Shown here piece after piece: positions 1 to 64,000 of a stretch of 64,000 bases of DNA. The position numbers and the translations under genes were made by a program. The stretch spans positions 1 through 64,000 of the forward strand of contig CALUWH010000001.1 in assembly GCA_944324435.1 (NCBI GenBank), written 5' to 3'. This stretch comes from Candidatus Gastranaerophilales bacterium (lineage in GTDB: Bacteria; Cyanobacteriota; Vampirovibrionia; Gastranaerophilales; Gastranaerophilaceae). Every line of letters begins with the position of its first letter. Within the stretch, counting starts at the first letter, position 1. Below the pieces are notes generated by a model. The model was not told the DNA's origin and did not search any database. It saw only the letters and a program-made list of their open reading frames with translations.

Positions 1-95
1 AGTTCAATTAAAGTAGGCGCAACTTTTACCGCAGCCTGAACCTGACAGATTGATAACATAAAAACTAACACTACAAACTTCAACAAATTGTGCAT
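1..95 (-). CDS. Secreted protein, N-terminal fragment (pilus-chaperone-like?)
   Basis: Only the first 31 or so codons lie in the window; the gene runs off the left edge. The ATG is at 93-95 on the minus strand. The visible part has a clear signal peptide (MHNLLKFVVLVFMLS, then CQVQA) followed by AAVKVAPTLIEL. That mature start resembles the first strand of PapD-like periplasmic pilus chaperones, which often begin with a V-x-P-T pattern, but too little is visible to prove it. The ATG lies one base after the stop of the 306-residue gene upstream, so the two are probably translationally coupled in one operon. Confidence 0.6.
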   Translation of the reverse strand, partial: MHNLLKFVVLVFMLSICQVQAAVKVAPTLIE

Positions 96-96
96 A

Positions 97-1017
97 TTAT
101 TCCCTCTCCATAATATAAATTAGTGGGTTTTGTCTAACCCCCTCTTTGATATACCTGTCTTTATCAGTGTTTCTGAATGAATATTCAATAACAAGACTCG
201 TTGGAATATTGTTGCCCTGCTCAAAACCCTTGATTGTTGAACCGCCTTTTGCAAGAAGATAACGCTTGTTAGGCAAAATGTTGGTTAGATTCTGTTCACA
301 GCTTGCAATATTACCTGTATAACTTTTTATCTGGAAGGAGTATTCCCCATCGAGTATCCCAATATTAGAAGTATCAAGCCATAAAGCCCAATTTGTGTTA
401 GAAGTTAAGTCAAGCCTGATATCGTTCTTGTTTTTCACGGAAATCTGCTTATTGAACACATCGTCTTCACTCAATACAATATAAGGGTCGCCGCTGAAAG
501 ATGATATTGATTGTTTTTCTTCTATTACAAAAGTAAATACAAAATCACATTCATACTCTTGAATTAAACTTGTTCTGTTGACAAACTTTAACGGAATAGT
601 ATAAGTACCTGCGGGAAGTTCTCCTATGTTTTCTATACGCAGACTTATATTTTTTTGTGCAGTTCGTGTAAAATCAATATCACCCAGACTATCAATATAA
701 AATAATTGCATGCCGGTGTTGCTTAGCTGATATGATTGACCGTCACATATAAGGAATAATTTACTTACAGGTATTCTAATATTAGAATACTCATTATTAG
801 TTATATATGGTTCAAGAGCCGTTGCAAAAAGTCTGGAGATTCCGATTTGAGGATATATTAAATTAACACCTGACGTTACGGAAGAGTATGTAATAACAGG
901 CATACCAAGCTGTTCTGCACGCATAAACATATCTGCCCTAGCGGATAAAGGTGTTATTATCATTGATATAAGTAATATAAAGTGAATTATTTTTTTCATT
1001 ACAAATGAAATCCTCAA
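97..1017 (-). CDS. Secreted beta-rich protein, possibly pilus-related
   Basis: A 306-residue exported protein of unknown family. The N-terminus has a basic MKK followed by a hydrophobic stretch and a cleavage-like ARA site near residue 28. Two ATGs are possible, at residues 1 and 7; the second gives the more ordinary signal peptide. The rest looks like two beta-sandwich domains (about 35-160 and 180-300), with phrases such as LPAGTYTIPLKFVN typical of pilin or immunoglobulin-like folds. It has few cysteines and no recognised catalytic motif. It is followed one base later by a chaperone-like signal-peptide gene and faces a second set of secreted proteins, so a surface fibre or adhesin role is an inference. 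Confidence 0.7.
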   Translation of the reverse strand: MRISFVMKKIIHFILLISMIITPLSARADMFMRAEQLGMPVITYSSVTSGVNLIYPQIGISRLFATALEPYITNNEYSNIRIPVSKLFLICDGQSYQLSNTGMQLFYIDSLGDIDFTRTAQKNISLRIENIGELPAGTYTIPLKFVNRTSLIQEYECDFVFTFVIEEKQSISSFSGDPYIVLSEDDVFNKQISVKNKNDIRLDLTSNTNWALWLDTSNIGILDGEYSFQIKSYTGNIASCEQNLTNILPNKRYLLAKGGSTIKGFEQGNNIPTSLVIEYSFRNTDKDRYIKEGVRQNPLIYIMERE

Positions 1018-1144
1018 GTCTATTTCTTTATAAAATTTCTTTTAAAATAAAAAAATAGCTGTATGTATAAAACAATATGATAGTTTGCTAAATAGCCTGT
1101 TAGGGAATTTATATTTTATTGGTTATTAATATAGTTCTATTGAA

Positions 1145-1621
1145 ATGAAAAAATTTATATTAATTATAATAATTCTATGTACCAGCTCAAGCGTATTTGC
1201 GGAGAATCAGGACTCGCAAGTTATACAAGCTGCTGTGCCTGAAGTTTTACATATAGAAAAAATTATTGTAGAAAACACAGAATACGAAAAAGATGAGGAA
1301 CTAAAAAATGTGGAAATAAGAAGTACTGAATATGTGAATGAAAAATGCTACAGACTCTGCCTCAGCCCGTTTTCAGTAAGAATAACAACGAATTTATCAG
1401 ATCCTATTCAGGTTAGCGCAAAAATGGAAAGCTGCTGCAGTACTTGCGGCAGATATCCACTAAGTAATGAGGATTTATCTGTGACACCTTCTTCATACAC
1501 AATTACAAATCCTCACGATAAAATTGAAACAGATTTTTTCACCCCGAAAGTTCTTGCCCACGATACAACAGTTTGTACTACATATAGAGCACATTTAGTA
1601 ATAATGCTTGGACGAGTTTAG
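1145..1621 (+). CDS. Secreted cysteine-containing small protein
   Basis: A 158-residue exported protein, not recognised. Residues 1-19 form a standard signal peptide ending in VFA. The mature part has six or more cysteines, including the cluster SCCSTCG near residue 97-103, so disulfides after export are likely. The C-terminal half (TPSSYTITNPHD, then YRAHLVIMLGRV) reads as alternating beta strands. It starts 127 bases from the divergent 306-residue secreted protein and ends two bases before the next gene, so it is the first gene of a rightward operon. A structural subunit of a surface structure is possible but unproven. Confidence 0.65.
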   Translation: MKKFILIIIILCTSSSVFAENQDSQVIQAAVPEVLHIEKIIVENTEYEKDEELKNVEIRSTEYVNEKCYRLCLSPFSVRITTNLSDPIQVSAKMESCCSTCGRYPLSNEDLSVTPSSYTITNPHDKIETDFFTPKVLAHDTTVCTTYRAHLVIMLGRV

Positions 1622-1623
1622 AT

Positions 1624-2373
1624 ATGTTAAAAAAAATAATATCCTTATTTATAATTATCACATTTACAGTACCGTTATCGTATGCACGTGTTGGTCAGCC
1701 GACATTTGTATTTGCAATAAATGAAAACCCGGCGGCAGCGTCTGGAGAAAATAATAACAATGGAGATAGAGGTTTATCCGGAGGAGCTGTTACAGCAATA
1801 ACTCTCGGATCAATCGGCGGCGCGGCAATCTTAGGTCTTGCAGGCTGGCTTTATAAAAGAAAATTGGAACAAAACCTTACAGCAGGCTGTATAAGAGGTT
1901 CTGCAGACCCACTTGTACCGTTCTGTATTGAACGTAATCCAAACGCCGAGTTTTATGCAAGGATAAACAAAAATTACCCATACCTAAAAAAAGCATTGAG
2001 CCTAAATGAAATACATTATTGCCCAAATTCTAAATACCTTCTAATATATGACACCTCTATTGAAAAAAGAACCTTTGATTCTATTAGATTTAATCTTCCA
2101 CAGGGGGTTAAGTCCTTAAAAATAACTCATGTAACAGACCCTTTTAAGCAGGGAGAATTAACAACAGAACTCTTTTTTAATCAAAAAAATAATAATTTTA
2201 GCCAACAAGGAGTAAATGTACTTAAAAATATAAAAAACGAGATTACGAATGTTGAAGGTGTAATAATGAAAACTATTCCAGTGGACAGTTCTAAATATGA
2301 CTCAGCGCTGTATGTCATAAGTAACTATTCTGCTAAAAAGATTTATGGAATCGTGTTTGAATTTATTTTTTAA
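1624..2373 (+). CDS. Exported protein with glycine-rich membrane segment
   Basis: A 249-residue protein of unknown function. It has a signal peptide (residues 1-21, ending SYA), a short Asn/Gly-rich linker (around 40-50), then a glycine/alanine-rich hydrophobic segment (about 52-76, SGGAVTAITLGSIGGAAILG) followed by KRK, which looks like a membrane anchor. The remaining 170 residues are probably a soluble domain. Its ATG lies two bases after the stop of the preceding gene, so the two are almost certainly co-transcribed. The anchor suggests it fixes part of the secreted set to the inner membrane; this is inference. Confidence 0.65.
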   Translation: MLKKIISLFIIITFTVPLSYARVGQPTFVFAINENPAAASGENNNNGDRGLSGGAVTAITLGSIGGAAILGLAGWLYKRKLEQNLTAGCIRGSADPLVPFCIERNPNAEFYARINKNYPYLKKALSLNEIHYCPNSKYLLIYDTSIEKRTFDSIRFNLPQGVKSLKITHVTDPFKQGELTTELFFNQKNNNFSQQGVNVLKNIKNEITNVEGVIMKTIPVDSSKYDSALYVISNYSAKKIYGIVFEFIF

Positions 2374-2471
2374 ATTGAAACAAGTATAAGTTTTATTAAG
2401 AATTATTCTTACAAACTTTAAATTTTAAAACAAATATGTAAAAATATATAAACAAGAAAAAGGAGGTAAAA

Positions 2472-3026
2472 ATTAAGAAGATATTTATACTTGCTGTTAT
2501 TTTATTAATTTCAGGACCGGTGTTTGCATCTATAGATACCTGGTTCAATACTAACCCCCGTAAAGACTATGAAAAAGAAATAACATTACAAAAGGTACAA
2601 AGTGATGTCTATGACAAAGATGGAATAAAAATCGAAAAAAACGTATTTAAATTTGACTACTCATATAAAGAAGGAATTCCTTATGAATACATAGTAACCA
2701 ACAGTACAGGACAAGATATATTATTAAAAGGAGTTGATTCCGATTATCATGCAAACAAAAATATAACAAGAAAGAGCCACTGGACAAGGGTTAATGTAAG
2801 AAACCTGAAGTACTGGCAGACCTATATCCCATTTATTGATGATTACCACGGTTACAAAAGTACTAAGGAACAGACACCTTATATGTATGACTTCCCTAAA
2901 AACTATACAATAAAAAATGGGGAAAATATAAGAATTTTTGCTATGGGATTACATTTAGACAAAATTCAAAACGTAACATTTATATTTGATAATCACACTG
3001 GTAATGAGATAAAAATAAATTTTTAA
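2472..3026 (+). CDS. Secreted protein with apparent ATT start codon
   Basis: The reading frame is open upstream of a possible GTG start at 2520, and the upstream codons encode a textbook signal peptide: KKIFILAVILLISGPVFA, then SID. The only initiation signal that includes it is ATT at 2472-2474, placed five bases after a perfect AGGAGG at 2461-2466. I therefore choose ATT, giving 184 residues. ATT starts are very rare (infC is the classic case). The mature protein (about 165 residues, rich in Tyr, Lys and Asn) is not recognised. It is the third rightward gene of the secreted set, 98 bases after the previous stop. Confidence 0.6.
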   Translation: MKKIFILAVILLISGPVFASIDTWFNTNPRKDYEKEITLQKVQSDVYDKDGIKIEKNVFKFDYSYKEGIPYEYIVTNSTGQDILLKGVDSDYHANKNITRKSHWTRVNVRNLKYWQTYIPFIDDYHGYKSTKEQTPYMYDFPKNYTIKNGENIRIFAMGLHLDKIQNVTFIFDNHTGNEIKINF

Positions 3027-3042
3027 AATAAATAAAGAGTAG

Positions 3043-3071
3043 GCTGCGGTAAATCTATGATTTACCGCAGC
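3043..3071 (+). terminator. 13-bp hairpin after secreted-protein gene
   Basis: A perfect inverted repeat (3043-3055 with 3059-3071, loop TAT) lies 17 bases after the stop at 3026. It is followed by only a short T stretch, so it may be a weak terminator or a transcript-stabilising hairpin. Confidence 0.45.
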
Positions 3072-3318
3072 TGTTTAATCAGGAACATTATTGTTACTAT
3101 AAAATACTTGGTTTTATTATTTGTTACACATGGTTTGATTATTTTGGGTAATAAAGTTAAGGCAGTCGTCACCAAAATAATAATAGTATAGTATGGTAGA
3201 AGTGTGGTGTAGCAATTTTTTCTTCATTTGTTTTAATATACATGTAGGTAAAATCATATGAAAGAAAAGGTATGTAGCATCTTTATTTAAAAAGGGTAAG
3301 TAGTCAAGAGATTTATGG

Positions 3319-3396
3319 ATGGAACCTAATGGGCATTTCAGTTCTTGTGAAAATACTATAAAAGCAGCAAAAGAGATTGGTTTATCAGTAAAATAG
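3319..3396 (+). pseudogene. Short coding remnant before a terminator
   Basis: A 25-codon open stretch (MEPNGHFSS to EIGLSVK, stop TAG 3394-3396) is bounded by an in-frame TAG at 3301-3303 and ends inside the hairpin at 3390-3414. The composition is protein-like, with an amphipathic helix KAAKEIG. It may be the tail of a decayed gene. No parent family can be named. Confidence 0.25.
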
Positions 3397-3414
3397 CATA
3401 AAGTGTGCTATTTT
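3390..3414 (+). terminator. Rho-independent terminator-like hairpin
   Basis: The stem is AAAATAGCA / TGCTATTTT (3390-3398 with 3406-3414) with a 7-base loop, and it runs into six T residues. This is a complete intrinsic terminator with no intact gene in front of it, which supports a lost gene upstream. Confidence 0.55.
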
Positions 3415-3541
3415 TTGCACCGAAAAAGAACCTCTGTCCAATTGTATTTTAAATCAAAGTAAGTAATTGATATTCATTAGCAGTAGGGCGAGGCGTTTTG
3501 ACTCACCTTTTACTTTATTAATTAGTAATTTTGTTTGAAAC

Positions 3542-3688
3542 TTGGAGGCGCGCTTCCGGCAGGTTAAAACCTGAACCCAAAGCCACTTTTCAGCCAATAA
3601 TCATTTTAACCGTACACGATTGAAATGTCTGCACAAATACATCAATGAACGTGATAAATATAAAAAAACACCTGAATATCAATTGTAA
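3542..3688 (+). pseudogene. Decayed C-terminal coding fragment
   Basis: Reading from 3542 gives LEARFRQVKT, an in-frame TGA (3572-3574), then 37 residues including NRTRLKCLHKYINER and KKTPEYQL before a TAA at 3686-3688. The second part looks like the basic helical end of a real protein. With no start codon, no ribosome site and an internal stop, I read this as a remnant, perhaps of a mobile gene next to the tRNA. The family is not recognised. Confidence 0.3.
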
Positions 3689-3701
3689 TCAGGCGTTTAA
3701 A

Positions 3702-3791
3702 TGGAGGAGGAGGTGGGATTCGAACCCACGGTACGCTCGCACGTACGACGGTTTTCAAGACCGCTCCAATCAACCGCTCTGGCACTCCTCC
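3702..3791 (-). tRNA. tRNA-Ser(UGA)
   Basis: This is a class II tRNA read on the minus strand. The acceptor arms GGAGGAG / CTCCTCC pair perfectly. The anticodon loop CTTGAAA gives anticodon UGA (codon UCA). There is a long variable arm with stem GTACG / CGTAC, and a T-arm GTGGG-TTCGAAT-CCCAC. A genomic CCA appears to be encoded (3704-3702). The discriminator base reads as U (complement of 3705), whereas most bacterial serine tRNAs carry G there. It stands alone, downstream of decayed coding fragments, a typical place for insertion of mobile DNA. Confidence 0.93.
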
Positions 3792-4032
3792 AAAGATTTT
3801 GAATGGTAACTGTATTTATAATACACAAAAGACAATTCCTTGTAAAGAGTCTAGTTCAATTTACGTATAACTGAATCGCTAAAATTATTGTAAAATATAT
3901 AAATAGACGAAAATATAAAATTATACGTTTTTTCATGAAAACACACAATATGCGAAGGGCTCGAGTGCTTTAAGCATAGTCACTCTGGTTAACATTATTG
4001 ACCTATTTTTCTTTGGGAAAAATTTACAAAAA

Positions 4033-4254
4033 TTAGAGAGTGTTAATATCTATAATACCCTTGTATATTGAATATATTGCAGCTTGGACTTTGTTATGTA
4101 CGTTAAATTTTCTGTAAATGCTCTCAATGTGGGCCTTAACAGTGTGAATTGAAATACCCATTTTTTTTGCTATCTTGGTATTGCTATAGCCTCTTACTAA
4201 AAGGTATAACAATTCTTGTTCACGTTTTGTTAATTTTATCATAGTATTGTTCAT
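4033..4254 (-). CDS. Stand-alone LuxR/GerE-type DNA-binding protein
   Basis: A 73-residue protein that is almost entirely a LuxR-family helix-turn-helix: LTKREQELLYLLVRGYSN, then KIAKKMGIS and HTVKAHIESIYRKF. It has no receiver or ligand-binding domain, so it resembles the free-standing GerE type. Such proteins bind promoters as dimers. Nothing in the sequence shows what controls it. It sits alone on the minus strand, facing a gene-poor region, with a well-translated 13-residue reading frame divergently upstream. Confidence 0.85.
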   Translation of the reverse strand: MNNTMIKLTKREQELLYLLVRGYSNTKIAKKMGISIHTVKAHIESIYRKFNVHNKVQAAIYSIYKGIIDINTL

Positions 4255-4352
4255 ACTTATATAATAATACCATTCTAAAAAAATGCTTTAATATATTTTC
4301 CGATTTAAAAAAATTAACAAAATTTTACATAAAAAAAAGGAGGAGATTCAAG

Positions 4353-4394
4353 ATGAAATCACGTCCTTTGTTGAATAACAACAAGCGAAGATGA
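4353..4394 (+). CDS. Possible 13-residue basic peptide
   Basis: ATG at 4353 opens MKSRPLLNNNKRR and a TGA at 4392-4394. A perfect AGGAGG (4338-4343) lies nine bases upstream, one of the stronger ribosome sites in the window. It could be a leader peptide, a tiny regulatory peptide or a chance frame. The next gene starts 136 bases later. Confidence 0.35.
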   Translation: MKSRPLLNNNKRR

Positions 4395-4530
4395 TTATAA
4401 TTCTTTAATTGCTTTTAAACATATAGCCTCGGATTTATAAATTGTTTGTAAATATTTGTAAATTTAAGAGCAATTATTTCTTTTTGATAGACTTTATATA
4501 TATAAGGAATTTAATACAAGGGATAAAATT

Positions 4531-4749
4531 ATGTGCTTCAGCGTATCTTCAAATATATTTATAAATGGGCATCATATAAGACCTCACGGTTGCCATGGGG
4601 TAACGGGGTATAGCTTCAGAGGCTTTATGCCAGGATGTTTTGGCTGGGGATTCGGGGGCCTGGCTTGTAACCCCTGGGGAGCTTTTGGGCTAGGGCTCGG
4701 ATACGCAGTTGGAAACAACATTTTTAGAGGGTTGATGAAACTCTTCTAA
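4531..4749 (+). CDS. Small Gly/Phe/Cys/His-rich protein
   Basis: A 72-residue protein with about one quarter glycine plus many Phe, Cys, His and Trp (GCHGVTGYSFRGFMPGCFGW). Low-complexity composition like this occurs in small surface or membrane-inserting proteins, but no family is recognised. Four Cys and several His could bind metal. Its last 60 bases overlap the end of the convergent HAD gene, so at least one of the two C-termini is under dual coding constraint, or this frame is not real. Moderate confidence only. Confidence 0.5.
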   Translation: MCFSVSSNIFINGHHIRPHGCHGVTGYSFRGFMPGCFGWGFGGLACNPWGAFGLGLGYAVGNNIFRGLMKLF

Positions 4750-5418
4750 TTTATCAAAAATTGTACGGTCAAATTCTTTAAAATTAAGGATAATAGAATC
4801 TATACCGGGAATTTTTTTATAATATCCGACAGGTTCAAGTGAAGCTATTGCAATTATTTTGCCGATTTTAGCATTTTGTGCGGCATTTATTCCAGAGAGA
4901 GCATCCTCCACAACAACACACTCTTCCGGTTGGAGACCTATATTTTTTGCCGCAATCAAAAAAATATCGGGCGCAGGTTTTCCGGGAATTTTGCCGTTTG
5001 AATATACAATTTTATCAATATCAAACCATTTTGCAAGATTAAATTCTCGGATATAAAACTCAACATTATCCCACTCTGACATTGTTGCTATTGTCATCGG
5101 AATATTATTTCCTTTAAGCCAATCTAAAAATTCAATTGCGCCTGGTGCCAGTTTGAAGTTTTCTCTATCCAAAAGACAGCGTTGTCGGTAGAGTGCTTCT
5201 TTTTCTTTTGCATATTTTTTAACCATATCGGGGGAAGGCGGTTTTCCGATAGCGTAAGCTATAATATCCTCATTTGTACGTCCAAACATATTCTTACGCA
5301 TTTCCTCATCAGAAAAGGGGGTTCCACGCAAGATTTTAGAATATTCGCGCCAGGCTTCATAATGAAGCTTTGAGTCCCAATACAAAGTTCCGTTAAAGTC
5401 AAAAATAATACCTTTCAT
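4690..5418 (-). CDS. HAD-superfamily phosphatase/phosphoglucomutase-like hydrolase
   Basis: A 242-residue HAD hydrolase of the beta-phosphoglucomutase-like subgroup. Motif I is FDFNGT (nucleophile D7), motif II is TIATMS, the motif III lysine lies in KPAPDIF, and motif IV is VVVEDALSGINAA. The helical cap occupies about residues 15-80. The usual second aspartate of motif I (DxD) is asparagine here (N9), so the general acid/base is changed; a known subset of HAD proteins reads FDFNGT, and its substrate is not predictable. It stands alone, 55 bases from the divergent 68-residue secreted protein. The C-terminal 20 residues overlap the small glycine-rich gene. Confidence 0.85.
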   Translation of the reverse strand: MKGIIFDFNGTLYWDSKLHYEAWREYSKILRGTPFSDEEMRKNMFGRTNEDIIAYAIGKPPSPDMVKKYAKEKEALYRQRCLLDRENFKLAPGAIEFLDWLKGNNIPMTIATMSEWDNVEFYIREFNLAKWFDIDKIVYSNGKIPGKPAPDIFLIAAKNIGLQPEECVVVEDALSGINAAQNAKIGKIIAIASLEPVGYYKKIPGIDSIILNFKEFDRTIFDKLEEFHQPSKNVVSNCVSEP

Positions 5419-5461
5419 AAAATTATTATATCTTAAATATGGCTTTTATGGAAAAATCTGT

Positions 5462-5467
5462 TATAAT
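5462..5467 (+). promoter_or_regulatory. -10 box, probably leaderless transcript
   Basis: TATAAT at 5462-5467 ends six bases before the ATG at 5474, so transcription would begin at or just next to the start codon. No ribosome-binding sequence is present. Confidence 0.5.
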
Positions 5468-5473
5468 ACAAGT

Positions 5474-5680
5474 ATGAGAAAGCTTATAGTATTATTGCTT
5501 ATACTCTCTTTTATCCCCACCGTTATTGCAGCCCAGAATCTGCAATACAAGCATAAGGCTGCTATGCCTCAAGGTACATTTAAAAAGAAGCGTGATGGAT
5601 CGATTGTTCAGTATGATAAACAAGGCAGAAAAATCGGAACATACAAATTTGAAAATGGAAGTTATAAAAAAATAAAATGA
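5474..5680 (+). CDS. Small secreted protein
   Basis: A 68-residue protein with a signal peptide (residues 1-19, ending VIA) and a basic mature part of about 48 residues. The tail contains a short repeat-like pattern, DGSIVQYDKQGRKIGTYKF, resembling the beta-hairpin repeats of MORN or toxin-wall-binding types, though one copy is not enough to assign a family. Its stop codon overlaps the ATG of the PilZ gene by four bases (ATGA), so the two are coupled. The export of one and the c-di-GMP-binding look of the other suggest a surface or motility link, by inference. Confidence 0.7.
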   Translation: MRKLIVLLLILSFIPTVIAAQNLQYKHKAAMPQGTFKKKRDGSIVQYDKQGRKIGTYKFENGSYKKIK

Positions 5681-6312
5681 AATTTAATCTGAATCTAGAC
5701 AGCATTAATTACATAAAGATAATATACAAAGATTCTAATAATAAGCTTTGTATAACTAAAGCTGCAATAAGGTTCCTCGGGGAGAGAGAAATTATTTCCT
5801 GTGCAAAGTTTGAGAACGGATTTCGGGTAGAAACGCCCCAAGATATTATTTTAAGCTTTATTTGCGATAACGGACTTTACAGGACAACAACTATTCTTAA
5901 ATATTTTGAATATAGAGATCCTTATGTTTATTTTACATTAAAAACTCCTCAGGGGTTAGAATACCAGCAAAATAGAGAGTATTTTAGAGTAAAAATGCAC
6001 GAGGATGCTATTCTTTCGTTTAAAGACGGAGATAAAATAAAGCGGCTCCTGTGCAAAACCCACGATATTTCTGCAAACGGCGTAAGACTGGAGATTCCTG
6101 AAAATATCAATAATATTGATGAAGTCGGAATAAGTATTCTTTTTGACTCAAGAGAGGTTAAGGCAAAGGCAAAATTTATACGACTCGATAATGAAGATGA
6201 CATTTTAAAGGCATCTTTTACTTTTACATATTTAAAAGAAAATGATATGGATTTTATTTCCAGATGCTGCATACAAAAACAACTGGAATACAAACGCAGC
6301 ATCTTGTATTAG
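5677..6312 (+). CDS. PilZ-domain c-di-GMP-binding protein
   Basis: A 211-residue protein with an N-terminal beta-barrel-like domain (about 1-100) and a C-terminal PilZ domain (about 105-205). The PilZ signatures are both present: the RxxxR motif in NREYFRV and the DxSxxG motif in HDISANGVRLEI. The layout matches YcgR-type proteins, which bind c-di-GMP and act on flagellar motors or exopolysaccharide machinery. It overlaps the preceding secreted-protein gene by four bases. A flagellin gene is present elsewhere in the window (38960), which fits a motility role. No GGDEF or EAL enzyme is adjacent. Confidence 0.85.
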   Translation: MKFNLNLDSINYIKIIYKDSNNKLCITKAAIRFLGEREIISCAKFENGFRVETPQDIILSFICDNGLYRTTTILKYFEYRDPYVYFTLKTPQGLEYQQNREYFRVKMHEDAILSFKDGDKIKRLLCKTHDISANGVRLEIPENINNIDEVGISILFDSREVKAKAKFIRLDNEDDILKASFTFTYLKENDMDFISRCCIQKQLEYKRSILY

Positions 6313-6362
6313 ATTTGAGAAGTAAACGCAAGGTTAAATAATATAGATTGTTGTAATTACAA

Positions 6363-6391
6363 TTGAATAGTGTCCGTAAACATGATATAAT
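6363..6391 (+). promoter_or_regulatory. Sigma-70-type promoter of reverse rubrerythrin
   Basis: TTGAAT (6363-6368), a 17-base spacer and TATAAT (6386-6391) form a near-consensus promoter 48 bases before the rubrerythrin ATG. Confidence 0.75.
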
Positions 6392-6415
6392 TAACCTGTC
6401 ACAGAGGATAGATTT

Positions 6416-6436
6416 ATGAATAAAGAAAGGAATTAA
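6416..6436 (+). CDS. Possible 6-codon leader reading frame
   Basis: ATG at 6416 encodes MNKERN and stops at TAA 6434-6436, two bases before the rubrerythrin ATG at 6439. The AAAGGAA used as ribosome site by rubrerythrin lies inside this frame, and an AGAGGA site precedes it. It could couple or tune translation of rubrerythrin, or be chance. Confidence 0.25.
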
Positions 6437-6438
6437 TT

Positions 6439-6981
6439 ATGGCAAAATATGTATGCAAAGTATGCGGTTATACAGCTGAAGGTGAAGCTCCCGACAAATG
6501 CCCGGTTTGCGGCGCAGGAAAAGAAGCTTTTATTTTAATGGCTGAAGGTGAAAAAAATTACGCAGATGAACACAGAATCGGTGTTGCAAAGGATGTTGAT
6601 GCAGAAATTCTTGAAGGTTTAAGAGCCAATTTCATGGGAGAATGCACTGAAGTCGGCATGTATATTGCAATGGCAAGACAGGCTGACAGAGAAGGATATC
6701 CTGAAATTGCAGAAGCATTCAAAAGATACGCTTTTGAAGAAGCTGATCACGCCTCCAGATTTGCGGAACTTCTTGGCGAAGTTGTTACAAATTCTACCAA
6801 GAAAAATCTTGAACTGAGAGCAGAAGCTGAATTTGGCGCTTGCTCAGGCAAAATGGAGATTGCAAAGAAGGCTAAAGCATTAGGTCTTGATGCTATTCAC
6901 GATACCGTTCACGAAATGGCAAAAGATGAAGCTCGTCACGGACGCGGTTTTGACGGACTCCTCGCAAGATACTTCGCATAA
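6439..6981 (+). CDS. Reverse rubrerythrin
   Basis: A 180-residue peroxide-detoxifying diiron protein with the domain order reversed from classical rubrerythrin. The rubredoxin-like iron site comes first (C6-x2-C9 and CPVC at 21-24), followed by a ferritin-like four-helix domain with the diiron ligand motifs ([20 protein letters not shown]). Such proteins reduce hydrogen peroxide in anaerobes, as known for clostridial reverse rubrerythrins. It has its own strong promoter and a terminator at 7005-7043, so it is monocistronic. A second, classical rubrerythrin lies at 40329, so this cell invests in oxygen defence without catalase in this window. Confidence 0.95.
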
Positions 6982-7004
6982 GCTTGCAGCCTAAATAAAT
7001 TTTT

Positions 7005-7043
7005 AAAAGCCGGCTCTCAGCTGTTTAGCAAAGGCCGGTTTTT
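7005..7043 (+). terminator. Terminator after reverse rubrerythrin
   Basis: The stem AAAAGCCGG / CCGGTTTTT carries a 20-base loop that can fold further, and a T-run ends the element, 24 bases after the rubrerythrin stop. Confidence 0.6.
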
Positions 7044-7082
7044 AACTTTTAAATTAATACACATATATGTTAAACTGTTGTT

Positions 7083-7307
7083 ATGCTGGATATTCAAACA
7101 GGTGAAGAAATTGAAACTTTATATAAAATGGTTCAGATAAAGGGCGGCAAGAAAGTCGATAAATTCAGAACCACTGATATCAAACGCGCCCTGCGGTTTC
7201 ACAAGTGGTACGTCAAAAGGTTTGGCGAGGGACTTTTGTTGGAGATTCTGCCCAAGCATAAGGTATACGATTGGAAGGAAAAGAAGGTTAAATATTCTTT
7301 TGAGTAA
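7083..7307 (+). CDS. Small basic protein preceding UmuC-like polymerase
   Basis: A 74-residue, lysine-rich protein of unknown family (contains KGGKKVDKFRTTDIKRALRF and KWYVKRFGEG). Only two bases separate its stop from the polymerase ATG, so the two are one operon. UmuC-type polymerases usually sit next to umuD or a LexA-like gene. This protein has no protease motif and is far too short for UmuD, but it holds the umuD position. The upstream region has a 10-bp palindrome, ACATATATGT, just before a TTAAAC box; whether it is a damage-response operator is unknown. Confidence 0.7.
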   Translation: MLDIQTGEEIETLYKMVQIKGGKKVDKFRTTDIKRALRFHKWYVKRFGEGLLLEILPKHKVYDWKEKKVKYSFE

Positions 7308-7309
7308 CG

Positions 7310-8530
7310 ATGCATAATCAGAAGTATATAGCGTTAATAGACTGCGACAGCTTTTTTGTCTCGTGCGAGCGCCGGCTGAATCCCGAACTCAACGGTTTGC
7401 CGGTCAGTGTTGTTTCCGGAGAGCGAGGGTGCGTAATTTCACGCTCCGGAGAAGCAAAAATGCTGGGCGTCCCGATGGGAATACCGTTATTTCAGGCGAT
7501 AGAAAAATTCCCTGAATGTATTTATATAACAGCAAATCATTACGCTTATACAAAAATTTCCGCTCAGGTTATGAAAGTTTTGAAAGACTTTAGCCCCAAT
7601 GTTGAGGTTTATTCCATTGATGAAGCTTTTGTCGATTTTACCGGACTGACAAAACTCTATAAAATGAATTATTACGAGCTTGCCAAATGTCTACAAAAAA
7701 AAATAATGGAAACTGCAGGAATTCCCGTATCAATAGGAATAAGCCGGACTAAAACTCTTGCAAAACTCGCTTCCGATAAATCTAAAACAAGAAGTAATCA
7801 TATTTGCCTGGCCGGCAAGTCTAAAATAAATGAACTTTTAAGACATACCGAAATTCAGGAAGTCTGGGGAATCGGCCGGAGACTTGGAATTAAGCTGCGA
7901 GGACTTGGAGTGCGCTCGGCTCTTGATTTCGTTCAGAAGCCTGATTGGTGGATAAAAGCTAAGCTTGGGAAAAACGGACTAGTTTTGAAATCTGAGCTTT
8001 CCGGCTGCATGGTTTCGCCGATAAGCAGCAAGATTGAACTTCCAAAATCTATCAGTGATACAAAATCTTTTTTGGAGTTCTCTTCAGATTTAACTTTTTT
8101 AAAAAACGAACTTGCAATCCATGTTCACGATGTATGCTCGCGTCTTCGCAAAATCGGGTGCAAATGCAACACTGCCGGCTTAATTCTCAAAACAAAAGAC
8201 TTTGTTACTTTATATGAAAAGACTGCGCTTCCTGCTCCCACGGATTTTGAATTTGAGATTTCCCGTACAGTGTTTCCTCTGCTTGAAAAAATGTACAGCT
8301 CTAATGTTCTCTACCGCAGCATCGGAATTGTACTTGAAGACTTTGCTCAAAAAGACGAAGAACAATTAACACTTTTTAATGAAAATGCTAATCGAGAAAA
8401 GATTGAAAATTTGGGAAAAAGTCTGGATAAACTTGAGAAAAAATTTGGACGTAATATTGTTAGAACAGGATTTGTAAACAAAAACGTACCTTTTAAACAA
8501 GGATTTTTGACGAGTCCTAAAGAAATATAA
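7310..8530 (+). CDS. umuC: Y-family DNA polymerase, UmuC-like
   Basis: A 406-residue translesion polymerase. The palm motifs are visible: LIDCDSFFVSCE near residue 9-20 and SIDEAFVDFTG near 102-112, giving the metal-binding Asp/Glu set. The helix-hairpin-helix region follows (EVWGIGRRL), then the little-finger domain. QLTLF at residues 352-356 is a sliding-clamp binding pentapeptide, and the C-terminal tail has the UmuC-specific region, which separates it from DinB. No umuD is present; the 74-residue gene two bases upstream takes its place. The following 90 bases carry no clear terminator. Confidence 0.93.
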   Translation: MHNQKYIALIDCDSFFVSCERRLNPELNGLPVSVVSGERGCVISRSGEAKMLGVPMGIPLFQAIEKFPECIYITANHYAYTKISAQVMKVLKDFSPNVEVYSIDEAFVDFTGLTKLYKMNYYELAKCLQKKIMETAGIPVSIGISRTKTLAKLASDKSKTRSNHICLAGKSKINELLRHTEIQEVWGIGRRLGIKLRGLGVRSALDFVQKPDWWIKAKLGKNGLVLKSELSGCMVSPISSKIELPKSISDTKSFLEFSSDLTFLKNELAIHVHDVCSRLRKIGCKCNTAGLILKTKDFVTLYEKTALPAPTDFEFEISRTVFPLLEKMYSSNVLYRSIGIVLEDFAQKDEEQLTLFNENANREKIENLGKSLDKLEKKFGRNIVRTGFVNKNVPFKQGFLTSPKEI

Positions 8531-8639
8531 AACCTCGGAGAATTTGGAGCAGAACCGCGCAAGAAATTTCTTGCACCATCGCTAATTACAATATACAATA
8601 TTTTTAGAAAGAGATTTTATTTTGTATGAAGTTGGAAAC

Positions 8640-9179
8640 ATGTCGTTATTCAGGCTATTTTTAATATTTGTCAAAATTGGTGCGGTTTTGCTCGGCGGAG
8701 GATATGTAATTCTGCCTATAATGAACAGTGAATTTGTGGAAAAACGTTCTCTCATAAGTAATGACGATATGATAAATTACTTTGCCTTATCCCAGTCTCT
8801 GCCCGGAATAATAGCGGCAAATATTTCTATGTTTGTAGGTTACAAGCTTCGCGGCAAATGGGGAGCGATAATTGCAATGCTAGGTGTCACATTTGTTCCG
8901 TTCTGGTGTATTGTACTTCTTGCCTCCGTGTTGGGTGCGCTCACTCAAAACAGCTATGTTCAAGGTGCTCTGTGGGGTGTCGGTGTGGCTGTTATAGCAC
9001 TGATTATGCTTACTGTAAGAGAGATGTGGCAAAAATCCGATAAAAATATTTATTTTTATACCATTTTCCTTCTGACGCTTGCATCGCTGCTCGTATTTAA
9101 GCTGTCGCCGATACAAGCGATTCTTATTTTTACAATAATAGGGGTTTTGTATAAAAGATTTGCAGAGAGGTGTGAATGA
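8640..9179 (+). CDS. chrA: Chromate transporter family protein, N-half (short-chain ChrA)
   Basis: About 179 residues forming one CHR domain with five to six membrane segments. Family motifs are visible: the glycine-rich KIGAVLLGGGYVILPIM and QSLPGIIAANIS. ChrA proteins export chromate in some bacteria, but many CHR pairs have no proven substrate. I start at the ATG at 8640 (MSLFRLF), which matches usual family N-termini; an in-frame TTG at 8622 would add six residues. It overlaps the second half gene by four bases (ATGA), so the two are made together as a heterodimer, the standard short-chain arrangement. Confidence 0.9.
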   Translation: MSLFRLFLIFVKIGAVLLGGGYVILPIMNSEFVEKRSLISNDDMINYFALSQSLPGIIAANISMFVGYKLRGKWGAIIAMLGVTFVPFWCIVLLASVLGALTQNSYVQGALWGVGVAVIALIMLTVREMWQKSDKNIYFYTIFLLTLASLLVFKLSPIQAILIFTIIGVLYKRFAERCE

Positions 9180-9700
9180 TTTATATTCACTTGTTTGCAG
9201 AATTTTTTAAAATAGGTTTGTTTTCCTTTGGAGGCGGATACGCAACAATACCATTTTTGTATCACATATCACAGGTTTACAACTGGTATTCTCTTGATGA
9301 ATTAACCCAGATGGTTGCGGTTGCGTCGATTACTCCGGGGCCTGTCGGGATTAATGTAGCAACGTACGCAGGTTTAAAGAGTGCAGGTTTATTAGGTTCT
9401 GCCTTGGCAACAGGAGCGGAAATGCTTCCGGCACTGATTCTGGTTATTATTGTGTCCAAACTGCTCAGAAAATTTAGTGATAATTTTTATGTAAAATCAA
9501 TTATTGAGACTCTGAAACCCATAAGCTGCGCTTTGTTAACCTCTGTTGCAATAGGGCTTTTAATTCCTGATTTGAAAGATATTAAAGCTTTGGTGCTTTT
9601 GGCATGCCTGCTTCTGTTAAGCTGGAAATCTAAAAAAGATCCGTTATTCTATATTTTTTTAGCGGCTTTTGTGGGAGTCGTTATAAGCTTAATAAATTAA
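9176..9700 (+). CDS. chrA: Chromate transporter family protein, C-half (short-chain ChrA)
   Basis: A 174-residue second CHR domain with repeated motifs FSFGGGYATIPFL and ITPGPVGINVATYAG. It is expected to insert in opposite orientation to its partner to form a complete transporter. It starts inside the stop of the first half. The gene ends 12 bases before the convergent OmpA-like gene, with no obvious terminator between them. Confidence 0.92.
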   Translation: MIYIHLFAEFFKIGLFSFGGGYATIPFLYHISQVYNWYSLDELTQMVAVASITPGPVGINVATYAGLKSAGLLGSALATGAEMLPALILVIIVSKLLRKFSDNFYVKSIIETLKPISCALLTSVAIGLLIPDLKDIKALVLLACLLLLSWKSKKDPLFYIFLAAFVGVVISLIN

Positions 9701-9712
9701 ACCGGACAAATT

Positions 9713-10384
9713 CTATTGAGGTCTTGCTTTCAGTTTTTCTTTCATAACAAGTTTTAACTCAACACGGCGGCTCTTGTTGTAATCTTCTTTGCCGTTTGAG
9801 ATTATCGGATTAGAAAAACTGGCTCCCTCTACAATTATCATTTTTCTGAGGCGCTGGCCGTTTGCTTTATTATACTGCGTGCTTGTCATGTAATTAGCAA
9901 CCGCATAAGCTCTCTTTAGACTTAATTCCATGTTCTTCATATACTGCTCGTCTTCGGAATACTCACCCCTAAATGTTTGAGAGTCCGTGTGACCTTGTAT
10001 AATAATTTTTTCAATATTCTTATTAAGATATTCATTTGAAAAGAGCGAGTTAAAATAAGCCGGTGCAAACTTATCCAAATACTTTTTGCCATTCTCCGAA
10101 AGTTCAAAACTATTGACCTCAAAAAGTTCCAAATCCGATATTTTCACAACTCCCGAGACTTCATCAATACTTGCTTCAATATTTTGCTCTTTTAATGTTT
10201 CCTCAAGCGCAGCAGAGGCTTTTTTCTGTTCCAGCGTGCCCTCGATTTTTTCGTAATAGCTCGTCATATATGTGTAGAAAAACAAAACAATAAAAACCAG
10301 TACCAATGCTGTCATTAGGTCTGTCATTGTTACCCAGAATATATTATTTTCACCGCTGTCATCTTTGTGTGGCTTGACTCTCAT
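9713..10384 (-). CDS. MotB/OmpA-like stator protein (ZorB-like)
   Basis: A 223-residue inner-membrane protein with one N-terminal membrane helix (about 17-40) preceded by IFWVTMTDLMTAL. The aspartate there sits where the proton-carrying Asp of MotB lies. A coiled linker (45-75) leads to an OmpA-like peptidoglycan-binding domain (about 85-215) with GHTDS, LSLKRA and KSRRVEL, the conserved Asp and Arg set. It follows the MotA-like gene by 11 bases in the same operon. The pair matches the ZorA/ZorB layout of Zorya anti-phage systems at least as well as a flagellar stator. No zorC, zorD or zorE homologue is recognised. Confidence 0.8.
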   Translation of the reverse strand: MRVKPHKDDSGENNIFWVTMTDLMTALVLVFIVLFFYTYMTSYYEKIEGTLEQKKASAALEETLKEQNIEASIDEVSGVVKISDLELFEVNSFELSENGKKYLDKFAPAYFNSLFSNEYLNKNIEKIIIQGHTDSQTFRGEYSEDEQYMKNMELSLKRAYAVANYMTSTQYNKANGQRLRKMIIVEGASFSNPIISNGKEDYNKSRRVELKLVMKEKLKARPQ

Positions 10385-10395
10385 ACTGTATTACC

Positions 10396-11283
10396 CTAGA
10401 ACAATTTATCTACAACATCATCGCCGCTGGAATTTTTGCTCATTAATTCATTAAGTTTATTTAAACCGTACAAAATATTTTCTAAATATGGTGTTGTTGT
10501 TTCGCCAAGACTCTTTGCAACCGCCTTCGCAAAATCATCGGGCAAAGCCTTTAGGAGTTTTTCGTTAGTAATATTTTGAATTTTTGATTCTTTGACCAAA
10601 TCAATAAGGAATTTTTCACTCGTTACGACATCAAACAGGCGGATAAATTCTTTTTGGATTGCCAAATAGTATTTTTTACACATTCTGTTATAAAGTATCT
10701 TTTCAATAAACATAAAAAGAAGCGAAAACCCAACTGCAAAGACCGAGCACAGAGCGGCAATTTGAATATTCGCAATTAAACCATTCAAGGAATTGCCGAC
10801 ATTCGAGTCAATTGAAAAATTAACTTGGGTAAATGCTATAGCCATTTTCAAGAACGTGAAAAAAGGCCCCAAGCCGGTCAGGAGTGTCGGCATAGTTTGA
10901 ATAAACTTGTTATTTATTTTGGAATAAACAAGAGATTCTTCATTAAAAAAATACGAAGCATCTATTGTTAAATAAATTTCGGGCTTAAAATCTCCCGTAG
11001 ACTTTGCATTTTGAGAAGCAATAAACAATTTTTCCGGGAAAATAAGCGCTTTTTTAAAATCCTCCCAGGCTGTTGCCGTAAATAAGTTTGCGGCCATAAA
11101 TTCATCCAGCTGCTGAAATCTGTATGAGAGTTCTTTTTTATTAAGTGTTTTCAGAAATTCATAAACAGAATTAAGATTTTTTTGGACTCTTGTGTAATTT
11201 CTTATAACCGTCATTATGAAAAACAAGAAAAATATCGTAATTATTAGAATCGCCGGTTCCGTTAATATTGAAAAAATTGTCAT
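10396..11283 (-). CDS. MotA/ExbB-like proton channel protein (ZorA-like)
   Basis: A 295-residue membrane protein with three predicted helices: about 8-28, 132-156 (TLLTGLGPFFTFLKMAI) and 172-198 (IQIAALCSVFAVGFSLLF). The phrase PTLLTGLGPFFTFL resembles the T-x-x-G-L-G-x-x-x-T-F motif shared by ZorA and MotA/TolQ/ExbB channels. A large cytoplasmic loop separates helices 1 and 2, and a helical tail of about 85 residues follows helix 3; ZorA proteins usually have a much longer tail. With the downstream MotB-like gene it would form a peptidoglycan-anchored proton-driven motor. It is transcribed away from the 1095-residue gene, with 77 bases between them. Confidence 0.75.
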   Translation of the reverse strand: MTIFSILTEPAILIITIFFLFFIMTVIRNYTRVQKNLNSVYEFLKTLNKKELSYRFQQLDEFMAANLFTATAWEDFKKALIFPEKLFIASQNAKSTGDFKPEIYLTIDASYFFNEESLVYSKINNKFIQTMPTLLTGLGPFFTFLKMAIAFTQVNFSIDSNVGNSLNGLIANIQIAALCSVFAVGFSLLFMFIEKILYNRMCKKYYLAIQKEFIRLFDVVTSEKFLIDLVKESKIQNITNEKLLKALPDDFAKAVAKSLGETTTPYLENILYGLNKLNELMSKNSSGDDVVDKLF

Positions 11284-11347
11284 ACATTCCTCTTCTCAGA
11301 CAACTGAATACATTTACATCAGTATAGCATAATGTATCAATTTAGGC

Positions 11348-11353
11348 TATAAT
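11348..11353 (+). promoter_or_regulatory. -10 box, probably leaderless transcript
   Basis: TATAAT ends seven bases before the ATG at 11361 and no ribosome site lies between. The mRNA would start at the initiation codon. This 77-base gap also has to hold the promoter of the divergent motor operon. Confidence 0.5.
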
Positions 11354-11360
11354 TAAAAAT

Positions 11361-14300
11361 ATGGAATGTCCAAAATGCCACAAAAGAATCGGAGAGAATG
11401 AGACGATTTGTCCGCACTGCAGAAAAGTTATAGCTTTAGAGTGCCCAAATTGTCACAGTATCAGCCATTCATCAGTTTGTGAAGCCTGCGGATATATAAT
11501 TCTGACAAAATGCTCAAAATGCGGAAAAACGGTTCCAACCTCACAGGGAAAATGCAAATGCGGTTTTCCGACAAAAACAAGCCTTGCTTATCTGGAGTGC
11601 GAAACCGATGAATTTGCTTCTGTTATGATACAATTTTCCGCGCTTAAAAATATAAGGAGACTGCTAGGCTCACAGGAGCTCTTTTCAAAATTTTATTTTA
11701 GGCTTAAAAATCTTCTGACAGCCCAACTTAAAAATATTGAAGGCAAAGTCATAATTTACAATGATATTTTTGTAATCAATTTTAACAAAGAACTTTCTTT
11801 TCCTACATCCTCAAATAAAGCTGTTAGATTTGCTCTCAAAATTGCCAATGTTTTTTCGGAATTAAACTTAAAAATTATTGAGGAGCTGGGTACACCGCTC
11901 AACCTAAATATAACCATTGTGAAGAAAAATGCGGAAGAATTGCTTACAAAGTCGAATTTTGAGACAAATGTCAAACTGCTTGAAGTAAAAAAAGATGAAA
12001 AAAAATTTTTAAAAGGAATGCAAATTATTTTGGACCAGTTTGTGTGGGACTGCATTAATAAAGATTACAAAACAGACTCACTGTATTCTGTGGAGATAAA
12101 TAGCACCGCAATAATGTTCTATGAAATAACGCTTGAAAGTTATATTTTACCTCCTTCAGAGAGAAGCTCGGAAGCCGCAATGGAGGTTCAGCCGCAGTCT
12201 ATCAAAAAACCGGAAAAGAAACCGGTAGATGATATATACAGCTTTAAGGTCTTTGATATAAATGCAAAATGTAAATTCCATAAAGTCACTGCGGACACCC
12301 TTCTCAATTCGCTCGATGATAACAAGATTACATCAATAAGAACTGCAAAAGAGCTGGAAATACAGACATCAGAGCTTATAAATTATTATGAGTCCAAGGG
12401 GAAAAAAGTTATTCGCACGGTTTGCACGGAGGAATTGACTTATAAGCCGTGGGGTGTGTTTGAACAGCTTGCGAGAGATTTTTGGAACTTATCCGTGCAT
12501 AATTCGCTGATTAATCCTTCCGTGGATTATAAACGATTTAAAGCAATTTTTGATTTAATTTTGTTCAAACCGAGAAAGGCTGCGTCTGCAGAGGATGCCC
12601 GATTTGCGTATATGGAAGATTTCGGGAATTTACTGACTTCTATGAAAGATTACGTTATCCTGATTGAAGGATTTGAATATATGGACGACACAACTATTCA
12701 AACTCTGGAACTTTTCTTTGACAGGTTTAAAACAATTACACCTTGCTTTGTATTTGTAACCGGAAGCGAAACCTCGCTGCACTCAAAAATCAAAGGACTC
12801 CTCAGAACACCTCTGTATTCCGAGTTTTCACTTGTCAGAACAAGTATTGAGAATCTTCTGTCTGACTTGAAATTGGAGGCAACTGACTTTATACAGTCTT
12901 TTTATTACGAAAAAATTAAGGAAAATTTTAAGGGATCCTATTTGTATTTTGATAATGCTATCAAATATTTGACAGAAAAAAATATACTTATAAGTTTTGA
13001 AAACAGACTGCTTATAAAAGGTACAGGCTCGGTTATTCTTCCTGCTGATTTAAAAGGATTATTTAAGGCAAGACTCAAAACTTTAAGCAAAAATGCAGAT
13101 GCCTCTCTCATGCTTGCGTATTCAACTTATTTAGGCTCGCGTATTGATTTTGGTGTACTTGAGAAACTCGGAGTAAAAAATATTGCAAAAAACGCAGAAA
13201 TTCTTGAAAAAGCAGGATTTATATATTCAAGAAACAATGCTGTTTATATTAATAATTACAACCTTATCAAACCTGCAATAGAGGAGTCTTTAAAAAAAGA
13301 GGTTCAGGATTATTTATGCAAGAATATTCTTTCAAAGCTCGGCAAAGGGCTTGATGACACTTTGACGCTTCTTATTATGGGGCGTCTTGCGCATTATAAA
13401 GAAGAATATCTGCTTCTATGGCGCAACTCTCAGCTTTCCATGCAAACGGGAGATTATGATGCATATCTAAAAAACTGTCTGGGCTTCTTGTCATTGATTG
13501 AACATATAGAAAATAATATTCCGGAAGAAAGTATAGAAAACAACAAAAAGGAAGTTTTTCAAAATATATTGATGAGTCTTTACAATTACTCTCCCGAAAA
13601 AATTTATTCTATAGAGAATGTTCTGCTAATGGATGCAATTAATGAAAACGATAATGATAAGATTGTAAAACTCTCAAATCTTATGCTGCAAGGCGCGCTG
13701 ATTTCGTCAAATTATACGGATGCGCTGACTCTCTTGCATAATATTCTTACAAGAATGCAAAATCCGGTTCTTATTGTAGACGGAGCTGTTAACACCAAGT
13801 TTCTTTTGTTATCGCTTGTAAATATTGAGATTCTGTTTAACATAGGGGATTTTGCACAGTGCGTTGATGTTGCAAAAGACCTTCTCGGTGTTTTACAGCC
13901 GGAAATCCTGGAAAAAATTAAACCGCAGAGCTTTTCAACAAATCTTTTTGTAGAACATCTGTTTGAAACATTCAGGCTTGCGGCCTTCGCTAAGCTATTT
14001 TTGATGGATAATGATTTAGACAGCTTTTTTAATGCCGTCAAAGCATCTTTGGGTGATGATTTGCCCGAAAAAGACTGTATTATTGCAATAAAGGACTTTT
14101 TAAACGGAAAGAATTATGCAGTATCAAATATTGAGCAGGCAACAGCATTCTCCAAGATTATTTATCTTATATTGCAAGAATTTGCAGAACATAAAAAAGA
14201 TTACAAAATGTTTGCTCAAAATATTTATCAGGCAAAACTTCTTGCTTCCGATATTCGTCAGCTTCAGTTGGAATTATTCTGCGATTTGCTTATAGCATAC

Positions 14301-14648
14301 TCATACGCGAATATTGGAATTAAGGAAAAAGCGGAATCAATTTACAAAGATATATTGGAAAAATCTGAAAAATCAGCTATTTTCAACATTTTAACGCTTG
14401 CACGCTACTTTATGGCGCGGCTTAAAATCTCAAACAATGAGATTGAAAGTGCTTTGCTGATAATTAATGACACTCTTGCCCTGCTCCAAAAGTACAATAA
14501 TCACTCAAAGATTATTTATGCCTTATTTGAAAAACTTTTTATAGACACAGTAAAAGAGCAGGGTATATCTGCCGTTAATATAGATTCGGAAGAACAGAAA
14601 TTTTCGCAGCTTACCGAAGACGGTTCTCTTGCCGGATTACTCAGATAG
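11361..14648 (+). CDS. Zinc-ribbon / degenerate cyclase / degenerate AAA / TPR-like giant protein
   Basis: A 1095-residue multidomain protein. Residues 1-75 hold three zinc-ribbon modules (CPKC...CPHC, CPNC...CEAC, CSKC...CKC). About 80-260 follows the fold pattern of class III nucleotide cyclases, but the metal-binding aspartates are absent (the first strand reads ASVMIQFSAL). About 290-500 resembles the AAA_16/STAND domain that follows such cyclases: a Walker B-like VILIEGFEYMDD is present, but no GxxGxGK(S/T) Walker A exists anywhere. From about 560 to the end the protein is helical and repeat-rich, TPR-like. It looks like a sensor or scaffold built from inactivated enzyme domains. It is divergent from the ZorAB-like pair and probably leaderless. 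Confidence 0.75.
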   Translation: MECPKCHKRIGENETICPHCRKVIALECPNCHSISHSSVCEACGYIILTKCSKCGKTVPTSQGKCKCGFPTKTSLAYLECETDEFASVMIQFSALKNIRRLLGSQELFSKFYFRLKNLLTAQLKNIEGKVIIYNDIFVINFNKELSFPTSSNKAVRFALKIANVFSELNLKIIEELGTPLNLNITIVKKNAEELLTKSNFETNVKLLEVKKDEKKFLKGMQIILDQFVWDCINKDYKTDSLYSVEINSTAIMFYEITLESYILPPSERSSEAAMEVQPQSIKKPEKKPVDDIYSFKVFDINAKCKFHKVTADTLLNSLDDNKITSIRTAKELEIQTSELINYYESKGKKVIRTVCTEELTYKPWGVFEQLARDFWNLSVHNSLINPSVDYKRFKAIFDLILFKPRKAASAEDARFAYMEDFGNLLTSMKDYVILIEGFEYMDDTTIQTLELFFDRFKTITPCFVFVTGSETSLHSKIKGLLRTPLYSEFSLVRTSIENLLSDLKLEATDFIQSFYYEKIKENFKGSYLYFDNAIKYLTEKNILISFENRLLIKGTGSVILPADLKGLFKARLKTLSKNADASLMLAYSTYLGSRIDFGVLEKLGVKNIAKNAEILEKAGFIYSRNNAVYINNYNLIKPAIEESLKKEVQDYLCKNILSKLGKGLDDTLTLLIMGRLAHYKEEYLLLWRNSQLSMQTGDYDAYLKNCLGFLSLIEHIENNIPEESIENNKKEVFQNILMSLYNYSPEKIYSIENVLLMDAINENDNDKIVKLSNLMLQGALISSNYTDALTLLHNILTRMQNPVLIVDGAVNTKFLLLSLVNIEILFNIGDFAQCVDVAKDLLGVLQPEILEKIKPQSFSTNLFVEHLFETFRLAAFAKLFLMDNDLDSFFNAVKASLGDDLPEKDCIIAIKDFLNGKNYAVSNIEQATAFSKIIYLILQEFAEHKKDYKMFAQNIYQAKLLASDIRQLQLELFCDLLIAYSYANIGIKEKAESIYKDILEKSEKSAIFNILTLARYFMARLKISNNEIESALLIINDTLALLQKYNNHSKIIYALFEKLFIDTVKEQGISAVNIDSEEQKFSQLTEDGSLAGLLR

Positions 14649-14721
14649 ACAACCCCTGTATTTTTACATAAATATATTTATGATAAAATATTGCTAAAGT
14701 AAACGAAAAAGAGGAATATAT

Positions 14722-16257
14722 ATGACACAACAAACAAAAGAGCCTATATCGGCAAAAGAAACTATAAGACAAACTCGTATACAAAAACTCGCAGAACTTG
14801 CAGATAAGGGGATTAATCCGTATCCTTACGCGTTTGACAAGGACGCTGATGCTGCTGATTTGCAGAAAAAATATAAAGACCTGCCTGCAGGTGAAGAAAC
14901 CGAAGATTTTTATTCTGTTGCAGGCCGCGTTATGGCTGTTAGAAATTCCGGTATGTTTATTGACCTGATGGATGCTTCCGGAAAAATCCAAATCTTTTCT
15001 CATAAAGATAATATGGATCCGGAAATGGTTAAGACACTCAAGCTCGTTGATATCGGAGATATTCTCGGTTTCTACGGTTCAATAAGAAGAACTCCGAGAG
15101 GAGAACTTTCTATCAAGGCTAAAAATTTTAAAATGCTTTCAAAATCACTTCTTCCGCTTCCAAATAAACAGATTAGCGAAGAAAAGTTGGAACAGTTAAA
15201 ATCCTATCACACAATGTCTGATACAGAAACAAAGTACAGACAGAGATATGTTGATTTGATTGTTAATGAAAGAACAAGGGATACTTTCAGAAAAAGAAGT
15301 CTTATTATACAAAAAATCAGAGAATATTTAACAAATCAGGGTTTTCTGGAAGTAGAAACCCCGATGCTTCATACTCAGGCATCCGGTGCAAATGCAAGAC
15401 CGTTTATTACGCACCATAATGCTTTAGATATGGACTTAACATTGAGAATTGCACCTGAACTCCACTTAAAAAGACTTATGGTCGGCGGTTTGAGCGAAAA
15501 GATTTTTGAACTTTCAAGATGTTTCAGAAACGAAGGTATTGATACAAGACACAATCCTGAATTTACGATGATTGAACTTTATCAATCTTATGTTGATTAC
15601 AACGAAATGATGGTTCTGACCGAAAATCTTGTAGCTTATGTAGCTCAGGAAGTTCTTGGAACAACAAAAATTAAGTATGGTGAAAACGAAATCGACCTTA
15701 CTCCGCCTTGGGATAGAAAAACAATGCTCGGCGCGATTAAAGAATATACAGGCGTTGATTTCGGCGAATTCTTTACGGCAAAAGAAGCTTTTGAAAAAGC
15801 AAAGTCTATGCATATAGAAGTTGATGAAGAAATGAACTGGGGCCAAATTGTTGAGGCTGTATTTGAGGCAAAAGTAGAGCCTACATTAATCCAGCCGGTT
15901 CACATCATTGATTACCCCAGAGAAATCTCTCCGCTTGCAAAAGTACACAGAGATAACGACCGATTAACAGAGCGTTTCGAGACAAGAATCAACGGCTGGG
16001 AAATTGCAAACGCGTTTTCAGAATTAACAGACCCGATAGACCAGAGACACAGATTTGAAGCTCAGGCGCTTGCAAAGGCGAACGGAGACGAGGAAGCAAT
16101 GTCTATTGATGAAGATTACATCAATGCTCTTGAATACGGACTTGCGCCAACCGGCGGTATGGGAATGGGAATCGACAGATTGGTAATGATTCTCACAAAC
16201 TCTCCGACAATAAGAGACGTAATCGCGTTCCCGACATTAAAAAAGGTAGAGAATTAA
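14722..16257 (+). CDS. lysS: Lysyl-tRNA synthetase (class II)
   Basis: A 511-residue enzyme that charges tRNA-Lys. The anticodon-binding OB-fold occupies about 65-165. The class II catalytic core follows with motif 1 (VETPMLHTQ), motif 2 (FRNEGIDTRHNPEFTMIE) and motif 3 (GLAPTGGMGMGIDRLVM). Length and order are normal for bacterial LysS. A GAGGAA ribosome site precedes the ATG. A strong hairpin follows immediately after the stop. It stands as a single gene. Confidence 0.98.
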   Translation: MTQQTKEPISAKETIRQTRIQKLAELADKGINPYPYAFDKDADAADLQKKYKDLPAGEETEDFYSVAGRVMAVRNSGMFIDLMDASGKIQIFSHKDNMDPEMVKTLKLVDIGDILGFYGSIRRTPRGELSIKAKNFKMLSKSLLPLPNKQISEEKLEQLKSYHTMSDTETKYRQRYVDLIVNERTRDTFRKRSLIIQKIREYLTNQGFLEVETPMLHTQASGANARPFITHHNALDMDLTLRIAPELHLKRLMVGGLSEKIFELSRCFRNEGIDTRHNPEFTMIELYQSYVDYNEMMVLTENLVAYVAQEVLGTTKIKYGENEIDLTPPWDRKTMLGAIKEYTGVDFGEFFTAKEAFEKAKSMHIEVDEEMNWGQIVEAVFEAKVEPTLIQPVHIIDYPREISPLAKVHRDNDRLTERFETRINGWEIANAFSELTDPIDQRHRFEAQALAKANGDEEAMSIDEDYINALEYGLAPTGGMGMGIDRLVMILTNSPTIRDVIAFPTLKKVEN

Positions 16258-16259
16258 TT

Positions 16260-16292
16260 ACAGGGCGGAGCTTTGAAAAAGCTCCGCCCTGT
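16260..16292 (+). terminator. Terminator-like hairpin after lysS
   Basis: A perfect 15-bp GC-rich stem (16260-16274 with 16278-16292, loop GAA) starts two bases after the lysS stop. The T-run that usually follows is missing. Confidence 0.6.
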
Positions 16293-16427
16293 AATATATT
16301 ATGAAATTTGATGCGGTAAATGCCGCACCCCACTGTTGACTGTTGATTCAACCCACATTGGATATAACATAATATTTTAAAATTTATTTAGAAAGAGTTA
16401 GAAATAAAGGCTTTAGACCTTTTTTAC

Positions 16428-16658
16428 GGACTTTTCTTTCTTTTTTTGTTGCGAAGAAAAAAAGAAAGAAAAGTCCCAAAAGAAAGAAAAACCACGCAAT
16501 TGTTTCTACGCTCTTACGAGCGTAAAATTAAAGGGATGCTGTGGGCAAGCCCACACTCTTACGCTCGCTATGGCGGTTTCACCGCACGCTCGCGGATAAA
16601 AAAATTAAAATTTATGTAACAATTTATTGAGCCTGTAGGTCAGGCAATGCCTGACCTA
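16428..16658. repeat. Cluster of palindromic repeats between lysS and thiL
   Basis: This gene-free stretch holds a 20-bp perfect inverted repeat of pyrimidine/purine arms (16428-16447 with 16457-16476). After it come short hairpins: TACGCTC/GAGCGTA (16507-16524), GTGGGC/GCCCAC (16541-16554), GCGGT/ACCGC, and a near-perfect palindrome TAGGTCAGGCA/TGCCTGACCTA (16636-16658). Base composition is visibly richer in GC than the genes beside it. It looks like a patchwork of REP-type elements. No coding frame is supported from 16293 to 16716. Confidence 0.7.
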
Positions 16659-16716
16659 TTTACTGATATTCACTACAGTGGATTATTTTTTTATTTGATT
16701 TTATGCTAAACTTAGC

Positions 16717-17586
16717 ATGATGAAAGAACTTGATTTTATCGAGATTATAAAACAACAAACAGGCGGTGAATATATCGGAGATGACTGCGCTTATCTCAAG
16801 GAATTCGGAATTGTTGTTACGCAGGATAATCTGGTTGAAGGGGTTCATTTCAAGCGAGAATGGTGCACACCCTATCAGCTGGGGTACAAATCGATTGCGG
16901 TAAATATAAGCGATGTTCTGGCGTCCGGAGCAAAGCCCGAATATGTAACAATAGGTTTGTCTTTACCCGATGATATTGATACGAATTTTATTGAAGAGTT
17001 TTATCGCGGAGCAAAGGCTGGACTATACGGCGCAAAAATTATCGGGGGCGATATAACCGGAAGCGAGCGTATTTTTATATCGGTTACAGCAATCGGATCC
17101 GATGGGGGACGTAGAATTTCTGCCAGAAGGAATGCAAAACCGGGTTATGCAATTATAACCAAAGGAGAACATGGGCTGAGTGCTAAAGGTTTAGAGGAAT
17201 TGCAAAGAGGCGGTAATAATCAGGAATTAATCAAGGCGCATCTGGAACCGAAATTAGAAGTTGAGTTTTCGGAATCCATCGCGTCGCAAATTCAGGAAGA
17301 TTATGCAATGATGGACACTTCTGACGGGCTTGCGGATGCTCTATTCAAGATTGCAGAGGCAAGCGGAGTTTCTGTCGAGGTAAAAGAAATCGAAGGAATG
17401 TTTGGTACAGAAGATTACAAGCTTGTGGCGGCAGTTCCTGACGAATTTCTGCAGCAATTGAGCGGATATGAGCTTCTCGGTAAAGTTCAACACAAGCAGG
17501 ATTATGTTTTAAAAATAGGCGATAAAAAATATTTTAATTATGAGGAATTAGGTCTTTACGATCATTTTAGGAGGAATGATGAATAA
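16717..17586 (+). CDS. thiL: Thiamine-monophosphate kinase
   Basis: A 289-residue ThiL, which phosphorylates thiamine monophosphate to the active diphosphate. The N-terminal GDDCAYL metal site, TQDNLVEGVHF, SDVLASGAKP and GGDITGS, and the C-terminal MDTSDGLADAL are family motifs. It is somewhat short for ThiL but complete in order. Two ATGs are adjacent; the second (16720) is seven bases after a TAAACT -10-like box, so the start may be the second one. It overlaps ispD by eight to eleven bases. Confidence 0.93.
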   Translation: MMKELDFIEIIKQQTGGEYIGDDCAYLKEFGIVVTQDNLVEGVHFKREWCTPYQLGYKSIAVNISDVLASGAKPEYVTIGLSLPDDIDTNFIEEFYRGAKAGLYGAKIIGGDITGSERIFISVTAIGSDGGRRISARRNAKPGYAIITKGEHGLSAKGLEELQRGGNNQELIKAHLEPKLEVEFSESIASQIQEDYAMMDTSDGLADALFKIAEASGVSVEVKEIEGMFGTEDYKLVAAVPDEFLQQLSGYELLGKVQHKQDYVLKIGDKKYFNYEELGLYDHFRRNDE

Positions 17587-18229
17587 GTTTTCTGTAATAA
17601 TACCGGCTGGCGGTACATCGTCAAGATACGGCGGATGCAACAAGCTTTTGGAAAAGATTAAGGATAAAACAGTTATAGAAGAGACTGTTTCAAAATTTTT
17701 AGGGTTTGATGAGATTGATGAAGTTATAATCCCTGCAAACATCTCAATTATGGAGGAATTAGAGGAACTTTTTCAAGATTCAAAAATAAAACTGATTCAG
17801 GGTGGAAACACCAGACAAAAATCTGTGTATAACGCTTTGAATGTCGTAAAAAATGACTATGTTTTAATCCACGACGGCGCAAGACCTCTTATAAGAAAAG
17901 ATATTATATCCTGCGTTTTGGATGCTGTTGTTGATAAGGGTGCTGTCTCCGTTATGACAAAAACTACAGACACAATCAAGGAGGTCGATGAGACCGGACG
18001 GATTATAAGAACAATTGACCGTTCAAAGCTCTACAACACACAGACCCCTCAAGGTTTTAAGACATCTATCATAAAAGAAGCGCATGAAAAGTTAAAGGAT
18101 GGAAATTTTACGGATGATTCTTCAATGCTTGAATATTTGGGAATCCCTGTTTACATAGTTAACGGAAGCTATACAAATATCAAAATTACTATAAAAAGTG
18201 ATTTGGATTTTGCAAAACTTTATATTTAA
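17579..18229 (+). CDS. ispD: 2-C-methyl-D-erythritol 4-phosphate cytidylyltransferase
   Basis: A 216-residue MEP-pathway enzyme that joins MEP to CTP. The N-terminal nucleotide-binding loop PAGGTSSRYGG(C)NK is intact, as are the catalytic DGARPL motif and the C-terminal NIKIT(I)KSDLDFA. I start at the second of two adjacent ATGs (17579) because AGGAGG at 17569-17574 is too close to the first. The start lies inside the end of thiL, implying coupled translation of thiamine and isoprenoid genes. ispF, the step after next, lies separately at 55976. Confidence 0.95.
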   Translation: MNKFSVIIPAGGTSSRYGGCNKLLEKIKDKTVIEETVSKFLGFDEIDEVIIPANISIMEELEELFQDSKIKLIQGGNTRQKSVYNALNVVKNDYVLIHDGARPLIRKDIISCVLDAVVDKGAVSVMTKTTDTIKEVDETGRIIRTIDRSKLYNTQTPQGFKTSIIKEAHEKLKDGNFTDDSSMLEYLGIPVYIVNGSYTNIKITIKSDLDFAKLYI

Positions 18230-18380
18230 TCATCCGGCTTAAAATTAATTGCTGATTTTTTCAGTTCATTAACGCAAAAGTTTAAGACTTTTGTTTTGTT
18301 TTGCTCCAAAAAATTTATAACGTCCGGTTGAATAGAGAAGAGTATTAACACCCTTTATAGTGGTAACACGGTGTACTGCT

Positions 18381-19286
18381 ATGAAAAAACTACTCTCTTT
18401 TATTTTAATATCAATTTATCTTTCAGGCTTCATATCCTATCCGGTTGATGCAGCTTCCCAGAGCAGTACAATTTCCAAGATTGAAAATGAATTGTACGGC
18501 TTTGATTATACAAATGATTCTTCCCAAAACCGCGTTGCACGTCTTGAGAAAACAATTTACGGCAAAGCTTCAACAGGAGATATAAATAAGCGTATAAAAA
18601 GGCTCTCGGGCGATATCTCGGCAGATGTAATAGGACTTGAAATTCCGCCGGTCGAAGATACTTTCAGAGAAGACGATTCCGAAATTGCACAAGCTGATAG
18701 TTCTGTTAATTATCCTGTTGTGGATGAGATTGAACAAAAACTTTTTAACCAAACTTATAAGAACAGAGACCTGCATTCAAGAATAGTAACCATCGAGCGT
18801 AAACTGTTCGGCAAAATTTATGACGTAGATGATTATTCAACCCGAATGGACAGAATAAAAGCAGAAGTTATGCCGGAAGCTCTGGCACAAGATCAGGGAT
18901 TCAGAAACGATTATGCTAATCTTTATGATGACAATGCGCTTGCTTCCAGCGATTTTGGCGGCGGTCGTTTCAGCAGATTTAGCATGCCGTTCGGGCAGAG
19001 AAATTATACAAGACCTTACGCAAATTACGGTGACTCATACGGAGGAGCTGCCGCACCAATCGGAACCGGCGGAAATCTCAATGACGAACTTGCACAGCTT
19101 GAATACGAAACCTTTGGAACCGAATTTTCTAATGAAGACACAACAAGCCGAATTAAGCGTCTTAATAGTGCAAACAAAGCAAAAAAATCCTCTTCAAAAT
19201 ACGATTCCCAGAAGTTCAGCCAGAGAATGTCTACTGCCATGGAAATCGGAGCAATGATTCTTATGATTCTTGCTATGGTTCTGTAA
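18381..19286 (+). CDS. Secreted protein with LE-x-x-(L/T)-(F/Y)-G repeats
   Basis: About 301 residues with a signal peptide (to about residue 24, PVDA). The mature part contains at least five copies of a motif like I-E-x-x-L-(F/Y)-G-x-x-Y-x-(N/D)-x-x-x-x-x-R-(I/V)-x-R-L: IENELYG, LEKTIYG, IEQKLFN, IERKLFG and LEYETFG. A Gly/Tyr/Arg-rich linker follows, then a C-terminal hydrophobic helix (AMEIGAMILMILAMVL) suited to membrane anchoring. I use the ATG at 18381; an upstream GTG at 18360 is in frame. The family is not named here; repeats of this type would suit an envelope scaffold. Confidence 0.75.
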   Translation: MKKLLSFILISIYLSGFISYPVDAASQSSTISKIENELYGFDYTNDSSQNRVARLEKTIYGKASTGDINKRIKRLSGDISADVIGLEIPPVEDTFREDDSEIAQADSSVNYPVVDEIEQKLFNQTYKNRDLHSRIVTIERKLFGKIYDVDDYSTRMDRIKAEVMPEALAQDQGFRNDYANLYDDNALASSDFGGGRFSRFSMPFGQRNYTRPYANYGDSYGGAAAPIGTGGNLNDELAQLEYETFGTEFSNEDTTSRIKRLNSANKAKKSSSKYDSQKFSQRMSTAMEIGAMILMILAMVL

Positions 19287-19378
19287 AAAAAAAATTAATC
19301 TAAAGGTCTAGAAAAAATAAACCCCATGATTGTTAAAATTTCCTGCCCGATTGTGTAATATACAGTTGGGAGAGGATT

Positions 19379-20149
19379 ATGCAAATAGATGCCAGTATAG
19401 ATAAAAACTTAGCCAAAGCAGCTGAAAAAATTTCTGTGACTAAACCGTCGCAGTCTTACAATCTATGCGTTAAGGCAGATGCTCTAAGATTTGCAAAAAT
19501 GTATAAAGAATCCGTTCAAGCCTATCTGCAGGCAATTATGGCGGATAGAAAAGAAGTCAAGGCTTATTGGGGGCTTGCAATTTCTTACAAATATTTGCAA
19601 AACTACAAGAAAGCAATCTCCACTCTTTTAAAACTTATAGAAATAGATGACTCAAATGATTCTTATTTCTTTGAAATAGGTGTATGCTATCTTTCAGACG
19701 GACGACCAGAAAGAGCAATAGAATATCTTGTAAAAGCTATTTTAATTAACCGCGAAAACCTGGAAGCCCAAATCCAGCTTGCAATAGCGCATGAGCTTGT
19801 CGGAGAAGCAGACCTTTCCTTGATGATTTATAACAAGCTTATTGAAACTAATCCGGAATATTTAAAAGCTTACTATAATAAAGGCGCAATGCTCATGGGC
19901 ATGGGTGATTTTCTGGAAGCTTCAAGAACATTCTTCCAGCTTACTAAGCGTAACCCTGATTATTACAAAGCGTATCTAGGCATTGCAATGAGTTTTGATA
20001 AACTCGGAAAATACGGCGATGCAATAAGATATTACAAGAAATTCCTTGAATTAAAACAGTTCTCGGAAGATGCTCTGTTTGCGCGTGAACGCGTTCAAGA
20101 GCTAAAAAAAATACATTTTACCAGAGATAATAACTTTACTATTGTTTAA
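19379..20149 (+). CDS. TPR-repeat protein
   Basis: A 256-residue protein made almost wholly of tetratricopeptide repeats, about six, with consensus features such as AYWGLAISYKYLQNYKKAI, YFFEIGVCYL and AYLGIAMSFDKLGKYGDAI. It has no signal peptide or membrane segment, so it is probably a cytoplasmic adaptor. A GGGAGAGG ribosome site sits just before the ATG. The gene ends in a bidirectional terminator shared with the convergent gene. Partners cannot be inferred. Confidence 0.85.
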   Translation: MQIDASIDKNLAKAAEKISVTKPSQSYNLCVKADALRFAKMYKESVQAYLQAIMADRKEVKAYWGLAISYKYLQNYKKAISTLLKLIEIDDSNDSYFFEIGVCYLSDGRPERAIEYLVKAILINRENLEAQIQLAIAHELVGEADLSLMIYNKLIETNPEYLKAYYNKGAMLMGMGDFLEASRTFFQLTKRNPDYYKAYLGIAMSFDKLGKYGDAIRYYKKFLELKQFSEDALFARERVQELKKIHFTRDNNFTIV

Positions 20150-20176
20150 CAACTTTTGTCTAAGTATTTATACAAC

Positions 20177-20208
20177 AAAAAGGCGATTTTGTAATAAAAT
20201 CGCCTTTT
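20177..20208. terminator. Bidirectional terminator
   Basis: A perfect stem AAAAGGCGATTTT / AAAATCGCCTTTT with loop GTAAT gives T-runs on both strands between convergent genes at 19379 and 20224. Confidence 0.85.
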
Positions 20209-20223
20209 GAATTATCTTGAAAA

Positions 20224-21294
20224 CTAAATTTTTGCATCCATTTTCCCAAGAGAGATAAGCTCTTTTATATGTTTATCTGCTTTTTCTGTATCAATTTTCT
20301 GGAAATTCTTAACATCGCGCATAAGTATTCTTAATTCTCTGCTATGCGGATTATCTTTATATCCGGCCTTTTCTGCCCAGGATAAAACTGTTGATATAAT
20401 TTTTGAGAAAGTAGCATTTTTTTCCGATTCAGTCCAGCCATATTCGTTATCAACCTGATCCAACAGACCGCCTTTACCGTACTTTATACCCATTACGGTA
20501 TCATTATCATTGAAGCCGCTTATAAATCCCATAATCGTAGCTTCTGATTGTTTCATCATTAATCTTATCGCATTTGCTTTTTCTTTATCATTTGTCCTGC
20601 CTATAAGGTCTTTAGCTACTTGTTCGCCTTCAGCAAAAGCTTCATGATATTTCAAAGTGCTCTCTTCCAGCATTTTTTTCTTATTTACTTCTGCATTATC
20701 AACACCTGCTGCAGCTTCCTCGGGAGCCTCTGTCTTATCTGCGGCATTAATTGTTACGGTGACCGTATTGTTATCTCCCTTTACCACAACTCCGGAGTTA
20801 TCATCAACACTAATCCGTGAAGAGGTATTCTTTTCTTCTTCCGCTTTAGAAGGCTCATCCGGCTCAGGCTTTTTGTCTACCGGTTTATCTTCTTTTTTAG
20901 AGGGCTTGTCCGGCTTAGGAGATTTGTCTATGGGCTTATTTTCTTCTTTTTTAGGGGGCTCTGTGGGAGTTGCTACCGGTGTATTTTCCTCCATTCCTAC
21001 GCCAATTTCTCTTTGCGTTTCACCGGTTGCAGGAGCTCCCTGTGAGAACTCAAAACAATCACCTACGCCATATTGTTCCTTATATCCGTTAATAAGCATG
21101 TTAAAACACGAAACATCGTTTGTGGAAAGCTTGCCCTGATTTGCTAAGAACAGACTGCATAACTTTTCAAAACCGCTCTTGGAATCAATACGTTTTTTAT
21201 CTTTTCCTCCATCCTCTTTTGCAATTAATTTAATCTCTTTGCCTATTGTTTCGTTTTCAAATTTTAAATCTTTAATACTCGGATTAATACCCAT
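20224..21294 (-). CDS. Charged Pro/Lys/Glu-rich protein, unknown
   Basis: A 356-residue protein without a signal peptide. Residues about 105-165 are a low-complexity linker of repeated P-K-K-E-x-K-P-(I/V)-D-K units. Next comes a short beta-like stretch (ISVDDNSGVVVKGDNNTVTV), then an Ala/Glu segment and a helical C-terminal domain (about 215-356). The middle phrase resembles the short beta-solenoid tags seen in phage and effector proteins, but I cannot assign it. The start has a GGAGAAA ribosome site. A small gene lies 273 bases upstream on the same strand. Confidence 0.7.
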   Translation of the reverse strand: MGINPSIKDLKFENETIGKEIKLIAKEDGGKDKKRIDSKSGFEKLCSLFLANQGKLSTNDVSCFNMLINGYKEQYGVGDCFEFSQGAPATGETQREIGVGMEENTPVATPTEPPKKEENKPIDKSPKPDKPSKKEDKPVDKKPEPDEPSKAEEEKNTSSRISVDDNSGVVVKGDNNTVTVTINAADKTEAPEEAAAGVDNAEVNKKKMLEESTLKYHEAFAEGEQVAKDLIGRTNDKEKANAIRLMMKQSEATIMGFISGFNDNDTVMGIKYGKGGLLDQVDNEYGWTESEKNATFSKIISTVLSWAEKAGYKDNPHSRELRILMRDVKNFQKIDTEKADKHIKELISLGKMDAKI

Positions 21295-21406
21295 ATTTTT
21301 CTCCTTTACTTCTGTTTCCTAATATCCCTTTATTAACTGCAGTGCAAAAAGTTTGTATTTATATAAAGTGTTTTTATCGAGAAAAATTGCGCATTAAAGT
21401 TTGACT

Positions 21407-21435
21407 AATGGCTTAAACTCAGTATTTAAGCCATT
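21407..21435. terminator. Hairpin in intergenic region
   Basis: The stem AATGGCTTAAA / TTTAAGCCATT (21407-21417 with 21425-21435) lies between the 54-residue gene and the 356-residue gene on the minus strand, where it could end the first transcript. The rest of 21295-21566 shows no supported gene. Confidence 0.45.
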
Positions 21436-21566
21436 TTACATATATTTACAAATCTTTACGTATTCAGAGCATCAAAAAACTACTGTTTGCTGCAGCTGCT
21501 GCAATCAGTGTTGTAAAAAAGTAAATGGAATAAAATGTAGTATTATTTTTTAAGGCTTTATAATCT

Positions 21567-21731
21567 CTAGCCTGCTCTTCTCATAAGATCGGAGAGCTTA
21601 ACATCTTTATTTTTTATAGACGGTGCAGGCATTTTGTTTACCACAGTTTCTTTAAACTGAGATAATCCGACTTTTTGCGGCTCTTTTTCAAATATTAAAA
21701 TTTTTTTCATTATTGTTTCTAATATATTCAT
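21567..21731 (-). CDS. 54-residue small protein
   Basis: ATG at 21729-21731 follows an AAGGAG site by six bases. The frame runs 54 codons to a TAG at 21567-21569. The protein is MNILETIMKK followed by a charged region (FEKEPQKVG, FKETVVNKMPAPS) and ends KLSDLMRRAG. Composition and spacing are protein-like and the ribosome site is good, so it is probably real. No family is recognised. It is divergent from the HEAT-like gene at 21815. Confidence 0.55.
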   Translation of the reverse strand: MNILETIMKKILIFEKEPQKVGLSQFKETVVNKMPAPSIKNKDVKLSDLMRRAG

Positions 21732-21814
21732 GATAGTTCTCCTTAGGGATTATTATACAGCATTTTTTTGTTTACTTATCATACATTAAAACTATATTTC
21801 CCTGCAAATTCATT

Positions 21815-22573
21815 ATGCCTTATGATAAGATAATATCATATAAAAAAGGATATATAAATTTGAATACCGGTTTTTATAAAGATTTAGACACAAATTTTGA
21901 GCAGGCATATTTGATGAGCGAAAAAAACTTTTCTCATTCTGAACTTTTGGACATGCTCAAGAACGGTAATATTCCTCAGAGACAAATCGCGGCACTTAAA
22001 CTTGACAGAGTCGAAAACCCGGATGAAGCACGTATTTTAATGAACAATCTGACCGGCTGCGACGGAAAAATCAGAGAGGCTGTCGCCTTCAAGATAAACA
22101 GTTTTTTGATAGAAGATGAAAAATACGTAGAAATTTTTGCCAACTCTGAATTTGCTCCTGTTTTTGCGGATGCCGTAATAGATATTAATGCCAATATTTG
22201 CAGACTTATTGCGGACAGCGTCTGCATGCTGAAAACTAATCGCAAATTTGCTAAAATTTATACGGACAAAATAATCCGATTTGCCCACGAGGCTTTTGCC
22301 GAGCTCGATAAATTTATTTTTCGCGATAAAAAGTATGTTATTAACAAGCAGCTTTTTAAACTTTACTGGACGCTGGAAACCCTGAAAGATTTTTGCGACA
22401 TGGCGGATTCCTTAACAATTCAAAGTATTTTGAAACAGGCATGCGCTCAAAAAGAATACACAGTTCGTGAAAAGGCCGCCCAAATAGCTGTCAAATACGG
22501 ATACACAGAGATTATTGATACTCTCAAGGAGGATAATAATTATTACGTCAGAGCGATATTTTTAAATCATTAA
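21815..22573 (+). CDS. HEAT-like helical repeat protein
   Basis: A 252-residue all-helical protein. Segments such as GNIPQRQIAALKLDRVENPDEARILMNNL and REKAAQIAVKYGYTEIIDTL read like HEAT or PBS-lyase-type repeats, separated by less regular helices. No catalytic motif or signal peptide is seen. It ends 12 bases inside the convergent 302-residue gene, so the two share their 3-prime ends. A protein-binding role is the general expectation. Confidence 0.75.
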   Translation: MPYDKIISYKKGYINLNTGFYKDLDTNFEQAYLMSEKNFSHSELLDMLKNGNIPQRQIAALKLDRVENPDEARILMNNLTGCDGKIREAVAFKINSFLIEDEKYVEIFANSEFAPVFADAVIDINANICRLIADSVCMLKTNRKFAKIYTDKIIRFAHEAFAELDKFIFRDKKYVINKQLFKLYWTLETLKDFCDMADSLTIQSILKQACAQKEYTVREKAAQIAVKYGYTEIIDTLKEDNNYYVRAIFLNH

Positions 22574-23470
22574 AGATTCTTCAAGCAACTCTAAATGTCC
22601 GTCAAGCAGGAAGTAAGTAAAATCAACAGTATCAACCTGAGCCCCGACGATTGATAATAAGTCGCTTGGCAGTTCCGTAACCATAGTAATCAAAGATTCT
22701 TTATTAAGATTAATCATCGGTTTTACCATTTCTGGTTTCATCAATGTATTCAGCATGTTTAAATATGTTTCATTATTAAACAACTGCAAGTAATCAGGAT
22801 TTGCCTTGGTTAATTGAAACGTTAATTGTCGTTGAACATCCGGATCAATCGCAGACATAAAATCTCTGTACTTATCTGTCGGCAGATTTTCTATACTTTT
22901 AATTAAATCAAGCGGATTTGTTTCTTCAGAAGGACGCCCCGTAACTCCCTCAACAAACTTTATCATCACCTCGGGCGGAAGGCTCTTTAGCTGGTTTATA
23001 ACATCATATTTTTCCAGCTTGTCATGCTGGAAAAATTGCGCCAAATCATCCTCAGTAAACATCATAACAATTTCCTGCAATGGAAACGCCCCCATCACAA
23101 CCCTAACAAGTTCTTCTATATCAACATCTTTGAGCATTTCAAGAAGTTTGTCCTGAGTGAAAAAATACAAACCCATCACAAGATCTTCCTGATCAAGAAG
23201 AGGAAGCATCATCTGTCTTGTCCTGTCGTCCATGTTATGAAGTATGACAAATTTATTCTCAACATCAGTCAGCTTAAATATCTTGCAAAGCTTTGCCGGA
23301 GAGTTATACATTTCTCTTGCATAGTTTATTGCTCTGGTGTTTCCCTTTTCTGCCTCTGCTTCAATAATTTCGTCAACAGTTTTTAGACCGTAATCCTGAA
23401 TCATTCGGGAAGAGGTTATATTCATTCTCTCTGCAAATAATTTCATATTAGCGTCTAAAACAACTGCCAT
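22562..23470 (-). CDS. Helical protein with MgtE-N/FliG-like repeats
   Basis: A 302-residue protein without membrane segments or signal peptide. Recurrent units with the look of MgtE N-terminal or FliG-type helical repeats are visible: LDQEDLVMGLYFFTQDKLLEML, FTEDDLAQFFQHDKL and SLPPEVMIKFVEGV. A role in the flagellar switch is conceivable given the flagellin gene, but FliG's C-terminal motor domain is absent. It overlaps the convergent gene by 12 bases. Unknown function. Confidence 0.75.
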   Translation of the reverse strand: MAVVLDANMKLFAERMNITSSRMIQDYGLKTVDEIIEAEAEKGNTRAINYAREMYNSPAKLCKIFKLTDVENKFVILHNMDDRTRQMMLPLLDQEDLVMGLYFFTQDKLLEMLKDVDIEELVRVVMGAFPLQEIVMMFTEDDLAQFFQHDKLEKYDVINQLKSLPPEVMIKFVEGVTGRPSEETNPLDLIKSIENLPTDKYRDFMSAIDPDVQRQLTFQLTKANPDYLQLFNNETYLNMLNTLMKPEMVKPMINLNKESLITMVTELPSDLLSIVGAQVDTVDFTYFLLDGHLELLEESLMI

Positions 23471-23578
23471 GGAAACTCCTTAATATAGCTCTTATATATA
23501 TAAAGTATATCTAGTATAAATAATTGCCTTTTTATTAAGATTTGTAAAGATGTATTTGATTATGATATAATAAAACCT

Positions 23579-24340
23579 ATGAAACGATTATTTCTCATTT
23601 TAACACTTTTTTTTGTATTAATAAACAGTATTGTATTTGCAGCATCATCGACCGTTAAACAGAAGATACACGTTCAGTCTGTTGACGGATTCAGCATAAA
23701 TGCTGTTTTGGAATACCCTAAAGTAAAATCCCGAAAAGAATTTTCAACGGTAGTTCTTTTGCACTCTTTAGGCTATTCATCGCAATGGTGGGAGACACTT
23801 CCGGATGAATTACTTGCCAAGGGGTATGCCGTATTAAAAATAGATTTAAGAGGACACGGACAGAGTATTTATAACTCAAAGTTAAGCAGGAGCTCCTGGA
23901 GCAATATGACGACTTCGGCTTTTGCAAAATATCCGGATGATGTCATCAAGGTTATGGATAAAGTAAAAGCAGATAACAACAAAAAAGTGTTTTTTAAGAA
24001 CTGGGCATTTGTCGGTGCTGATATTGGGGCCAGCACAGCGGTTTTGGCATCAGACAAATACGCGGTAAAACCGAAAACAATTATTATGCTCTCGCCTGTT
24101 GTAGAGGTAAGAGATCTTTATATTCCCGTAAATCTTGCGCACCTTACGGATGTGGATGTTTTGACAATTATAGGTACTGATGATGTTTCAGGGAAAAAGG
24201 CGGTTGAGTATCTGAAAAAATTTGCGCAGGCAGCTTTTGTAACTTATACATCGGAAGCACGCTCTACCGGAATGTTAATGTTAAAGAACGATAACAGCCT
24301 TGCTAAAATAATTGCGACCTGGCTGGGTGATTATCTGTAG
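23579..24340 (+). CDS. Secreted alpha/beta-hydrolase-fold protein lacking a normal triad
   Basis: A 253-residue exported protein: signal peptide to about residue 22, then an alpha/beta-hydrolase fold with VVLLHSLGYSSQWW, the AVLKIDLRGHGQS strand-turn and the nucleophile elbow. The elbow reads VGADIGA (residues 145-151): the nucleophile position is Asp148, not Ser. Haloalkane dehalogenases and epoxide hydrolases use Asp here, but their catalytic His near the C-terminus is not visible: the loop reads STGMLML where a GHG-type motif is expected. It may be a binding protein. TATAAT lies seven bases before the ATG, suggesting a leaderless mRNA. Confidence 0.85.
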   Translation: MKRLFLILTLFFVLINSIVFAASSTVKQKIHVQSVDGFSINAVLEYPKVKSRKEFSTVVLLHSLGYSSQWWETLPDELLAKGYAVLKIDLRGHGQSIYNSKLSRSSWSNMTTSAFAKYPDDVIKVMDKVKADNNKKVFFKNWAFVGADIGASTAVLASDKYAVKPKTIIMLSPVVEVRDLYIPVNLAHLTDVDVLTIIGTDDVSGKKAVEYLKKFAQAAFVTYTSEARSTGMLMLKNDNSLAKIIATWLGDYL

Positions 24341-24376
24341 TTTTGTAATACCTTGTGTCGTCCGTCCGCGAATCCG

Positions 24377-24420
24377 CTTCCCTCAAAGGAAGGGAAAACA
24401 CTCCCTTCCTTTGAGGGAGG
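24377..24420. repeat. 18-bp inverted repeat
   Basis: CTTCCCTCAAAGGAAGGG (24377-24394) pairs with its complement at 24403-24420 with one G-T mismatch. It resembles a short insertion element or palindromic repeat rather than a terminator, because no T-run follows. Confidence 0.6.
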
Positions 24421-24474
24421 TTAGGTGGGTGCTAGCTTGGTGAAGCGTGAGGTGTGAGGGGTGAAGGGAGCGTG

Positions 24475-24550
24475 TATCAAGTGACCAAGTGATCAGGTGA
24501 ACAAGTGAGCAAGAGTGAATAGTGATTGGTGAATGGTGAATAGTGAATAG
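24475..24550. repeat. Degenerate GTGAA/CAAGTGA short tandem repeats
   Basis: About 75 bases consist of 7-8 base words such as CAAGTGA, GGTGAA and AGTGAATA repeated with variation. A shorter related run (GTGAAGCGTGAG) lies at about 60530. No reading frame is supported. Confidence 0.6.
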
Positions 24551-24590
24551 ATTTTTAACTTCCCCTCAACTCCTAAACCTCTTAACTTCT

Positions 24591-24809
24591 AAACCCTAAA
24601 ACTACTTTTCAACTGTTTAACTTATCAACCCTTTATAACTTCTTCTAAACTTATAAACTACTCAACCTCTAAACCCTAAAACTACTTTTCAACTGTTCAA
24701 CTTATCAACCCTTTATAACTTCTCCTAAACTTATAAACTACTCAACCTCTAAACCCTAAAACTACCCTTCAACTTTTCAACTGTTCAACTTATCAACCCT
24801 TTATAACTT
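24591..24809. repeat. 80-bp tandem repeat, about 2.7 copies
   Basis: The word AAACCCTAAAACTAC occurs at 24591, 24671 and 24751, an exact 80-base period. The third copy has a roughly 10-base insertion and is cut short. Inside each unit are shorter words (CTAAAC, CTCAAC, TTCAAC). Reverse-oriented pieces of the same family occur near 38316-38345 and 59615-59665. From 24341 to 24895 no gene is supported. Confidence 0.85.
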
Positions 24810-24895
24810 AATACTTTAATTAAGCAATACACAGGTGTTTCAAATATCAGTTACCTGATGGATTTATTTGTGCTAAAATGAGTTAGGATAAAAAG

Positions 24896-25285
24896 ATGAA
24901 TATTGATTATAAATTACTAATGGACAAAGCAAAAGAGGCATCCAAAATGTCTTATTCACCGTTTTCTAAGTTTGCGGTCGGCGCCGGTGTGCTTGCAGGA
25001 AGCGGAAAAATTTATTCGGGATGTAATATTGAAAATTCTTCTTTCGGGATGACTATATGTGCTGAAAGATGCGCTATATTTAAAGCTATTTCAGAAGGAG
25101 AAAAGGAGATACTTGCTGTTGCAATTTATTCTCCTAACGAAGATGACTGCTATCCCTGCGGAGCATGCAGACAGGTTATGTACGAATTTCAAGGGGATAG
25201 TGAAGTCGAAATTATAACTGAGGAGAAAGATAATCTGAATGTCAGAAAAATGAGTGATTTTCTGCCGTTTGGATTTAAAATTTAA
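24896..25285 (+). CDS. cdd: Cytidine deaminase
   Basis: A 129-residue homotetrameric-type cytidine deaminase of pyrimidine salvage. The zinc site is complete: the C-A-E motif in TICAERCAIF (Cys ligand and catalytic Glu) and PCGACRQV (two Cys ligands). SPFSKFAVGAGVLA and GCNIENSSFG form the substrate pocket. It heads a cluster with a zinc-ribbon protein, pgpH, ybeY and dgkA, the same set that travels together in Firmicutes. Confidence 0.96.
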   Translation: MNIDYKLLMDKAKEASKMSYSPFSKFAVGAGVLAGSGKIYSGCNIENSSFGMTICAERCAIFKAISEGEKEILAVAIYSPNEDDCYPCGACRQVMYEFQGDSEVEIITEEKDNLNVRKMSDFLPFGFKI

Positions 25286-25294
25286 AATAAGCTA

Positions 25295-25507
25295 ATGTAT
25301 ATAATAGAACTTTTCATAAAATGGCTTAATAAAAATAAGAGGGGAAATAGTGCTAATCCTGAAAAGTTGTATCAGAACTCTTTACCGCAAGAAGACGAGG
25401 CAATAAATTGTGAACATAATTTTATGCCTGTAGACAGCACAGGAGATGTTCTTGCTTGTACAAAGTGCGGTTATGTGATAAAAAGAGGCAGCAGGGGTAA
25501 GAAATAA
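25295..25507 (+). CDS. Small zinc-ribbon-like protein
   Basis: A 70-residue protein whose C-terminal half carries a Cys-His pattern, C-x-H (CEH at about 39) and C-x2-C (CTKCGY), enough for a single zinc site. The N-terminus is a hydrophobic-then-basic helix. It lies nine bases after cdd and 28 before pgpH, so it is part of that operon. Not recognised as a named family. Confidence 0.65.
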   Translation: MYIIELFIKWLNKNKRGNSANPEKLYQNSLPQEDEAINCEHNFMPVDSTGDVLACTKCGYVIKRGSRGKK

Positions 25508-25535
25508 AAAAGAGAAAGAATAAAGGATATCATAT

Positions 25536-27725
25536 ATGACAAAATTCTTAGATTTTATATCATCAAAAACTTTCAGAAACGTAATGTGTTTTATTCTTTT
25601 TACGCTTCTAATGGCAGGTACGATTTCATCTCAAAACTTTTTCTTTCAAAAGGTTATTGAAAATGGGATAAGCAAAAAGGATATTGTTGCTCAAAAAGAT
25701 ATTAAGGTTATTGACACCAAAAAGACTGAGCAGCATAAAAAAGAGGTTGCTCAAAATGTTGAACCTATTTTAACTCAGGCAGAAGATGAGTTTATAATGA
25801 CAAGTCTTGTGACTTTGCAAAATTCTGTTATGAAAATCAGAGACAAAAATGTAAGTGATGAAGTTAAACAGGAAGAATTGAGTGTCTTATTTGATGAATC
25901 CGGGAAAAAAGGGCTTGTAGATTTTCTGCTAAGGGCTAATAACGAGGATCTGCAAGGAATTTTTGATAAAGCAAAAATAACCCTTTCTTCTGTTTTGAAT
26001 ACAGGTATATCTTCTAAGGATTTTGATAACAACAATGTTTCAGTGATTATAAAAAAATGTCTGCCTAACAATGTTCCGCGTTATCAAGGTACATTGATAG
26101 AAGGGCTTCTAAATCAGGTAATCGTTCCAAACCTTGTTGTGGATGAATTTGCAACGGAAATTGCTAAGAAAAACGCACAAAATGCGGTAAAACCTTATGA
26201 GGTTGTGTTTAAGAAAGGCCAAAAAATTGTATTTGAGGGAGAGCCTGTAACTAAATTAAAACAGGATGCGCTGCGCGCAGCAGGATACAATGTTTTGGAA
26301 GTTAATTGGGGTGGAATTTTAGGACTTTATGTTCTTATTGCATTCTTTACATTTGTATTTTTACAATATGAAAAGAATTTTGAAAAGCAATATTATAACG
26401 CAAAGTACATGTCAATAATGGCAACGTTTACGCTTGTTTTATCATTAATATCCGTAGTTTTGCCGACAGGCTTCTCGCCGTATATAATGCCGATACCTGC
26501 TTATACAATATTGCTTTCAATATTTACTACACCTAGAAACGCGTACTTTGCCTCATCAATAATACTTGCACTACTTGCTATCGGAATGCATTGGAATATT
26601 GAGGTTGTAGTGTCATATATGCTTTTGAATACGGTTGTTATGACAGCGGTATCAAAGTTAAAATTCTCGAAACGTTCAGATTTGTTGATTGTAAGTTTAA
26701 AAATTTCTCTCGCCGGTGTTCTAATTGTCGGGGGCATATATTTTCTAGAGAAGTACATGATGGATATAAGTAATCAACTGATACTGAAAGATTTAGGTTT
26801 CATAGTAACAAATTGTTTTGTCATAAGCGGCATTGTGGTTTTGGGCATTTTGCCTATAATTGAAAATTTATTCAAAGTGCTGACTCCTTACGGTCTTGCA
26901 GAGCTTGCTGATCATAACCAGCCTCTTTTGAGAAAGCTTATGCAGGATGCGCCGGGGACATTCAACCACTGTTTAACAGTATCTCATTTATGCGAAAACG
27001 CTGCAGAGGCAATCGGAGCAAATCCGGTTTTGGCAAGAGCAGGAGCAATGTATCACGATATAGGAAAACTGCTGAGGCCAATGTTTTTTGTCGAAAACCA
27101 ATCTTTCTACGGTATTGAAAACCCACATAATTCGTGCACTCCAAGATTCAGCAAAATGTTAATAACCGCTCACCCGAAAGATGGTATTGAACTTGCAAAA
27201 GAGGCTCATCTTCCACAGATAATCAATAACTTTATTTTGCAGCACCACGGTACAAGCCTTGTAAGTTATTTCTATAATGAAGCTTTGAAAGAAGAGGGTG
27301 CTGAAAATGTTAATGAAGAACAGTTCAGATACCCGGGCCCTAAGCCGAATATGAAAGAAACTGCAATTTTAATGCTGGCTGATGCCGTTGAATCTGCAGT
27401 AAGAGCTGCAAAAAATCCTTCAAATGAACAAATTGACGCTATTATTGATAAAATTATAAAAGAGCGTTTAAATGATGGGCAGCTATCTGATTCGCCGCTT
27501 ACTTTAAAAGACTTAAAGACAATTGCAGAGACTTTCTCAAGGATGCTCAGAGGCATGCATCATAAGAGAATCAAGTATCATAATGATTTGGTACAGGAAT
27601 TGGGAAAAAGTAACAAAGCAAACCCCGAAATTATGCAGAGTCCTGCGGTAGTACCGCCTGCACTTGACAAGGAGCTGGAAACCAAGGTCAAAGAATTAGA
27701 GAATAAAAAGAATGACAACAATTAA
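25536..27725 (+). CDS. pgpH: 7TMR-HD membrane phosphodiesterase (PgpH-like)
   Basis: A 729-residue membrane protein. It has one N-terminal helix (about 14-32), an extracytoplasmic region (about 35-255) of the 7TMR-HDED type, seven membrane helices (about 260-455), then a cytoplasmic HD phosphohydrolase domain. The HD motif is AMYHDIGKLLRP, with further His/Asp ligands HNSCTPRFS, TAHPKDG and LQHHGT. PgpH of Listeria hydrolyses the second messenger c-di-AMP. Its 3-prime end overlaps ybeY by 14 bases. The structured leader before the lytic transglycosylase (42643-42820) would fit c-di-AMP signalling in this cell. Confidence 0.93.
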   Translation: MTKFLDFISSKTFRNVMCFILFTLLMAGTISSQNFFFQKVIENGISKKDIVAQKDIKVIDTKKTEQHKKEVAQNVEPILTQAEDEFIMTSLVTLQNSVMKIRDKNVSDEVKQEELSVLFDESGKKGLVDFLLRANNEDLQGIFDKAKITLSSVLNTGISSKDFDNNNVSVIIKKCLPNNVPRYQGTLIEGLLNQVIVPNLVVDEFATEIAKKNAQNAVKPYEVVFKKGQKIVFEGEPVTKLKQDALRAAGYNVLEVNWGGILGLYVLIAFFTFVFLQYEKNFEKQYYNAKYMSIMATFTLVLSLISVVLPTGFSPYIMPIPAYTILLSIFTTPRNAYFASSIILALLAIGMHWNIEVVVSYMLLNTVVMTAVSKLKFSKRSDLLIVSLKISLAGVLIVGGIYFLEKYMMDISNQLILKDLGFIVTNCFVISGIVVLGILPIIENLFKVLTPYGLAELADHNQPLLRKLMQDAPGTFNHCLTVSHLCENAAEAIGANPVLARAGAMYHDIGKLLRPMFFVENQSFYGIENPHNSCTPRFSKMLITAHPKDGIELAKEAHLPQIINNFILQHHGTSLVSYFYNEALKEEGAENVNEEQFRYPGPKPNMKETAILMLADAVESAVRAAKNPSNEQIDAIIDKIIKERLNDGQLSDSPLTLKDLKTIAETFSRMLRGMHHKRIKYHNDLVQELGKSNKANPEIMQSPAVVPPALDKELETKVKELENKKNDNN

Positions 27726-28221
27726 TATTTTTACGGAAAATATTTTTGAAGACTGGAAAGTAGATGAAAAAGATGTAATCAATAAAACGCGAAAAATGCT
27801 GGAGTTCTATATAAATGAGCTTGGCAACAAGAGCTGTCTGAGCGATAAAGAATATGAGTCAATTACTCTGGATATTGTTTTTTGCGATTCAAAAAAAACG
27901 CAGGAACTTAACAGGGATTACAGAAACAAGGATTATCCGGCCGACATAATTACATTTGCTATTTTTGCGGATGACGAAAACAGTTTTATTTTTAACGGTG
28001 ATATTAATTTAGGCGAAATTATTATTGCACTGGATAAGGTTATATCAGGAGATAACAGGGATATAAGTCAGTCAAAAAACAAAGAACAAGAACTTTTCTT
28101 TCTGATAAGCCACGGGCTTATGCACCTTCTGGGATTTGACCATAGAGATGAAGAAGAATATAATTTTGTTATAAACGAGCAAAGAAAGGCGCTGGGGAGT
28201 ATCGAGTATGACAAAATTTAA
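27712..28221 (+). CDS. ybeY: Endoribonuclease YbeY (rRNA maturation)
   Basis: A 169-residue metal-dependent RNase acting on 16S rRNA 3-prime processing and ribosome quality control. The zinc motif H-G-x-x-H-L-x-G-(Y/F)-D-H appears as HGLMHLLGFDH near residue 138-148. RDYRNKDYPADIITFA is the other conserved block. It overlaps both neighbours by 14 bases, pgpH before and dgkA after, so all three are tightly co-expressed. Confidence 0.96.
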   Translation: MTTINIFTENIFEDWKVDEKDVINKTRKMLEFYINELGNKSCLSDKEYESITLDIVFCDSKKTQELNRDYRNKDYPADIITFAIFADDENSFIFNGDINLGEIIIALDKVISGDNRDISQSKNKEQELFFLISHGLMHLLGFDHRDEEEYNFVINEQRKALGSIEYDKI

Positions 28222-28582
28222 GTCTCAGGGATTTAATAATACTTTTAAGAATGCAAGGAAAGGATTTCGGCTTGTGTTGAAAAGCGAGATGAACATAAGG
28301 GTTCATGTCGCAGTTGCAACACTTGTTATATTCCTCGCCTTGTTCTTGAAATTCTCGGCAATAGAATTTTGTATACTTCTTTTTGTTATAGCACTTGTAA
28401 TTGTGTCCGAGATGCTAAACAGTGCAATAGAATTTGCTTTGGATTCAATTTATCATAACCGCTATTCACGTATGGTTGGGATGGCAAAGGATATTTCAGC
28501 CGGTGCTGTTATGTTTGCATCTCTTATAAGTGTGTTGATAGGAGTTATTCTGTTTGGCAGTCATCTGTTACGAATTATGTAG
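28208..28582 (+). CDS. dgkA: Diacylglycerol/undecaprenol kinase
   Basis: A 124-residue membrane kinase with three helices. The motif EMLNSAIEFALD and the preceding acidic residue carry the catalytic site; FKNARKGFRLVLKSEMNIRVH is the amphipathic N-terminal part. Length and the N-S-A-I-E reading match the undecaprenol-kinase (Gram-positive-type) branch. It begins 14 bases inside ybeY. It likely recycles lipid carriers for the envelope. Confidence 0.93.
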   Translation: MTKFKSQGFNNTFKNARKGFRLVLKSEMNIRVHVAVATLVIFLALFLKFSAIEFCILLFVIALVIVSEMLNSAIEFALDSIYHNRYSRMVGMAKDISAGAVMFASLISVLIGVILFGSHLLRIM

Positions 28583-28735
28583 AAAAATCCCTTCTACCTC
28601 TTGATTCTTGTATGTTTTTATGATTATCTGTAAGTGGATAGGTTATATCCTCTTAAACCTTTCCAAAGCGGCTAGTGGGTCAATGAAGTCAAGTTAATTG
28701 CCCTAAAAGTTACTTAATTAAAGAAGGAATATGAA

Positions 28736-29131
28736 ATGTTAAAAATCAGATTAAAAAGATTAGGCGCTAAAAAAGCTCCATCATACAGAATTATTGTTAT
28801 TAATTCAACTACAAAAAGAGAAGGAAAACCTGTAGAAGAATTAGGATACTACAATCCTAAGACTAAAGAAATGAAACTAAATAAAGAATCGGCTCTTTCT
28901 TGGATTTCAAAAGGCGCTCAGCCTACCGATACGGTTAAATACCTCATCACTAATTGCAATGATGACGGTACTTTGAACTACAAGAAAAAAGAAACGGTTA
29001 AACTTTCTAAGAAAGCTCAGGCTAAGAAGGCTGAAGAAGAAGCAAGAAAAGCTGAAGAGGCAGCAAAGGCTGCTGAAGAAGCTGCTAAAGCAGAAGAAGC
29101 TCCTGCACAAGAGGCATCTGCCGAAGCGTAA
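28736..29131 (+). CDS. rpsP: 30S ribosomal protein S16 with acidic C-terminal extension
   Basis: A 131-residue S16. The first 80 or so residues are standard ([24 protein letters not shown]). From about residue 92 on there is an extension of alternating Lys/Glu/Ala ([20 protein letters not shown]), probably a charged helix, which is not part of the core fold. The usual rpsP neighbours (rimM, trmD, rplS) are absent. A terminator follows directly. Confidence 0.97.
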
Positions 29132-29147
29132 ATCTATTTTTATAATT

Positions 29148-29182
29148 AAGAGGGTGCTGTAATAAAACAGCATCCTCTTTTT
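29148..29182 (+). terminator. Terminator after rpsP
   Basis: The stem AAGAGGGTGCTGT / ACAGCATCCTCTT has a six-base loop and a run of five T, 16 bases after the rpsP stop. Confidence 0.85.
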
Positions 29183-29267
29183 GTTGTTGCAATTTTATCC
29201 GAAATACTCTAAAAGAGTGATTGAAAAACATGTTTGAAAGATTTATGCTATGTAAAAGAGGTTTTGT

Positions 29268-29501
29268 GTGAAAAAACATCAATTACAAAAACAAATACTC
29301 CAAACAAAATTGCAGCTTAAAAAAATGGATATAAAACCATCTTCCTCTGATATCTGCAATCAACTTTATAATACATTGATTTTAAGAAAAGCGGTTTTGA
29401 GTAAAGAACTTGAAAACCTTGAAAGAATACCATTTATAGAAAAGCTCAAAAAAACATTCTCCAAACGTGAAAAGTTAATTTGTGATTATTTTAAGTCTTA
29501 A
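29268..29501 (+). CDS. Small helical protein, unknown
   Basis: A 77-residue, lysine/leucine-rich protein, probably two or three helices with coiled-coil potential (LQKQILQTKLQLKKMD, AVLSKELENLERI). It starts at GTG 29268, because the upstream frame is closed by TAA; an AGAGG site precedes it. It lies between rpsP's terminator and the transketolase operon. Not recognised. Confidence 0.55.
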   Translation: MKKHQLQKQILQTKLQLKKMDIKPSSSDICNQLYNTLILRKAVLSKELENLERIPFIEKLKKTFSKREKLICDYFKS

Positions 29502-29552
29502 ATATTTATGCTTTTTTGTAAATTTGTGGTATAATTCTGTCAAAGGGGAATT

Positions 29553-30497
29553 ATGGCAATAGACTATAAGGTAAAAAAATCTATAAGAGGAGCCTTCGGC
29601 GAAGAGCTGGCATCTCTTGGGGCTGACAATCCGAACATTGTTGCTCTTGATGCTGATTTATCGGGTTCAACACAAACCTCAATCTTTGCAAAAGCCTTCC
29701 CCGAACGATTTTTTGATGTCGGTATTGCAGAACAAAACCTAATGACAACGGCACTTGGGCTTTCCTTGGAAGGTAAAATTCCTTTTGCGGCAACATTTGC
29801 TGTTTTTGCAACCGGACGAGCCTATGACCAGATTAGAAATTCTATCTGCTATCAAAAAGGAAATGTAAAGATTATCGGCGCTCACGGCGGTATTACCGTA
29901 GGAGAAGACGGAGCAACACATCAGGCGCTGGAAGATATCTCGCTTATGCGCGGACTTCCGAATATGGTAGTAATTGTTCCTGCTGATTATAACCAGACGC
30001 GTCAGGCCGTAAGATTTGCGGCAGAACATACGGGCCCTGTATACATAAGGCTTTCCAGGACTAATGTGCCGGTTGTTTTTGATGACGGTTATAAATTTAA
30101 CCCGAAACAGGCCGTTGTCCTAAAAGAAGGGCAAGATGTAAGCATTTTCGTGACCGGCGATATTCTGACAGAAGTTTTACGCGCAGGAGAGATTCTTGCG
30201 CAAAAGGGTATTGAGGCGGAAATTATTAACGTTCCCGTAATTAAACCACTGGATAGTAAAACAATTATAGAAAGTGTTAATAAAACCGGATTTGCAGTTA
30301 CGGTAGAGAATCATTCCATCATAGGCGGCTTAGGGTCAGCTGTCTGTGAGTGCTTGTCAGAGGCCGCTCCTAATAAAGTTGTAAGAATTGGTATAAAGGA
30401 TGTATTCGGACAAAGCGGCACTCCTGAGGAGCTCTTGAAGTTCTACGGATTGGATGCAGAGAGTATTGCAAAAAAAATAATAGAGATGAAAATATGA
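29553..30497 (+). CDS. Transketolase, C-terminal subunit
   Basis: A 314-residue split transketolase half (pyrimidine-binding and C-terminal domains). The catalytic Glu region is DVGIAEQNLMTTALGL, followed by the phosphate-site GITVGEDGATHQALEDI and RLSR. The N-terminal thiamine-diphosphate/metal half is not next to it and not in this window, so its partner must be encoded elsewhere. A TATAAT box lies at 29530-29535. Its end overlaps ftsE by four bases, an unusual coupling of pentose-phosphate metabolism with cell division. Confidence 0.92.
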   Translation: MAIDYKVKKSIRGAFGEELASLGADNPNIVALDADLSGSTQTSIFAKAFPERFFDVGIAEQNLMTTALGLSLEGKIPFAATFAVFATGRAYDQIRNSICYQKGNVKIIGAHGGITVGEDGATHQALEDISLMRGLPNMVVIVPADYNQTRQAVRFAAEHTGPVYIRLSRTNVPVVFDDGYKFNPKQAVVLKEGQDVSIFVTGDILTEVLRAGEILAQKGIEAEIINVPVIKPLDSKTIIESVNKTGFAVTVENHSIIGGLGSAVCECLSEAAPNKVVRIGIKDVFGQSGTPEELLKFYGLDAESIAKKIIEMKI

Positions 30498-31171
30498 TAC
30501 AATTGAGATCGGTTACAAAAAAATACAAAAATAATTATGCGCTAAAAAATATCAATCTTGATATTTTATCAGGAGAGTTTGTATTCATAACCGGCGCCTC
30601 TGGGGCAGGAAAATCTACATTGATAAAAATGCTTTACAAAGAAGAAACGCCGACAACAGGTACCGTCCTTATTGGCGGCATTAATATTGCGAACCTTCCT
30701 CCGGAGAAAGTGCCAAATCTAAGACGTTGTATGGGCATAGTTTTTCAGGATTATAAACTTTTGCAAAATCAGACTGTATACGATAATATAGCTTATGTAA
30801 TAAGAACTCTCGGTATAAGCTCCTCCGATATAAGAACAAGAGTAACCGGAGCACTCAAGGTTGTAGGCCTTCTTGATAAAGCAAAAGCAAAACCTACGGA
30901 ACTGTCGGGCGGCGAGCAGCAGCGTGTAAGTATTGCAAGAGCTCTGGTAAACGGCCCTCCGTTATTAATTGCGGATGAGCCCACAGGAAACCTTGATCCC
31001 AAAAACTCATTGGAAATTATGCAGATATTAGAACAAATCAATCAGAGGGGAATCACCGTCATCGTATCTACGCATGACTATACTCTGGTAGACAGGTTTA
31101 GAAAAAGAGTGCTTACACTGGAAAAAGGCGAAATAATTAGAGATATTCAGGCGGGTACGTATGGACAATAG
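30494..31171 (+). CDS. ftsE: Cell-division ABC ATPase FtsE
   Basis: A 225-residue ABC ATPase. Walker A is GASGAGKST (about 33-41), the signature LSGGEQQRVSIARAL, and Walker B LLIADEPTGNLDP. The short length, the downstream FtsX and the phrase FQDYKLLQ identify FtsE rather than a generic transporter ATPase. FtsEX sends cytoplasmic ATP hydrolysis to peptidoglycan hydrolases at the septum. It overlaps the transketolase half by four bases and ftsX by eleven. Confidence 0.95.
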   Translation: MIQLRSVTKKYKNNYALKNINLDILSGEFVFITGASGAGKSTLIKMLYKEETPTTGTVLIGGINIANLPPEKVPNLRRCMGIVFQDYKLLQNQTVYDNIAYVIRTLGISSSDIRTRVTGALKVVGLLDKAKAKPTELSGGEQQRVSIARALVNGPPLLIADEPTGNLDPKNSLEIMQILEQINQRGITVIVSTHDYTLVDRFRKRVLTLEKGEIIRDIQAGTYGQ

Positions 31172-32069
31172 CAGACAGGAACTAAAAAATCAGGTAAAAA
31201 AACATATTCCGAAAGACTGGCTTTGCGAACTGCGTATTGCCTACAGAATAGTCATGGAATCCGTTAATGACATAAAAAGAACGGGGATTATTAACCTTGT
31301 TATAATAACAACAATGGCAGCAATCCTTACACTGTTCGGAGTGCTGTTCAGATTTACATTATCATTATCTACTTTTGCAAACGAGCTCGGGAATGTTCTT
31401 GAAATATCAGTTTATTTAAAATCCGGAACATCACCGTCCATTGTAAAAGATAGAATAAAGGAAATTAAACACGTAAAAACCGTTACTCTAAAAACAAAAG
31501 AAGAATCCTGGAATTCTCTTAAACAGGAGCTGGGTCTGCATGATGTATCTAACCCACTTCCTGACACATTGAGAGTACAGGTTGATAAGCCGGCAAATAT
31601 AACGGAAGTGTTCAACCAGATTAAACCTATAGCCGGAGTTGAAGACATGGGATACGCAAAAGAACTGGCTAAAAAGATGCAGGTGCTTACAAATGTCGTT
31701 AACACTACAATGATTTTTGTAATCATAATCTCTGCAGCCTTGACGATAACCATTATTAATAATACTATTCAGCTGGTTATCCAATCTAGGAAAGATGAAA
31801 TAGAAATTATGCGGCTTATGGGTGTGAGCAACTGGTATATCAAAACACCTTTAATTATGCAGGGAGCTTTTTACGGCTTTGTCTCTTCAGTCATCGCGGT
31901 ATTCCCTCTAAATTGGATTCAGGGGCTTTTGATAAATGTTCATAAATTTTTCTTGATTCCGAATCCTGTTTATGCTCAAAATATAGTGATTATTACTCTC
32001 TTAATAATAGGCACTGCTTTTGGAGCAATAGGCAGTTTCTTGTCTATTAAGAAACATTTACAAGTATAA
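31161..32069 (+). CDS. ftsX: Cell-division permease-like protein FtsX
   Basis: A 302-residue protein with four membrane helices (about 48-68, 175-200, 228-250, 270-292) and an extracytoplasmic domain (about 70-170) that in FtsX contacts murein hydrolases. The family motif RKDEIEIMRLMGVSNWYI is present. It lies 11 bases inside ftsE. The lytic transglycosylase at 42028 is a possible but unproven partner. Confidence 0.94.
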   Translation: MDNSRQELKNQVKKHIPKDWLCELRIAYRIVMESVNDIKRTGIINLVIITTMAAILTLFGVLFRFTLSLSTFANELGNVLEISVYLKSGTSPSIVKDRIKEIKHVKTVTLKTKEESWNSLKQELGLHDVSNPLPDTLRVQVDKPANITEVFNQIKPIAGVEDMGYAKELAKKMQVLTNVVNTTMIFVIIISAALTITIINNTIQLVIQSRKDEIEIMRLMGVSNWYIKTPLIMQGAFYGFVSSVIAVFPLNWIQGLLINVHKFFLIPNPVYAQNIVIITLLIIGTAFGAIGSFLSIKKHLQV

Positions 32070-32083
32070 AGAAGGTAAATAAT

Positions 32084-32881
32084 ATGGATAAAACAATAGA
32101 ATTAGTAAACAGCGTAAAAGATATACATGCAATGCCGAGTGTTATTGTAAAGGCTTTAAATATTATGAAAAAGCCTACAGCCAGTATGAAAGAACTCGGC
32201 GATATTGTAATGTTTGACCAATCTTTAACGATAAAAATTCTGGCACTTGTTAATTCTGCTTATTATGGTTTTTCGCAGCAGATAAGCTCTATAAACATAG
32301 CCCTGTCGCTTCTTGGTATGGTTAAAGTTAAAAATATTATTGTAGCTGTTGCTATGAAACCTATGATGTCAAATCAGGGCGATAAAGAGTTGTGGAAACA
32401 TTCAATGAGAGTTGCTGCAGGTTGCGAGTACCTTGCTAATCTTACTAAACTAATGGATTCGGATGAAGCCTTTATCTCCGGTTTTGTTCATGATGTGGGG
32501 AAAATGGTTCTGCACATGGCGAATGAAAAAGGATATACAAAAGTGTTAAATGCAGTCGCAGACGGCGCAGACATCCTTGATGCCGAACGAAAATATTTTG
32601 ACACCGACCACGTTAAAACCGGTTCACTGCTTGCAAAAAGATGGCAGTTACCGATTTTACTTGCAAATATTATCTCTTATCACCATAATCCGTCGCTGTC
32701 TTCAATCCCGGTTCCGTGCAGTCTTGTATGTTTGATAGACAAACTGGTTCAGGATAACTTTAATCCGGGCAGTCTTGATAAGGATTTTATAAAAACTCTT
32801 GGTATAGACTTTGCAGATATAGAAGATTTAAGAACTACTATTATGCAAAAATCTGAGCTTTTGATTTCAGAATTAGCGTAG
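32084..32881 (+). CDS. HDOD-domain signalling protein
   Basis: A 265-residue HDOD protein (HD-related output domain). Features: LALVNSAYYGFSQQISSINIALSLLGM, the HD-like VHDVGKMVLHMA, and a second-His region SYHHNPS. HDOD proteins are regulatory; some keep an HD metal site but most have no proven enzyme activity. It starts 14 bases after ftsX and ends four bases before an adjacent receiver-like gene, suggesting the two act in one signalling path with division or motility as the likely target. Confidence 0.88.
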   Translation: MDKTIELVNSVKDIHAMPSVIVKALNIMKKPTASMKELGDIVMFDQSLTIKILALVNSAYYGFSQQISSINIALSLLGMVKVKNIIVAVAMKPMMSNQGDKELWKHSMRVAAGCEYLANLTKLMDSDEAFISGFVHDVGKMVLHMANEKGYTKVLNAVADGADILDAERKYFDTDHVKTGSLLAKRWQLPILLANIISYHHNPSLSSIPVPCSLVCLIDKLVQDNFNPGSLDKDFIKTLGIDFADIEDLRTTIMQKSELLISELA

Positions 32882-32891
32882 GGAAGTGCTC

Positions 32892-34091
32892 ATGCAGAGC
32901 AGGATTGTATTAGTCTCAGATGATTCTGACTTTTTTGAGTACATTCGGCAGAAACTACGTCTAAGAAGAAGTGATGAGTTGTTTTTATATAGTTTTGATA
33001 AGCTGCCATCAAGTCTTCATCTTATAAAGAATTCACTGCTTATTATAAATTCAGAAGAAGCACAGGACAAAACTCTGGACTTGTTAAGACTGCTGAAAGG
33101 AACTCCGGCGGTTGTATTTGCGTATAACGAGGATCCTCTGTTTAAGCTAAAAGCTTACAAATCAGGTGCGATGGCGTATTTAACGCCTTATATGGAGGAA
33201 GAATTTGAAGCGCGGCTTATAGCGCCTTTGTCTGTCGTCGGTTTATTAGAACAAAATTCCAGATACAGAGAGCTGCTCGTAAGAAATAATCTTTTAATGC
33301 CTAATAACGAAGTCTTTATTGATTATGAGTATATTCTTGATAAAGAGCTGGAAAAAATTAATTCTTCCGGCTTAAAGGCGGTTCTTGTTGCAATTGCACC
33401 AAATGACAAGACAAAGTTTCTCGTTCAGCAAAATAAAATTGAAACATTAATTTTGAGCAGTATCCGTAAGACAGATCTCCTAATGAACTTTGCGCCCAGC
33501 AAGTATTTTCTTATTTTATATAATACTGACATAGAGGCTGCAAAAAAGATGTGGGAAAAAATTCGAACAAAGTTAGAGGAGAAGATTTTTGCTGGTTTTG
33601 TCAAAATAACATCGGAAACCCGGCAGCAGCTTATAAATAAAGTGCTTAACCGTCTACACGAAGCTATAAATTATAATAAAGACAGAAATGAAAACCTTGC
33701 TAAGGATACAGCGATAGACGGTATCAACAAAAATTTTAAGATTTTTAGGCAAGAATTTAAGAAAAAAATCGATAACATTGTGGTGCCGGTATTTTATCAG
33801 GTACAACAAAAGTACAGTGAAAAACTTTTTGGGATTATAATAGAGCAAAGCTTTGGTGAAGGGTACGGAAACCTGCTGCTTAAAGGACGCCGCTGTGAAG
33901 GAGATTTCAGTATCACAACGCCGGGCTTTTCTAAGATTAATATTGATATAACCTATAAATCCGATAAAATAGATTCAAAAAGAATTACGCTTGAGCCGGA
34001 GGAGCTTGAAGCCGGATTATTAGAGGATTTAATTGAGCAATTTATTATAGAATTTAAAGAGGAGGTTAACAATGACAGTTCTCAATATTGA
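32892..34091 (+). CDS. Receiver-like / degenerate GGDEF-like protein
   Basis: About 399 residues. Residues 1-125 follow the response-regulator receiver fold (IVLVSDDSDFFEYI, then AYKSGAMAYLTPYM), but the phospho-acceptor position reads LLIINSEE, with Asn where Asp is expected. Residues about 145-270 have GGDEF-domain spacing, with the signature strand reading NFAPSKYFLILYNTD, so no GGDEF motif and no cyclase activity is expected. The C-terminal 120 residues are unassigned. I start at ATG 32892, which has AGGGAAG at good distance; a GTG at 32886 is in frame. It overlaps the next gene by 20 bases. Confidence 0.75.
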   Translation: MQSRIVLVSDDSDFFEYIRQKLRLRRSDELFLYSFDKLPSSLHLIKNSLLIINSEEAQDKTLDLLRLLKGTPAVVFAYNEDPLFKLKAYKSGAMAYLTPYMEEEFEARLIAPLSVVGLLEQNSRYRELLVRNNLLMPNNEVFIDYEYILDKELEKINSSGLKAVLVAIAPNDKTKFLVQQNKIETLILSSIRKTDLLMNFAPSKYFLILYNTDIEAAKKMWEKIRTKLEEKIFAGFVKITSETRQQLINKVLNRLHEAINYNKDRNENLAKDTAIDGINKNFKIFRQEFKKKIDNIVVPVFYQVQQKYSEKLFGIIIEQSFGEGYGNLLLKGRRCEGDFSITTPGFSKINIDITYKSDKIDSKRITLEPEELEAGLLEDLIEQFIIEFKEEVNNDSSQY

Positions 34092-34605
34092 GGAAAGTTT
34101 GGTTTTAATTATTGACGTGCAGGAAAAACTTTTAAATGCGGCTTATAATAGCGTTGAGCTTGAACGAAAAGCCGGAATTGTAGCAAAAGCTGCAAATATA
34201 CTGGAAATACCGCTTGTAATAACAGAACAGTACCCCAAGGGACTTGGTTCAACGATTTCGACCATAGAGGACGGAAAACGTTTTGAGAAAATAACATTTT
34301 CGGCATTAGATAATCCTGAAATTTTTAATGAGATTAAATCTGCCGGCAAGAAGCAGATTTTGATTTTCGGCATAGAGACTCATATATGCGTAAGTCAAAC
34401 AGCCGCGGCACTTATTGAATCGGGGTATGAAGTTTCGGTAATAAGCGATGCCTGCTCAAGCCGCGCGGAAAGCGAACATTTGGCCGGGCTTGCACGAATG
34501 AAAGATAATGGAGCAAAGATTATTACCACGGAAATCGCGCTTTTCGAATGGCTGAAAAGCGCAAAACACCCACGATTTAAAGAGATACAAGGTTTGATTA
34601 AATAG
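34072..34605 (+). CDS. Isochorismatase-family cysteine hydrolase
   Basis: A 177-residue hydrolase with the catalytic triad of the family: Asp in LIIDVQEKL, Lys in EKITFSAL and Cys in GIETHICVSQTA. A cis-peptide-like ETH precedes the cysteine. Members hydrolyse isochorismate, nicotinamide or small amides; the substrate is not predictable here. A GGAGG site at about 34061 lies inside the end of the previous gene. It is the last gene of the 29553-34605 operon. Confidence 0.92.
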   Translation: MTVLNIEESLVLIIDVQEKLLNAAYNSVELERKAGIVAKAANILEIPLVITEQYPKGLGSTISTIEDGKRFEKITFSALDNPEIFNEIKSAGKKQILIFGIETHICVSQTAAALIESGYEVSVISDACSSRAESEHLAGLARMKDNGAKIITTEIALFEWLKSAKHPRFKEIQGLIK

Positions 34606-34847
34606 GTAAGAAGTTATAGCCTGATTCCTTCTTCTACAGAAGGCGAGAAAACAGTCACGCTAGGCGTTTAGCATATCATCTACTTGTGGGAGGACCAAAA
34701 TTTTTGATTTCAGGGAGAAAGTCTATACAGATAGTAAGTTTGTATTTTTAAGTTCTAAAAATTATCATAGACAATAATGGGTAGAGATATTGAGAGGGTT
34801 AAGATTACAGCAGTCGCTGGATACGATTTGAATGGAGAGTTATAAAT

Positions 34848-35849
34848 TTATTCTTTCCCCCTGTATCCGATTCCGGCTCTATAACCCGAGATAGAATACA
34901 AAGCCGGAAGAGTCGGCTCTATCCATTTTAACCCGGACATAACAGCAACAGTTGCAATATCATCAGAATGCAAGCATATATCAAGAGGTTCCGGAGTTCT
35001 TGTTTTCTCTGAAGAATCTTTTGCATCAAAATATTTATTTATGAATTTTTTGCCGATATAATTTGCAATTGAACTTCCTGCAATAACACCTGTTATAATT
35101 ATTCCAATAATCATGCCGACTGCTCTTACAGACTTTGATTTTATATTTGACCTCTCCATAAGGCTCAAGGCTGCTCCTGCTCCTATATTACATAAAAAAA
35201 TGTTTGCGAGATATTGATACGTTCCTTCTTTTATCTTATTTGGAATTCTCTCCCCACAATTTTCTCCTGCAATTGAGTCCCCACAAATACCTCCAGCAAT
35301 TCCTCCTAATACAGGAATAAGTCCAAATACCGACAACCGCCCTATCTCCGAAAAAATATCTTTTGACGTTACATTCTCCGGCTCAGGAATAAGATTTTGC
35401 ATAAGTTTTTTACCCTCTTTAGTTCTAAGTTTCTCCGTCAATAAACTTATATCTCTATAACTTAAAACTTCTTTTTTTGCTTTGTTCAAAATCTTTTTCA
35501 AGTTTTTATCAGTATTATTCCGATGTAAAAATTCACTTATGTATTTTGTATTATCCCTCTCAATCTCTTTTAGGGTCATGACCTTTGGCGCTGTTTTAAA
35601 TAATTTTGTGGTTACAGCAGGAGCAAGGAGAGAAGAACCAACAGCACCAAGCATTGTCAGTCCGCTTTGTATAAACTTTTTCTTACGAACTTCTTTTGGG
35701 GCATTAAAAGTATCATAAAGAACAATACACGATGCAGCCCCCCACAATAACGGTGGAATCTTTTGAGTAAAGTTCGTGACTAGTCTTGGCTGGTCGAGAA
35801 AGCGACCTATATTTTTTATTGTAGACAAAATGTTCGGACTCCTTAACAA
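34848..35849 (-). CDS. Membrane protein, unknown
   Basis: A 333-residue protein with several glycine-rich hydrophobic segments: about 33-50 (LLWGAASCIVLYDTF), 62-85, 175-195 (GLIPVLGGIAGGICGD), 215-232 and 245-268 (AVGMIIGIIITGVIAGSSIANYIG). Charged helical stretches lie between. There is no signal peptide of the cleavable kind. It stands alone, with unannotated DNA (34606-34847) after it. Not recognised. Confidence 0.7.
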   Translation of the reverse strand: MLRSPNILSTIKNIGRFLDQPRLVTNFTQKIPPLLWGAASCIVLYDTFNAPKEVRKKKFIQSGLTMLGAVGSSLLAPAVTTKLFKTAPKVMTLKEIERDNTKYISEFLHRNNTDKNLKKILNKAKKEVLSYRDISLLTEKLRTKEGKKLMQNLIPEPENVTSKDIFSEIGRLSVFGLIPVLGGIAGGICGDSIAGENCGERIPNKIKEGTYQYLANIFLCNIGAGAALSLMERSNIKSKSVRAVGMIIGIIITGVIAGSSIANYIGKKFINKYFDAKDSSEKTRTPEPLDICLHSDDIATVAVMSGLKWIEPTLPALYSISGYRAGIGYRGKE

Positions 35850-35899
35850 TTGTTACAAAAAATATTGTAAATTGAGCCTAACATTTTGTCAAGTACATT

Positions 35900-37129
35900 T
35901 TATTCATAGCGCAGAGCATCAATAGGATTAAGAAGAGAGGCTTTATAAGCCGGATAATACCCAAACCCTACACCAACAAGACCGGAAAAAGTTAATGCAA
36001 GAACAATTGAGAATAACGAAATCGAGATTGTCATACTCGGTGCAAATACCGTTATTAAATATGAGCCGACAATTCCGACTACAACCCCGATTAAGCCCCC
36101 TATCATTGACAATAAAAACGATTCAACAAGGAATTGAAGCCTTATATCATTTACTCCGGCGCCGATTGCCATTCTAATACCAATCTCTTTTGTTCTCTCT
36201 GTTACCGAAACGAGCATAATATTCATAATCCCGATTCCGCCAACCAGCAAGGATACAGAAGCAATCGACGCCAATAGGATTGCAAAAGTCTGAACAGTCG
36301 ATTTCATACGTTCCTGAAACTCAGCAGAATTTCTTATCTCAAAATCATTTTCCTGATTCTTCCCGATATGATGGCGCGCAATAAGAATTTCGTTAATATC
36401 TTCCATTGTCTCATCCAATGTATCCGGATCCTGCCCCTTTATAACAATTTGGCTTACAGTCCCAGGAAAATCCGTCCCGAAAACTTTCTTTTGAGCGGTT
36501 GTGATGGGAATAAAAATCAAATCATCCTGATCAAACGGACCTGACTGCCCCTTAGTCTTTAAAAGCCCTATTACCTTAAATGGAATATTGCCGACTCTTA
36601 TTATCTTATTTATCGGATCCACATCGCCAAAAAGCTCTGATGCAATCGTAGAGCCTATAATCGTCACTTTTGCACTGTTTTGTAAGTCTTCAGGAATAAA
36701 ACCGCGCCCCATATCGATTTCATAATTTTTTATAAAAAGATAGGCAGGCTGAATTCCATAAACAGTCGTAGACCAGTTTTGGTTTCCGTAAGTCAACTGC
36801 TGGGTTTGAGAAGACATTGTAGATATCGCAAGAATTCCACGTGCCATTTTTTCTATTGCAATAGCATCCTTAGAGGTTAAGGTTGGCTTTGTCCCTATAC
36901 CCATGTGTACTCCGCCTGATTTTGCAGAGGCTGAACGAATCGTTAAAATATTCGTTCCCATAGCCTCCATATTCTCAGTAACCTTTTTGCTGGCACCAGT
37001 ACCGACCGCAAGCATAATAATTACCGCGCTTACACCAATGATTACCCCGAGGCTTGTTAGAGCAGAACGAAGCATATTCACACGCAGTGAGTTTATCGCC
37101 ATTTTTAAGGTTGATTTAAAATCTAACAT
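35900..37129 (-). CDS. MacB/FtsX-type ABC transporter permease
   Basis: A 409-residue permease with a MacB periplasmic core domain (about 45-245) between helix 1 (about 20-42) and three C-terminal helices (about 283-305, 330-360, 370-395). The signature SVTERTKEIGIRMAIGAG is visible. MacB-type permeases drive extrusion of peptides, antibiotics or lipoproteins by mechanotransmission with an ATPase. The ATPase and membrane-fusion partners are not next to it; the neighbour three bases upstream is an activase-like protein. The start has no strong ribosome site. Confidence 0.88.
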   Translation of the reverse strand: MLDFKSTLKMAINSLRVNMLRSALTSLGVIIGVSAVIIMLAVGTGASKKVTENMEAMGTNILTIRSASAKSGGVHMGIGTKPTLTSKDAIAIEKMARGILAISTMSSQTQQLTYGNQNWSTTVYGIQPAYLFIKNYEIDMGRGFIPEDLQNSAKVTIIGSTIASELFGDVDPINKIIRVGNIPFKVIGLLKTKGQSGPFDQDDLIFIPITTAQKKVFGTDFPGTVSQIVIKGQDPDTLDETMEDINEILIARHHIGKNQENDFEIRNSAEFQERMKSTVQTFAILLASIASVSLLVGGIGIMNIMLVSVTERTKEIGIRMAIGAGVNDIRLQFLVESFLLSMIGGLIGVVVGIVGSYLITVFAPSMTISISLFSIVLALTFSGLVGVGFGYYPAYKASLLNPIDALRYE

Positions 37130-37132
37130 TCT

Positions 37133-38206
37133 CTATTTCTTCTCTGCAAACAATGTATCACAGATATTTGTCTGCGGCACATAGTCATATTCAGGCATTG
37201 AAATTTTATTGATAATCTTAGAACGTTTTTTACGGTAAAGCATATCAATAAAAGCTTCCAGACGGGTTATAAATCCGGCTTCACCTGTATGCTCGTCTAT
37301 TGTCAATGATAAAATAGGCTTAGAAGCTTCTTTTGCTTTTCTTGTAATTCTTTCAATCATCAAAGAATCAGGACCGCAGCCAAAGGCATTAAGAGTGATG
37401 ATTCCGTCAATCTTATTATCTTTGAGATAATGCCCTGCAGTACCGGTCATCTCATATTCATTAGCCCAGTAGCGCTTTTGCCCGAGAGATGCAATACCTT
37501 CTTCCATCTGCTCATCTGTAAGCTGCAGAGATGTAAAGACTTTAACATCCATTTTCTCCAGCTTATCAAAAATCTTCATAGAAGCTCTATCGTCATAAAT
37601 ATTATACCCGTGTGATACCAGAGCAACATTAATCGGAGCCGACTTTGTTGAATTTTCTATAAAAATTTTACCCTGAAGTGCATAGTTTATCGCCTTTTTA
37701 TAGCTCATGCCGGAGCGCATCATAACAAGAAAATTGTTATAAACTTTCCATCCCTGCTTTGATGCTTTTTTTATATCGTCAAAATTAGTAATCCCGAAAG
37801 GCTTTACTGTTTCTTGCAAAAACTCATACAATCCCTGATGTTTTGCTGATTTATCAAGGGTTGGCTCAATGATATTAATATCAGCCTTAATGACGTTTCT
37901 CACCAAATCAGGAAGTCCTCTGATTTTAGAGCAGTTATAAATTTTTGGAGCAATAGACTGCAGAGACGGCACGAAAATATTCTTTACGCCTTTTGTAATC
38001 AGATTAAGAATATGCCCCAGATAGATTTTTATCGGCAGACAAGTCTCTGTAACAACAAGGGCTGAACCTTCAGACATTGTCTGCTTTGTTGTCGGATCCG
38101 ACAACACAATTTTAATTCCTAAACTTGTAAAAAAACCATACCAGAACGGATAGTTGCTGTAGAATGACATTCCTCGCGGAATACCGATAACCATTTCTTT
38201 TTCCAT
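37133..38206 (-). CDS. CoA-dehydratase-activase-like protein (COG3580/DUF2229)
   Basis: A 357-residue protein beginning IGIPRGMSFYSNYPFWYGFF, typical of the DUF2229 domain linked to 2-hydroxyacyl-CoA dehydratase activases. Conserved cysteines appear in TETCLPIKIY, NCSKIRG and FGCGPDS, and TIDEHTGEAGFITRLEAF is a block of the same family. The full activase (ASKHA domain) is missing, so this is the short form. Such proteins belong to anaerobic metabolism with iron-sulfur clusters. It precedes the MacB-like permease by three bases, an odd pairing. Confidence 0.8.
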   Translation of the reverse strand: MEKEMVIGIPRGMSFYSNYPFWYGFFTSLGIKIVLSDPTTKQTMSEGSALVVTETCLPIKIYLGHILNLITKGVKNIFVPSLQSIAPKIYNCSKIRGLPDLVRNVIKADINIIEPTLDKSAKHQGLYEFLQETVKPFGITNFDDIKKASKQGWKVYNNFLVMMRSGMSYKKAINYALQGKIFIENSTKSAPINVALVSHGYNIYDDRASMKIFDKLEKMDVKVFTSLQLTDEQMEEGIASLGQKRYWANEYEMTGTAGHYLKDNKIDGIITLNAFGCGPDSLMIERITRKAKEASKPILSLTIDEHTGEAGFITRLEAFIDMLYRKKRSKIINKISMPEYDYVPQTNICDTLFAEKK

Positions 38207-38277
38207 TAAAAAACCTTTTCTTTATTTTTACATACCACAATTATCATACAGCGAAAAGAAACTTTTGTCACTAGAAT

Positions 38278-38306
38278 TTGCGCAAATGTTAAGTTACTGT
38301 TATAAT
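38278..38306 (+). promoter_or_regulatory. Promoter of ruvC
   Basis: TTGCGC (38278-38283), a 17-base spacer and TATAAT (38301-38306) lie about 105 bases before the ruvC start, implying a leader that contains a fragment of the dispersed repeat family. Confidence 0.6.
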
Positions 38307-38410
38307 AGGGCTGGTAAGGTTTAGGAGTTTAGAAGAAGTTAAAAAACAAAAGAAATGAAAGATGGGGAGGAAGTAATACTATTTACAGAATTATTTCTTG
38401 AGAGGGGTAT

Positions 38411-38881
38411 ATGAAAATTTTAGGAATAGATCCCGGCATGGCGATTGTCGGATATGGGCTTATCGAGATTAATAAAGACGAAATAAAACTTCTTACTTCG
38501 GGCTCTATTCAGACAGACAAGAAGCTTTCTGATTCCAAACGGCTTCTTGAAATTCAGGAGGATTTGAGCACTATTGTTGAAAAATATAAACCGGATTGCG
38601 CATCCGTAGAGGAACTCTTTTTCTTCAAAAACCAAAAAACTGTTATTCCGGTCGCCGAAGCCAGAGGCGTGATACTTACTGTATTAGAAAAATATAATAT
38701 CCCGACATTCAGCTATACCCCGATGGAGGTTAAACAGGTTTTGACAGGGTACGGAAGAGCAGAAAAAAAAGAGGTTGAGCAGATGGTTAAAATCTCGCTT
38801 GGCGTAGATACGCTGCCGAGGCTTGATGATACGGTAGACGCTATTGCAATCGCAATTTGCCACTCAAGAAATAAAGCTTGA
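38411..38881 (+). CDS. ruvC: Holliday-junction resolvase RuvC
   Basis: A 156-residue RuvC. It has the first catalytic Asp in MKILGIDPG, the Glu in SVEELFF, and the C-terminal acidic pair in RLDDTVDAIAIAICH. GYGRAEKKEV is the DNA-binding block. It resolves recombination intermediates with RuvAB, which are not in the window. A GAGAGGGG site precedes the ATG. It ends close to the flagellin terminator on the other strand. Confidence 0.97.
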   Translation: MKILGIDPGMAIVGYGLIEINKDEIKLLTSGSIQTDKKLSDSKRLLEIQEDLSTIVEKYKPDCASVEELFFFKNQKTVIPVAEARGVILTVLEKYNIPTFSYTPMEVKQVLTGYGRAEKKEVEQMVKISLGVDTLPRLDDTVDAIAIAICHSRNKA

Positions 38882-38911
38882 TAACTAATAATACTCCCGT
38901 CAAAAAGGCAA

Positions 38912-38936
38912 ACTCTCGGCAGAAGATACCGAGAGT
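38912..38936 (-). terminator. Terminator of flagellin gene
   Basis: The stem ACTCTCGG / CCGAGAGT is followed on the minus strand by TTTGCCTTTTT, about 24 bases after the flagellin stop. Confidence 0.7.
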
Positions 38937-38959
38937 CATTGAAAGGACCTTATTATATA

Positions 38960-40048
38960 TTAAATTAAGTTTAATGCGATAGACGGCATCTGGTTAGCCG
39001 TTGCTAACAAGGTTGCTGTTGACTGCTGCAGAATTTGGTATTTTATATAATTTGAAGATTCCGTTGCAACGTCAGCATCTTTTATGGTCGAATTTGCTTC
39101 TATCAAGTTTTCTCTTTGAACATCGGTTGATTCTATAGCAGAATCTAATCTGTTCATATAAGCACCGATTTTTGTACTTCTCAATGATACATTATCAATA
39201 GCATCATCAATAAAATCTATAAATTCACGAGCAGATGTATCATTTCTGTAAATAGCTGAACACATTGCAGTAATTGTAAACTCTTTGACTAGCGTTGCGT
39301 CACCGTCTGCTGCGGTTATAACACCATTCTCGGCAAGAGCTGCTGCAAGCGCAGATTCGTAAGAACCTTGAAGATACTGAATATTACCGGAAGCATCAAG
39401 TACCGGCTTTCCTTCTGCATCAAGTTGTCTTGCTCTGTATGCGTATGTGTCATCTGCTGTGCTAGATGTAAGATTGATATAACCACCGTTTGTAGTTGAA
39501 TCAAAGCCCATCAGAGAAGTCGTTTCTGCACTTGCAAAAAGGAACGCATCCAGTTTGATAACGCATCGTGCGTCAGAATATAAACCTACCTGCAAATTAA
39601 GGTCTGTTGTTCTTGAGCCGTCCAAAAGATACGTATCGTTAAAATCTGTAATCTGACACAAACGGTTAATTTCATCCATTCTCTGTACAACTTCTGTAGA
39701 AATTGCATCTAATGAAGCTGAACCGTAAGTTCCGTTTGCGGCCTGCATCGTCAGGTCACGAATTCTTTGAAGATAATCATTAATAATATCGAGTACGCCC
39801 TCCTGAGTCGTTAACATATCAAGACCCATTTGTGCGTTAGTTTCGATAATATCGTAACCGTTAATTTTAGCTTCCATGCCGGCAGACACTGCATAACCGG
39901 CTGCGTCATCAGCTGCAGAGTTTATCCGGAAGCCCGTTGATAATCTCTCCATTGCTGTGTTCATACCCTTAGTTGCATCTCTAAGGTAAGATTGACAGGT
40001 TAATGACGCCAAGTTCGTGTTAATTGTAATCGTTGATGTCGCTGCCAT
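38960..40048 (-). CDS. fliC: Flagellin
   Basis: A 362-residue flagellar filament protein. The conserved N-terminal D0/D1 region (about 1-165: INTNLASL, MERLSTGFRINSAADDAAGYA) and C-terminal region (about 275-362: ENLIEANSTIKDADVATESSNY, then QILQQSTATLLATANQ) flank a short variable region that is Ala/Asp-rich. It contains two cysteines, C19 and one near 132, which is unusual for flagellin. A GAAAGGAA site precedes the ATG and a sigma-28 promoter lies 44 bases upstream. No other flagellar structural gene is adjacent. Confidence 0.97.
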   Translation of the reverse strand: MAATSTITINTNLASLTCQSYLRDATKGMNTAMERLSTGFRINSAADDAAGYAVSAGMEAKINGYDIIETNAQMGLDMLTTQEGVLDIINDYLQRIRDLTMQAANGTYGSASLDAISTEVVQRMDEINRLCQITDFNDTYLLDGSRTTDLNLQVGLYSDARCVIKLDAFLFASAETTSLMGFDSTTNGGYINLTSSTADDTYAYRARQLDAEGKPVLDASGNIQYLQGSYESALAAALAENGVITAADGDATLVKEFTITAMCSAIYRNDTSAREFIDFIDDAIDNVSLRSTKIGAYMNRLDSAIESTDVQRENLIEANSTIKDADVATESSNYIKYQILQQSTATLLATANQMPSIALNLI

Positions 40049-40091
40049 AATAAATTCCTTTCAATAAAATTTAATTTGCCTTTCCATATCT

Positions 40092-40118
40092 TTTACGGCA
40101 AGAAATTTTATAACTTTA
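40092..40118 (-). promoter_or_regulatory. Sigma-28 (FliA) promoter of flagellin
   Basis: On the minus strand: TAAAGTTA, 11 bases, GCCGTAAA. The consensus is TAAAGTTT-N11-GCCGATAA, so spacing is exact and matches are strong. The end of the box lies 43 bases before the flagellin ATG. Confidence 0.85.
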
Positions 40119-40328
40119 CAACTTTAGTTATAGAATCCTCTATATGGAGGAGTCGTGTGCTGCAAGCCTGACGGCTATTGGTGTTCCAGCACAGATATTT
40201 TTAATAATCCATATCTTTTGGATAAAACCTATAACTTTAGTTAGAGATTTCTGTCCGACCGGCATAGACACCAGGAGAATAAAAACTTCTTACAAAACAA
40301 GATACTTTATCTTTATAAGGAGGTAAAA
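40119..40328. other. Intergenic region with decayed copy of flagellin promoter
   Basis: On the minus strand TAACTAAAGTT(G/A)TA and, further on, AAAAGATATGGA occur both in the working flagellin promoter region and again near 40202-40241. The second copy lacks GCCG. The + strand also holds a hairpin GTGCTG / CAGCAC (about 40157-40193). The rubrerythrin ribosome site AAGGAGG ends the region. No gene is supported here. Confidence 0.45.
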
Positions 40329-40898
40329 ATGAAATTTGAAAACTCAGAGACTCTAAAATGCCTTATTAACGCATTCGCAGGCGAATCACAGGCAAGAAAC
40401 CGGTATACATTCTATGCAAAAGTTGCCAAAAAGGAAGGATTTGAACAAATAAGCGCAGTATTTTTAGATACGGCAGAAAATGAACAGGAGCATGCAAAAC
40501 TTTTTTATAAACATATTCCGAATGAACACCATACAGTCAATGCCTCTTACCCGTTCTTTTTTGGAAATACTTATGAAAACCTGCTCTCAGCTGCAAACGG
40601 CGAAAGAGAAGAATGGGAAATTGTTTACAAAAATTCCGCTCAAACTGCAAAAGAAGAAGGTTATGACGAAATAGCATTACTATTTTCCAACATTGTAGAA
40701 ATAGAAAAACATCACTCTCACCGTTACGAAATTCTTGCAGAGCAGTTAAAAGCAGAAAGTTTATTTAAAAAGCCGGAAATAACTCAATGGATTTGTAGAA
40801 AGTGCGGATTTACGCATATTGGGAAAGAAGCACCCTGCAAATGTCCGGTGTGCGAGCATCCGCAAGGATATTTCCAGTTGTTTTGTGAAAAATTTTAA
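40329..40898 (+). CDS. rbr: Rubrerythrin (classical order)
   Basis: A 189-residue peroxidase. The N-terminal ferritin-like domain has diiron motifs GESQARNRY, ENEQEHA, NGEREEW and VEIEKHHSHRY; the C-terminal rubredoxin-type site is CRKCGF...CPVC (about 157-177). It complements the reverse rubrerythrin at 6439. A perfect AAGGAGG lies before the start. Together they indicate an anaerobe that meets oxygen. Confidence 0.96.
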   Translation: MKFENSETLKCLINAFAGESQARNRYTFYAKVAKKEGFEQISAVFLDTAENEQEHAKLFYKHIPNEHHTVNASYPFFFGNTYENLLSAANGEREEWEIVYKNSAQTAKEEGYDEIALLFSNIVEIEKHHSHRYEILAEQLKAESLFKKPEITQWICRKCGFTHIGKEAPCKCPVCEHPQGYFQLFCEKF

Positions 40899-41023
40899 GT
40901 TTTTATCATTTTTAAAATAACGACTCTTGCAGAGCGTATATTCGGATATATAAACTCTTTACCCATAAATCCCTTTGTGATACGATTTATACACATTTGT
41001 ATTTTAAAGAAGGAGATTTATAA

Positions 41024-41968
41024 ATGGCACAAAGAATTGGTATTGATGTTGGCGGAACCAATGTCAAGATTGCGCTGGTAAGCGATGAGGGTAAAATTAT
41101 TTATTCAAATTCTATTCCGACAAGAGCGGAGATGGGATATGAATATACAATTAATAACATGAAAGAGGCTATAAGAGATTTGCTAAAAGAAACAAAACTT
41201 CAGGCTTCTGACATAGAAGGCATGGGCTTTGGTTTCCCGGGGCAGATAGACTGCAAAAACGGGGTAGTGAGACTTGCTCCGAATATTCCGGGCTGGGTTA
41301 ATGTTCCAATAGCCAAGGTTATGGAAGATGAGTTTGGAATCCCAACCCGTGTAGATAACGACGTAAGAACGGCAGCTCTTGGCGAATTAAACTACGGAGC
41401 AGGCGTTGGATGTGAAAACCTTGTTTGTATAACTGTAGGAACCGGAATCGGAGCCGGTTTGGTTATCAATGGAAAACTTGTCAGAGGTGCCGCTAATGCC
41501 GCAGGTGAAATCGGCCATATCAAATTGAATATGCAAGGCGGACCGCTTTGCGGATGCGGCGACAGAGGATGCCTGGAAGCTTATGCATCAGGCCCGAGTA
41601 TCGTTGCTATGGCAGAAGAATATATAAGAGGCGGTAAGTCTACAAAATACAGAGAATTGGCTAACCCTGATATTACACCATACATTGTTGCTGTTGCTGC
41701 AAAAGAGGGTGATCCTGTCGCAAAACAAATCTTTAGAATCATGGGTGAATACATCGGTATGGGACTCACAAGCGTAGTAAACCTGCTTAATCCTGAAAAA
41801 ATTATTATCGGAGGCGGAGTCGCTGATGCAGGCGACATCTTACTTGACCCCATAAGGGAAACTATTGCAAAACGCGCTATGGTTATCCAAAGGGAAGTCG
41901 AAATCGTTCCGGCACAGCTCGGAAACACAGCAGGAGTAATTGGTGCAAGCTTGCTTATTAAAGCATAA
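41024..41968 (+). CDS. glcK: ROK-family glucokinase
   Basis: A 314-residue sugar kinase. The ATP-phosphate loop is IGIDVGGTNVK (about 5-15), the catalytic Asp is in RVDNDVRTAALGE, and the ROK zinc signature GEIGHIKLN...CGCGDRGCLEAY is intact. GIGAGLVINGKLVRGA is another block. The overall form fits bacterial glucokinase rather than a NagC repressor, because no HTH is present. A strong AAGGAG site precedes the ATG; a terminator follows. Confidence 0.94.
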   Translation: MAQRIGIDVGGTNVKIALVSDEGKIIYSNSIPTRAEMGYEYTINNMKEAIRDLLKETKLQASDIEGMGFGFPGQIDCKNGVVRLAPNIPGWVNVPIAKVMEDEFGIPTRVDNDVRTAALGELNYGAGVGCENLVCITVGTGIGAGLVINGKLVRGAANAAGEIGHIKLNMQGGPLCGCGDRGCLEAYASGPSIVAMAEEYIRGGKSTKYRELANPDITPYIVAVAAKEGDPVAKQIFRIMGEYIGMGLTSVVNLLNPEKIIIGGGVADAGDILLDPIRETIAKRAMVIQREVEIVPAQLGNTAGVIGASLLIKA

Positions 41969-41989
41969 AATTGATGTAATCATGTACAA

Positions 41990-42027
41990 AATAAAAACCC
42001 CTCTTAATATAAGAGAGGTTTTTATTT
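41990..42027. terminator. Bidirectional terminator
   Basis: The stem AATAAAAACCCCTCTTA with TAAGAGAGGTTTTTATT separates the convergent glucokinase and lytic transglycosylase genes, with T-runs on both strands. Confidence 0.8.
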
Positions 42028-42642
42028 TTACAGAATTTCCATTGCCGGATCCGAGTTTTTGATTTCGGGGATTTCCTTTAAATTAGGAAGTTCTATCGGC
42101 TTAGGAGTATTGGCAGCCTCTGTCCGTTTCTCCGGCATCGGTGCTTTTGCCTGCGTAACTTTAATTATTGCCGGATCCGGATTTGCCTTTAACTTGTTAT
42201 AGTCAAGCATAATCTGATTTACAAATCTTTTCGTTTCGCTGTATGGAGGAATAGTTCCGCCAAATTTTTTTACATTACCCGGACCTGCATTGTAAGCTGC
42301 AAGTGCAAGCTCTGTTGAGCCAAACATTTTATACATCATCTTATAGTAGGTTAAGCCTGCTTTGATGTTTTCGCTTAAATAATATGGATTAAATCCTAAT
42401 TTATTGGCCGTAGACGGCAGCAGCTGAAAAACTCCGACAGCTCCATAGGGACTTTTTAGTTCGTGTTTAAAGCCGGATTCTTTTTTCGCAATACTAAGAG
42501 CCAAAGCAGGGTCAACATCCATTTCTAATGAATGCTTTACAATGGTTTCTTTAATTACGTCTTCCGGTGTCGGAGCAGCTTGAACCCTAACGCATAGTAG
42601 TGTCAACAATGCAATAGCTGTTAAGACTGTGTTTCTAATCAT
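42028..42642 (-). CDS. Secreted lytic transglycosylase (SLT domain)
   Basis: A 204-residue peptidoglycan-cleaving enzyme with a signal peptide (to about 23, VQA). The SLT domain spans about 30-150: catalytic Glu in AKKESGF, SPYGAVGVFQLLPSTA, and AAYNAGPGNV. A Pro/Glu/Lys-rich tail follows. It would cut glycan strands during growth or secretion-system assembly. Its 178-base leader appears structured (see the promoter and leader entries), so expression may be controlled by a small ligand. Confidence 0.95.
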   Translation of the reverse strand: MIRNTVLTAIALLTLLCVRVQAAPTPEDVIKETIVKHSLEMDVDPALALSIAKKESGFKHELKSPYGAVGVFQLLPSTANKLGFNPYYLSENIKAGLTYYKMMYKMFGSTELALAAYNAGPGNVKKFGGTIPPYSETKRFVNQIMLDYNKLKANPDPAIIKVTQAKAPMPEKRTEAANTPKPIELPNLKEIPEIKNSDPAMEIL

Positions 42643-42820
42643 TGAAATCCTCTTATTATTGTGAATTGGATTCTGTAAACTATTCTAAAAATCCTCCCTG
42701 CGGTTTCGCTATGTTCTCGTTTAGTTCCTAAAAAGACGTCTTTCCTAAATTTTTTGTAACCCTGACTCAAAAAACTTGTTAGGCGACTATTCTGATTATT
42801 CCCCTCACTCCGGTTCGGAT
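42643..42820 (-). ncRNA. Long structured leader, possible riboswitch
   Basis: The transcript from the promoter at 42826-42831 would begin near 42820 and run 178 bases before the transglycosylase ATG. It carries CCGAACCGGAGTGAGGGGAA at its 5-prime end, a self-complementary AAAGACGTCTTT in the middle and GCGAAACCGCAGGGAGG near the end. GGGGAA, CCGAA and a terminal AGGGAGG are also features of ydaO/yuaA c-di-AMP riboswitches, which often control cell-wall hydrolases. I could not confirm the fold, so this is a candidate. Confidence 0.35.
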
Positions 42821-42825
42821 AAATA

Positions 42826-42831
42826 ATTGTA
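42826..42831 (-). promoter_or_regulatory. -10 box of lytic transglycosylase transcript
   Basis: TACAAT on the minus strand, about seven bases before the apparent 5-prime end of the structured leader. No clear -35 box is seen. Confidence 0.45.
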
Positions 42832-42919
42832 CAGAATTTATGTCACATGTATTTTATTATAAAAACATTTATTTTTCAAGTCTTTTGTCTATATTGTATG
42901 ACTTTATTGCCGGCATGGG

Positions 42920-43258
42920 CTACAAAATGCTGAACTGTCTATTTAAAATTCGACGTTTATTAAGCTTAAAATCCATTTCGCTAACGAATAAGTTTACTTG
43001 CTTATCGAGCTTCATAACATTAAAAATTGTAAAAATATCTGATGATATATTAAATAATCCAATGTAACAACTTTTTGCAAAAATATTTAATTCTTCATAA
43101 AAATCAATAGTACAATCTTTAACAAAGGTCATGTCAAAACCAATAATTTTGGAATTATTAGCTTCTGCCTCCGCAAAAAGTCTTAACGCCTCTCTTTTAT
43201 CCAGTTTTGGGCTTAGAGGGGTCAGTATACAAAATGAATCTAATACCTTAATCTCCAT
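42920..43258 (-). CDS. STAS-like small protein
   Basis: A 112-residue protein with alternating strands and helices resembling a STAS or anti-sigma-antagonist fold: LRLFAEAEANNSKIIGFDMTFVKDCTIDFYEELNIFA, where the FDMTFVKDCT stretch occupies the place of the conserved D-(L/M)-S-x-V-x-(F/Y)-x-D loop. The phospho-Ser site would be Thr here. It has no membrane segment. It lies upstream of the lytic transglycosylase on the same strand but is separated by that gene's own promoter. Assignment is tentative. Confidence 0.6.
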   Translation of the reverse strand: MEIKVLDSFCILTPLSPKLDKREALRLFAEAEANNSKIIGFDMTFVKDCTIDFYEELNIFAKSCYIGLFNISSDIFTIFNVMKLDKQVNLFVSEMDFKLNKRRILNRQFSIL

Positions 43259-43469
43259 ACTATTATTTTAGAAATTTTTGTATAAAAATAACACTACCGG
43301 AAATAATGAAAAAACTATAACTTTAGATTGATATTCTGATATACACTATGAATTTCCTTGCAATAGCGTATTATTTATATTAAGTTTTGTAAAAAATATA
43401 TGCCGGTATATGCTGCATTATATCTATTTGTGTTAACATAACAAACGGAAAAATGAAAGGAGTTTAATT

Positions 43470-44129
43470 ATGAAACTATCACCTGTAGGGGGAAATTTTT
43501 GCTGTGCAAAAAATTTGAATTTTAGGGCAAAACTAAGCAGAGAAAGTCTGGAGAATGTGTTAAAACCTGCAGACACAAATTTTGTAAATTTAATTGAAGA
43601 TGTAAATAACTTTAATAAAAAGTTAGATGTTCTGGGAAGTAAAGAAACAGAAATCACAATCAATAAACCTGAAGATACTACCAGATTTGAACATGATGCT
43701 ATAAGCAGCGCTTATTTATGTTTTAGTGGGGAGCCCGGACCTCAGATAGATTCTGATGTTACAGAATATCCTGAGTATAAAACAGAATTGTTGTTCAGAA
43801 ATCCGCTGGTACCTGATGAAGAAAGCAGAGTAGGTTTGTCTGTATCAAAACGCTTAACTAATACCCCCTATTTTGATGCTGCAAGGGAAATCTCTCCTGA
43901 GCATGTTGAGCAGGGCGAAACACGTTTGCTTGTACAATATGGGGATAAATTAGCAGAATCATTAAAAGATTCCTCTGAGCCGCTCCTGGTTAAAGCAAAA
44001 GACTTTATTACAAAAGTAAAAGAAGCAAATTTTAGCGAAAATGCTGTAAAAACATTTACTAAATACTTAAAAACAATTGATTTAAGAAATAAACTTAATA
44101 AGCAGATTGCAAATATTAAAAAAATCTAA
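43470..44129 (+). CDS. Unknown protein with short N-terminal F-R-A box
   Basis: A 219-residue protein with no signal peptide. The first 20 residues (SPVGGNFCCAKNLNFRAK) resemble, loosely, the N-terminal region ending in a FKG/FKS/FRA box seen in the two glycine-zipper proteins of this window. The rest is a mixed charged protein with a helical C-terminus. A good AAAGGAG site lies before the ATG and an imperfect terminator follows. Function unknown. Confidence 0.7.
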   Translation: MKLSPVGGNFCCAKNLNFRAKLSRESLENVLKPADTNFVNLIEDVNNFNKKLDVLGSKETEITINKPEDTTRFEHDAISSAYLCFSGEPGPQIDSDVTEYPEYKTELLFRNPLVPDEESRVGLSVSKRLTNTPYFDAAREISPEHVEQGETRLLVQYGDKLAESLKDSSEPLLVKAKDFITKVKEANFSENAVKTFTKYLKTIDLRNKLNKQIANIKKI

Positions 44130-44134
44130 CTTGA

Positions 44135-44178
44135 GCCTTCTCTGCCCCTCATTTCTGTATAGCGGCAGAGAGGCTTTT
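44135..44178 (+). terminator. Terminator after 43470 gene
   Basis: The stem GCCTTCTCTGCC / GGCAGAGAGGC (one bulge) is followed by four T, six bases after the stop. Confidence 0.65.
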
Positions 44179-44179
44179 C

Positions 44180-45229
44180 TTATAATCCGGTTTTCTCATC
44201 AAGCTTGAAATAATCTATCATCTCCGGAATGGCTCTCATTTGTTTATAAAAATCCAAAATATTCTCAGGATTATCAAGCGACGTATAGAGACTGCCAATT
44301 TCAAACAGGTCTTTTTTAGTGCTTATTGCAAACATAACCTTTTGTCCGTAGAATGCACACTTGGCTTTTTTAGTACCGAAAACCGTATTAAGCTTCTGAA
44401 ATCTTTCCAGAAACGACGGAGTTACAAGGTATCTTGCCTCAACTTCATCTGATGAGTACACATCAAACTTTTTGCCAAATTCAACATCCTCCATATTAAT
44501 CTTACCCAGAGACTCTTTGCTGATATCTTTTGTACCGAGTATGCCAAGCACATAAAAAAGTGCAAAAAACAGAGAACAAAATAAAAAGTATTCGAAAATC
44601 TTTAGCAAACTCAGCTCCCCATTTATAGAAAACGCAAGAACAATCGAAAGCACAACCATTATCGGAATCCATACTCGAATAATATCAGAATTCTTCTGGC
44701 TAACGTCTTTTTTTGAAACAATAATTGTTCGATTTTGGATTTTCTTATTGGAATCAAACGCGAAAACAACACCGTGAAACGGAGGGATACTTCCTTCAAA
44801 AATTTCAAAATCAACGCCTTTATATTTCCCTTCGAATTTATCATCGGCTAAAGCTGTGTTATACCTTGCAAACAAACCGCTTAGAGAGAACTCTTTTTCT
44901 AAACTCAAATCTTTTTTAGTCTTTAAGTTTCCTCCAGCCTCAAAAAGTACATCCGAAAGATTTGTTTTTATAGTGTTTTTGAATCTTTTATTTTCGGACA
45001 TTAACCAGGGAATAGAGGAGATCAAGAACATTGATCCAAAAATAAATAATAAGCCGCCCGGAAGAACAAGAGGTGTATTTTTACCGTGTGTCATTAGCAA
45101 AAAGCCTAAAATAGGTGCAAGAATTATGAGCAAAGATGCAATTATACAGTTTTTCAGTCTGCGTTTTCTGACAAGTTCCAACTCTTTTAGTCGCGGTAAT
45201 ATTTTCTCCAAAAACTTTGTATATTCCAT
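44180..45229 (-). CDS. DUF3137-family membrane protein, paralogue B
   Basis: A 349-residue protein with two N-terminal membrane helices (about 27-47, 52-74) and two more around 192-235. The family pattern of a soluble middle domain is visible: YKGVDFEIFEGSIPPFHGVVFAFDSNKKIQNRTIIVSKK, then ARYLVTPSFLERF and KAKCAFYGQKVMFAIST. It ends IDYFKLDEKTGL. It is about one third identical by eye to the preceding gene and lies two bases after it, so the two are a tandem duplication in one operon. Function unknown. Confidence 0.75.
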   Translation of the reverse strand: MEYTKFLEKILPRLKELELVRKRRLKNCIIASLLIILAPILGFLLMTHGKNTPLVLPGGLLFIFGSMFLISSIPWLMSENKRFKNTIKTNLSDVLFEAGGNLKTKKDLSLEKEFSLSGLFARYNTALADDKFEGKYKGVDFEIFEGSIPPFHGVVFAFDSNKKIQNRTIIVSKKDVSQKNSDIIRVWIPIMVVLSIVLAFSINGELSLLKIFEYFLFCSLFFALFYVLGILGTKDISKESLGKINMEDVEFGKKFDVYSSDEVEARYLVTPSFLERFQKLNTVFGTKKAKCAFYGQKVMFAISTKKDLFEIGSLYTSLDNPENILDFYKQMRAIPEMIDYFKLDEKTGL

Positions 45230-45231
45230 CT

Positions 45232-46383
45232 TTATAATCCTATCTTTTCGTCAAGCTTGAAGTAATCTATCATTCTGTATATTGAGCTGAGCTCGTTGTA
45301 TGAATGATTAATACTTTCGGGGTTATTAAGGCTCTTGTGCAAATCCCCGATTTCAAACAAATCTCGCTTTGTTTCTATTGCAATCATTAATTTGTCTTCA
45401 TAGAATGAACACTTAACTTTTTTGGTTCCAAAGGCAGTCCTTAGATTTAAAAATCGCTCCATAAATGCAGGGGTAACCAGGTACCGCCCCTCTACCTGAC
45501 TTGAAGAGTAGCTGACAAACAAATTATTAAACTTCAAATCTTCAAGCTTCATTTTTTCCATTTTTTCGCCCATGCGGTATTTACCCATAAGCCACAGGCA
45601 AATCGCAGCAAATATTAATAAAAATAAATCTATAATAATTCCTTTAATACCAAATAAAGATACCATCATGCAGGCAAAAAGAAGAAAAAACGGAATCACT
45701 ATTAAAAGTTGTGCAAGGCGGGATATCGCAGAATGCTTAGCAGTCAAACTTTGTTTTGTCGCAACAATTGTTCTGTTTCTAACTTTTTTATTCATATCAA
45801 AAAGAATGATACAACCTTTAAAAAAAGGTTTTGTGGAAACGAGGTCTGCTTTTCCTTTTTCTAACAAAGTCAATTTTGTCTCGGAAATAATGAAATTTAC
45901 ACCTTTATATACTCCGACAAAGCTATCGTCCTGATGCCTTTCTGCAAAAGGCGGAAATAAACCGCTTCTTTCCAGTTCATTATTTGAGATTAACTCCCTA
46001 TTTTCTTCCCATTTGATGTCACCAAAAACTTGTAAAACCTTACCTAGATAATTTTCTTTTAAAGATGTTTTATATTCTTTTTCAAATTTAAGATTAAAAC
46101 AATCAAAAGAAATTGCCGTAAGAATAATTGTTAATGAGAAAAATCCAATACCAAACATTGGTGCAGCAAATTGAAGGGCAGGATAGAGGGCTTTAGTTAT
46201 CAGACCGCCGATAATTAAAACTACTAACAACGCTATTAGAATAAAAATTCGATATACTTGTATTTCGCTCAACTTTTGGAGCCTTCTCGGCTCCTCATCT
46301 TCCATAAACAGCGGTTTTACCTCTGTTTCGTATACCCTGTGAAACTCCAGCGTACGGTTTATATAAGAATCTTTCTCTCTCAT
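45232..46383 (-). CDS. DUF3137-family membrane protein, paralogue A
   Basis: A 383-residue paralogue with the same layout: two helices at about 48-66 and 72-94, two more around 230-270, and the same landmarks FIISETKL, ARYLVTPAF (as GRYLVTPAF), KVKCSFYEDKLMIAIETKRDLFEIG and the C-terminal MIDYFKLDEKIGL. It is the first gene of the pair. A fragment of a third copy lies just upstream. No partner gene gives a clue to function. Confidence 0.75.
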   Translation of the reverse strand: MREKDSYINRTLEFHRVYETEVKPLFMEDEEPRRLQKLSEIQVYRIFILIALLVVLIIGGLITKALYPALQFAAPMFGIGFFSLTIILTAISFDCFNLKFEKEYKTSLKENYLGKVLQVFGDIKWEENRELISNNELERSGLFPPFAERHQDDSFVGVYKGVNFIISETKLTLLEKGKADLVSTKPFFKGCIILFDMNKKVRNRTIVATKQSLTAKHSAISRLAQLLIVIPFFLLFACMMVSLFGIKGIIIDLFLLIFAAICLWLMGKYRMGEKMEKMKLEDLKFNNLFVSYSSSQVEGRYLVTPAFMERFLNLRTAFGTKKVKCSFYEDKLMIAIETKRDLFEIGDLHKSLNNPESINHSYNELSSIYRMIDYFKLDEKIGL

Positions 46384-46421
46384 TATTAGTAATTATATCA
46401 GCACTTAGCGCTATTAACAAG

Positions 46422-46530
46422 TTATAAGTGTGTCTTTTCATTAAGCTTAAAAGTATCTATCATATCAAGAATAGAGGTTAGTTCCTTATAAAAATATTAT
46501 AAAATTCTTAGGCTCTTGCAATATGGGCTC
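46422..46530 (-). pseudogene. Remnant of a third DUF3137 paralogue
   Basis: On the minus strand the bases ending at TAA 46422-46424 encode FYKELTSILDMIDTFKLNEK and then THL. The preceding bases encode LQEPKNFI in a shifted frame. Together they match the C-termini of both neighbours (NPENILDFYKQM and MIDYFKLDEKTGL). The first 300 or so codons are gone. This is direct evidence of an older three-gene array that lost one copy. Confidence 0.8.
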
Positions 46531-46534
46531 TCTC

Positions 46535-46810
46535 TTCAAAAATTAAAAATCATGTCATTCTGAAAGTGCAGAAAAATTAATTTATTTAAAACGGTTAATT
46601 TTTCGCACTGTTCAGAATCTTACAAATTATTTATTATGCTTGTGTTTTGGTAAGAGCCCGAAACAGTTTGTATGTCATCCTGAAACAAGTTCCATAACTG
46701 TCCCGAATAAATTATTTTGTCATGCTGAACTCGGTTCAGCATCTTACCAGTATAGCATTATACTTGCTTTTGGGTAAGATCCCGAAACAAGTTCGGGATG
46801 ACAGTTTTGT
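46535..46810. repeat. Cluster of REP-like palindromes
   Basis: Four units share the form GTAAGAT, palindrome, ATGACA or its complement. Visible cores are ATGCTGAAC-TCG-GTTCAGCAT (about 46722-46742) and ATCCCGAA-ACAAG-TTCGGGAT (about 46779-46799), plus degenerate copies near 46556-46620 and 46675-46700. Related units occur at 60614-60693. They contain no reading frame. From 46531 to 46869 nothing else is seen. Confidence 0.75.
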
Positions 46811-46869
46811 TTATTGTCTTTATAGGACTTCTTTTCAGCATAATACCTATGTGGCTAACTTTGCTTTTC

Positions 46870-47166
46870 TTAGCCTTTTAACATATTATTTTTGTCATCT
46901 TCCATTAGGCCTCTAACTGCACCGACACCGCCAACAATAGCACCTAAAGTAGCTGCACCTGCCAGAATTCCTAATGCCGGCATGCAGAGTGCTCCGACAA
47001 AAGCCCCTGCTAACAACCCTATACCGCCGCCGCGCAGACCGTTTTTCCAGCCTTTAAAAGATACTGTATCTCCCTGAGGCTCATTTGCCGGAGCCTGTTG
47101 TTTTAAACTCCCTGTCTGACGCAATTTAGGCTGATAATTAAAATTACTTACAGCACTTACTTTCAT
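46870..47166 (-). CDS. DTVSFK-box glycine-zipper protein
   Basis: A 98-residue protein. The N-terminal 40 residues are polar and end with GDTVSFKG; then comes a glycine-zipper hydrophobic region (about 45-88, GGGIGLLAGAFVGALCMPAL and GILAGAATLGAIVGGVG). Glycine zippers insert into or bridge membranes and oligomerise. A second protein at 55481 has the same order, so a shared sorting or processing function for the DTVSFK box is likely. A GAAAGGAG site precedes the ATG. Family unnamed. Confidence 0.75.
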   Translation of the reverse strand: MKVSAVSNFNYQPKLRQTGSLKQQAPANEPQGDTVSFKGWKNGLRGGGIGLLAGAFVGALCMPALGILAGAATLGAIVGGVGAVRGLMEDDKNNMLKG

Positions 47167-47182
47167 AATAAACTCCTTTCAT

Positions 47183-49660
47183 TTATTCCCTGAACGACAA
47201 CTCCGGCATTGCTTTTTTCAAAGCCGAACGTACATTTGCCATTTGTGTTTCGATTGCTTCATCCGTCATAGTGGAATTTGCATCCTGTATTCTGATTCTG
47301 AATGCAACAGACTTAAACCCTTCTGATACGTGTTCGCCCTGATATACGTCAAAAACTTCGCATCCGTTAAATACTTTGTTATCAACACCTTTTTTAACAA
47401 CTTTTTCAAGTTCATCCCAGGTTGTAACAGCAGGAACTATTACAGCAAGGTCTCTTTGAACTTCAGGGAACTGCGGAAGTTTTTTGTATCTCGGAACCGT
47501 TTCATTAACTGCGCTAATCAGCATATCCAAATCTAGTTTGAATACAAACGCATTCTGGTTAAGTTTCAGTTTATTTCTTAACTCCGGATGAACTTCGCCG
47601 TAGTATCCGATAATTTCAGGTTTCTTGCCGAGCATTGTAAGAACAGCTGATTTATACGGATGTAAGCATTTATGAGATTCAGCAAGCGGAGAATCTGCAA
47701 GAAGCGCATATTTAATCCGTCTTTGAAGTCCGAACTCTTCCAGCACTTTGTCAATCAAGCCTTTTACAGTATAGAAATCAATTTCACCGGTCGGCTGCCA
47801 TAGAGAGTTTTGAACATTACCTGTTATAACTCCGGCAAGAACCTGTGTTTCTTTAACTCCTGAATTTTTCTCATCCGGCTCGGAAACTTTTATATAGCTT
47901 CTTCCGATTTCATAAGCCCAGAAGTCTTTTTGGCCGTTATCAAAGTTGTATTTCATACAATTCAAAATACTTGCAATCAAAGTCTGTCTGAGCATTGCAT
48001 AATCTTCCGACGCAGGATTTTCAACATAAATTGCATTTTCTTTATCATAAGGTATGCTAAATTGCTTAAGAAGCGGTTCCCCGATAAGAGAAGATGTCTG
48101 GATTTCGTTCAACCCTGCCCCACGCATAATTGTATGAAGCCTGTTAATAACACGTTCTGCAGGAGAAACTTCTGCAGTTCCTGCTCTGTTAGGCAAGGTT
48201 GGCGTAATTTTATCGTAACCGTTAATTCTTGCGATTTCTTCTATCAAATCGCATTCTCTTGTTACATCGCCTACGCGGAATGATGGAACAAGAACCTTGC
48301 AGGCAATTTCGTTTTTGCCCAGAATCTTGAATCCTAATTTTTCAAGGATAGCAAGACATTTTTGCGGGTCAATTTTGCATCCGAGCAGTTTAACAAGGTG
48401 CGGATATCTTAGCGTAATCTCAACCGGTTCAAACTTATTGTTTCCGGCCTCTGCAATACCTTCAAATTTTGCATCTGCATATTTTTCTAATAATTCTACC
48501 GCTCTTAAAAGCCCCGGCTTCACTGCTTCCAAGTCCACACCGCGTTCAAATCTTGCGCAGGCTTCCGAACGATAGCCGACACTTCTTGAACTTTTTCTGT
48601 TCGTTGCAGGTGTAAAGTATGCAGCTTCAAGCGCTACATTCTTTGAGTTTTCATCGATTTCTGAATTAGCGCCGCCAAAAACGCCCCCTATACATACAGG
48701 CTCTTCTTTTGTCGCAATAACAACCGTATCATGAGTAAGATTTCTTTCCACTTCATCAAGTGTCGTAAGCTTTTCGCCATCTTCCGCGCGTCTTACGCAA
48801 AGATATCCGTTTAATTTATCCAAATCAAACGAATGCAGAGGAGTGCCGTATTCAAGAAGAACATAGTTTGTAATATCTACTACGTTATTAATAGCTCGGA
48901 TACCTGATGATACAAGTCTTTTTTGCATCCACTCCGGAGACGGTTTAATTTTGATATCTTTCAATACTGCAATTGAATAATATTTACAAACATCATTGTC
49001 TTTAATCTCTACTTCAAAATCGGCTTTTGCAGCTTCTTCTCTTGAAGTGTATTCAAATTTCATCGGTCTATCAAACAATGCTGACAATTCTCTTGCAATT
49101 CCGACAACAGACATCTGATCGCCTCTGTTTGCAGTAGGTGCCGTATGCAGAATATAATCCTTTTCAAACCCTAAAACATTTTCCACATCCAGACCTAAGC
49201 CAACATTAGGAAATATTCTGTTAAGAATAAGTATGCCGTCTTCTTCCTGATAATTTCTGTCAGCAACCCCGAGTTCGTCATCGGAGCATAACATACCTTG
49301 AGATTCCACACCCCTTATTACTGCAGGCGTAAGTTCAAACTGCTCGCCGGATTTTCTGTCAAGAACTTTACTTCCGACAGAAGCGTATGGAATAACCTGC
49401 CCGACTTCAATATTCTGCGCACCGCAAACTACCGTTTTCAGGCCGGAGCCGGTATTTACAGTTACAAGGTGCAAATGATCAGAATTCGGATGATTATCAA
49501 TCTTTTCAATCTTTGCAGTAATTATATTTGTAAATTTAGGTCTAACCTCTTCAATCTCTTCTACTTCCAAGCCGCTCATAGTAAGCTCATGAGCAATTTG
49601 CTTAACGTCAATATCTTTTAAATCTACTAAATCATTCAACCAGTTTAATGATACTTGCAT
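47183..49660 (-). CDS. pheT: Phenylalanyl-tRNA synthetase beta subunit
   Basis: An 825-residue PheT. Domains in order: EMAP-like tRNA-binding (about 40-155), B3/B4 editing (about 210-385), B5 (about 405-475), catalytic-core-like region (about 490-700), and C-terminal FDX-ACB (about 730-825, YKKLPQFPEVQRDLAVIV). Starts MQVSLNWLNDLVDL. Length is normal for the long bacterial form. pheS is not adjacent, so the two subunits are unlinked as in many cyanobacteria. Confidence 0.97.
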   Translation of the reverse strand: MQVSLNWLNDLVDLKDIDVKQIAHELTMSGLEVEEIEEVRPKFTNIITAKIEKIDNHPNSDHLHLVTVNTGSGLKTVVCGAQNIEVGQVIPYASVGSKVLDRKSGEQFELTPAVIRGVESQGMLCSDDELGVADRNYQEEDGILILNRIFPNVGLGLDVENVLGFEKDYILHTAPTANRGDQMSVVGIARELSALFDRPMKFEYTSREEAAKADFEVEIKDNDVCKYYSIAVLKDIKIKPSPEWMQKRLVSSGIRAINNVVDITNYVLLEYGTPLHSFDLDKLNGYLCVRRAEDGEKLTTLDEVERNLTHDTVVIATKEEPVCIGGVFGGANSEIDENSKNVALEAAYFTPATNRKSSRSVGYRSEACARFERGVDLEAVKPGLLRAVELLEKYADAKFEGIAEAGNNKFEPVEITLRYPHLVKLLGCKIDPQKCLAILEKLGFKILGKNEIACKVLVPSFRVGDVTRECDLIEEIARINGYDKITPTLPNRAGTAEVSPAERVINRLHTIMRGAGLNEIQTSSLIGEPLLKQFSIPYDKENAIYVENPASEDYAMLRQTLIASILNCMKYNFDNGQKDFWAYEIGRSYIKVSEPDEKNSGVKETQVLAGVITGNVQNSLWQPTGEIDFYTVKGLIDKVLEEFGLQRRIKYALLADSPLAESHKCLHPYKSAVLTMLGKKPEIIGYYGEVHPELRNKLKLNQNAFVFKLDLDMLISAVNETVPRYKKLPQFPEVQRDLAVIVPAVTTWDELEKVVKKGVDNKVFNGCEVFDVYQGEHVSEGFKSVAFRIRIQDANSTMTDEAIETQMANVRSALKKAMPELSFRE

Positions 49661-49772
49661 ACTTTCCTACCTCTCTGTTTTATTAAATTATACAACATAA
49701 ATATTTTATAAGTTGACATAAATTTCCAACAAAAGAGATAAAGCCGTATTATCTTTTAACCGATTTGGTTCA

Positions 49773-50597
49773 TCAACATCTGGTATCCAGATTTCCGCCA
49801 ATTCTAATGAAATTTATATAATAATAATTAAAAACAAGCACTCCTGCAAAAACAAGATAATAGAAGTTTATCAGAGTAAAGATAAAGTGCATAATTATAT
49901 TCATTCCAAAAACTGTAGTCAGGATTGAAAGTATAAAATATGAGATAAACAGAATAAGATAAAGCCCCAGAGTTTTAAAGAATTTTCTGCTGAATAGATC
50001 TTTCAGCGATATAAAATACGCCTTAAACGGATTTTTTTCCTTAAAAAACATGACAGGAGAATATAACATTATAACAAAATAAGTTAGAGACATTGAGCTG
50101 AAAAGAAGTACATTCCAGGCATTAAGTCTAAACAACTGCTCCTCTGAAAGAGAGCCCAAAAAGTTTTTTAAAGCCTCTGTTGATTCAAGTGCTTTAGAAA
50201 ACGAATCCGCAGGAATTCCAATCTGTCCGATAAATTTCATGCCGGCAAAATACGCAGCAGCAAGGATTATTAGCGAAACTACGAACATTACAAAAATTAA
50301 TCCCAGAGCAGGGAGAAAGTATTCCCCGACGCCTGCCGGAAATTCTTTAATCAAAGCATTAGGATCATCATCAGTGTCCGGCTTTTCTACGCAGATTTTT
50401 ATCATAAAAAACCAGCCTGCAAGAAATGCCGTCAGCATCAGAGTAAACAAAACCAGAGCAATAACAAGACTTACGAGATTTCCGTTAACTGAAAACAATA
50501 TGTAAAGGCTTGATAATAATGAAAACAAGATTAACGGCGTTGCAAGTATTATATATTTATTTGTAAGTTTAAAACTCTCTTTTATACAATTTATCAT
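49773..50597 (-). CDS. Six-helix membrane protein
   Basis: A 274-residue integral membrane protein. Hydrophobic segments lie at about 18-38, 42-68, 92-118, 160-183, 207-228 and 232-260. No catalytic motif is seen; the overall look is that of DUF4013/GlpM-like polytopic proteins, which is not decisive. It starts 14 bases after the CpaE-like ATPase, so the two share an operon. Function unknown. Confidence 0.75.
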   Translation of the reverse strand: MINCIKESFKLTNKYIILATPLILFSLLSSLYILFSVNGNLVSLVIALVLFTLMLTAFLAGWFFMIKICVEKPDTDDDPNALIKEFPAGVGEYFLPALGLIFVMFVVSLIILAAAYFAGMKFIGQIGIPADSFSKALESTEALKNFLGSLSEEQLFRLNAWNVLLFSSMSLTYFVIMLYSPVMFFKEKNPFKAYFISLKDLFSRKFFKTLGLYLILFISYFILSILTTVFGMNIIMHFIFTLINFYYLVFAGVLVFNYYYINFIRIGGNLDTRC

Positions 50598-50611
50598 TAT
50601 GATTCCCCAAA

Positions 50612-51766
50612 TTAAATTCTATACTGAATAACCGACTGCTCAATAATATCATCGGAAACTTTTGAGGCAAAGTCCCTGAAATTGTTCCCGATATTAGAAT
50701 CAGGATTGATTTCCGCAATACTTACGCCTTTATTAATTGCTTCCATAATCGTAAAATAATTATTAGGTATTTTCCAGTAAACTTTTTCGCCAAGCGTATT
50801 TTCAATATCCTCAATCTTAATCTCATCGTTTTCCATATAACGATTTATAATAACCTTAACCTTATCTTTCGGATATCTTCTCGAACGGAAGAGGTTAAGA
50901 CACCTCTGACAATTCCTTATCGCAGGAATATTAACAATTGTCGTAAACAAAATCCAATCAGAACTATCAAGTATTTTAAGCGAGTTTGGGTCAATATTTG
51001 ATGACATATCAACAACAACATAAGGAAAAACTTTCTTTAACGCATTAAAAAGAGAGGTAATCTGCTGCGGTGTAATACTCTCAGACTGCTCAATATAACT
51101 CGGGTCCGCAAGCACATACATTGACGTATTTTTGTACTTTTCAAAAGCTTTAAGCAATGTTGCTTCGTCCTTGTCAACAAGCTTATGTATTACATAATTT
51201 ACGTCAAACGCCGGATTTAGATTCAGAAACGTAGAAACATCTCCGAGCTGCAAGTTCAAATCAACAAGCGCAACCTTGTCTTTTGTAACCTTTGCAAGCT
51301 CAGAGGCTAAATTAATAGCTATCGTAGTCTTACCTATTCCGCCTTTGTTAGAATATACAGTAATAATCTTTGACTCTGAGCCGGCATCAGCCCCGTTAAG
51401 ATTTGAAAGTCTAGTTACAACTCTCAATAAATCATCTTTAAGCACCGGTTTCGGCAAAAATTCCTTTGCCCCCATACGTAAAGCTTTTATTATTGTATTC
51501 GTAGAGTAGTTTGTTGATGTAATTATTATTTTTGAAGTACAAAGTTTAAAATTTTCAGCAGCCTCCTGAATTTCCTTGCCTTTTTCAGAAATATCCATAA
51601 TTACAATAACATCACAGTTGAGTTTCTTTACCTCTTCCATTCCGGCTTTGTAATCATCAAACAGTAATACATTATCACCAAAACCAAATTCTGTAAGGTA
51701 TGAGTTGATTATCTCTCTTGAATTCTGATTTTTATCTAAAATGATTATTGACGGACAATTTTGCAT
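50612..51766 (-). CDS. CpaE-like receiver/MinD-family ATPase
   Basis: A 384-residue protein. Residues 1-125 are a receiver domain (IIILDKNQNSREII; the likely phospho-Asp in VIVIMDISEK; TSTNYSTNTIIKALRMGAKEFLPKP). Residues about 130-384 are a ParA/MinD ATPase with the deviant Walker A SNKGGIGKTT and the switch II region VVVDMSSNIDP. This is the CpaE/TadZ design that places Tad pilus machinery at the pole. No tad genes are in the window. Confidence 0.9.
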   Translation of the reverse strand: MQNCPSIIILDKNQNSREIINSYLTEFGFGDNVLLFDDYKAGMEEVKKLNCDVIVIMDISEKGKEIQEAAENFKLCTSKIIITSTNYSTNTIIKALRMGAKEFLPKPVLKDDLLRVVTRLSNLNGADAGSESKIITVYSNKGGIGKTTIAINLASELAKVTKDKVALVDLNLQLGDVSTFLNLNPAFDVNYVIHKLVDKDEATLLKAFEKYKNTSMYVLADPSYIEQSESITPQQITSLFNALKKVFPYVVVDMSSNIDPNSLKILDSSDWILFTTIVNIPAIRNCQRCLNLFRSRRYPKDKVKVIINRYMENDEIKIEDIENTLGEKVYWKIPNNYFTIMEAINKGVSIAEINPDSNIGNNFRDFASKVSDDIIEQSVIQYRI

Positions 51767-51880
51767 ATAAAACCTCTTACGGAAGTCGTCTGACTTCTTG
51801 CTTAACTCTATTAATATACATCAAATCAGAGCTAAGAACAACGATTATTTTAACTAAATAGTGTTGCTAACAATAAATGT

Positions 51881-51891
51881 GACTTAAAGTC
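51881..51891 (+). promoter_or_regulatory. C-box-like operator of restriction-modification genes
   Basis: GACTTAAAGTC, a perfect inverted repeat of the form GACT-N3-AGTC, in the context TGTGACTTAAAGTCC, matches the published form of C-protein operators. A second, weaker half (TTTACTCAAAAG) follows at 51894-51905. It lies 55 bases before the C gene. Confidence 0.7.
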
Positions 51892-51945
51892 CATTTACTC
51901 AAAAGAAACATTTCTTTATTATCAAGTAAATATAAGGTTATTACT

Positions 51946-52176
51946 ATGATTAGAAAAAAAGTCGGTGTAAGAATTAAAGAATTAAGAACTTCACTAAAAA
52001 TAACCCAGGAAGAACTTGCATTTGAAGCTAATTTGGATAGAACATATATTTGTTCTGTCGAAAAAGGGAAAAGGAACATTTCAATTGTCAATCTATCCAA
52101 AATATGCAGTGCTTTAAATATAAATATACCAGAATTCTTTAATTCAAAGCTCTTTATGGAGAATAATAATGAATAG
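51946..52176 (+). CDS. XRE-family controller (C) protein of RM system
   Basis: A 76-residue helix-turn-helix protein of the C-protein size and type: VGVRIKELRTSLKITQEELA, LDRTYICSVEKGKRNISI, LSKICSALNINIPEFF. The segment around residues 30-45 is the recognition helix. C proteins bind their own C-box and time endonuclease expression after the methyltransferase. The C-box-like operator just upstream and the endonuclease gene that overlaps by eight bases support this. Confidence 0.92.
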   Translation: MIRKKVGVRIKELRTSLKITQEELAFEANLDRTYICSVEKGKRNISIVNLSKICSALNINIPEFFNSKLFMENNNE

Positions 52177-52765
52177 TCCATACTTAAATAAAGATGTGCA
52201 AGAATGGCTATCTATAACAGAAGCTCTTATAGCAGAGCATCCATTATCAAAAGAAATTCTTATAGAAACAGTTTTAAATGCCTGGAAAGACATATTGAAA
52301 ACCCGTATAGGCACCTATATGATTGGGATTGATATATTTCCTAAACCTCAAATCATGGGATTCTTTTTGCATGAGCTAGTCGCATTTAGCTTACAAAAAA
52401 GATTCCCTTTAAATTGGCGCTGCGAAAGAACTGCAAAAGACAAAGACATTGTTTGTCTGCTAAATGACATATATTCAATCGAAATTAAAACCTCAAGTTC
52501 TGTAAAAAATATATATGGCAATCGAAGTTATTCAAAAGGAACAAGGAATAATAAAAAGTTAAAATCCGGGTACTATTTAGCAATTAATTTTGAGAAATTT
52601 ACACCAAAAAACACAAATCCGCAAATAACGAAAATTCGTTTTGGCTGGCTTGATTACGAAGATTGGCAAGGGCAACGGGCAGAATCCGGCCAACAATCCA
52701 GATTATCAAAAGAGGTAGAAAAGTATAAATTGATAACAATCTATGCAAAAGATAAGGATAATTGA
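52169..52765 (+). CDS. Type II restriction endonuclease, ScaI-like
   Basis: A 198-residue endonuclease. A PD-(D/E)xK active site is visible: D93 in KDKDIVCLLND and E105-x-K107 in YSIEIKTSS. The blocks GYYLAINFEKF (134-144), IRFGWLDYEDWQGQ (156-169) and SGQQSRLS (173-180) match my memory of the ScaI family (recognition AGTACT), so the same or a related site is likely but not proved. It overlaps the C gene by eight bases and the convergent methyltransferase by 25. Confidence 0.88.
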   Translation: MNSPYLNKDVQEWLSITEALIAEHPLSKEILIETVLNAWKDILKTRIGTYMIGIDIFPKPQIMGFFLHELVAFSLQKRFPLNWRCERTAKDKDIVCLLNDIYSIEIKTSSSVKNIYGNRSYSKGTRNNKKLKSGYYLAINFEKFTPKNTNPQITKIRFGWLDYEDWQGQRAESGQQSRLSKEVEKYKLITIYAKDKDN

Positions 52766-53613
52766 GCTTCTGATAATTTCTTATTGTAAACAAATTTTTC
52801 AATACGCTCTACAGCAACTTCACAGTAATCTGTATTTATTTCAAATCCTAAAAACATTCTTTCTTGTGCAATTGCAGATTCAAATGTAGAACCTGAGCCC
52901 ATAAAAGGGTCCAGAACCAATTCTCCCAAATTGCTTCCAGCTAACACCACTCTGTCAAGCAAGTCTCTTGGGGTCTGAGCAGGATGCTTAACTCTTTCTA
53001 TAGAGCTTCTATGAAATCCTGATGTTACTTTTGCTATCTGCCAAACATCCGAAGGATTTTTCCCGATAGAATTACATCTCAATTTGCCATGCTTCTTTTG
53101 ATTTGGATACTTTACATCTTTATCTCTTATATCATCTAAATTAAATGTATAATCTTGATAATCCTTTAGGAACCAAAGAATTTTTTCATTTCTCGGCGAT
53201 AAAAAGTTTTTTGCGGCAACTCCTGCCCCATAATTCCATACAATTTCTTGCTGCAAATAAAATTCACTAATATCCCATAATAAATATGAAATAGGAATTG
53301 CTTTTCCTTTATTAGGAATGGATAAGTAGCCGACATTCAACCAAAAGGAACCATTACACTTTGTAACTCTATAAATTTCAGCAATCCATTCTTTGCACCA
53401 ATTTATATAGTCTTTTATTTTCATAATCGTTTCATATTCTTTACCAATGTTGTATGGAGGGCTGGTAAATGTCTGATCTATAATCTTTTCAGGAAGCTTT
53501 TTCATTGCGGCAAGACAATCCATATTATAGATAAATCCATACTCATTTTCATAATATGGCTTTCCCAGACATTTTTTAACTATAGCTTTAATATTCTCTT
53601 GTTGTGCCTGCAT
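52741..53613 (-). CDS. Type II DNA methyltransferase, N4-cytosine-like (beta class)
   Basis: A 290-residue methyltransferase. The catalytic motif IV is TSPPYN (about 49-54) and precedes motif I (DPFMGSGST, about 235-243), the beta-class order. SPPY is typical of N4-cytosine enzymes, and M.ScaI is of that kind, which fits the neighbouring endonuclease. It protects host sites. It is convergent with the endonuclease and overlaps it by 25 bases, so collision of transcripts could also limit endonuclease. Confidence 0.93.
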   Translation of the reverse strand: MQAQQENIKAIVKKCLGKPYYENEYGFIYNMDCLAAMKKLPEKIIDQTFTSPPYNIGKEYETIMKIKDYINWCKEWIAEIYRVTKCNGSFWLNVGYLSIPNKGKAIPISYLLWDISEFYLQQEIVWNYGAGVAAKNFLSPRNEKILWFLKDYQDYTFNLDDIRDKDVKYPNQKKHGKLRCNSIGKNPSDVWQIAKVTSGFHRSSIERVKHPAQTPRDLLDRVVLAGSNLGELVLDPFMGSGSTFESAIAQERMFLGFEINTDYCEVAVERIEKFVYNKKLSEAQLSLSFA

Positions 53614-53708
53614 AAAATTTTATCGCCTTTAAAATATTATGTTTGGAACCCACTATATTCTTTTATTATATATAAAACAAGCGTCCATGGCACATACTTA
53701 ATTATACT

Positions 53709-55319
53709 TTACATAGTTTTATTCAAAATTTCGTCTAAATCTTTTTTGACAGAAGATAATCCGTTAATTCCGAAAATTTTATTGAGCGTATTAATAAGAT
53801 TCGGATTCAGTATTATAGGCGTACACTTACCTACATATATATTCAAATTAGGAATACTGCTTAGAAACATCATCTGTGACATTGTATGCCTGTTACACTG
53901 AGGGAAAAATACAGTTATTGGAATAGCCCTGTTTTCTTCACCATTTCTTCCCTCATTTACCCCTGCCCCCTCGGTAATCTTAGTTATTGCAAAATTGTCA
54001 TAGCATCCGTCCAGATGAATTACATTATCTCTTGTATGAGGATAAGAAAGAGAAATCATCAACACGTCATCAGGAGTCTGCCTTAAAAGCTTATTAAAAT
54101 ACGTTTGCTGGTCAAGCGTATATCCGCCCTGTCCTATTATAAATATATGTTTATAATCTTTCTGAGCCAATTTTTGCCTAAATATTTCTAAAAACACATC
54201 ATAATCAAACCCGATATTTACGCTTTCGCACTGTTTTCCGGTCTTAAACCCCTTTGTGTCCTCGGCAGCTTTTATAACATCCGAAAAATCTTTATTTTTA
54301 ATTTGGATAACACCTTTTGAGCAAGCTGAATCTGTCGTATACAATCGTCCGCGATACAAGTGTTCGACATTAAAAAGTGAATGCCTTGTAAGAATAATAG
54401 GCCCCGGGAAGGTAGCAAAATCCAAAAGACAGCCTTCCATTCCCTGCCCAAATTGTCCTTTTAGATTTTTATACTCGGCAAATTTCGGAAACGTATTTGC
54501 AAGCATCATTTCATCATGCGTATAGACATCAATATCTGTTGAAGCTAAAGCATCCAGAATATCTTCTAACTCTCTGATATTAGAGCCTACAACTAGGACA
54601 GCTTTTCCGGGAGTGGTTGTAAAAGACACTTCTGAAACTCTCTGCTTTCCGTATCGTTCTTCCTGCGCCTGTCGTAACTGTTTCATAAGTTTATTATCAA
54701 TTCTTGAGACATCAAGAATCAAAGATTTAATCTTTTCTACATCTTGTTCCTTGGAATTGAGTGAATCTAAGATTTTCAGGATTGTAACATACCCGTCGCT
54801 TTCTTCTGTGTCGTAAGTCTCTAAATCAAGAATATTTATACAAATACTTTTTGCAATCACAAAAAGGACTTTATAAAGGTCTCTGACCTCCTGCGAAAGA
54901 GCCTTTGTTCCTTTCAGAAATTCCTTTTCGCCCAACCGTATTGCCTGAATTATATCTATTTTTTTATAGGACTTAAACGGAGTTTTGATTAGTTCAGCCT
55001 CAATCCCCTTTTCTTTGCACATATCCTGATATTCTTCAATCATATCAGGCAAAACTTCGTTAAACCGTGAGGTAAGAAGCTCAAAATCGGATTCCGAAAA
55101 CTCTGGATTTGATACCATAATAGAAATAGTATTCAAAATCGCATCTTTAGCTTCAATATTTATTATGCCATGTTCGTAAAGCTTCAAAGCATAGAAAGCC
55201 GTTGTTTTCAGATAAATAACCAGCACTTCCTGCAGAGAAGAGGTTCTCGGATTAACAGAGCAAATACCGCGAGAAACGCAGCTGTCATATTGGTAGTCTT
55301 CATTGTAATTGTAAATCAT
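53709..55319 (-). CDS. Hybrid-cluster-protein-like, ligands mostly lost
   Basis: A 536-residue protein with the layout of the prismane/hybrid cluster protein (hydroxylamine reductase) family: an N-terminal Cys pair (SCVSRGICSVNP), a helical bundle, then the alpha/beta domains KAVLVVGSNIRELEDIL, VYTHDEMM, FPGPIILTRHSLF, IFIIGQGGYTLDQQTYF and HLDGCYDNFAI. In HCP the hybrid cluster needs Cys in the NC(I/L), GGCDG and LACxKY positions; here those read RHSL, GQGGY and SLSYPH. Only GCYDN keeps a cysteine. It is therefore probably a divergent homologue without the normal cluster. Stands alone. Confidence 0.8.
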   Translation of the reverse strand: MIYNYNEDYQYDSCVSRGICSVNPRTSSLQEVLVIYLKTTAFYALKLYEHGIINIEAKDAILNTISIMVSNPEFSESDFELLTSRFNEVLPDMIEEYQDMCKEKGIEAELIKTPFKSYKKIDIIQAIRLGEKEFLKGTKALSQEVRDLYKVLFVIAKSICINILDLETYDTEESDGYVTILKILDSLNSKEQDVEKIKSLILDVSRIDNKLMKQLRQAQEERYGKQRVSEVSFTTTPGKAVLVVGSNIRELEDILDALASTDIDVYTHDEMMLANTFPKFAEYKNLKGQFGQGMEGCLLDFATFPGPIILTRHSLFNVEHLYRGRLYTTDSACSKGVIQIKNKDFSDVIKAAEDTKGFKTGKQCESVNIGFDYDVFLEIFRQKLAQKDYKHIFIIGQGGYTLDQQTYFNKLLRQTPDDVLMISLSYPHTRDNVIHLDGCYDNFAITKITEGAGVNEGRNGEENRAIPITVFFPQCNRHTMSQMMFLSSIPNLNIYVGKCTPIILNPNLINTLNKIFGINGLSSVKKDLDEILNKTM

Positions 55320-55480
55320 AGTACATATATCATAGAATTAAATGTAAAATTTTAAATTACGCTATCAGGCAATCTTAGGTATAAATTCTATCCTATTGTA
55401 AAATTTTATTGTTAACATCTTGACAAATTTATGATTTTGGTGTAATGTGCTGGAGTGTGTTTAATCATGAGGGTTTAATT

Positions 55481-55795
55481 ATGAGAATTTCGGCTATCCA
55501 AAACGGTAATTTAGGCATGCCTAAAAAGAATCTGAAAATGTCAGGTTCCAGAACGACAAATCTTCTAGCAGGAGACCCACAGTCAGACACAGTTTCTTTC
55601 AAGAGCAAAGCCGTAAAAGGTGGTCTTTTAGGTGCAGGCATCGGACTTTTGTGCATGGGTGCAATCTCAGCTTTGAGCGGAGGTCTTGCAGCACCGATTG
55701 CTTATGCTGCTTATGCAGGAGTATTCGGCACTGCAGGAGCTATGGCAGGAAAAGCAACCGATGATTTAGAAAAAAAGAAGGACAAAGATGACTAA
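55481..55795 (+). CDS. DTVSFK-box glycine-zipper protein
   Basis: About 104 residues. The first 45 are polar and end with QSDTVSFKSKAVKG; then comes a glycine-zipper hydrophobic segment (GLLGAGIGLLCMGAISALSG) and a charged KKDKDD tail. The order matches the 98-residue protein at 46870. I start at the ATG at 55481 (MRISAIQNG); the frame extends upstream to 55445 without support. A terminator at 55823-55853 follows. Unnamed family. Confidence 0.75.
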   Translation: MRISAIQNGNLGMPKKNLKMSGSRTTNLLAGDPQSDTVSFKSKAVKGGLLGAGIGLLCMGAISALSGGLAAPIAYAAYAGVFGTAGAMAGKATDDLEKKKDKDD

Positions 55796-55822
55796 AAGGA
55801 AACTCTAAGTTTGACAGATGGG

Positions 55823-55857
55823 AAATGAATTGAAAGCCGTTTTCAATTCATTTTTTG
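55823..55857 (+). terminator. Terminator
   Basis: The stem AAATGAATTGAAA / TTTCAATTCATTT (loop GCCGT) with a run of T ends the 55481 transcript. Confidence 0.8.
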
Positions 55858-55975
55858 TTTTTAACTACGAGAATTATTTCTAGAACACTAAATAAAATTA
55901 TTTCTTTTAACAGTTTATTTTTATATTTTATATGTTATAATAAATATATATGATTATATAAAGGAAGGTTTTGCC

Positions 55976-56467
55976 ATGGCTGAACAAAAATACAGAGTTG
56001 GAATTGGTTACGATATTCATAAGCTTGTAGAAGATAGAGCACTCATCATTGGTGGAGTACATATCCCTTATGATAGAGGACTTCTGGGACATTCTGATGC
56101 TGATGTATTAATTCATGCCATTATTGATGCTCTTTTAGGTGCTTTGTCTATGGATGATATAGGCTCTATGTTTCCTGATACTGACGACAGGTTCAGAGAT
56201 GCTGATAGTTCAATATTGTTAAAACGCGTTTATGACAAGGTTCAAGCACAAGGATATTGGATAAACAATATTGATTGTAATATAATTGCTCAAGCACCTA
56301 AATTAATGCCGTATATTCCGCAAATGAAAGATGTTATAGCACCTCTTCTGGGATTGGATGCAATGGATATTTCAATCAAAGCAAAAACCAAAGAAGAACT
56401 TGATGCCGTAGGGCTTAAACTTGCAATCGAAGCGCAGGTTGTTGTCATGTTGGAAAGAATCGGCTGA
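55976..56467 (+). CDS. ispF: 2-C-methyl-D-erythritol 2,4-cyclodiphosphate synthase
   Basis: A 163-residue trimeric zinc enzyme of the MEP pathway. The metal site is GIGYDIHKL (Asp and His) with GLLGHSDADVLIHAIIDALLGAL; the substrate loop is DIGSMFPDTD, and the C-terminal KAKTKEELDAVG block is complete. An AAGGAAGG site precedes the ATG. ispD is at 17579; the two are not fused here. A hairpin after the stop separates it from the convergent gene. Confidence 0.97.
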   Translation: MAEQKYRVGIGYDIHKLVEDRALIIGGVHIPYDRGLLGHSDADVLIHAIIDALLGALSMDDIGSMFPDTDDRFRDADSSILLKRVYDKVQAQGYWINNIDCNIIAQAPKLMPYIPQMKDVIAPLLGLDAMDISIKAKTKEELDAVGLKLAIEAQVVVMLERIG

Positions 56468-56493
56468 TAATTGTTTTATATTTTTTATTAAGC

Positions 56494-56524
56494 TTAACCC
56501 CATTGTATTGCGCAATGGGGTTAA
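56494..56524. terminator. Terminator between convergent genes
   Basis: The stem TTAACCCCATTG / CAATGGGGTTAA with a seven-base loop lies between the ispF stop and the end of the 56527 gene. Confidence 0.75.
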
Positions 56525-56526
56525 AT

Positions 56527-57717
56527 TTATCCAACGATTGACTTATATATGAGTTCGGATGCTTTTACTATAAAATCTTTTCCCTGAGGAGCATTGTGCG
56601 GTCTGTTTGCAAGTATAACAACAATATATTTTTTACCATTTTGTGCGTAAACTATACCTGCGTCGCCAAGCATTGTTCCTATATCACCGGTTTTGTGAAT
56701 GAATAATGCTCCATCTCCTAAGCCGGCAGCTATTAGCCTGTTATTTTTTACATGGCTTAAATAATCAATAATATATTCGCGAGAATTAATATTCAAAAAT
56801 CCCGGATTATCTAAGTTATATAAAATTTTTGCGATATCCTTAGCTGTAGTCTTGTTTGTTCCCCCCAAATCAGGAAGCCAGGTTCTTACATAGGTTGTAG
56901 AAATTCCCCAGTCTCTAAGCCCGATATTTACATCATCCATGCCACCCATTTTGGACATAAGCATATTGGTCGAGGTATTGTCAGAATCTTGAATCATTGT
57001 TTTGGCAAGCTGATCAAGCGTGTATTTTCTGCCTGTCTGAGCGTACTGTAAATTTCCTGACCCCCCGGATTTATAATAATTAGTTAAGGTCATTTCATCA
57101 TAAATTGTCATCTGACCGGCTTCTATTGATTTAAATAGACGCACAAGAACAGGAAGCTTAATTATGCTTGCTGCTGAATAGAGTTTGTCTGCATTTATAT
57201 CAACATACTTGCCGTTTTCATATTCCCATACATAGATGGAAGGTTTTATCATAGGATATTGTTGCATTAAAGAATTAAGCTGTAATTTTAAGGCCTTCAT
57301 CTCATTTGTATGATACATCGTTGTTACTTCGCTGTGCATTTTTTGAATAGTAGGGGTTAAAAGCAAGCGATTCTTGAATAAATCGTTACTTAGGTAATTT
57401 GTAACAGGATTTGCTATTGAATAAATATCCGCAGCAACAGGTTTTGTCCAGTTTTTATATGCCATTCCCTTTGGTGTTTTAAGGCTCATAGAGACATTTT
57501 TAGGCTTAAAAACCTGGCTGATTAAGTTATGAAAACTTGTCGGAAATACAAAATACATGAATGCGCATAAAAAACTAAGCGCTACAATCATTCTAAAAAA
57601 CGCAATTATAGGGTTTGTTTTCTTTTTGGGCACAGATTTTGGAACGAGTTTCGCACGCCGTTTGTTAGGAACGACATGTAGTCTTCTCTCCGGTTTTTGC
57701 TGTTGATATGCGTACAA
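56527..57717 (-). CDS. Membrane-anchored class A beta-lactamase-fold serine hydrolase
   Basis: A 396-residue protein with a basic N-terminus, a membrane helix (about 37-60) and a class A-type serine hydrolase domain (about 150-396). The three active-site motifs are S184-x-x-K187, S-D-N at 245-247 and K-T-G at 342-344. The deacylating Glu of the omega loop (E166 in TEM, W-E-P-E-L-N) is replaced: the loop reads TWLPDLGG. Without it the enzyme should acylate but not hydrolyse beta-lactams efficiently, so it may be a cell-wall peptidase or a lactam sensor. It is anchored outside the inner membrane. Confidence 0.85.
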   Translation of the reverse strand: MYAYQQQKPERRLHVVPNKRRAKLVPKSVPKKKTNPIIAFFRMIVALSFLCAFMYFVFPTSFHNLISQVFKPKNVSMSLKTPKGMAYKNWTKPVAADIYSIANPVTNYLSNDLFKNRLLLTPTIQKMHSEVTTMYHTNEMKALKLQLNSLMQQYPMIKPSIYVWEYENGKYVDINADKLYSAASIIKLPVLVRLFKSIEAGQMTIYDEMTLTNYYKSGGSGNLQYAQTGRKYTLDQLAKTMIQDSDNTSTNMLMSKMGGMDDVNIGLRDWGISTTYVRTWLPDLGGTNKTTAKDIAKILYNLDNPGFLNINSREYIIDYLSHVKNNRLIAAGLGDGALFIHKTGDIGTMLGDAGIVYAQNGKKYIVVILANRPHNAPQGKDFIVKASELIYKSIVG

Positions 57718-57901
57718 CTTGAAATCCCCTCCAATCCCTATTTCTTCTATTATACTAACATCTTACTCTACAGCTTTAAATCCTTCAAATAGTTGAAATG
57801 CTGTTAGAGTGATTTATATATTGCCTATTTTTACTAGCCTTGCCGGAGAATGTTTCTCAAAAAAGCGAGGTTACAATAAAAGAACAAAAAGGAGATTTTA
57901 T

Positions 57902-58222
57902 ATGAAAAAGATTTTTATAATACCGGCTCTCTTAATCGTCTTACCTTCTTTTGCGGCCTGTCCTATTGATGCCGGAGAAGCCGTTTGTTCTTTACCAGGA
58001 TTTAGGGAACAGCTGCCTCCTGTATATCAGCAGGATACAAATATAAGTGAATTCGCAGAGACACCTGAAGTTAGATTGAATCCACTGCGCAGAGAAGATG
58101 TTCCGACTGATAGACAAGGGGTAACTCCTGCCGGAAGCAGTTTTAATTATAATTCCGGCTGCCAATTTGGGGTTTGTATGCAAAATAGGAGCACGCCGCT
58201 TTTTCAGCAGCCTAAACAGTAA
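57902..58222 (+). CDS. Small secreted cysteine-containing protein
   Basis: A 106-residue protein starting at ATG 57902, which has AAAAAGGAG eight bases before it. The signal peptide ends PSFAA, with Cys next, so it could be a lipoprotein (lipobox FAAC is imperfect) or ordinary secreted protein. The mature part has four Cys (CPIDAGEAVC, CQFGVC) and is Pro/Gln-rich. Not recognised. Confidence 0.65.
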   Translation: MKKIFIIPALLIVLPSFAACPIDAGEAVCSLPGFREQLPPVYQQDTNISEFAETPEVRLNPLRREDVPTDRQGVTPAGSSFNYNSGCQFGVCMQNRSTPLFQQPKQ

Positions 58223-58225
58223 AAA

Positions 58226-58259
58226 GAAAGCTCTCGTAATACGAGAGCTTTTCTTTTTT
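58226..58259. terminator. Bidirectional terminator
   Basis: The stem AAAGCTCTCGTA / TACGAGAGCTTT with one-base loop and T-runs on both sides separates the 57902 gene from convergent serS. Confidence 0.85.
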
Positions 58260-59520
58260 ATATTTTGTCAAATCCTGTGTATTTTCTTAAAACTTCAGGA
58301 ATTATAATTGTTCCGTCTTCTTGCTGGAAGTTTTCTATAATTGCTGCAAATGTCCTGCCGACTGCAAGTCCTGAGCCGTTTATTGTATGAACAAATCTAA
58401 TTTGTCCGTCTTTAGTACGGTATCTCATATTAGCTCTTCTTGCCTGATAATCGCCGTAATTTGAGCAGCTGGAGATTTCTTTGTAAGTGTTGTATGAAGG
58501 CAGCCATACTTCCAAATCAAAACACTTATTAGCGCTAAATCCAATATCAGCTGTACATAATGCAACTCTTCTATACGGAAGTCCTAATCTTTCCAGACAA
58601 ACTTCAGCATCTCTTGTTAATTTTTCGTGTTCAGCCGGGCTGGTTTCCGGAGTTGTTAATTTTACCATCTCAACTTTGTTGAACTGGTGAACTCTGATTA
58701 AGCCTCGAGTGTCTTTTCCTGCAGAACCTGCTTCTCTTCTGAAGCAAGGAGTATACGCAGTCATATATTTAGGCAAATCATCTTCTGATAAAATTTCGCC
58801 TGAATAAATATTTGTTACTGGAACTTCTGCCGTAGGGATGAGATATAAATCCTCATCAACGCATTTGTACATATCTTCTGCAAACTTAGGAAGCTGACCG
58901 GTTCCGGTCATTGTTGCGGCGTTTGCCATAAACGGAGGCAGAATCTCTTCGTATCCGTGTTCTTCTGTATGAATATCAAGGAAGAATTGAATAATTGCCC
59001 GCTCCAGTCTTGCCCCTTTGCCTCTGTATAGCGTAAATCTTGATTGTGAAATTTTAACTCCGCGTTCAAAATCCACGATTCCTTTTTCTTCACAAATATC
59101 CCAGTGAGCTTTGGGAGTAAATGTGAATTGGGTTGGTTTGCCCCAGGTTTTAACCGTAATGTTGTCATCTTCCGACTCTCCAATTGGAGTTGTTTCATCA
59201 GGAATGTTAGGCGTTCTCAAGAGCATATCTCTTTGAATGTTATCTAAATCAACCTGTTTTTCTTCAAGAGCCTTAATCTCATCACCGAGCTTGCGTACTT
59301 CTTCTTGAATAGCGTCTGTGTTTTCGCCATTCTTTTTCATCATACCGATTTTTTGAGATTCGGATTTCCTTTTTGCCCTCAAATCGTCGGCCTGAGCCTG
59401 AACTTTTCTTCTGTCCGCGTCAATTGCTATTATTGTATCAATTGATAATTCAGGATTTCTTCTTTTTAATAATTCATTAATCTTTTCAGGATTCTCTCTA
59501 ATAAGTTTTATATCTAACAT
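58258..59520 (-). CDS. serS: Seryl-tRNA synthetase
   Basis: A 420-residue SerRS. The N-terminal long coiled-coil arm (about 30-105) grips the long variable arm of tRNA-Ser. The class II core follows: motif 2 ([21 protein letters not shown]) and motif 3 ([17 protein letters not shown]). Length is normal. It charges serine onto the tRNA at 3702 among others. The gene ends at the bidirectional terminator. Confidence 0.97.
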
Positions 59521-59734
59521 TCTTCATACCTCTTTTTCTGATTCTATTTTTAACATAAAAAAGATTAAATGTATAGATTATATGTAATAGTGGAAAGAAT
59601 AAGAAGTGTAGTGTTTTAGGAGTTGATAAGTTTGAATGGTTGAACAGTAGTTTTTTTATCACTTGAAATTTTTACCCCTACGCCTTATAATATTTATAGA
59701 CTGATGTATTTTAATAATGCTAGGTCTGTCACAG

Positions 59735-59759
59735 GCGGGGAATTCCTCGCCATTTTTAA
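59735..59759 (+). terminator. GC-rich hairpin in leader of DUF3800 gene
   Basis: GGCGGGG-AATT-CCTCGCC followed by ATTTTT is a complete terminator-like element 13 bases before the ATG at 59772. It may end an unseen upstream transcript or act as an attenuator. Confidence 0.4.
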
Positions 59760-59771
59760 TATAGGGGAGAA

Positions 59772-60464
59772 ATGAGCGAATTAGGAATATTTATAGATGA
59801 ATCGGGAATTTTTGAGGCAAACCGTTCTCAAAAGGACAATTTGAAAGATTTGTATATAGTATCATTCCTATTTCATAACAAATCTACGCCAATCGATGAT
59901 GATATAAAAGCTTTTGAGAATTTTTTAGTCCAAAATGGGTTTAATGCACAATTCCCGATACATACTATGCCGTTAATCCGCCAGCAAAAACCTTATACAG
60001 ATTTGGACGGTGATATGAGAAGAAAACTTTTTAAACACCTGTTTCAATTTATGCGTAAGCTTAAATTAAAGCATAAAACCTTTGTATGCGATAAAAGCTA
60101 TTGCCCAACAAAACAAGCCATAAAACAGCGGTTAGAGCTTTATATAAAACAAATGGTAACCGATAATCATAATTATTTTAGTAAGTTTGATGAGATAGTT
60201 ATATACTACGATACAGGGCAAAATTACCTTACAAAGATACTGCATAATGCGTTTTCTTCCAATCTAAACAATTACAGGTTTAAAGAAGATGTTTTTCAAG
60301 GGAAATACAGGCTTTTGCAATGTGCAGATATGGTATGTTCTCTTGAACTCATTAAACAGCGAAAGCAGAACAACGAATATATCAAGGCAATCGATAATTT
60401 TTTTATATCAGGCAGCAAGTATAATAAAAATTACGGCAAGGCATATAACGAGTTGGAATTATAA
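59772..60464 (+). CDS. DUF3800-domain protein
   Basis: A 230-residue protein with the DUF3800 pattern: ELGIFIDESGIF at the start, VIYYDTGQNY in the middle and LLQCADMVCSLELI near the end. The acidic residues suggest an RNase H-like nuclease fold. DUF3800 proteins are common in mobile and defence contexts; no partner is seen. AGGGGAG precedes the ATG. Repeat-filled DNA follows. Confidence 0.85.
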   Translation: MSELGIFIDESGIFEANRSQKDNLKDLYIVSFLFHNKSTPIDDDIKAFENFLVQNGFNAQFPIHTMPLIRQQKPYTDLDGDMRRKLFKHLFQFMRKLKLKHKTFVCDKSYCPTKQAIKQRLELYIKQMVTDNHNYFSKFDEIVIYYDTGQNYLTKILHNAFSSNLNNYRFKEDVFQGKYRLLQCADMVCSLELIKQRKQNNEYIKAIDNFFISGSKYNKNYGKAYNELEL

Positions 60465-60808
60465 ATATTTTCTTGGCCATAGGCCTTGTCGGTTAGGCAT
60501 ACCTGCCCAACGATTAATTAGCTATCGTGGTGAAGCGTGAGTAGTGAAGGGTGCATTTTGTGAGTAGTTAATAGAGTTTAAATTTATTCTAAAATGCTCA
60601 ACTCTCCTGTCACCCTGAATTTATTTCAGGGTCTTACCCATCAGGTGTTGAACTTGTTTCCCGGTAAGATGCTGAAACAAGTTCAGCATGACATGCTAAT
60701 GGTAAATAACTATTCCAAATTTCAACAATATTAATTTCTCCTCAACTTAAAAACGTTCAACGTGCCCAAGAAAACTGTAGGGTGGAGCTTGCTCCACCAA
60801 TTTCTTAC
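60465..60808. repeat. Repeat-rich intergenic stretch
   Basis: No gene is supported. It holds a GTGAAGCGTGAG run (60531), a CCCTGAA-TTTA-TTCAGGG palindrome with GTCA/CTTAC flanks (about 60613-60638), an ATGCTGAA-ACAAG-TTCAGCAT palindrome with GTAAG/GACA flanks (about 60664-60693) and a GGTGGAG-CTTG-CTCCACC hairpin (about 60781-60800) that may end queA transcription. Confidence 0.7.
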
Positions 60809-61852
60809 TTAATCAATAAACATGCAATCGCCGTAGCTGTAGAAGCGGTATTTTTCTTTTATTGCCTCTTCATAAGCTTCAAAAATAAAATCTTTTGTTG
60901 CGAGTGCGCTTACCAGCATTAGAAGTGTTGATTTCGGCAAATGGAAGTTTGTAATCAGTTTGTCGACAACTTTAAATTCATAAGGGGGGTAAATAAAGAG
61001 TTCTGATGCGCCTTTGCAGGCTTGTATCCCGCCAAACATTTTATATGCGCTCTCTAAAGTTCGAACTGTTGTCGTACCTACTGCTACGAGCTTTTTACCT
61101 TCTGATTTTGCCTTGTTAATCAAGTCCGCAGTCTTTTGAGTTATTTCAAATGTCTCGGAATCCATGTGGTGTTCAAGAATATTATCACACTTAACCGGTC
61201 TAAATGTTCCTATTCCAACGTTTAGGGTTACATAGCCTATCCCAACGCCTTTATCTGCAAGCTGTTTGAGAATTTCTTGCGTAAAATGCAAACCCGCTGT
61301 CGGAGCGGCAACAGAGCCTTCTTCTCTTGCATAAACTGTCTGATATCTTTCAAAATCCAGCCTTTTTAATTCCTCACTGCTCATCTTTCTTTCTATGTAA
61401 GGCGGCAGCGGAATATTTCCAACCCTGTGAAGAATCTCAAAAATATCACCTTCATAATTCATTTTTACAAGCCATTTGCCATCATCAGGCAGAGGCATCT
61501 TAACTTCGCAAGACAATTCATCGGATATTTTAATTACAGTGCCGACACGTACTCTTTTAGAAGGTTTGATTAAGACTTCCCAAACTTTGCCTTCTCTTTC
61601 TTTTAATAAGAAAACTTCTATTTTTGCACCGGTATCTTTATAGCCGTAAAGTCTTGCAGGAATAACTTTTGTGTCGTTCAAAATAAGAACATGGTTAGAA
61701 TCCAGCAAATCAACTATATCGTAAAAATGTTTGTGTAATATTTTATGTTCATCTCTTTTAAGAACCATCATACGAGAATTTTCGCGTTTGTCGCTCGGAC
61801 GCTGCGCGATTAATTCTTCAGGCAGCTGATAATCAAATTCTGATAGTAACAT
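60809..61852 (-). CDS. queA: tRNA preQ1(34) S-adenosylmethionine ribosyltransferase-isomerase
   Basis: A 347-residue QueA, which adds the epoxycyclopentanediol to preQ1 in the wobble position of tRNA on the way to queuosine. Starts MLLSEFDYQLPEELIAQRP; RVGNIPLPPYIER, SVAAPTAGLHFT and TNFHLPKSTLLMLVSA are family blocks. Length is normal. It follows yidC in the same direction with 47 bases between. Confidence 0.97.
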   Translation of the reverse strand: MLLSEFDYQLPEELIAQRPSDKRENSRMMVLKRDEHKILHKHFYDIVDLLDSNHVLILNDTKVIPARLYGYKDTGAKIEVFLLKEREGKVWEVLIKPSKRVRVGTVIKISDELSCEVKMPLPDDGKWLVKMNYEGDIFEILHRVGNIPLPPYIERKMSSEELKRLDFERYQTVYAREEGSVAAPTAGLHFTQEILKQLADKGVGIGYVTLNVGIGTFRPVKCDNILEHHMDSETFEITQKTADLINKAKSEGKKLVAVGTTTVRTLESAYKMFGGIQACKGASELFIYPPYEFKVVDKLITNFHLPKSTLLMLVSALATKDFIFEAYEEAIKEKYRFYSYGDCMFID

Positions 61853-61899
61853 TTTTTCTCCGGAATCCCCACCCCTCTTCTTATTGAGAGGGGATGAGA

Positions 61900-62982
61900 T
61901 TATTTTTCTTTTATTTGTTTTGCATTTGCAATATCTGCATCACTGATTTTTGATTCTTTTTTTGCATCTTCCAACTCTAGCTGTTTATTTATTATAACAG
62001 TTTGGATTACCTGGAAAATATTGCTTGAAATTAGATATAACAACACGCCTGCAGGTATCGGAATAATTACAAAAGTAAATGTCAGCATTATAGGCATGAA
62101 TGTATTCATAGACTTCTGCATAGCCTGCTGAGCCGGATCCTGTTGTACATTCTTATTCATTGCCATCATTGCTCGCTGTGAAAGTACCATTGTTACTGCA
62201 AACAATGCAATTAACAGAAGTACATCAAAGTGGAATGCTGTTTTCATTTCCTTGGTCGGAATTGAACTTATTAATATTCCGTCTTTTCGTACAAACGTGA
62301 GGGTTTCAGTCTCTTTTGTCTGAATATCGGTTATCGAAATGTCCGCTTTTTCAATCTGGTCAAGCTGGCTGAATTTCAAATTCAAACTATCAAGGCTAAC
62401 CTTGAAATCTGCAGGCTGGCCCGGGTTAAGTTCACCCTGAACTTCGATTGCTTTATTCGGTTTATCTATTTTTACGTTATCAAGAGGCTCGTCAACACCT
62501 TTGAGGTAAACCTTAGCGGTTTTTCCGGTCATAAAAGTATCATATTTAGAAACTCCGAGTGTTCCGTTATTTGATACCCCTGCAGACGTTCTTAGTGTTG
62601 CATCAAGTCTGTTTATAAATAAAAATTGAGAATCCCCTGCCATCTGGATGAATTGCGGACTCATCAATGTTGAATATAATAATATAAATATAGGCATCTG
62701 AATAAGAAGCGGAAAGCAGCCTGCCATCGGATTAAACTTGTGTTCCTTATAGAACTCCATCATTTTTTGCTGCATCAGCTGGGGATTGCTTTTATATCTT
62801 TCCTGAATAGCCTTCATTTTAGGCTGCAGCATCTGCATCATTCTCATAGAGCGCTGCTGAGACAAGCCTAAAGGCCACATCAAAGCTCTTACAATTATTG
62901 TCAATAAAATAATACCTATTCCGTAACTTCCTGCAAACGAAAGCATTTTCAAAACGTCGATGGTTAGTGTAGTAAAATCCAT
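61900..62982 (-). CDS. yidC: Membrane insertase YidC/Oxa1
   Basis: A 360-residue YidC. Helix 1 (about 17-37) carries the conserved Arg (IIVRALMWPLG); the cytoplasmic hairpin MRMMQMLQPKMKAIQERYK follows; helix 2 is LIQMPIFILLYSTLM. Then comes an insertion of about 115 beta-rich residues (about 130-245) before helices at 250-272 and 295-325. In proteobacterial YidC the large domain lies before this core. An insertion at this place is known from cyanobacterial-type YidC. The jag/rnpA neighbours are absent. Confidence 0.95.
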   Translation of the reverse strand: MDFTTLTIDVLKMLSFAGSYGIGIILLTIIVRALMWPLGLSQQRSMRMMQMLQPKMKAIQERYKSNPQLMQQKMMEFYKEHKFNPMAGCFPLLIQMPIFILLYSTLMSPQFIQMAGDSQFLFINRLDATLRTSAGVSNNGTLGVSKYDTFMTGKTAKVYLKGVDEPLDNVKIDKPNKAIEVQGELNPGQPADFKVSLDSLNLKFSQLDQIEKADISITDIQTKETETLTFVRKDGILISSIPTKEMKTAFHFDVLLLIALFAVTMVLSQRAMMAMNKNVQQDPAQQAMQKSMNTFMPIMLTFTFVIIPIPAGVLLYLISSNIFQVIQTVIINKQLELEDAKKESKISDADIANAKQIKEK

Positions 62983-63121
62983 ATTCTCTTCCCTAAATTT
63001 TGTGATATTAGTTGTACCTTTTCAAGATACTGTAAATATAACCCCAAGTCAAGAAATTGTCCTTGTTAAACACAGATTTATATCGGAGTCAAATAATTCA
63101 TACTTATTTATACATTTTTTC

Positions 63122-64000
63122 TTATAAAAAGACCTTTACTTCCCCTACAATTTTGCCTTGAATTGTTTTGATTGTATTATCGTATTCTATTTTTCCAAAT
63201 CCAAGCCTATTTATTATCTCAAAAACAGCTATTCTTCTTGCAGGCATAGAGCAGTCATACATTTTAACAACAAAACTGTCCTTTGTTTTCAGATCAAACA
63301 CTATACAAAGACCTCCTGCTCCGACTTTAGCAATCACGTTGTCCGTTTTTTGTATGATTTCCGTATCCAGCCTGTCTTCGCCGCCATAAATATAAGGATT
63401 TTTGAGAATCGCATTCACAATCTGAGGATAATTTTCAACAAGCGTTCTGTATCCAATCAGCATATTTTTTAACGACATGCTCAAAATCGGGACGCCGCAT
63501 CCGTCGGTTGTTACAGGATAAGACTCTTTAACTTCACACATTTCGTTTATTTTCTTCTTAATGCAAACCTGCAAAGGATGTTCTGGGCTGTCATAAGTTT
63601 TTATATCCCAGCCCTTAACTTTGCATATAGCCAAAAACCCAAGGTGCTTTCCCGAACAATTATTATGAAAGGCATTCGGTTTCTCACCTCTAAGCAGCAT
63701 TTTATCTTGCATGCTTCGTGAAAGCGGAGCATGAATTCCGCATTTTAAGTCTGTTTCTTTCAAATCGAACTTTTTGAGAATCTTTTTTGCGACCTCAATA
63801 TGGCATGCTTCACCTGCGTGTGACCCACAGCAAAAAGCTAATTCTTCCAAACTCAAATCAATATCGTTATCTATTAAAAGCGATGCTTGCAGAGGCTTTG
63901 CACAAGAGCGTAAATAATAAGGATAATTATTGTCTGGTTTATGGTTAGAATTCAACAAAAAATATCCGTCGTGATACTCTTCTACAAGGCCGTCTCTTAT
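63122..64000 (-). CDS. Asparaginase II-family protein, 5-prime truncated by window
   Basis: At least 292 residues, running off the right edge; upstream codons in frame read IRDGLVEEYHDGYFLLN. Family blocks: YYLRSCAKPLQA, CCGSHAGEACH, CGIHAPLSR, NNCSGKHLGFLA, TTDGCGVPILSMSL and KVGAGGLCIVF. Members of this family (PF06089) deaminate asparagine and are related to Rhizobium etli asparaginase. The C-terminus is complete. Confidence 0.93.
   Translation of the reverse strand: MRDGLVEEYHDGYFLLNSNHKPDNNYPYYLRSCAKPLQASLLIDNDIDLSLEELAFCCGSHAGEACHIEVAKKILKKFDLKETDLKCGIHAPLSRSMQDKMLLRGEKPNAFHNNCSGKHLGFLAICKVKGWDIKTYDSPEHPLQVCIKKKINEMCEVKESYPVTTDGCGVPILSMSLKNMLIGYRTLVENYPQIVNAILKNPYIYGGEDRLDTEIIQKTDNVIAKVGAGGLCIVFDLKTKDSFVVKMYDCSMPARRIAVFEIINRLGFGKIEYDNTIKTIQGKIVGEVKVFL

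What the first reader, a model, noticed from the sequence alone, without database searches (positions are those of the whole stretch)
9713..14648. ZorAB-like motor pair divergent from a giant inactivated-enzyme scaffold
Seen: a MotA-like (10396-11283) and MotB/OmpA-like (9713-10384) pair, then 77 bases away and divergent a 1095-residue protein with three zinc ribbons, a cyclase-like domain without metal aspartates, an AAA-like domain with Walker B but no Walker A, and helical repeats. Known: Zorya anti-phage systems use a ZorA/ZorB peptidoglycan-anchored proton motor plus variable effectors (ZorC/D or ZorE). Inference: the large protein could be a sensor or effector coupled to the motor, a Zorya-like variant not described. 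No other flagellar stator gene is adjacent. The alternative is a housekeeping envelope motor.
Basis: partly seen in the sequence, partly recalled or inferred. Interest (0 to 1): 0.8.

Follow-up and report, generated by a model that had tools for sequence, protein, structure and literature searches.

The report
Tail-less Zorya-type motor with pseudoenzyme scaffold
A group of gut bacteria carries, as an inherited core gene set and not as a movable defence island, a small ion-motor pair of the kind known from the Zorya anti-phage system but without its essential long tail, nearly always together with one giant protein built from two dead enzyme domains; this suggests that Zorya-type motors also do other work in cells.

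Summary
In a Gastranaerophilales (Melainabacteria) genome, 9713-11283 encodes a ZorB/ZorA-type motor pair; by sequence and predicted fold its nearest solved relatives are Zorya ZorA and ZorB. Divergent from it, 11361-14648 encodes a 1095-residue protein: three zinc ribbons, a class III cyclase fold without its first metal aspartate, a STAND/AAA domain without Walker A, and TPR repeats.

The Zorya-defence reading is only partly supported. The ZorA has no tail; every close homologue in the order is about 295-350 aa, while the Zorya tail is reported to be required. There is no ZorC/D/E, no defence-island context, and no copy in plasmids, phages or viral contigs. Genuine Zorya I and II occur separately in the same order, once in a genome that also carries the trio.

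The functional link is strong. Pair and scaffold are divergent neighbours in three families. Where they sit apart they are still kept or lost together: 29 genera both, 12 neither, none discordant, with 4-5 separate changes on a tree. They do not follow flagella.

Best reading: a lineage-specific, vertically inherited Zorya-type motor whose cytoplasmic partner is this pseudoenzyme scaffold. Its cellular output is unknown; a fixed core defence is not excluded.

The parts
9713..10384 (-). ZorB-type B subunit, 223 aa: one TM helix with ion-path Asp22 (WVTMTDLM), then OmpA-like peptidoglycan-binding domain (GHTD, Arg158, SRRVEL)
   Evidence: the Asp and PG-site residues are invariant in 10 homologues of three families
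10396..11283 (-). Tail-less ZorA-type A subunit, 295 aa: transmembrane core plus about 80 further residues; first gene of the pair
   Evidence: aligns to ZorA 10-250 only; model matches ZorA structures E 1e-10 against 0.04 for TolQ; T143 and S180 invariant in alignment A1
11284..11360 (.). 77-nt divergent intergenic region; promoters not demonstrated (promoter-like sites in the scan are at chance level)
11361..14648 (+). 1095-aa pseudoenzyme scaffold: Zn ribbons (1-70), degenerate class III cyclase domain (73-262), low-confidence linker (267-302), degenerate STAND/AAA domain (304-660), TPR array (665-1095)

Best explanation
A lineage-specific, vertically inherited rotary-motor module. ZorA and ZorB type subunits form a peptidoglycan-anchored, ion-driven inner-membrane motor (assembly inferred from ZorAB structures, not shown here). 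The A subunit lacks the long cytoplasmic tail through which Zorya motors act. The cytoplasmic partner is instead the divergently encoded 1095-residue protein, a STAND/cyclase-derived pseudoenzyme whose TPR array, dead NTPase and dead cyclase folds and zinc ribbons would act as a docking scaffold or clutch that passes motor rotation or motor state to other cytoplasmic factors. Shown: family of the pair, absence of the tail, domain make-up and loss of key motifs, joint inheritance, independence from flagella and from mobile defence loci. Inferred: physical contact between scaffold and ZorA, and direction of coupling. Not known: the cellular output.
For: ZorAB-type identity. Tail missing in every close homologue in the order (ORFs up to about 350 aa). 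Coupling: divergent neighbours in the window's genus, in other genera of the family and in two other families (23% and 20% identity of the large protein) with different flanks. When unlinked, genus-level presence still matches: 29 both, 12 neither, 0 discordant (Fisher p 1e-10, not corrected for phylogeny); 5 changes on a GlgA tree, 4 forced by well supported branches. Distance matrices of scaffold and ZorA correlate at r 0.92, against 0.61 for scaffold and LysS. Not flagellar: FliG distribution differs and the flagellated genomes tested have a separate MotA. Core and not mobile. Site-exact absence of the whole trio in one sister genome (G025) next to the same chromate-transporter genes.
Against: No contact between scaffold and motor was tested. 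In G024 the pair is absent at the site while the scaffold (in two contig-end pieces without stops) remains directly beside the chromate-transporter gene, and five more genomes have the scaffold but no detectable ZorA, and three the reverse; some of these are incomplete genomes, but the scaffold may have a role without the motor. In many genera the scaffold gene precedes and sometimes overlaps glgA, which points to a possible other partner, although glgA itself is present regardless of the trio. Scaffold and ZorA are adjacent in the window's genus, so their matching distances partly reflect linkage.
Confidence: 0.55

Rival explanations
1. A Zorya-like anti-phage system that has become fixed as core immunity: the motor senses envelope breach by phage and the STAND-derived protein, which resembles Avs-type sensors in fold, triggers the response.
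For: The pair is closest to ZorAB; the large protein has a STAND plus TPR layout with weak Foldseek similarity to Avs3/Avs4; it evolves much faster than LysS (mean identity 58% against 92%).
Against: No tail, no ZorC/D/E, Walker A lost so no STAND NTPase cycle is expected, core and vertical distribution, no defence neighbours in the tested flanks, no plasmid or phage copies. True Zorya I and II exist separately in the order.
Confidence: 0.17
2. An envelope sensor: the motor's ion flow or strain on peptidoglycan reports wall or membrane state, and the pseudoenzyme, MalT-like in layout, relays it to gene expression or metabolism (for example glycogen, as its gene often lies next to glgA).
For: STAND/MalT-like and peptide-sensor TPR folds; scaffold-glgA neighbourhood in 16 of 21 other genera of the family checked, with gaps of -4 to 24 nt.
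Against: glgA is present with or without the trio and is elsewhere in the window's genome; no DNA-binding domain was recognised; zinc ribbons alone do not show nucleic-acid binding.
Confidence: 0.2
3. An auxiliary flagellar stator.
For: MotAB-type subunits in a genome that has FliG.
Against: Many genera have the trio without FliG (17 of 29) and several have FliG without the trio (6 of 12); Fisher p 0.73. Flagellated genomes tested have their own MotA. The predicted fold is ZorA-type.
Confidence: 0.03

Closest known systems
Zorya type I and II ZorA/ZorB (PDB 8qyd, 8vvn, 8vvi; PMC11890865)
   Same: Same two-subunit motor family; ion-path Asp (D22 aligns with D26 of 8qyd ZorB), OmpA-like peptidoglycan-binding domain, ZorA membrane core
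   Different: ZorA tail missing; no ZorC/D or ZorE; partner is a pseudoenzyme scaffold; core vertical inheritance instead of patchy defence loci
Flagellar MotAB and generic ion transporters ExbBD/TolQR (grouping in PMC12505986)
   Same: Ion-driven A/B membrane motors
   Different: PF01618 does not detect the pair; separate TolQ/ExbB-like proteins, and MotA in the flagellated genomes tested, are present besides it
STAND ATPases with TPR sensor (6mfv, MalT 8bob) and Avs sensors
   Same: NTPase-like core followed by a TPR array, by predicted fold
   Different: No Walker A; added zinc ribbons and a degenerate cyclase domain; no known effector domain
Class III adenylate/guanylate cyclases (PaCyaB 3r5g, CyaC 1wc3)
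   Same: Fold of residues 73-262
   Different: First metal-binding Asp absent in 20/20 homologues, second absent in most

Membership tests
Zorya anti-phage system | ZorA/ZorB motor pair, adjacent genes | tested here: met
Zorya anti-phage system | long cytoplasmic ZorA tail, reported as required in types I and II | tested here: not met
   295 aa; all close homologues in the order up to about 350 aa; requirement from PMC11890865
Zorya anti-phage system | ZorC/ZorD or ZorE effector gene beside the pair | tested here: not met
   no PADLOC hit for the large protein and no Zorya hit among six flanking proteins; neighbours across genera show none
Zorya anti-phage system | protects against phage | not testable with these tools
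   needs plating assays
Flagellar MotAB stator | co-occurs with flagellar rotor FliG | tested here: not met
Flagellar MotAB stator | A subunit matches the MotA_ExbB profile PF01618 | tested here: not met
STAND/AAA ATPase | Walker A motif | tested here: not met
   absent in 20/20; a remnant GETNTGKL in L031; a 982-aa paralogue in the window's genome keeps GDSGCGKN
STAND/AAA ATPase | STAND plus TPR fold | tested here: met
   6mfv E 2.6e-10; MalT 8bob Z 16.6, on a model of mean pLDDT 77
Class III nucleotidyl cyclase | cyclase homology fold | tested here: met
Class III nucleotidyl cyclase | two metal-binding aspartates | tested here: not met

The most novel reading that the evidence does not exclude
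A non-defence use of a Zorya-type motor: rotation or ion flow is passed to the cytoplasm through a purpose-built pseudoenzyme scaffold in place of the ZorA tail, as a core cell-envelope function of gut Gastranaerophilales.
Probability: 0.4. Interest if true: 0.8.

Novelty: new variant of a known kind. Interest (0 to 1): 0.58.

Why it matters
To my knowledge ZorAB motors are known only from phage defence, where the tail is thought to carry the signal inward. A tail-less, core-inherited version tied to one large partner would show that these motors have a second role, would give a natural test of what the tail does, and would warn that ZorAB hits alone (PADLOC scores both genes here) do not show a Zorya system.

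Tried and rejected
Flagellar stator: rejected by the FliG and MotA distribution. Zorya with a missed effector: six flanking proteins and the large protein have no PADLOC effector hit. glgA as a fourth member: it is a frequent neighbour of the scaffold but is present in trio-negative genera too. DUF711, UvrC and ribosomal-protein neighbours of the pair in other genera look like chance core context. Mobile-element origin: no hit in plasmids, phages or viral contigs, though few Gastranaerophilales plasmids are likely to be held. Sequence search of the large protein against PDB gave nothing. Paper searches on tail-less ZorA or ZorAB in Melainabacteria found none. Promoter scan at chance level. The first flagella pairing mis-scored G025, which has MotA; redone. 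Contact between scaffold and ZorA could not be modelled, as only single chains can be folded.

Full report
The window lies in a genome of the Candidatus Gastranaerophilales (record titles of close matches). Three genes were checked: ZorB-like 9713-10384(-), ZorA-like 10396-11283(-) and a divergent 1095-residue protein 11361-14648(+), with 77 nt between the divergent starts. The described features are present.

The pair. The B subunit has a MotB-plug-like helix and an OmpA domain and scores best with ZorB profiles (8e-52). The A subunit is missed by Pfam but matches ZorA profiles over their first third only, and its best PDB hits are Zorya ZorA chains. A model of the A subunit (mean pLDDT 72) matches ZorA structures at E 1e-10, with TolQ next at 0.04. 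Asp22 of the B subunit aligns with Asp26 of 8qyd ZorB, and the GHTD and SRRVEL motifs are invariant. In the A subunit T143 and S180 are invariant and align with T147 and S184 of E. coli ZorA; that those two line the ion path is from memory. Assembly as a 5:2 motor is inferred from the relatives.

The missing tail. ORFs of about 250 homologues in the order are up to about 350 aa. Outside the order, in the same phylum, only weak matches to ORFs of 466-735 aa appear. Published work reports the ZorA tail as important for defence in types I and II (PMC11890865).

The large protein. Twelve zinc-ribbon cysteines are conserved in 20 of 20 divergent homologues. The first cyclase metal Asp is absent in 20 of 20, the second is kept only in part of the window's genus, and Walker A is absent in 20 of 20, with a near-consensus remnant (GETNTGKL) in one distant homologue. 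The model (mean pLDDT 76.8, pTM 0.52) places a class III cyclase fold at 73-262 and a STAND/MalT-like core followed by TPRs. A 982-residue zinc-ribbon/AAA/TPR paralogue elsewhere in the genome keeps its P-loop.

Linkage and joint inheritance. The trio is a divergent unit in nearly all sister genomes and, with different flanks, in two other families and several other genera. In many genera the pair and the large protein are far apart, yet by genus the two are both present in 29 and both absent in 12, with no discordant genus. Fisher p is 1e-10 without phylogenetic correction; on a GlgA tree of 37 genomes the state changes 5 times, 4 on well supported branches, and the pair and the large protein agree at every tip. 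That gives only 4-5 independent contrasts, so the tree-corrected evidence is consistent but small. At genome level there are exceptions: six genomes with the large protein and no ZorA found, three the other way. In G024 the pair is absent from the expected place while the large protein remains; in G025 the whole trio is absent next to the same chromate-transporter genes. In the window's genus, distances of ZorA and the large protein correlate at 0.92, of the large protein and LysS at 0.61; adjacency contributes to this.

What it is not. FliG is present in 12 of 29 trio-positive and 6 of 12 trio-negative genera, and flagellated genomes tested have a separate MotA, so it is not the flagellar stator. 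Six flanking proteins have no PADLOC system hit beyond generic TPR and PrimPol profiles for one of them. No homologue was found in plasmids, phages or viral contigs. True Zorya occurs in the same order: ZorA 542 aa with ZorB and ZorC beside type I restriction genes in G042, which also has the trio, and ZorA 400 aa with ZorB and ZorE in another family.

A frequent neighbour. In 16 of 21 other genera of the family that were checked, the scaffold gene lies directly upstream of glgA with gaps of -4 to 24 nt, also in genera where the motor pair is still divergent on its other side. glgA itself is present with or without the trio, so it is not part of the co-inherited set, but a tie to glycogen metabolism is left open.

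Conclusion. The best supported reading is a lineage-specific, core-inherited Zorya-type motor whose cytoplasmic partner is a pseudoenzyme scaffold. The family, the missing tail, the dead motifs and the joint inheritance are shown; contact, direction of coupling and output are inferred or unknown. A defence role that became fixed is not excluded.

Noticed in passing
L042:3223-6869 (G042:C200): Genuine type I Zorya (ZorA 542 aa, ZorB, ZorC) beside type I restriction genes, in a genome that also carries the tail-less trio.
   Followed up: partly
L045:5931-8831; similar gene order in L044 and L046: Type II Zorya: ZorA 400 aa, ZorB, and a 276-aa ZorE-like HNH protein, in another family of the same order.
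   Followed up: partly
L043:671-5836 (G017:C49): Long-tailed ZorA (504 aa) and ZorB divergent from a 959-aa SNF2-type helicase that scores with DrmD and ZorD profiles.
   Followed up: partly
L170:1009-5836, L236, L237, L242, L245-L256 and others: The scaffold gene directly precedes glgA in most genera where it is unlinked from the pair, often with overlapping ends; glgA is not restricted to these genomes.
   Followed up: partly
L048:5270-8218 (window genome, contig C33): A 982-aa zinc-ribbon/AAA/TPR paralogue with an apparent P-loop, without the cyclase-like domain.
   Followed up: partly
L111:8020-9024: A secreted-looking 334-aa protein of no known Pfam family lies just upstream of zorA; ORFs of similar length sit at that place in a few other loci (L110, L112, L139, L149), not compared by sequence.
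   Followed up: no
L035:4378-5022 and downstream of the scaffold in 19 loci: A conserved protein of about 214 aa without a Pfam match often follows the scaffold gene in the window's genus.
   Followed up: no
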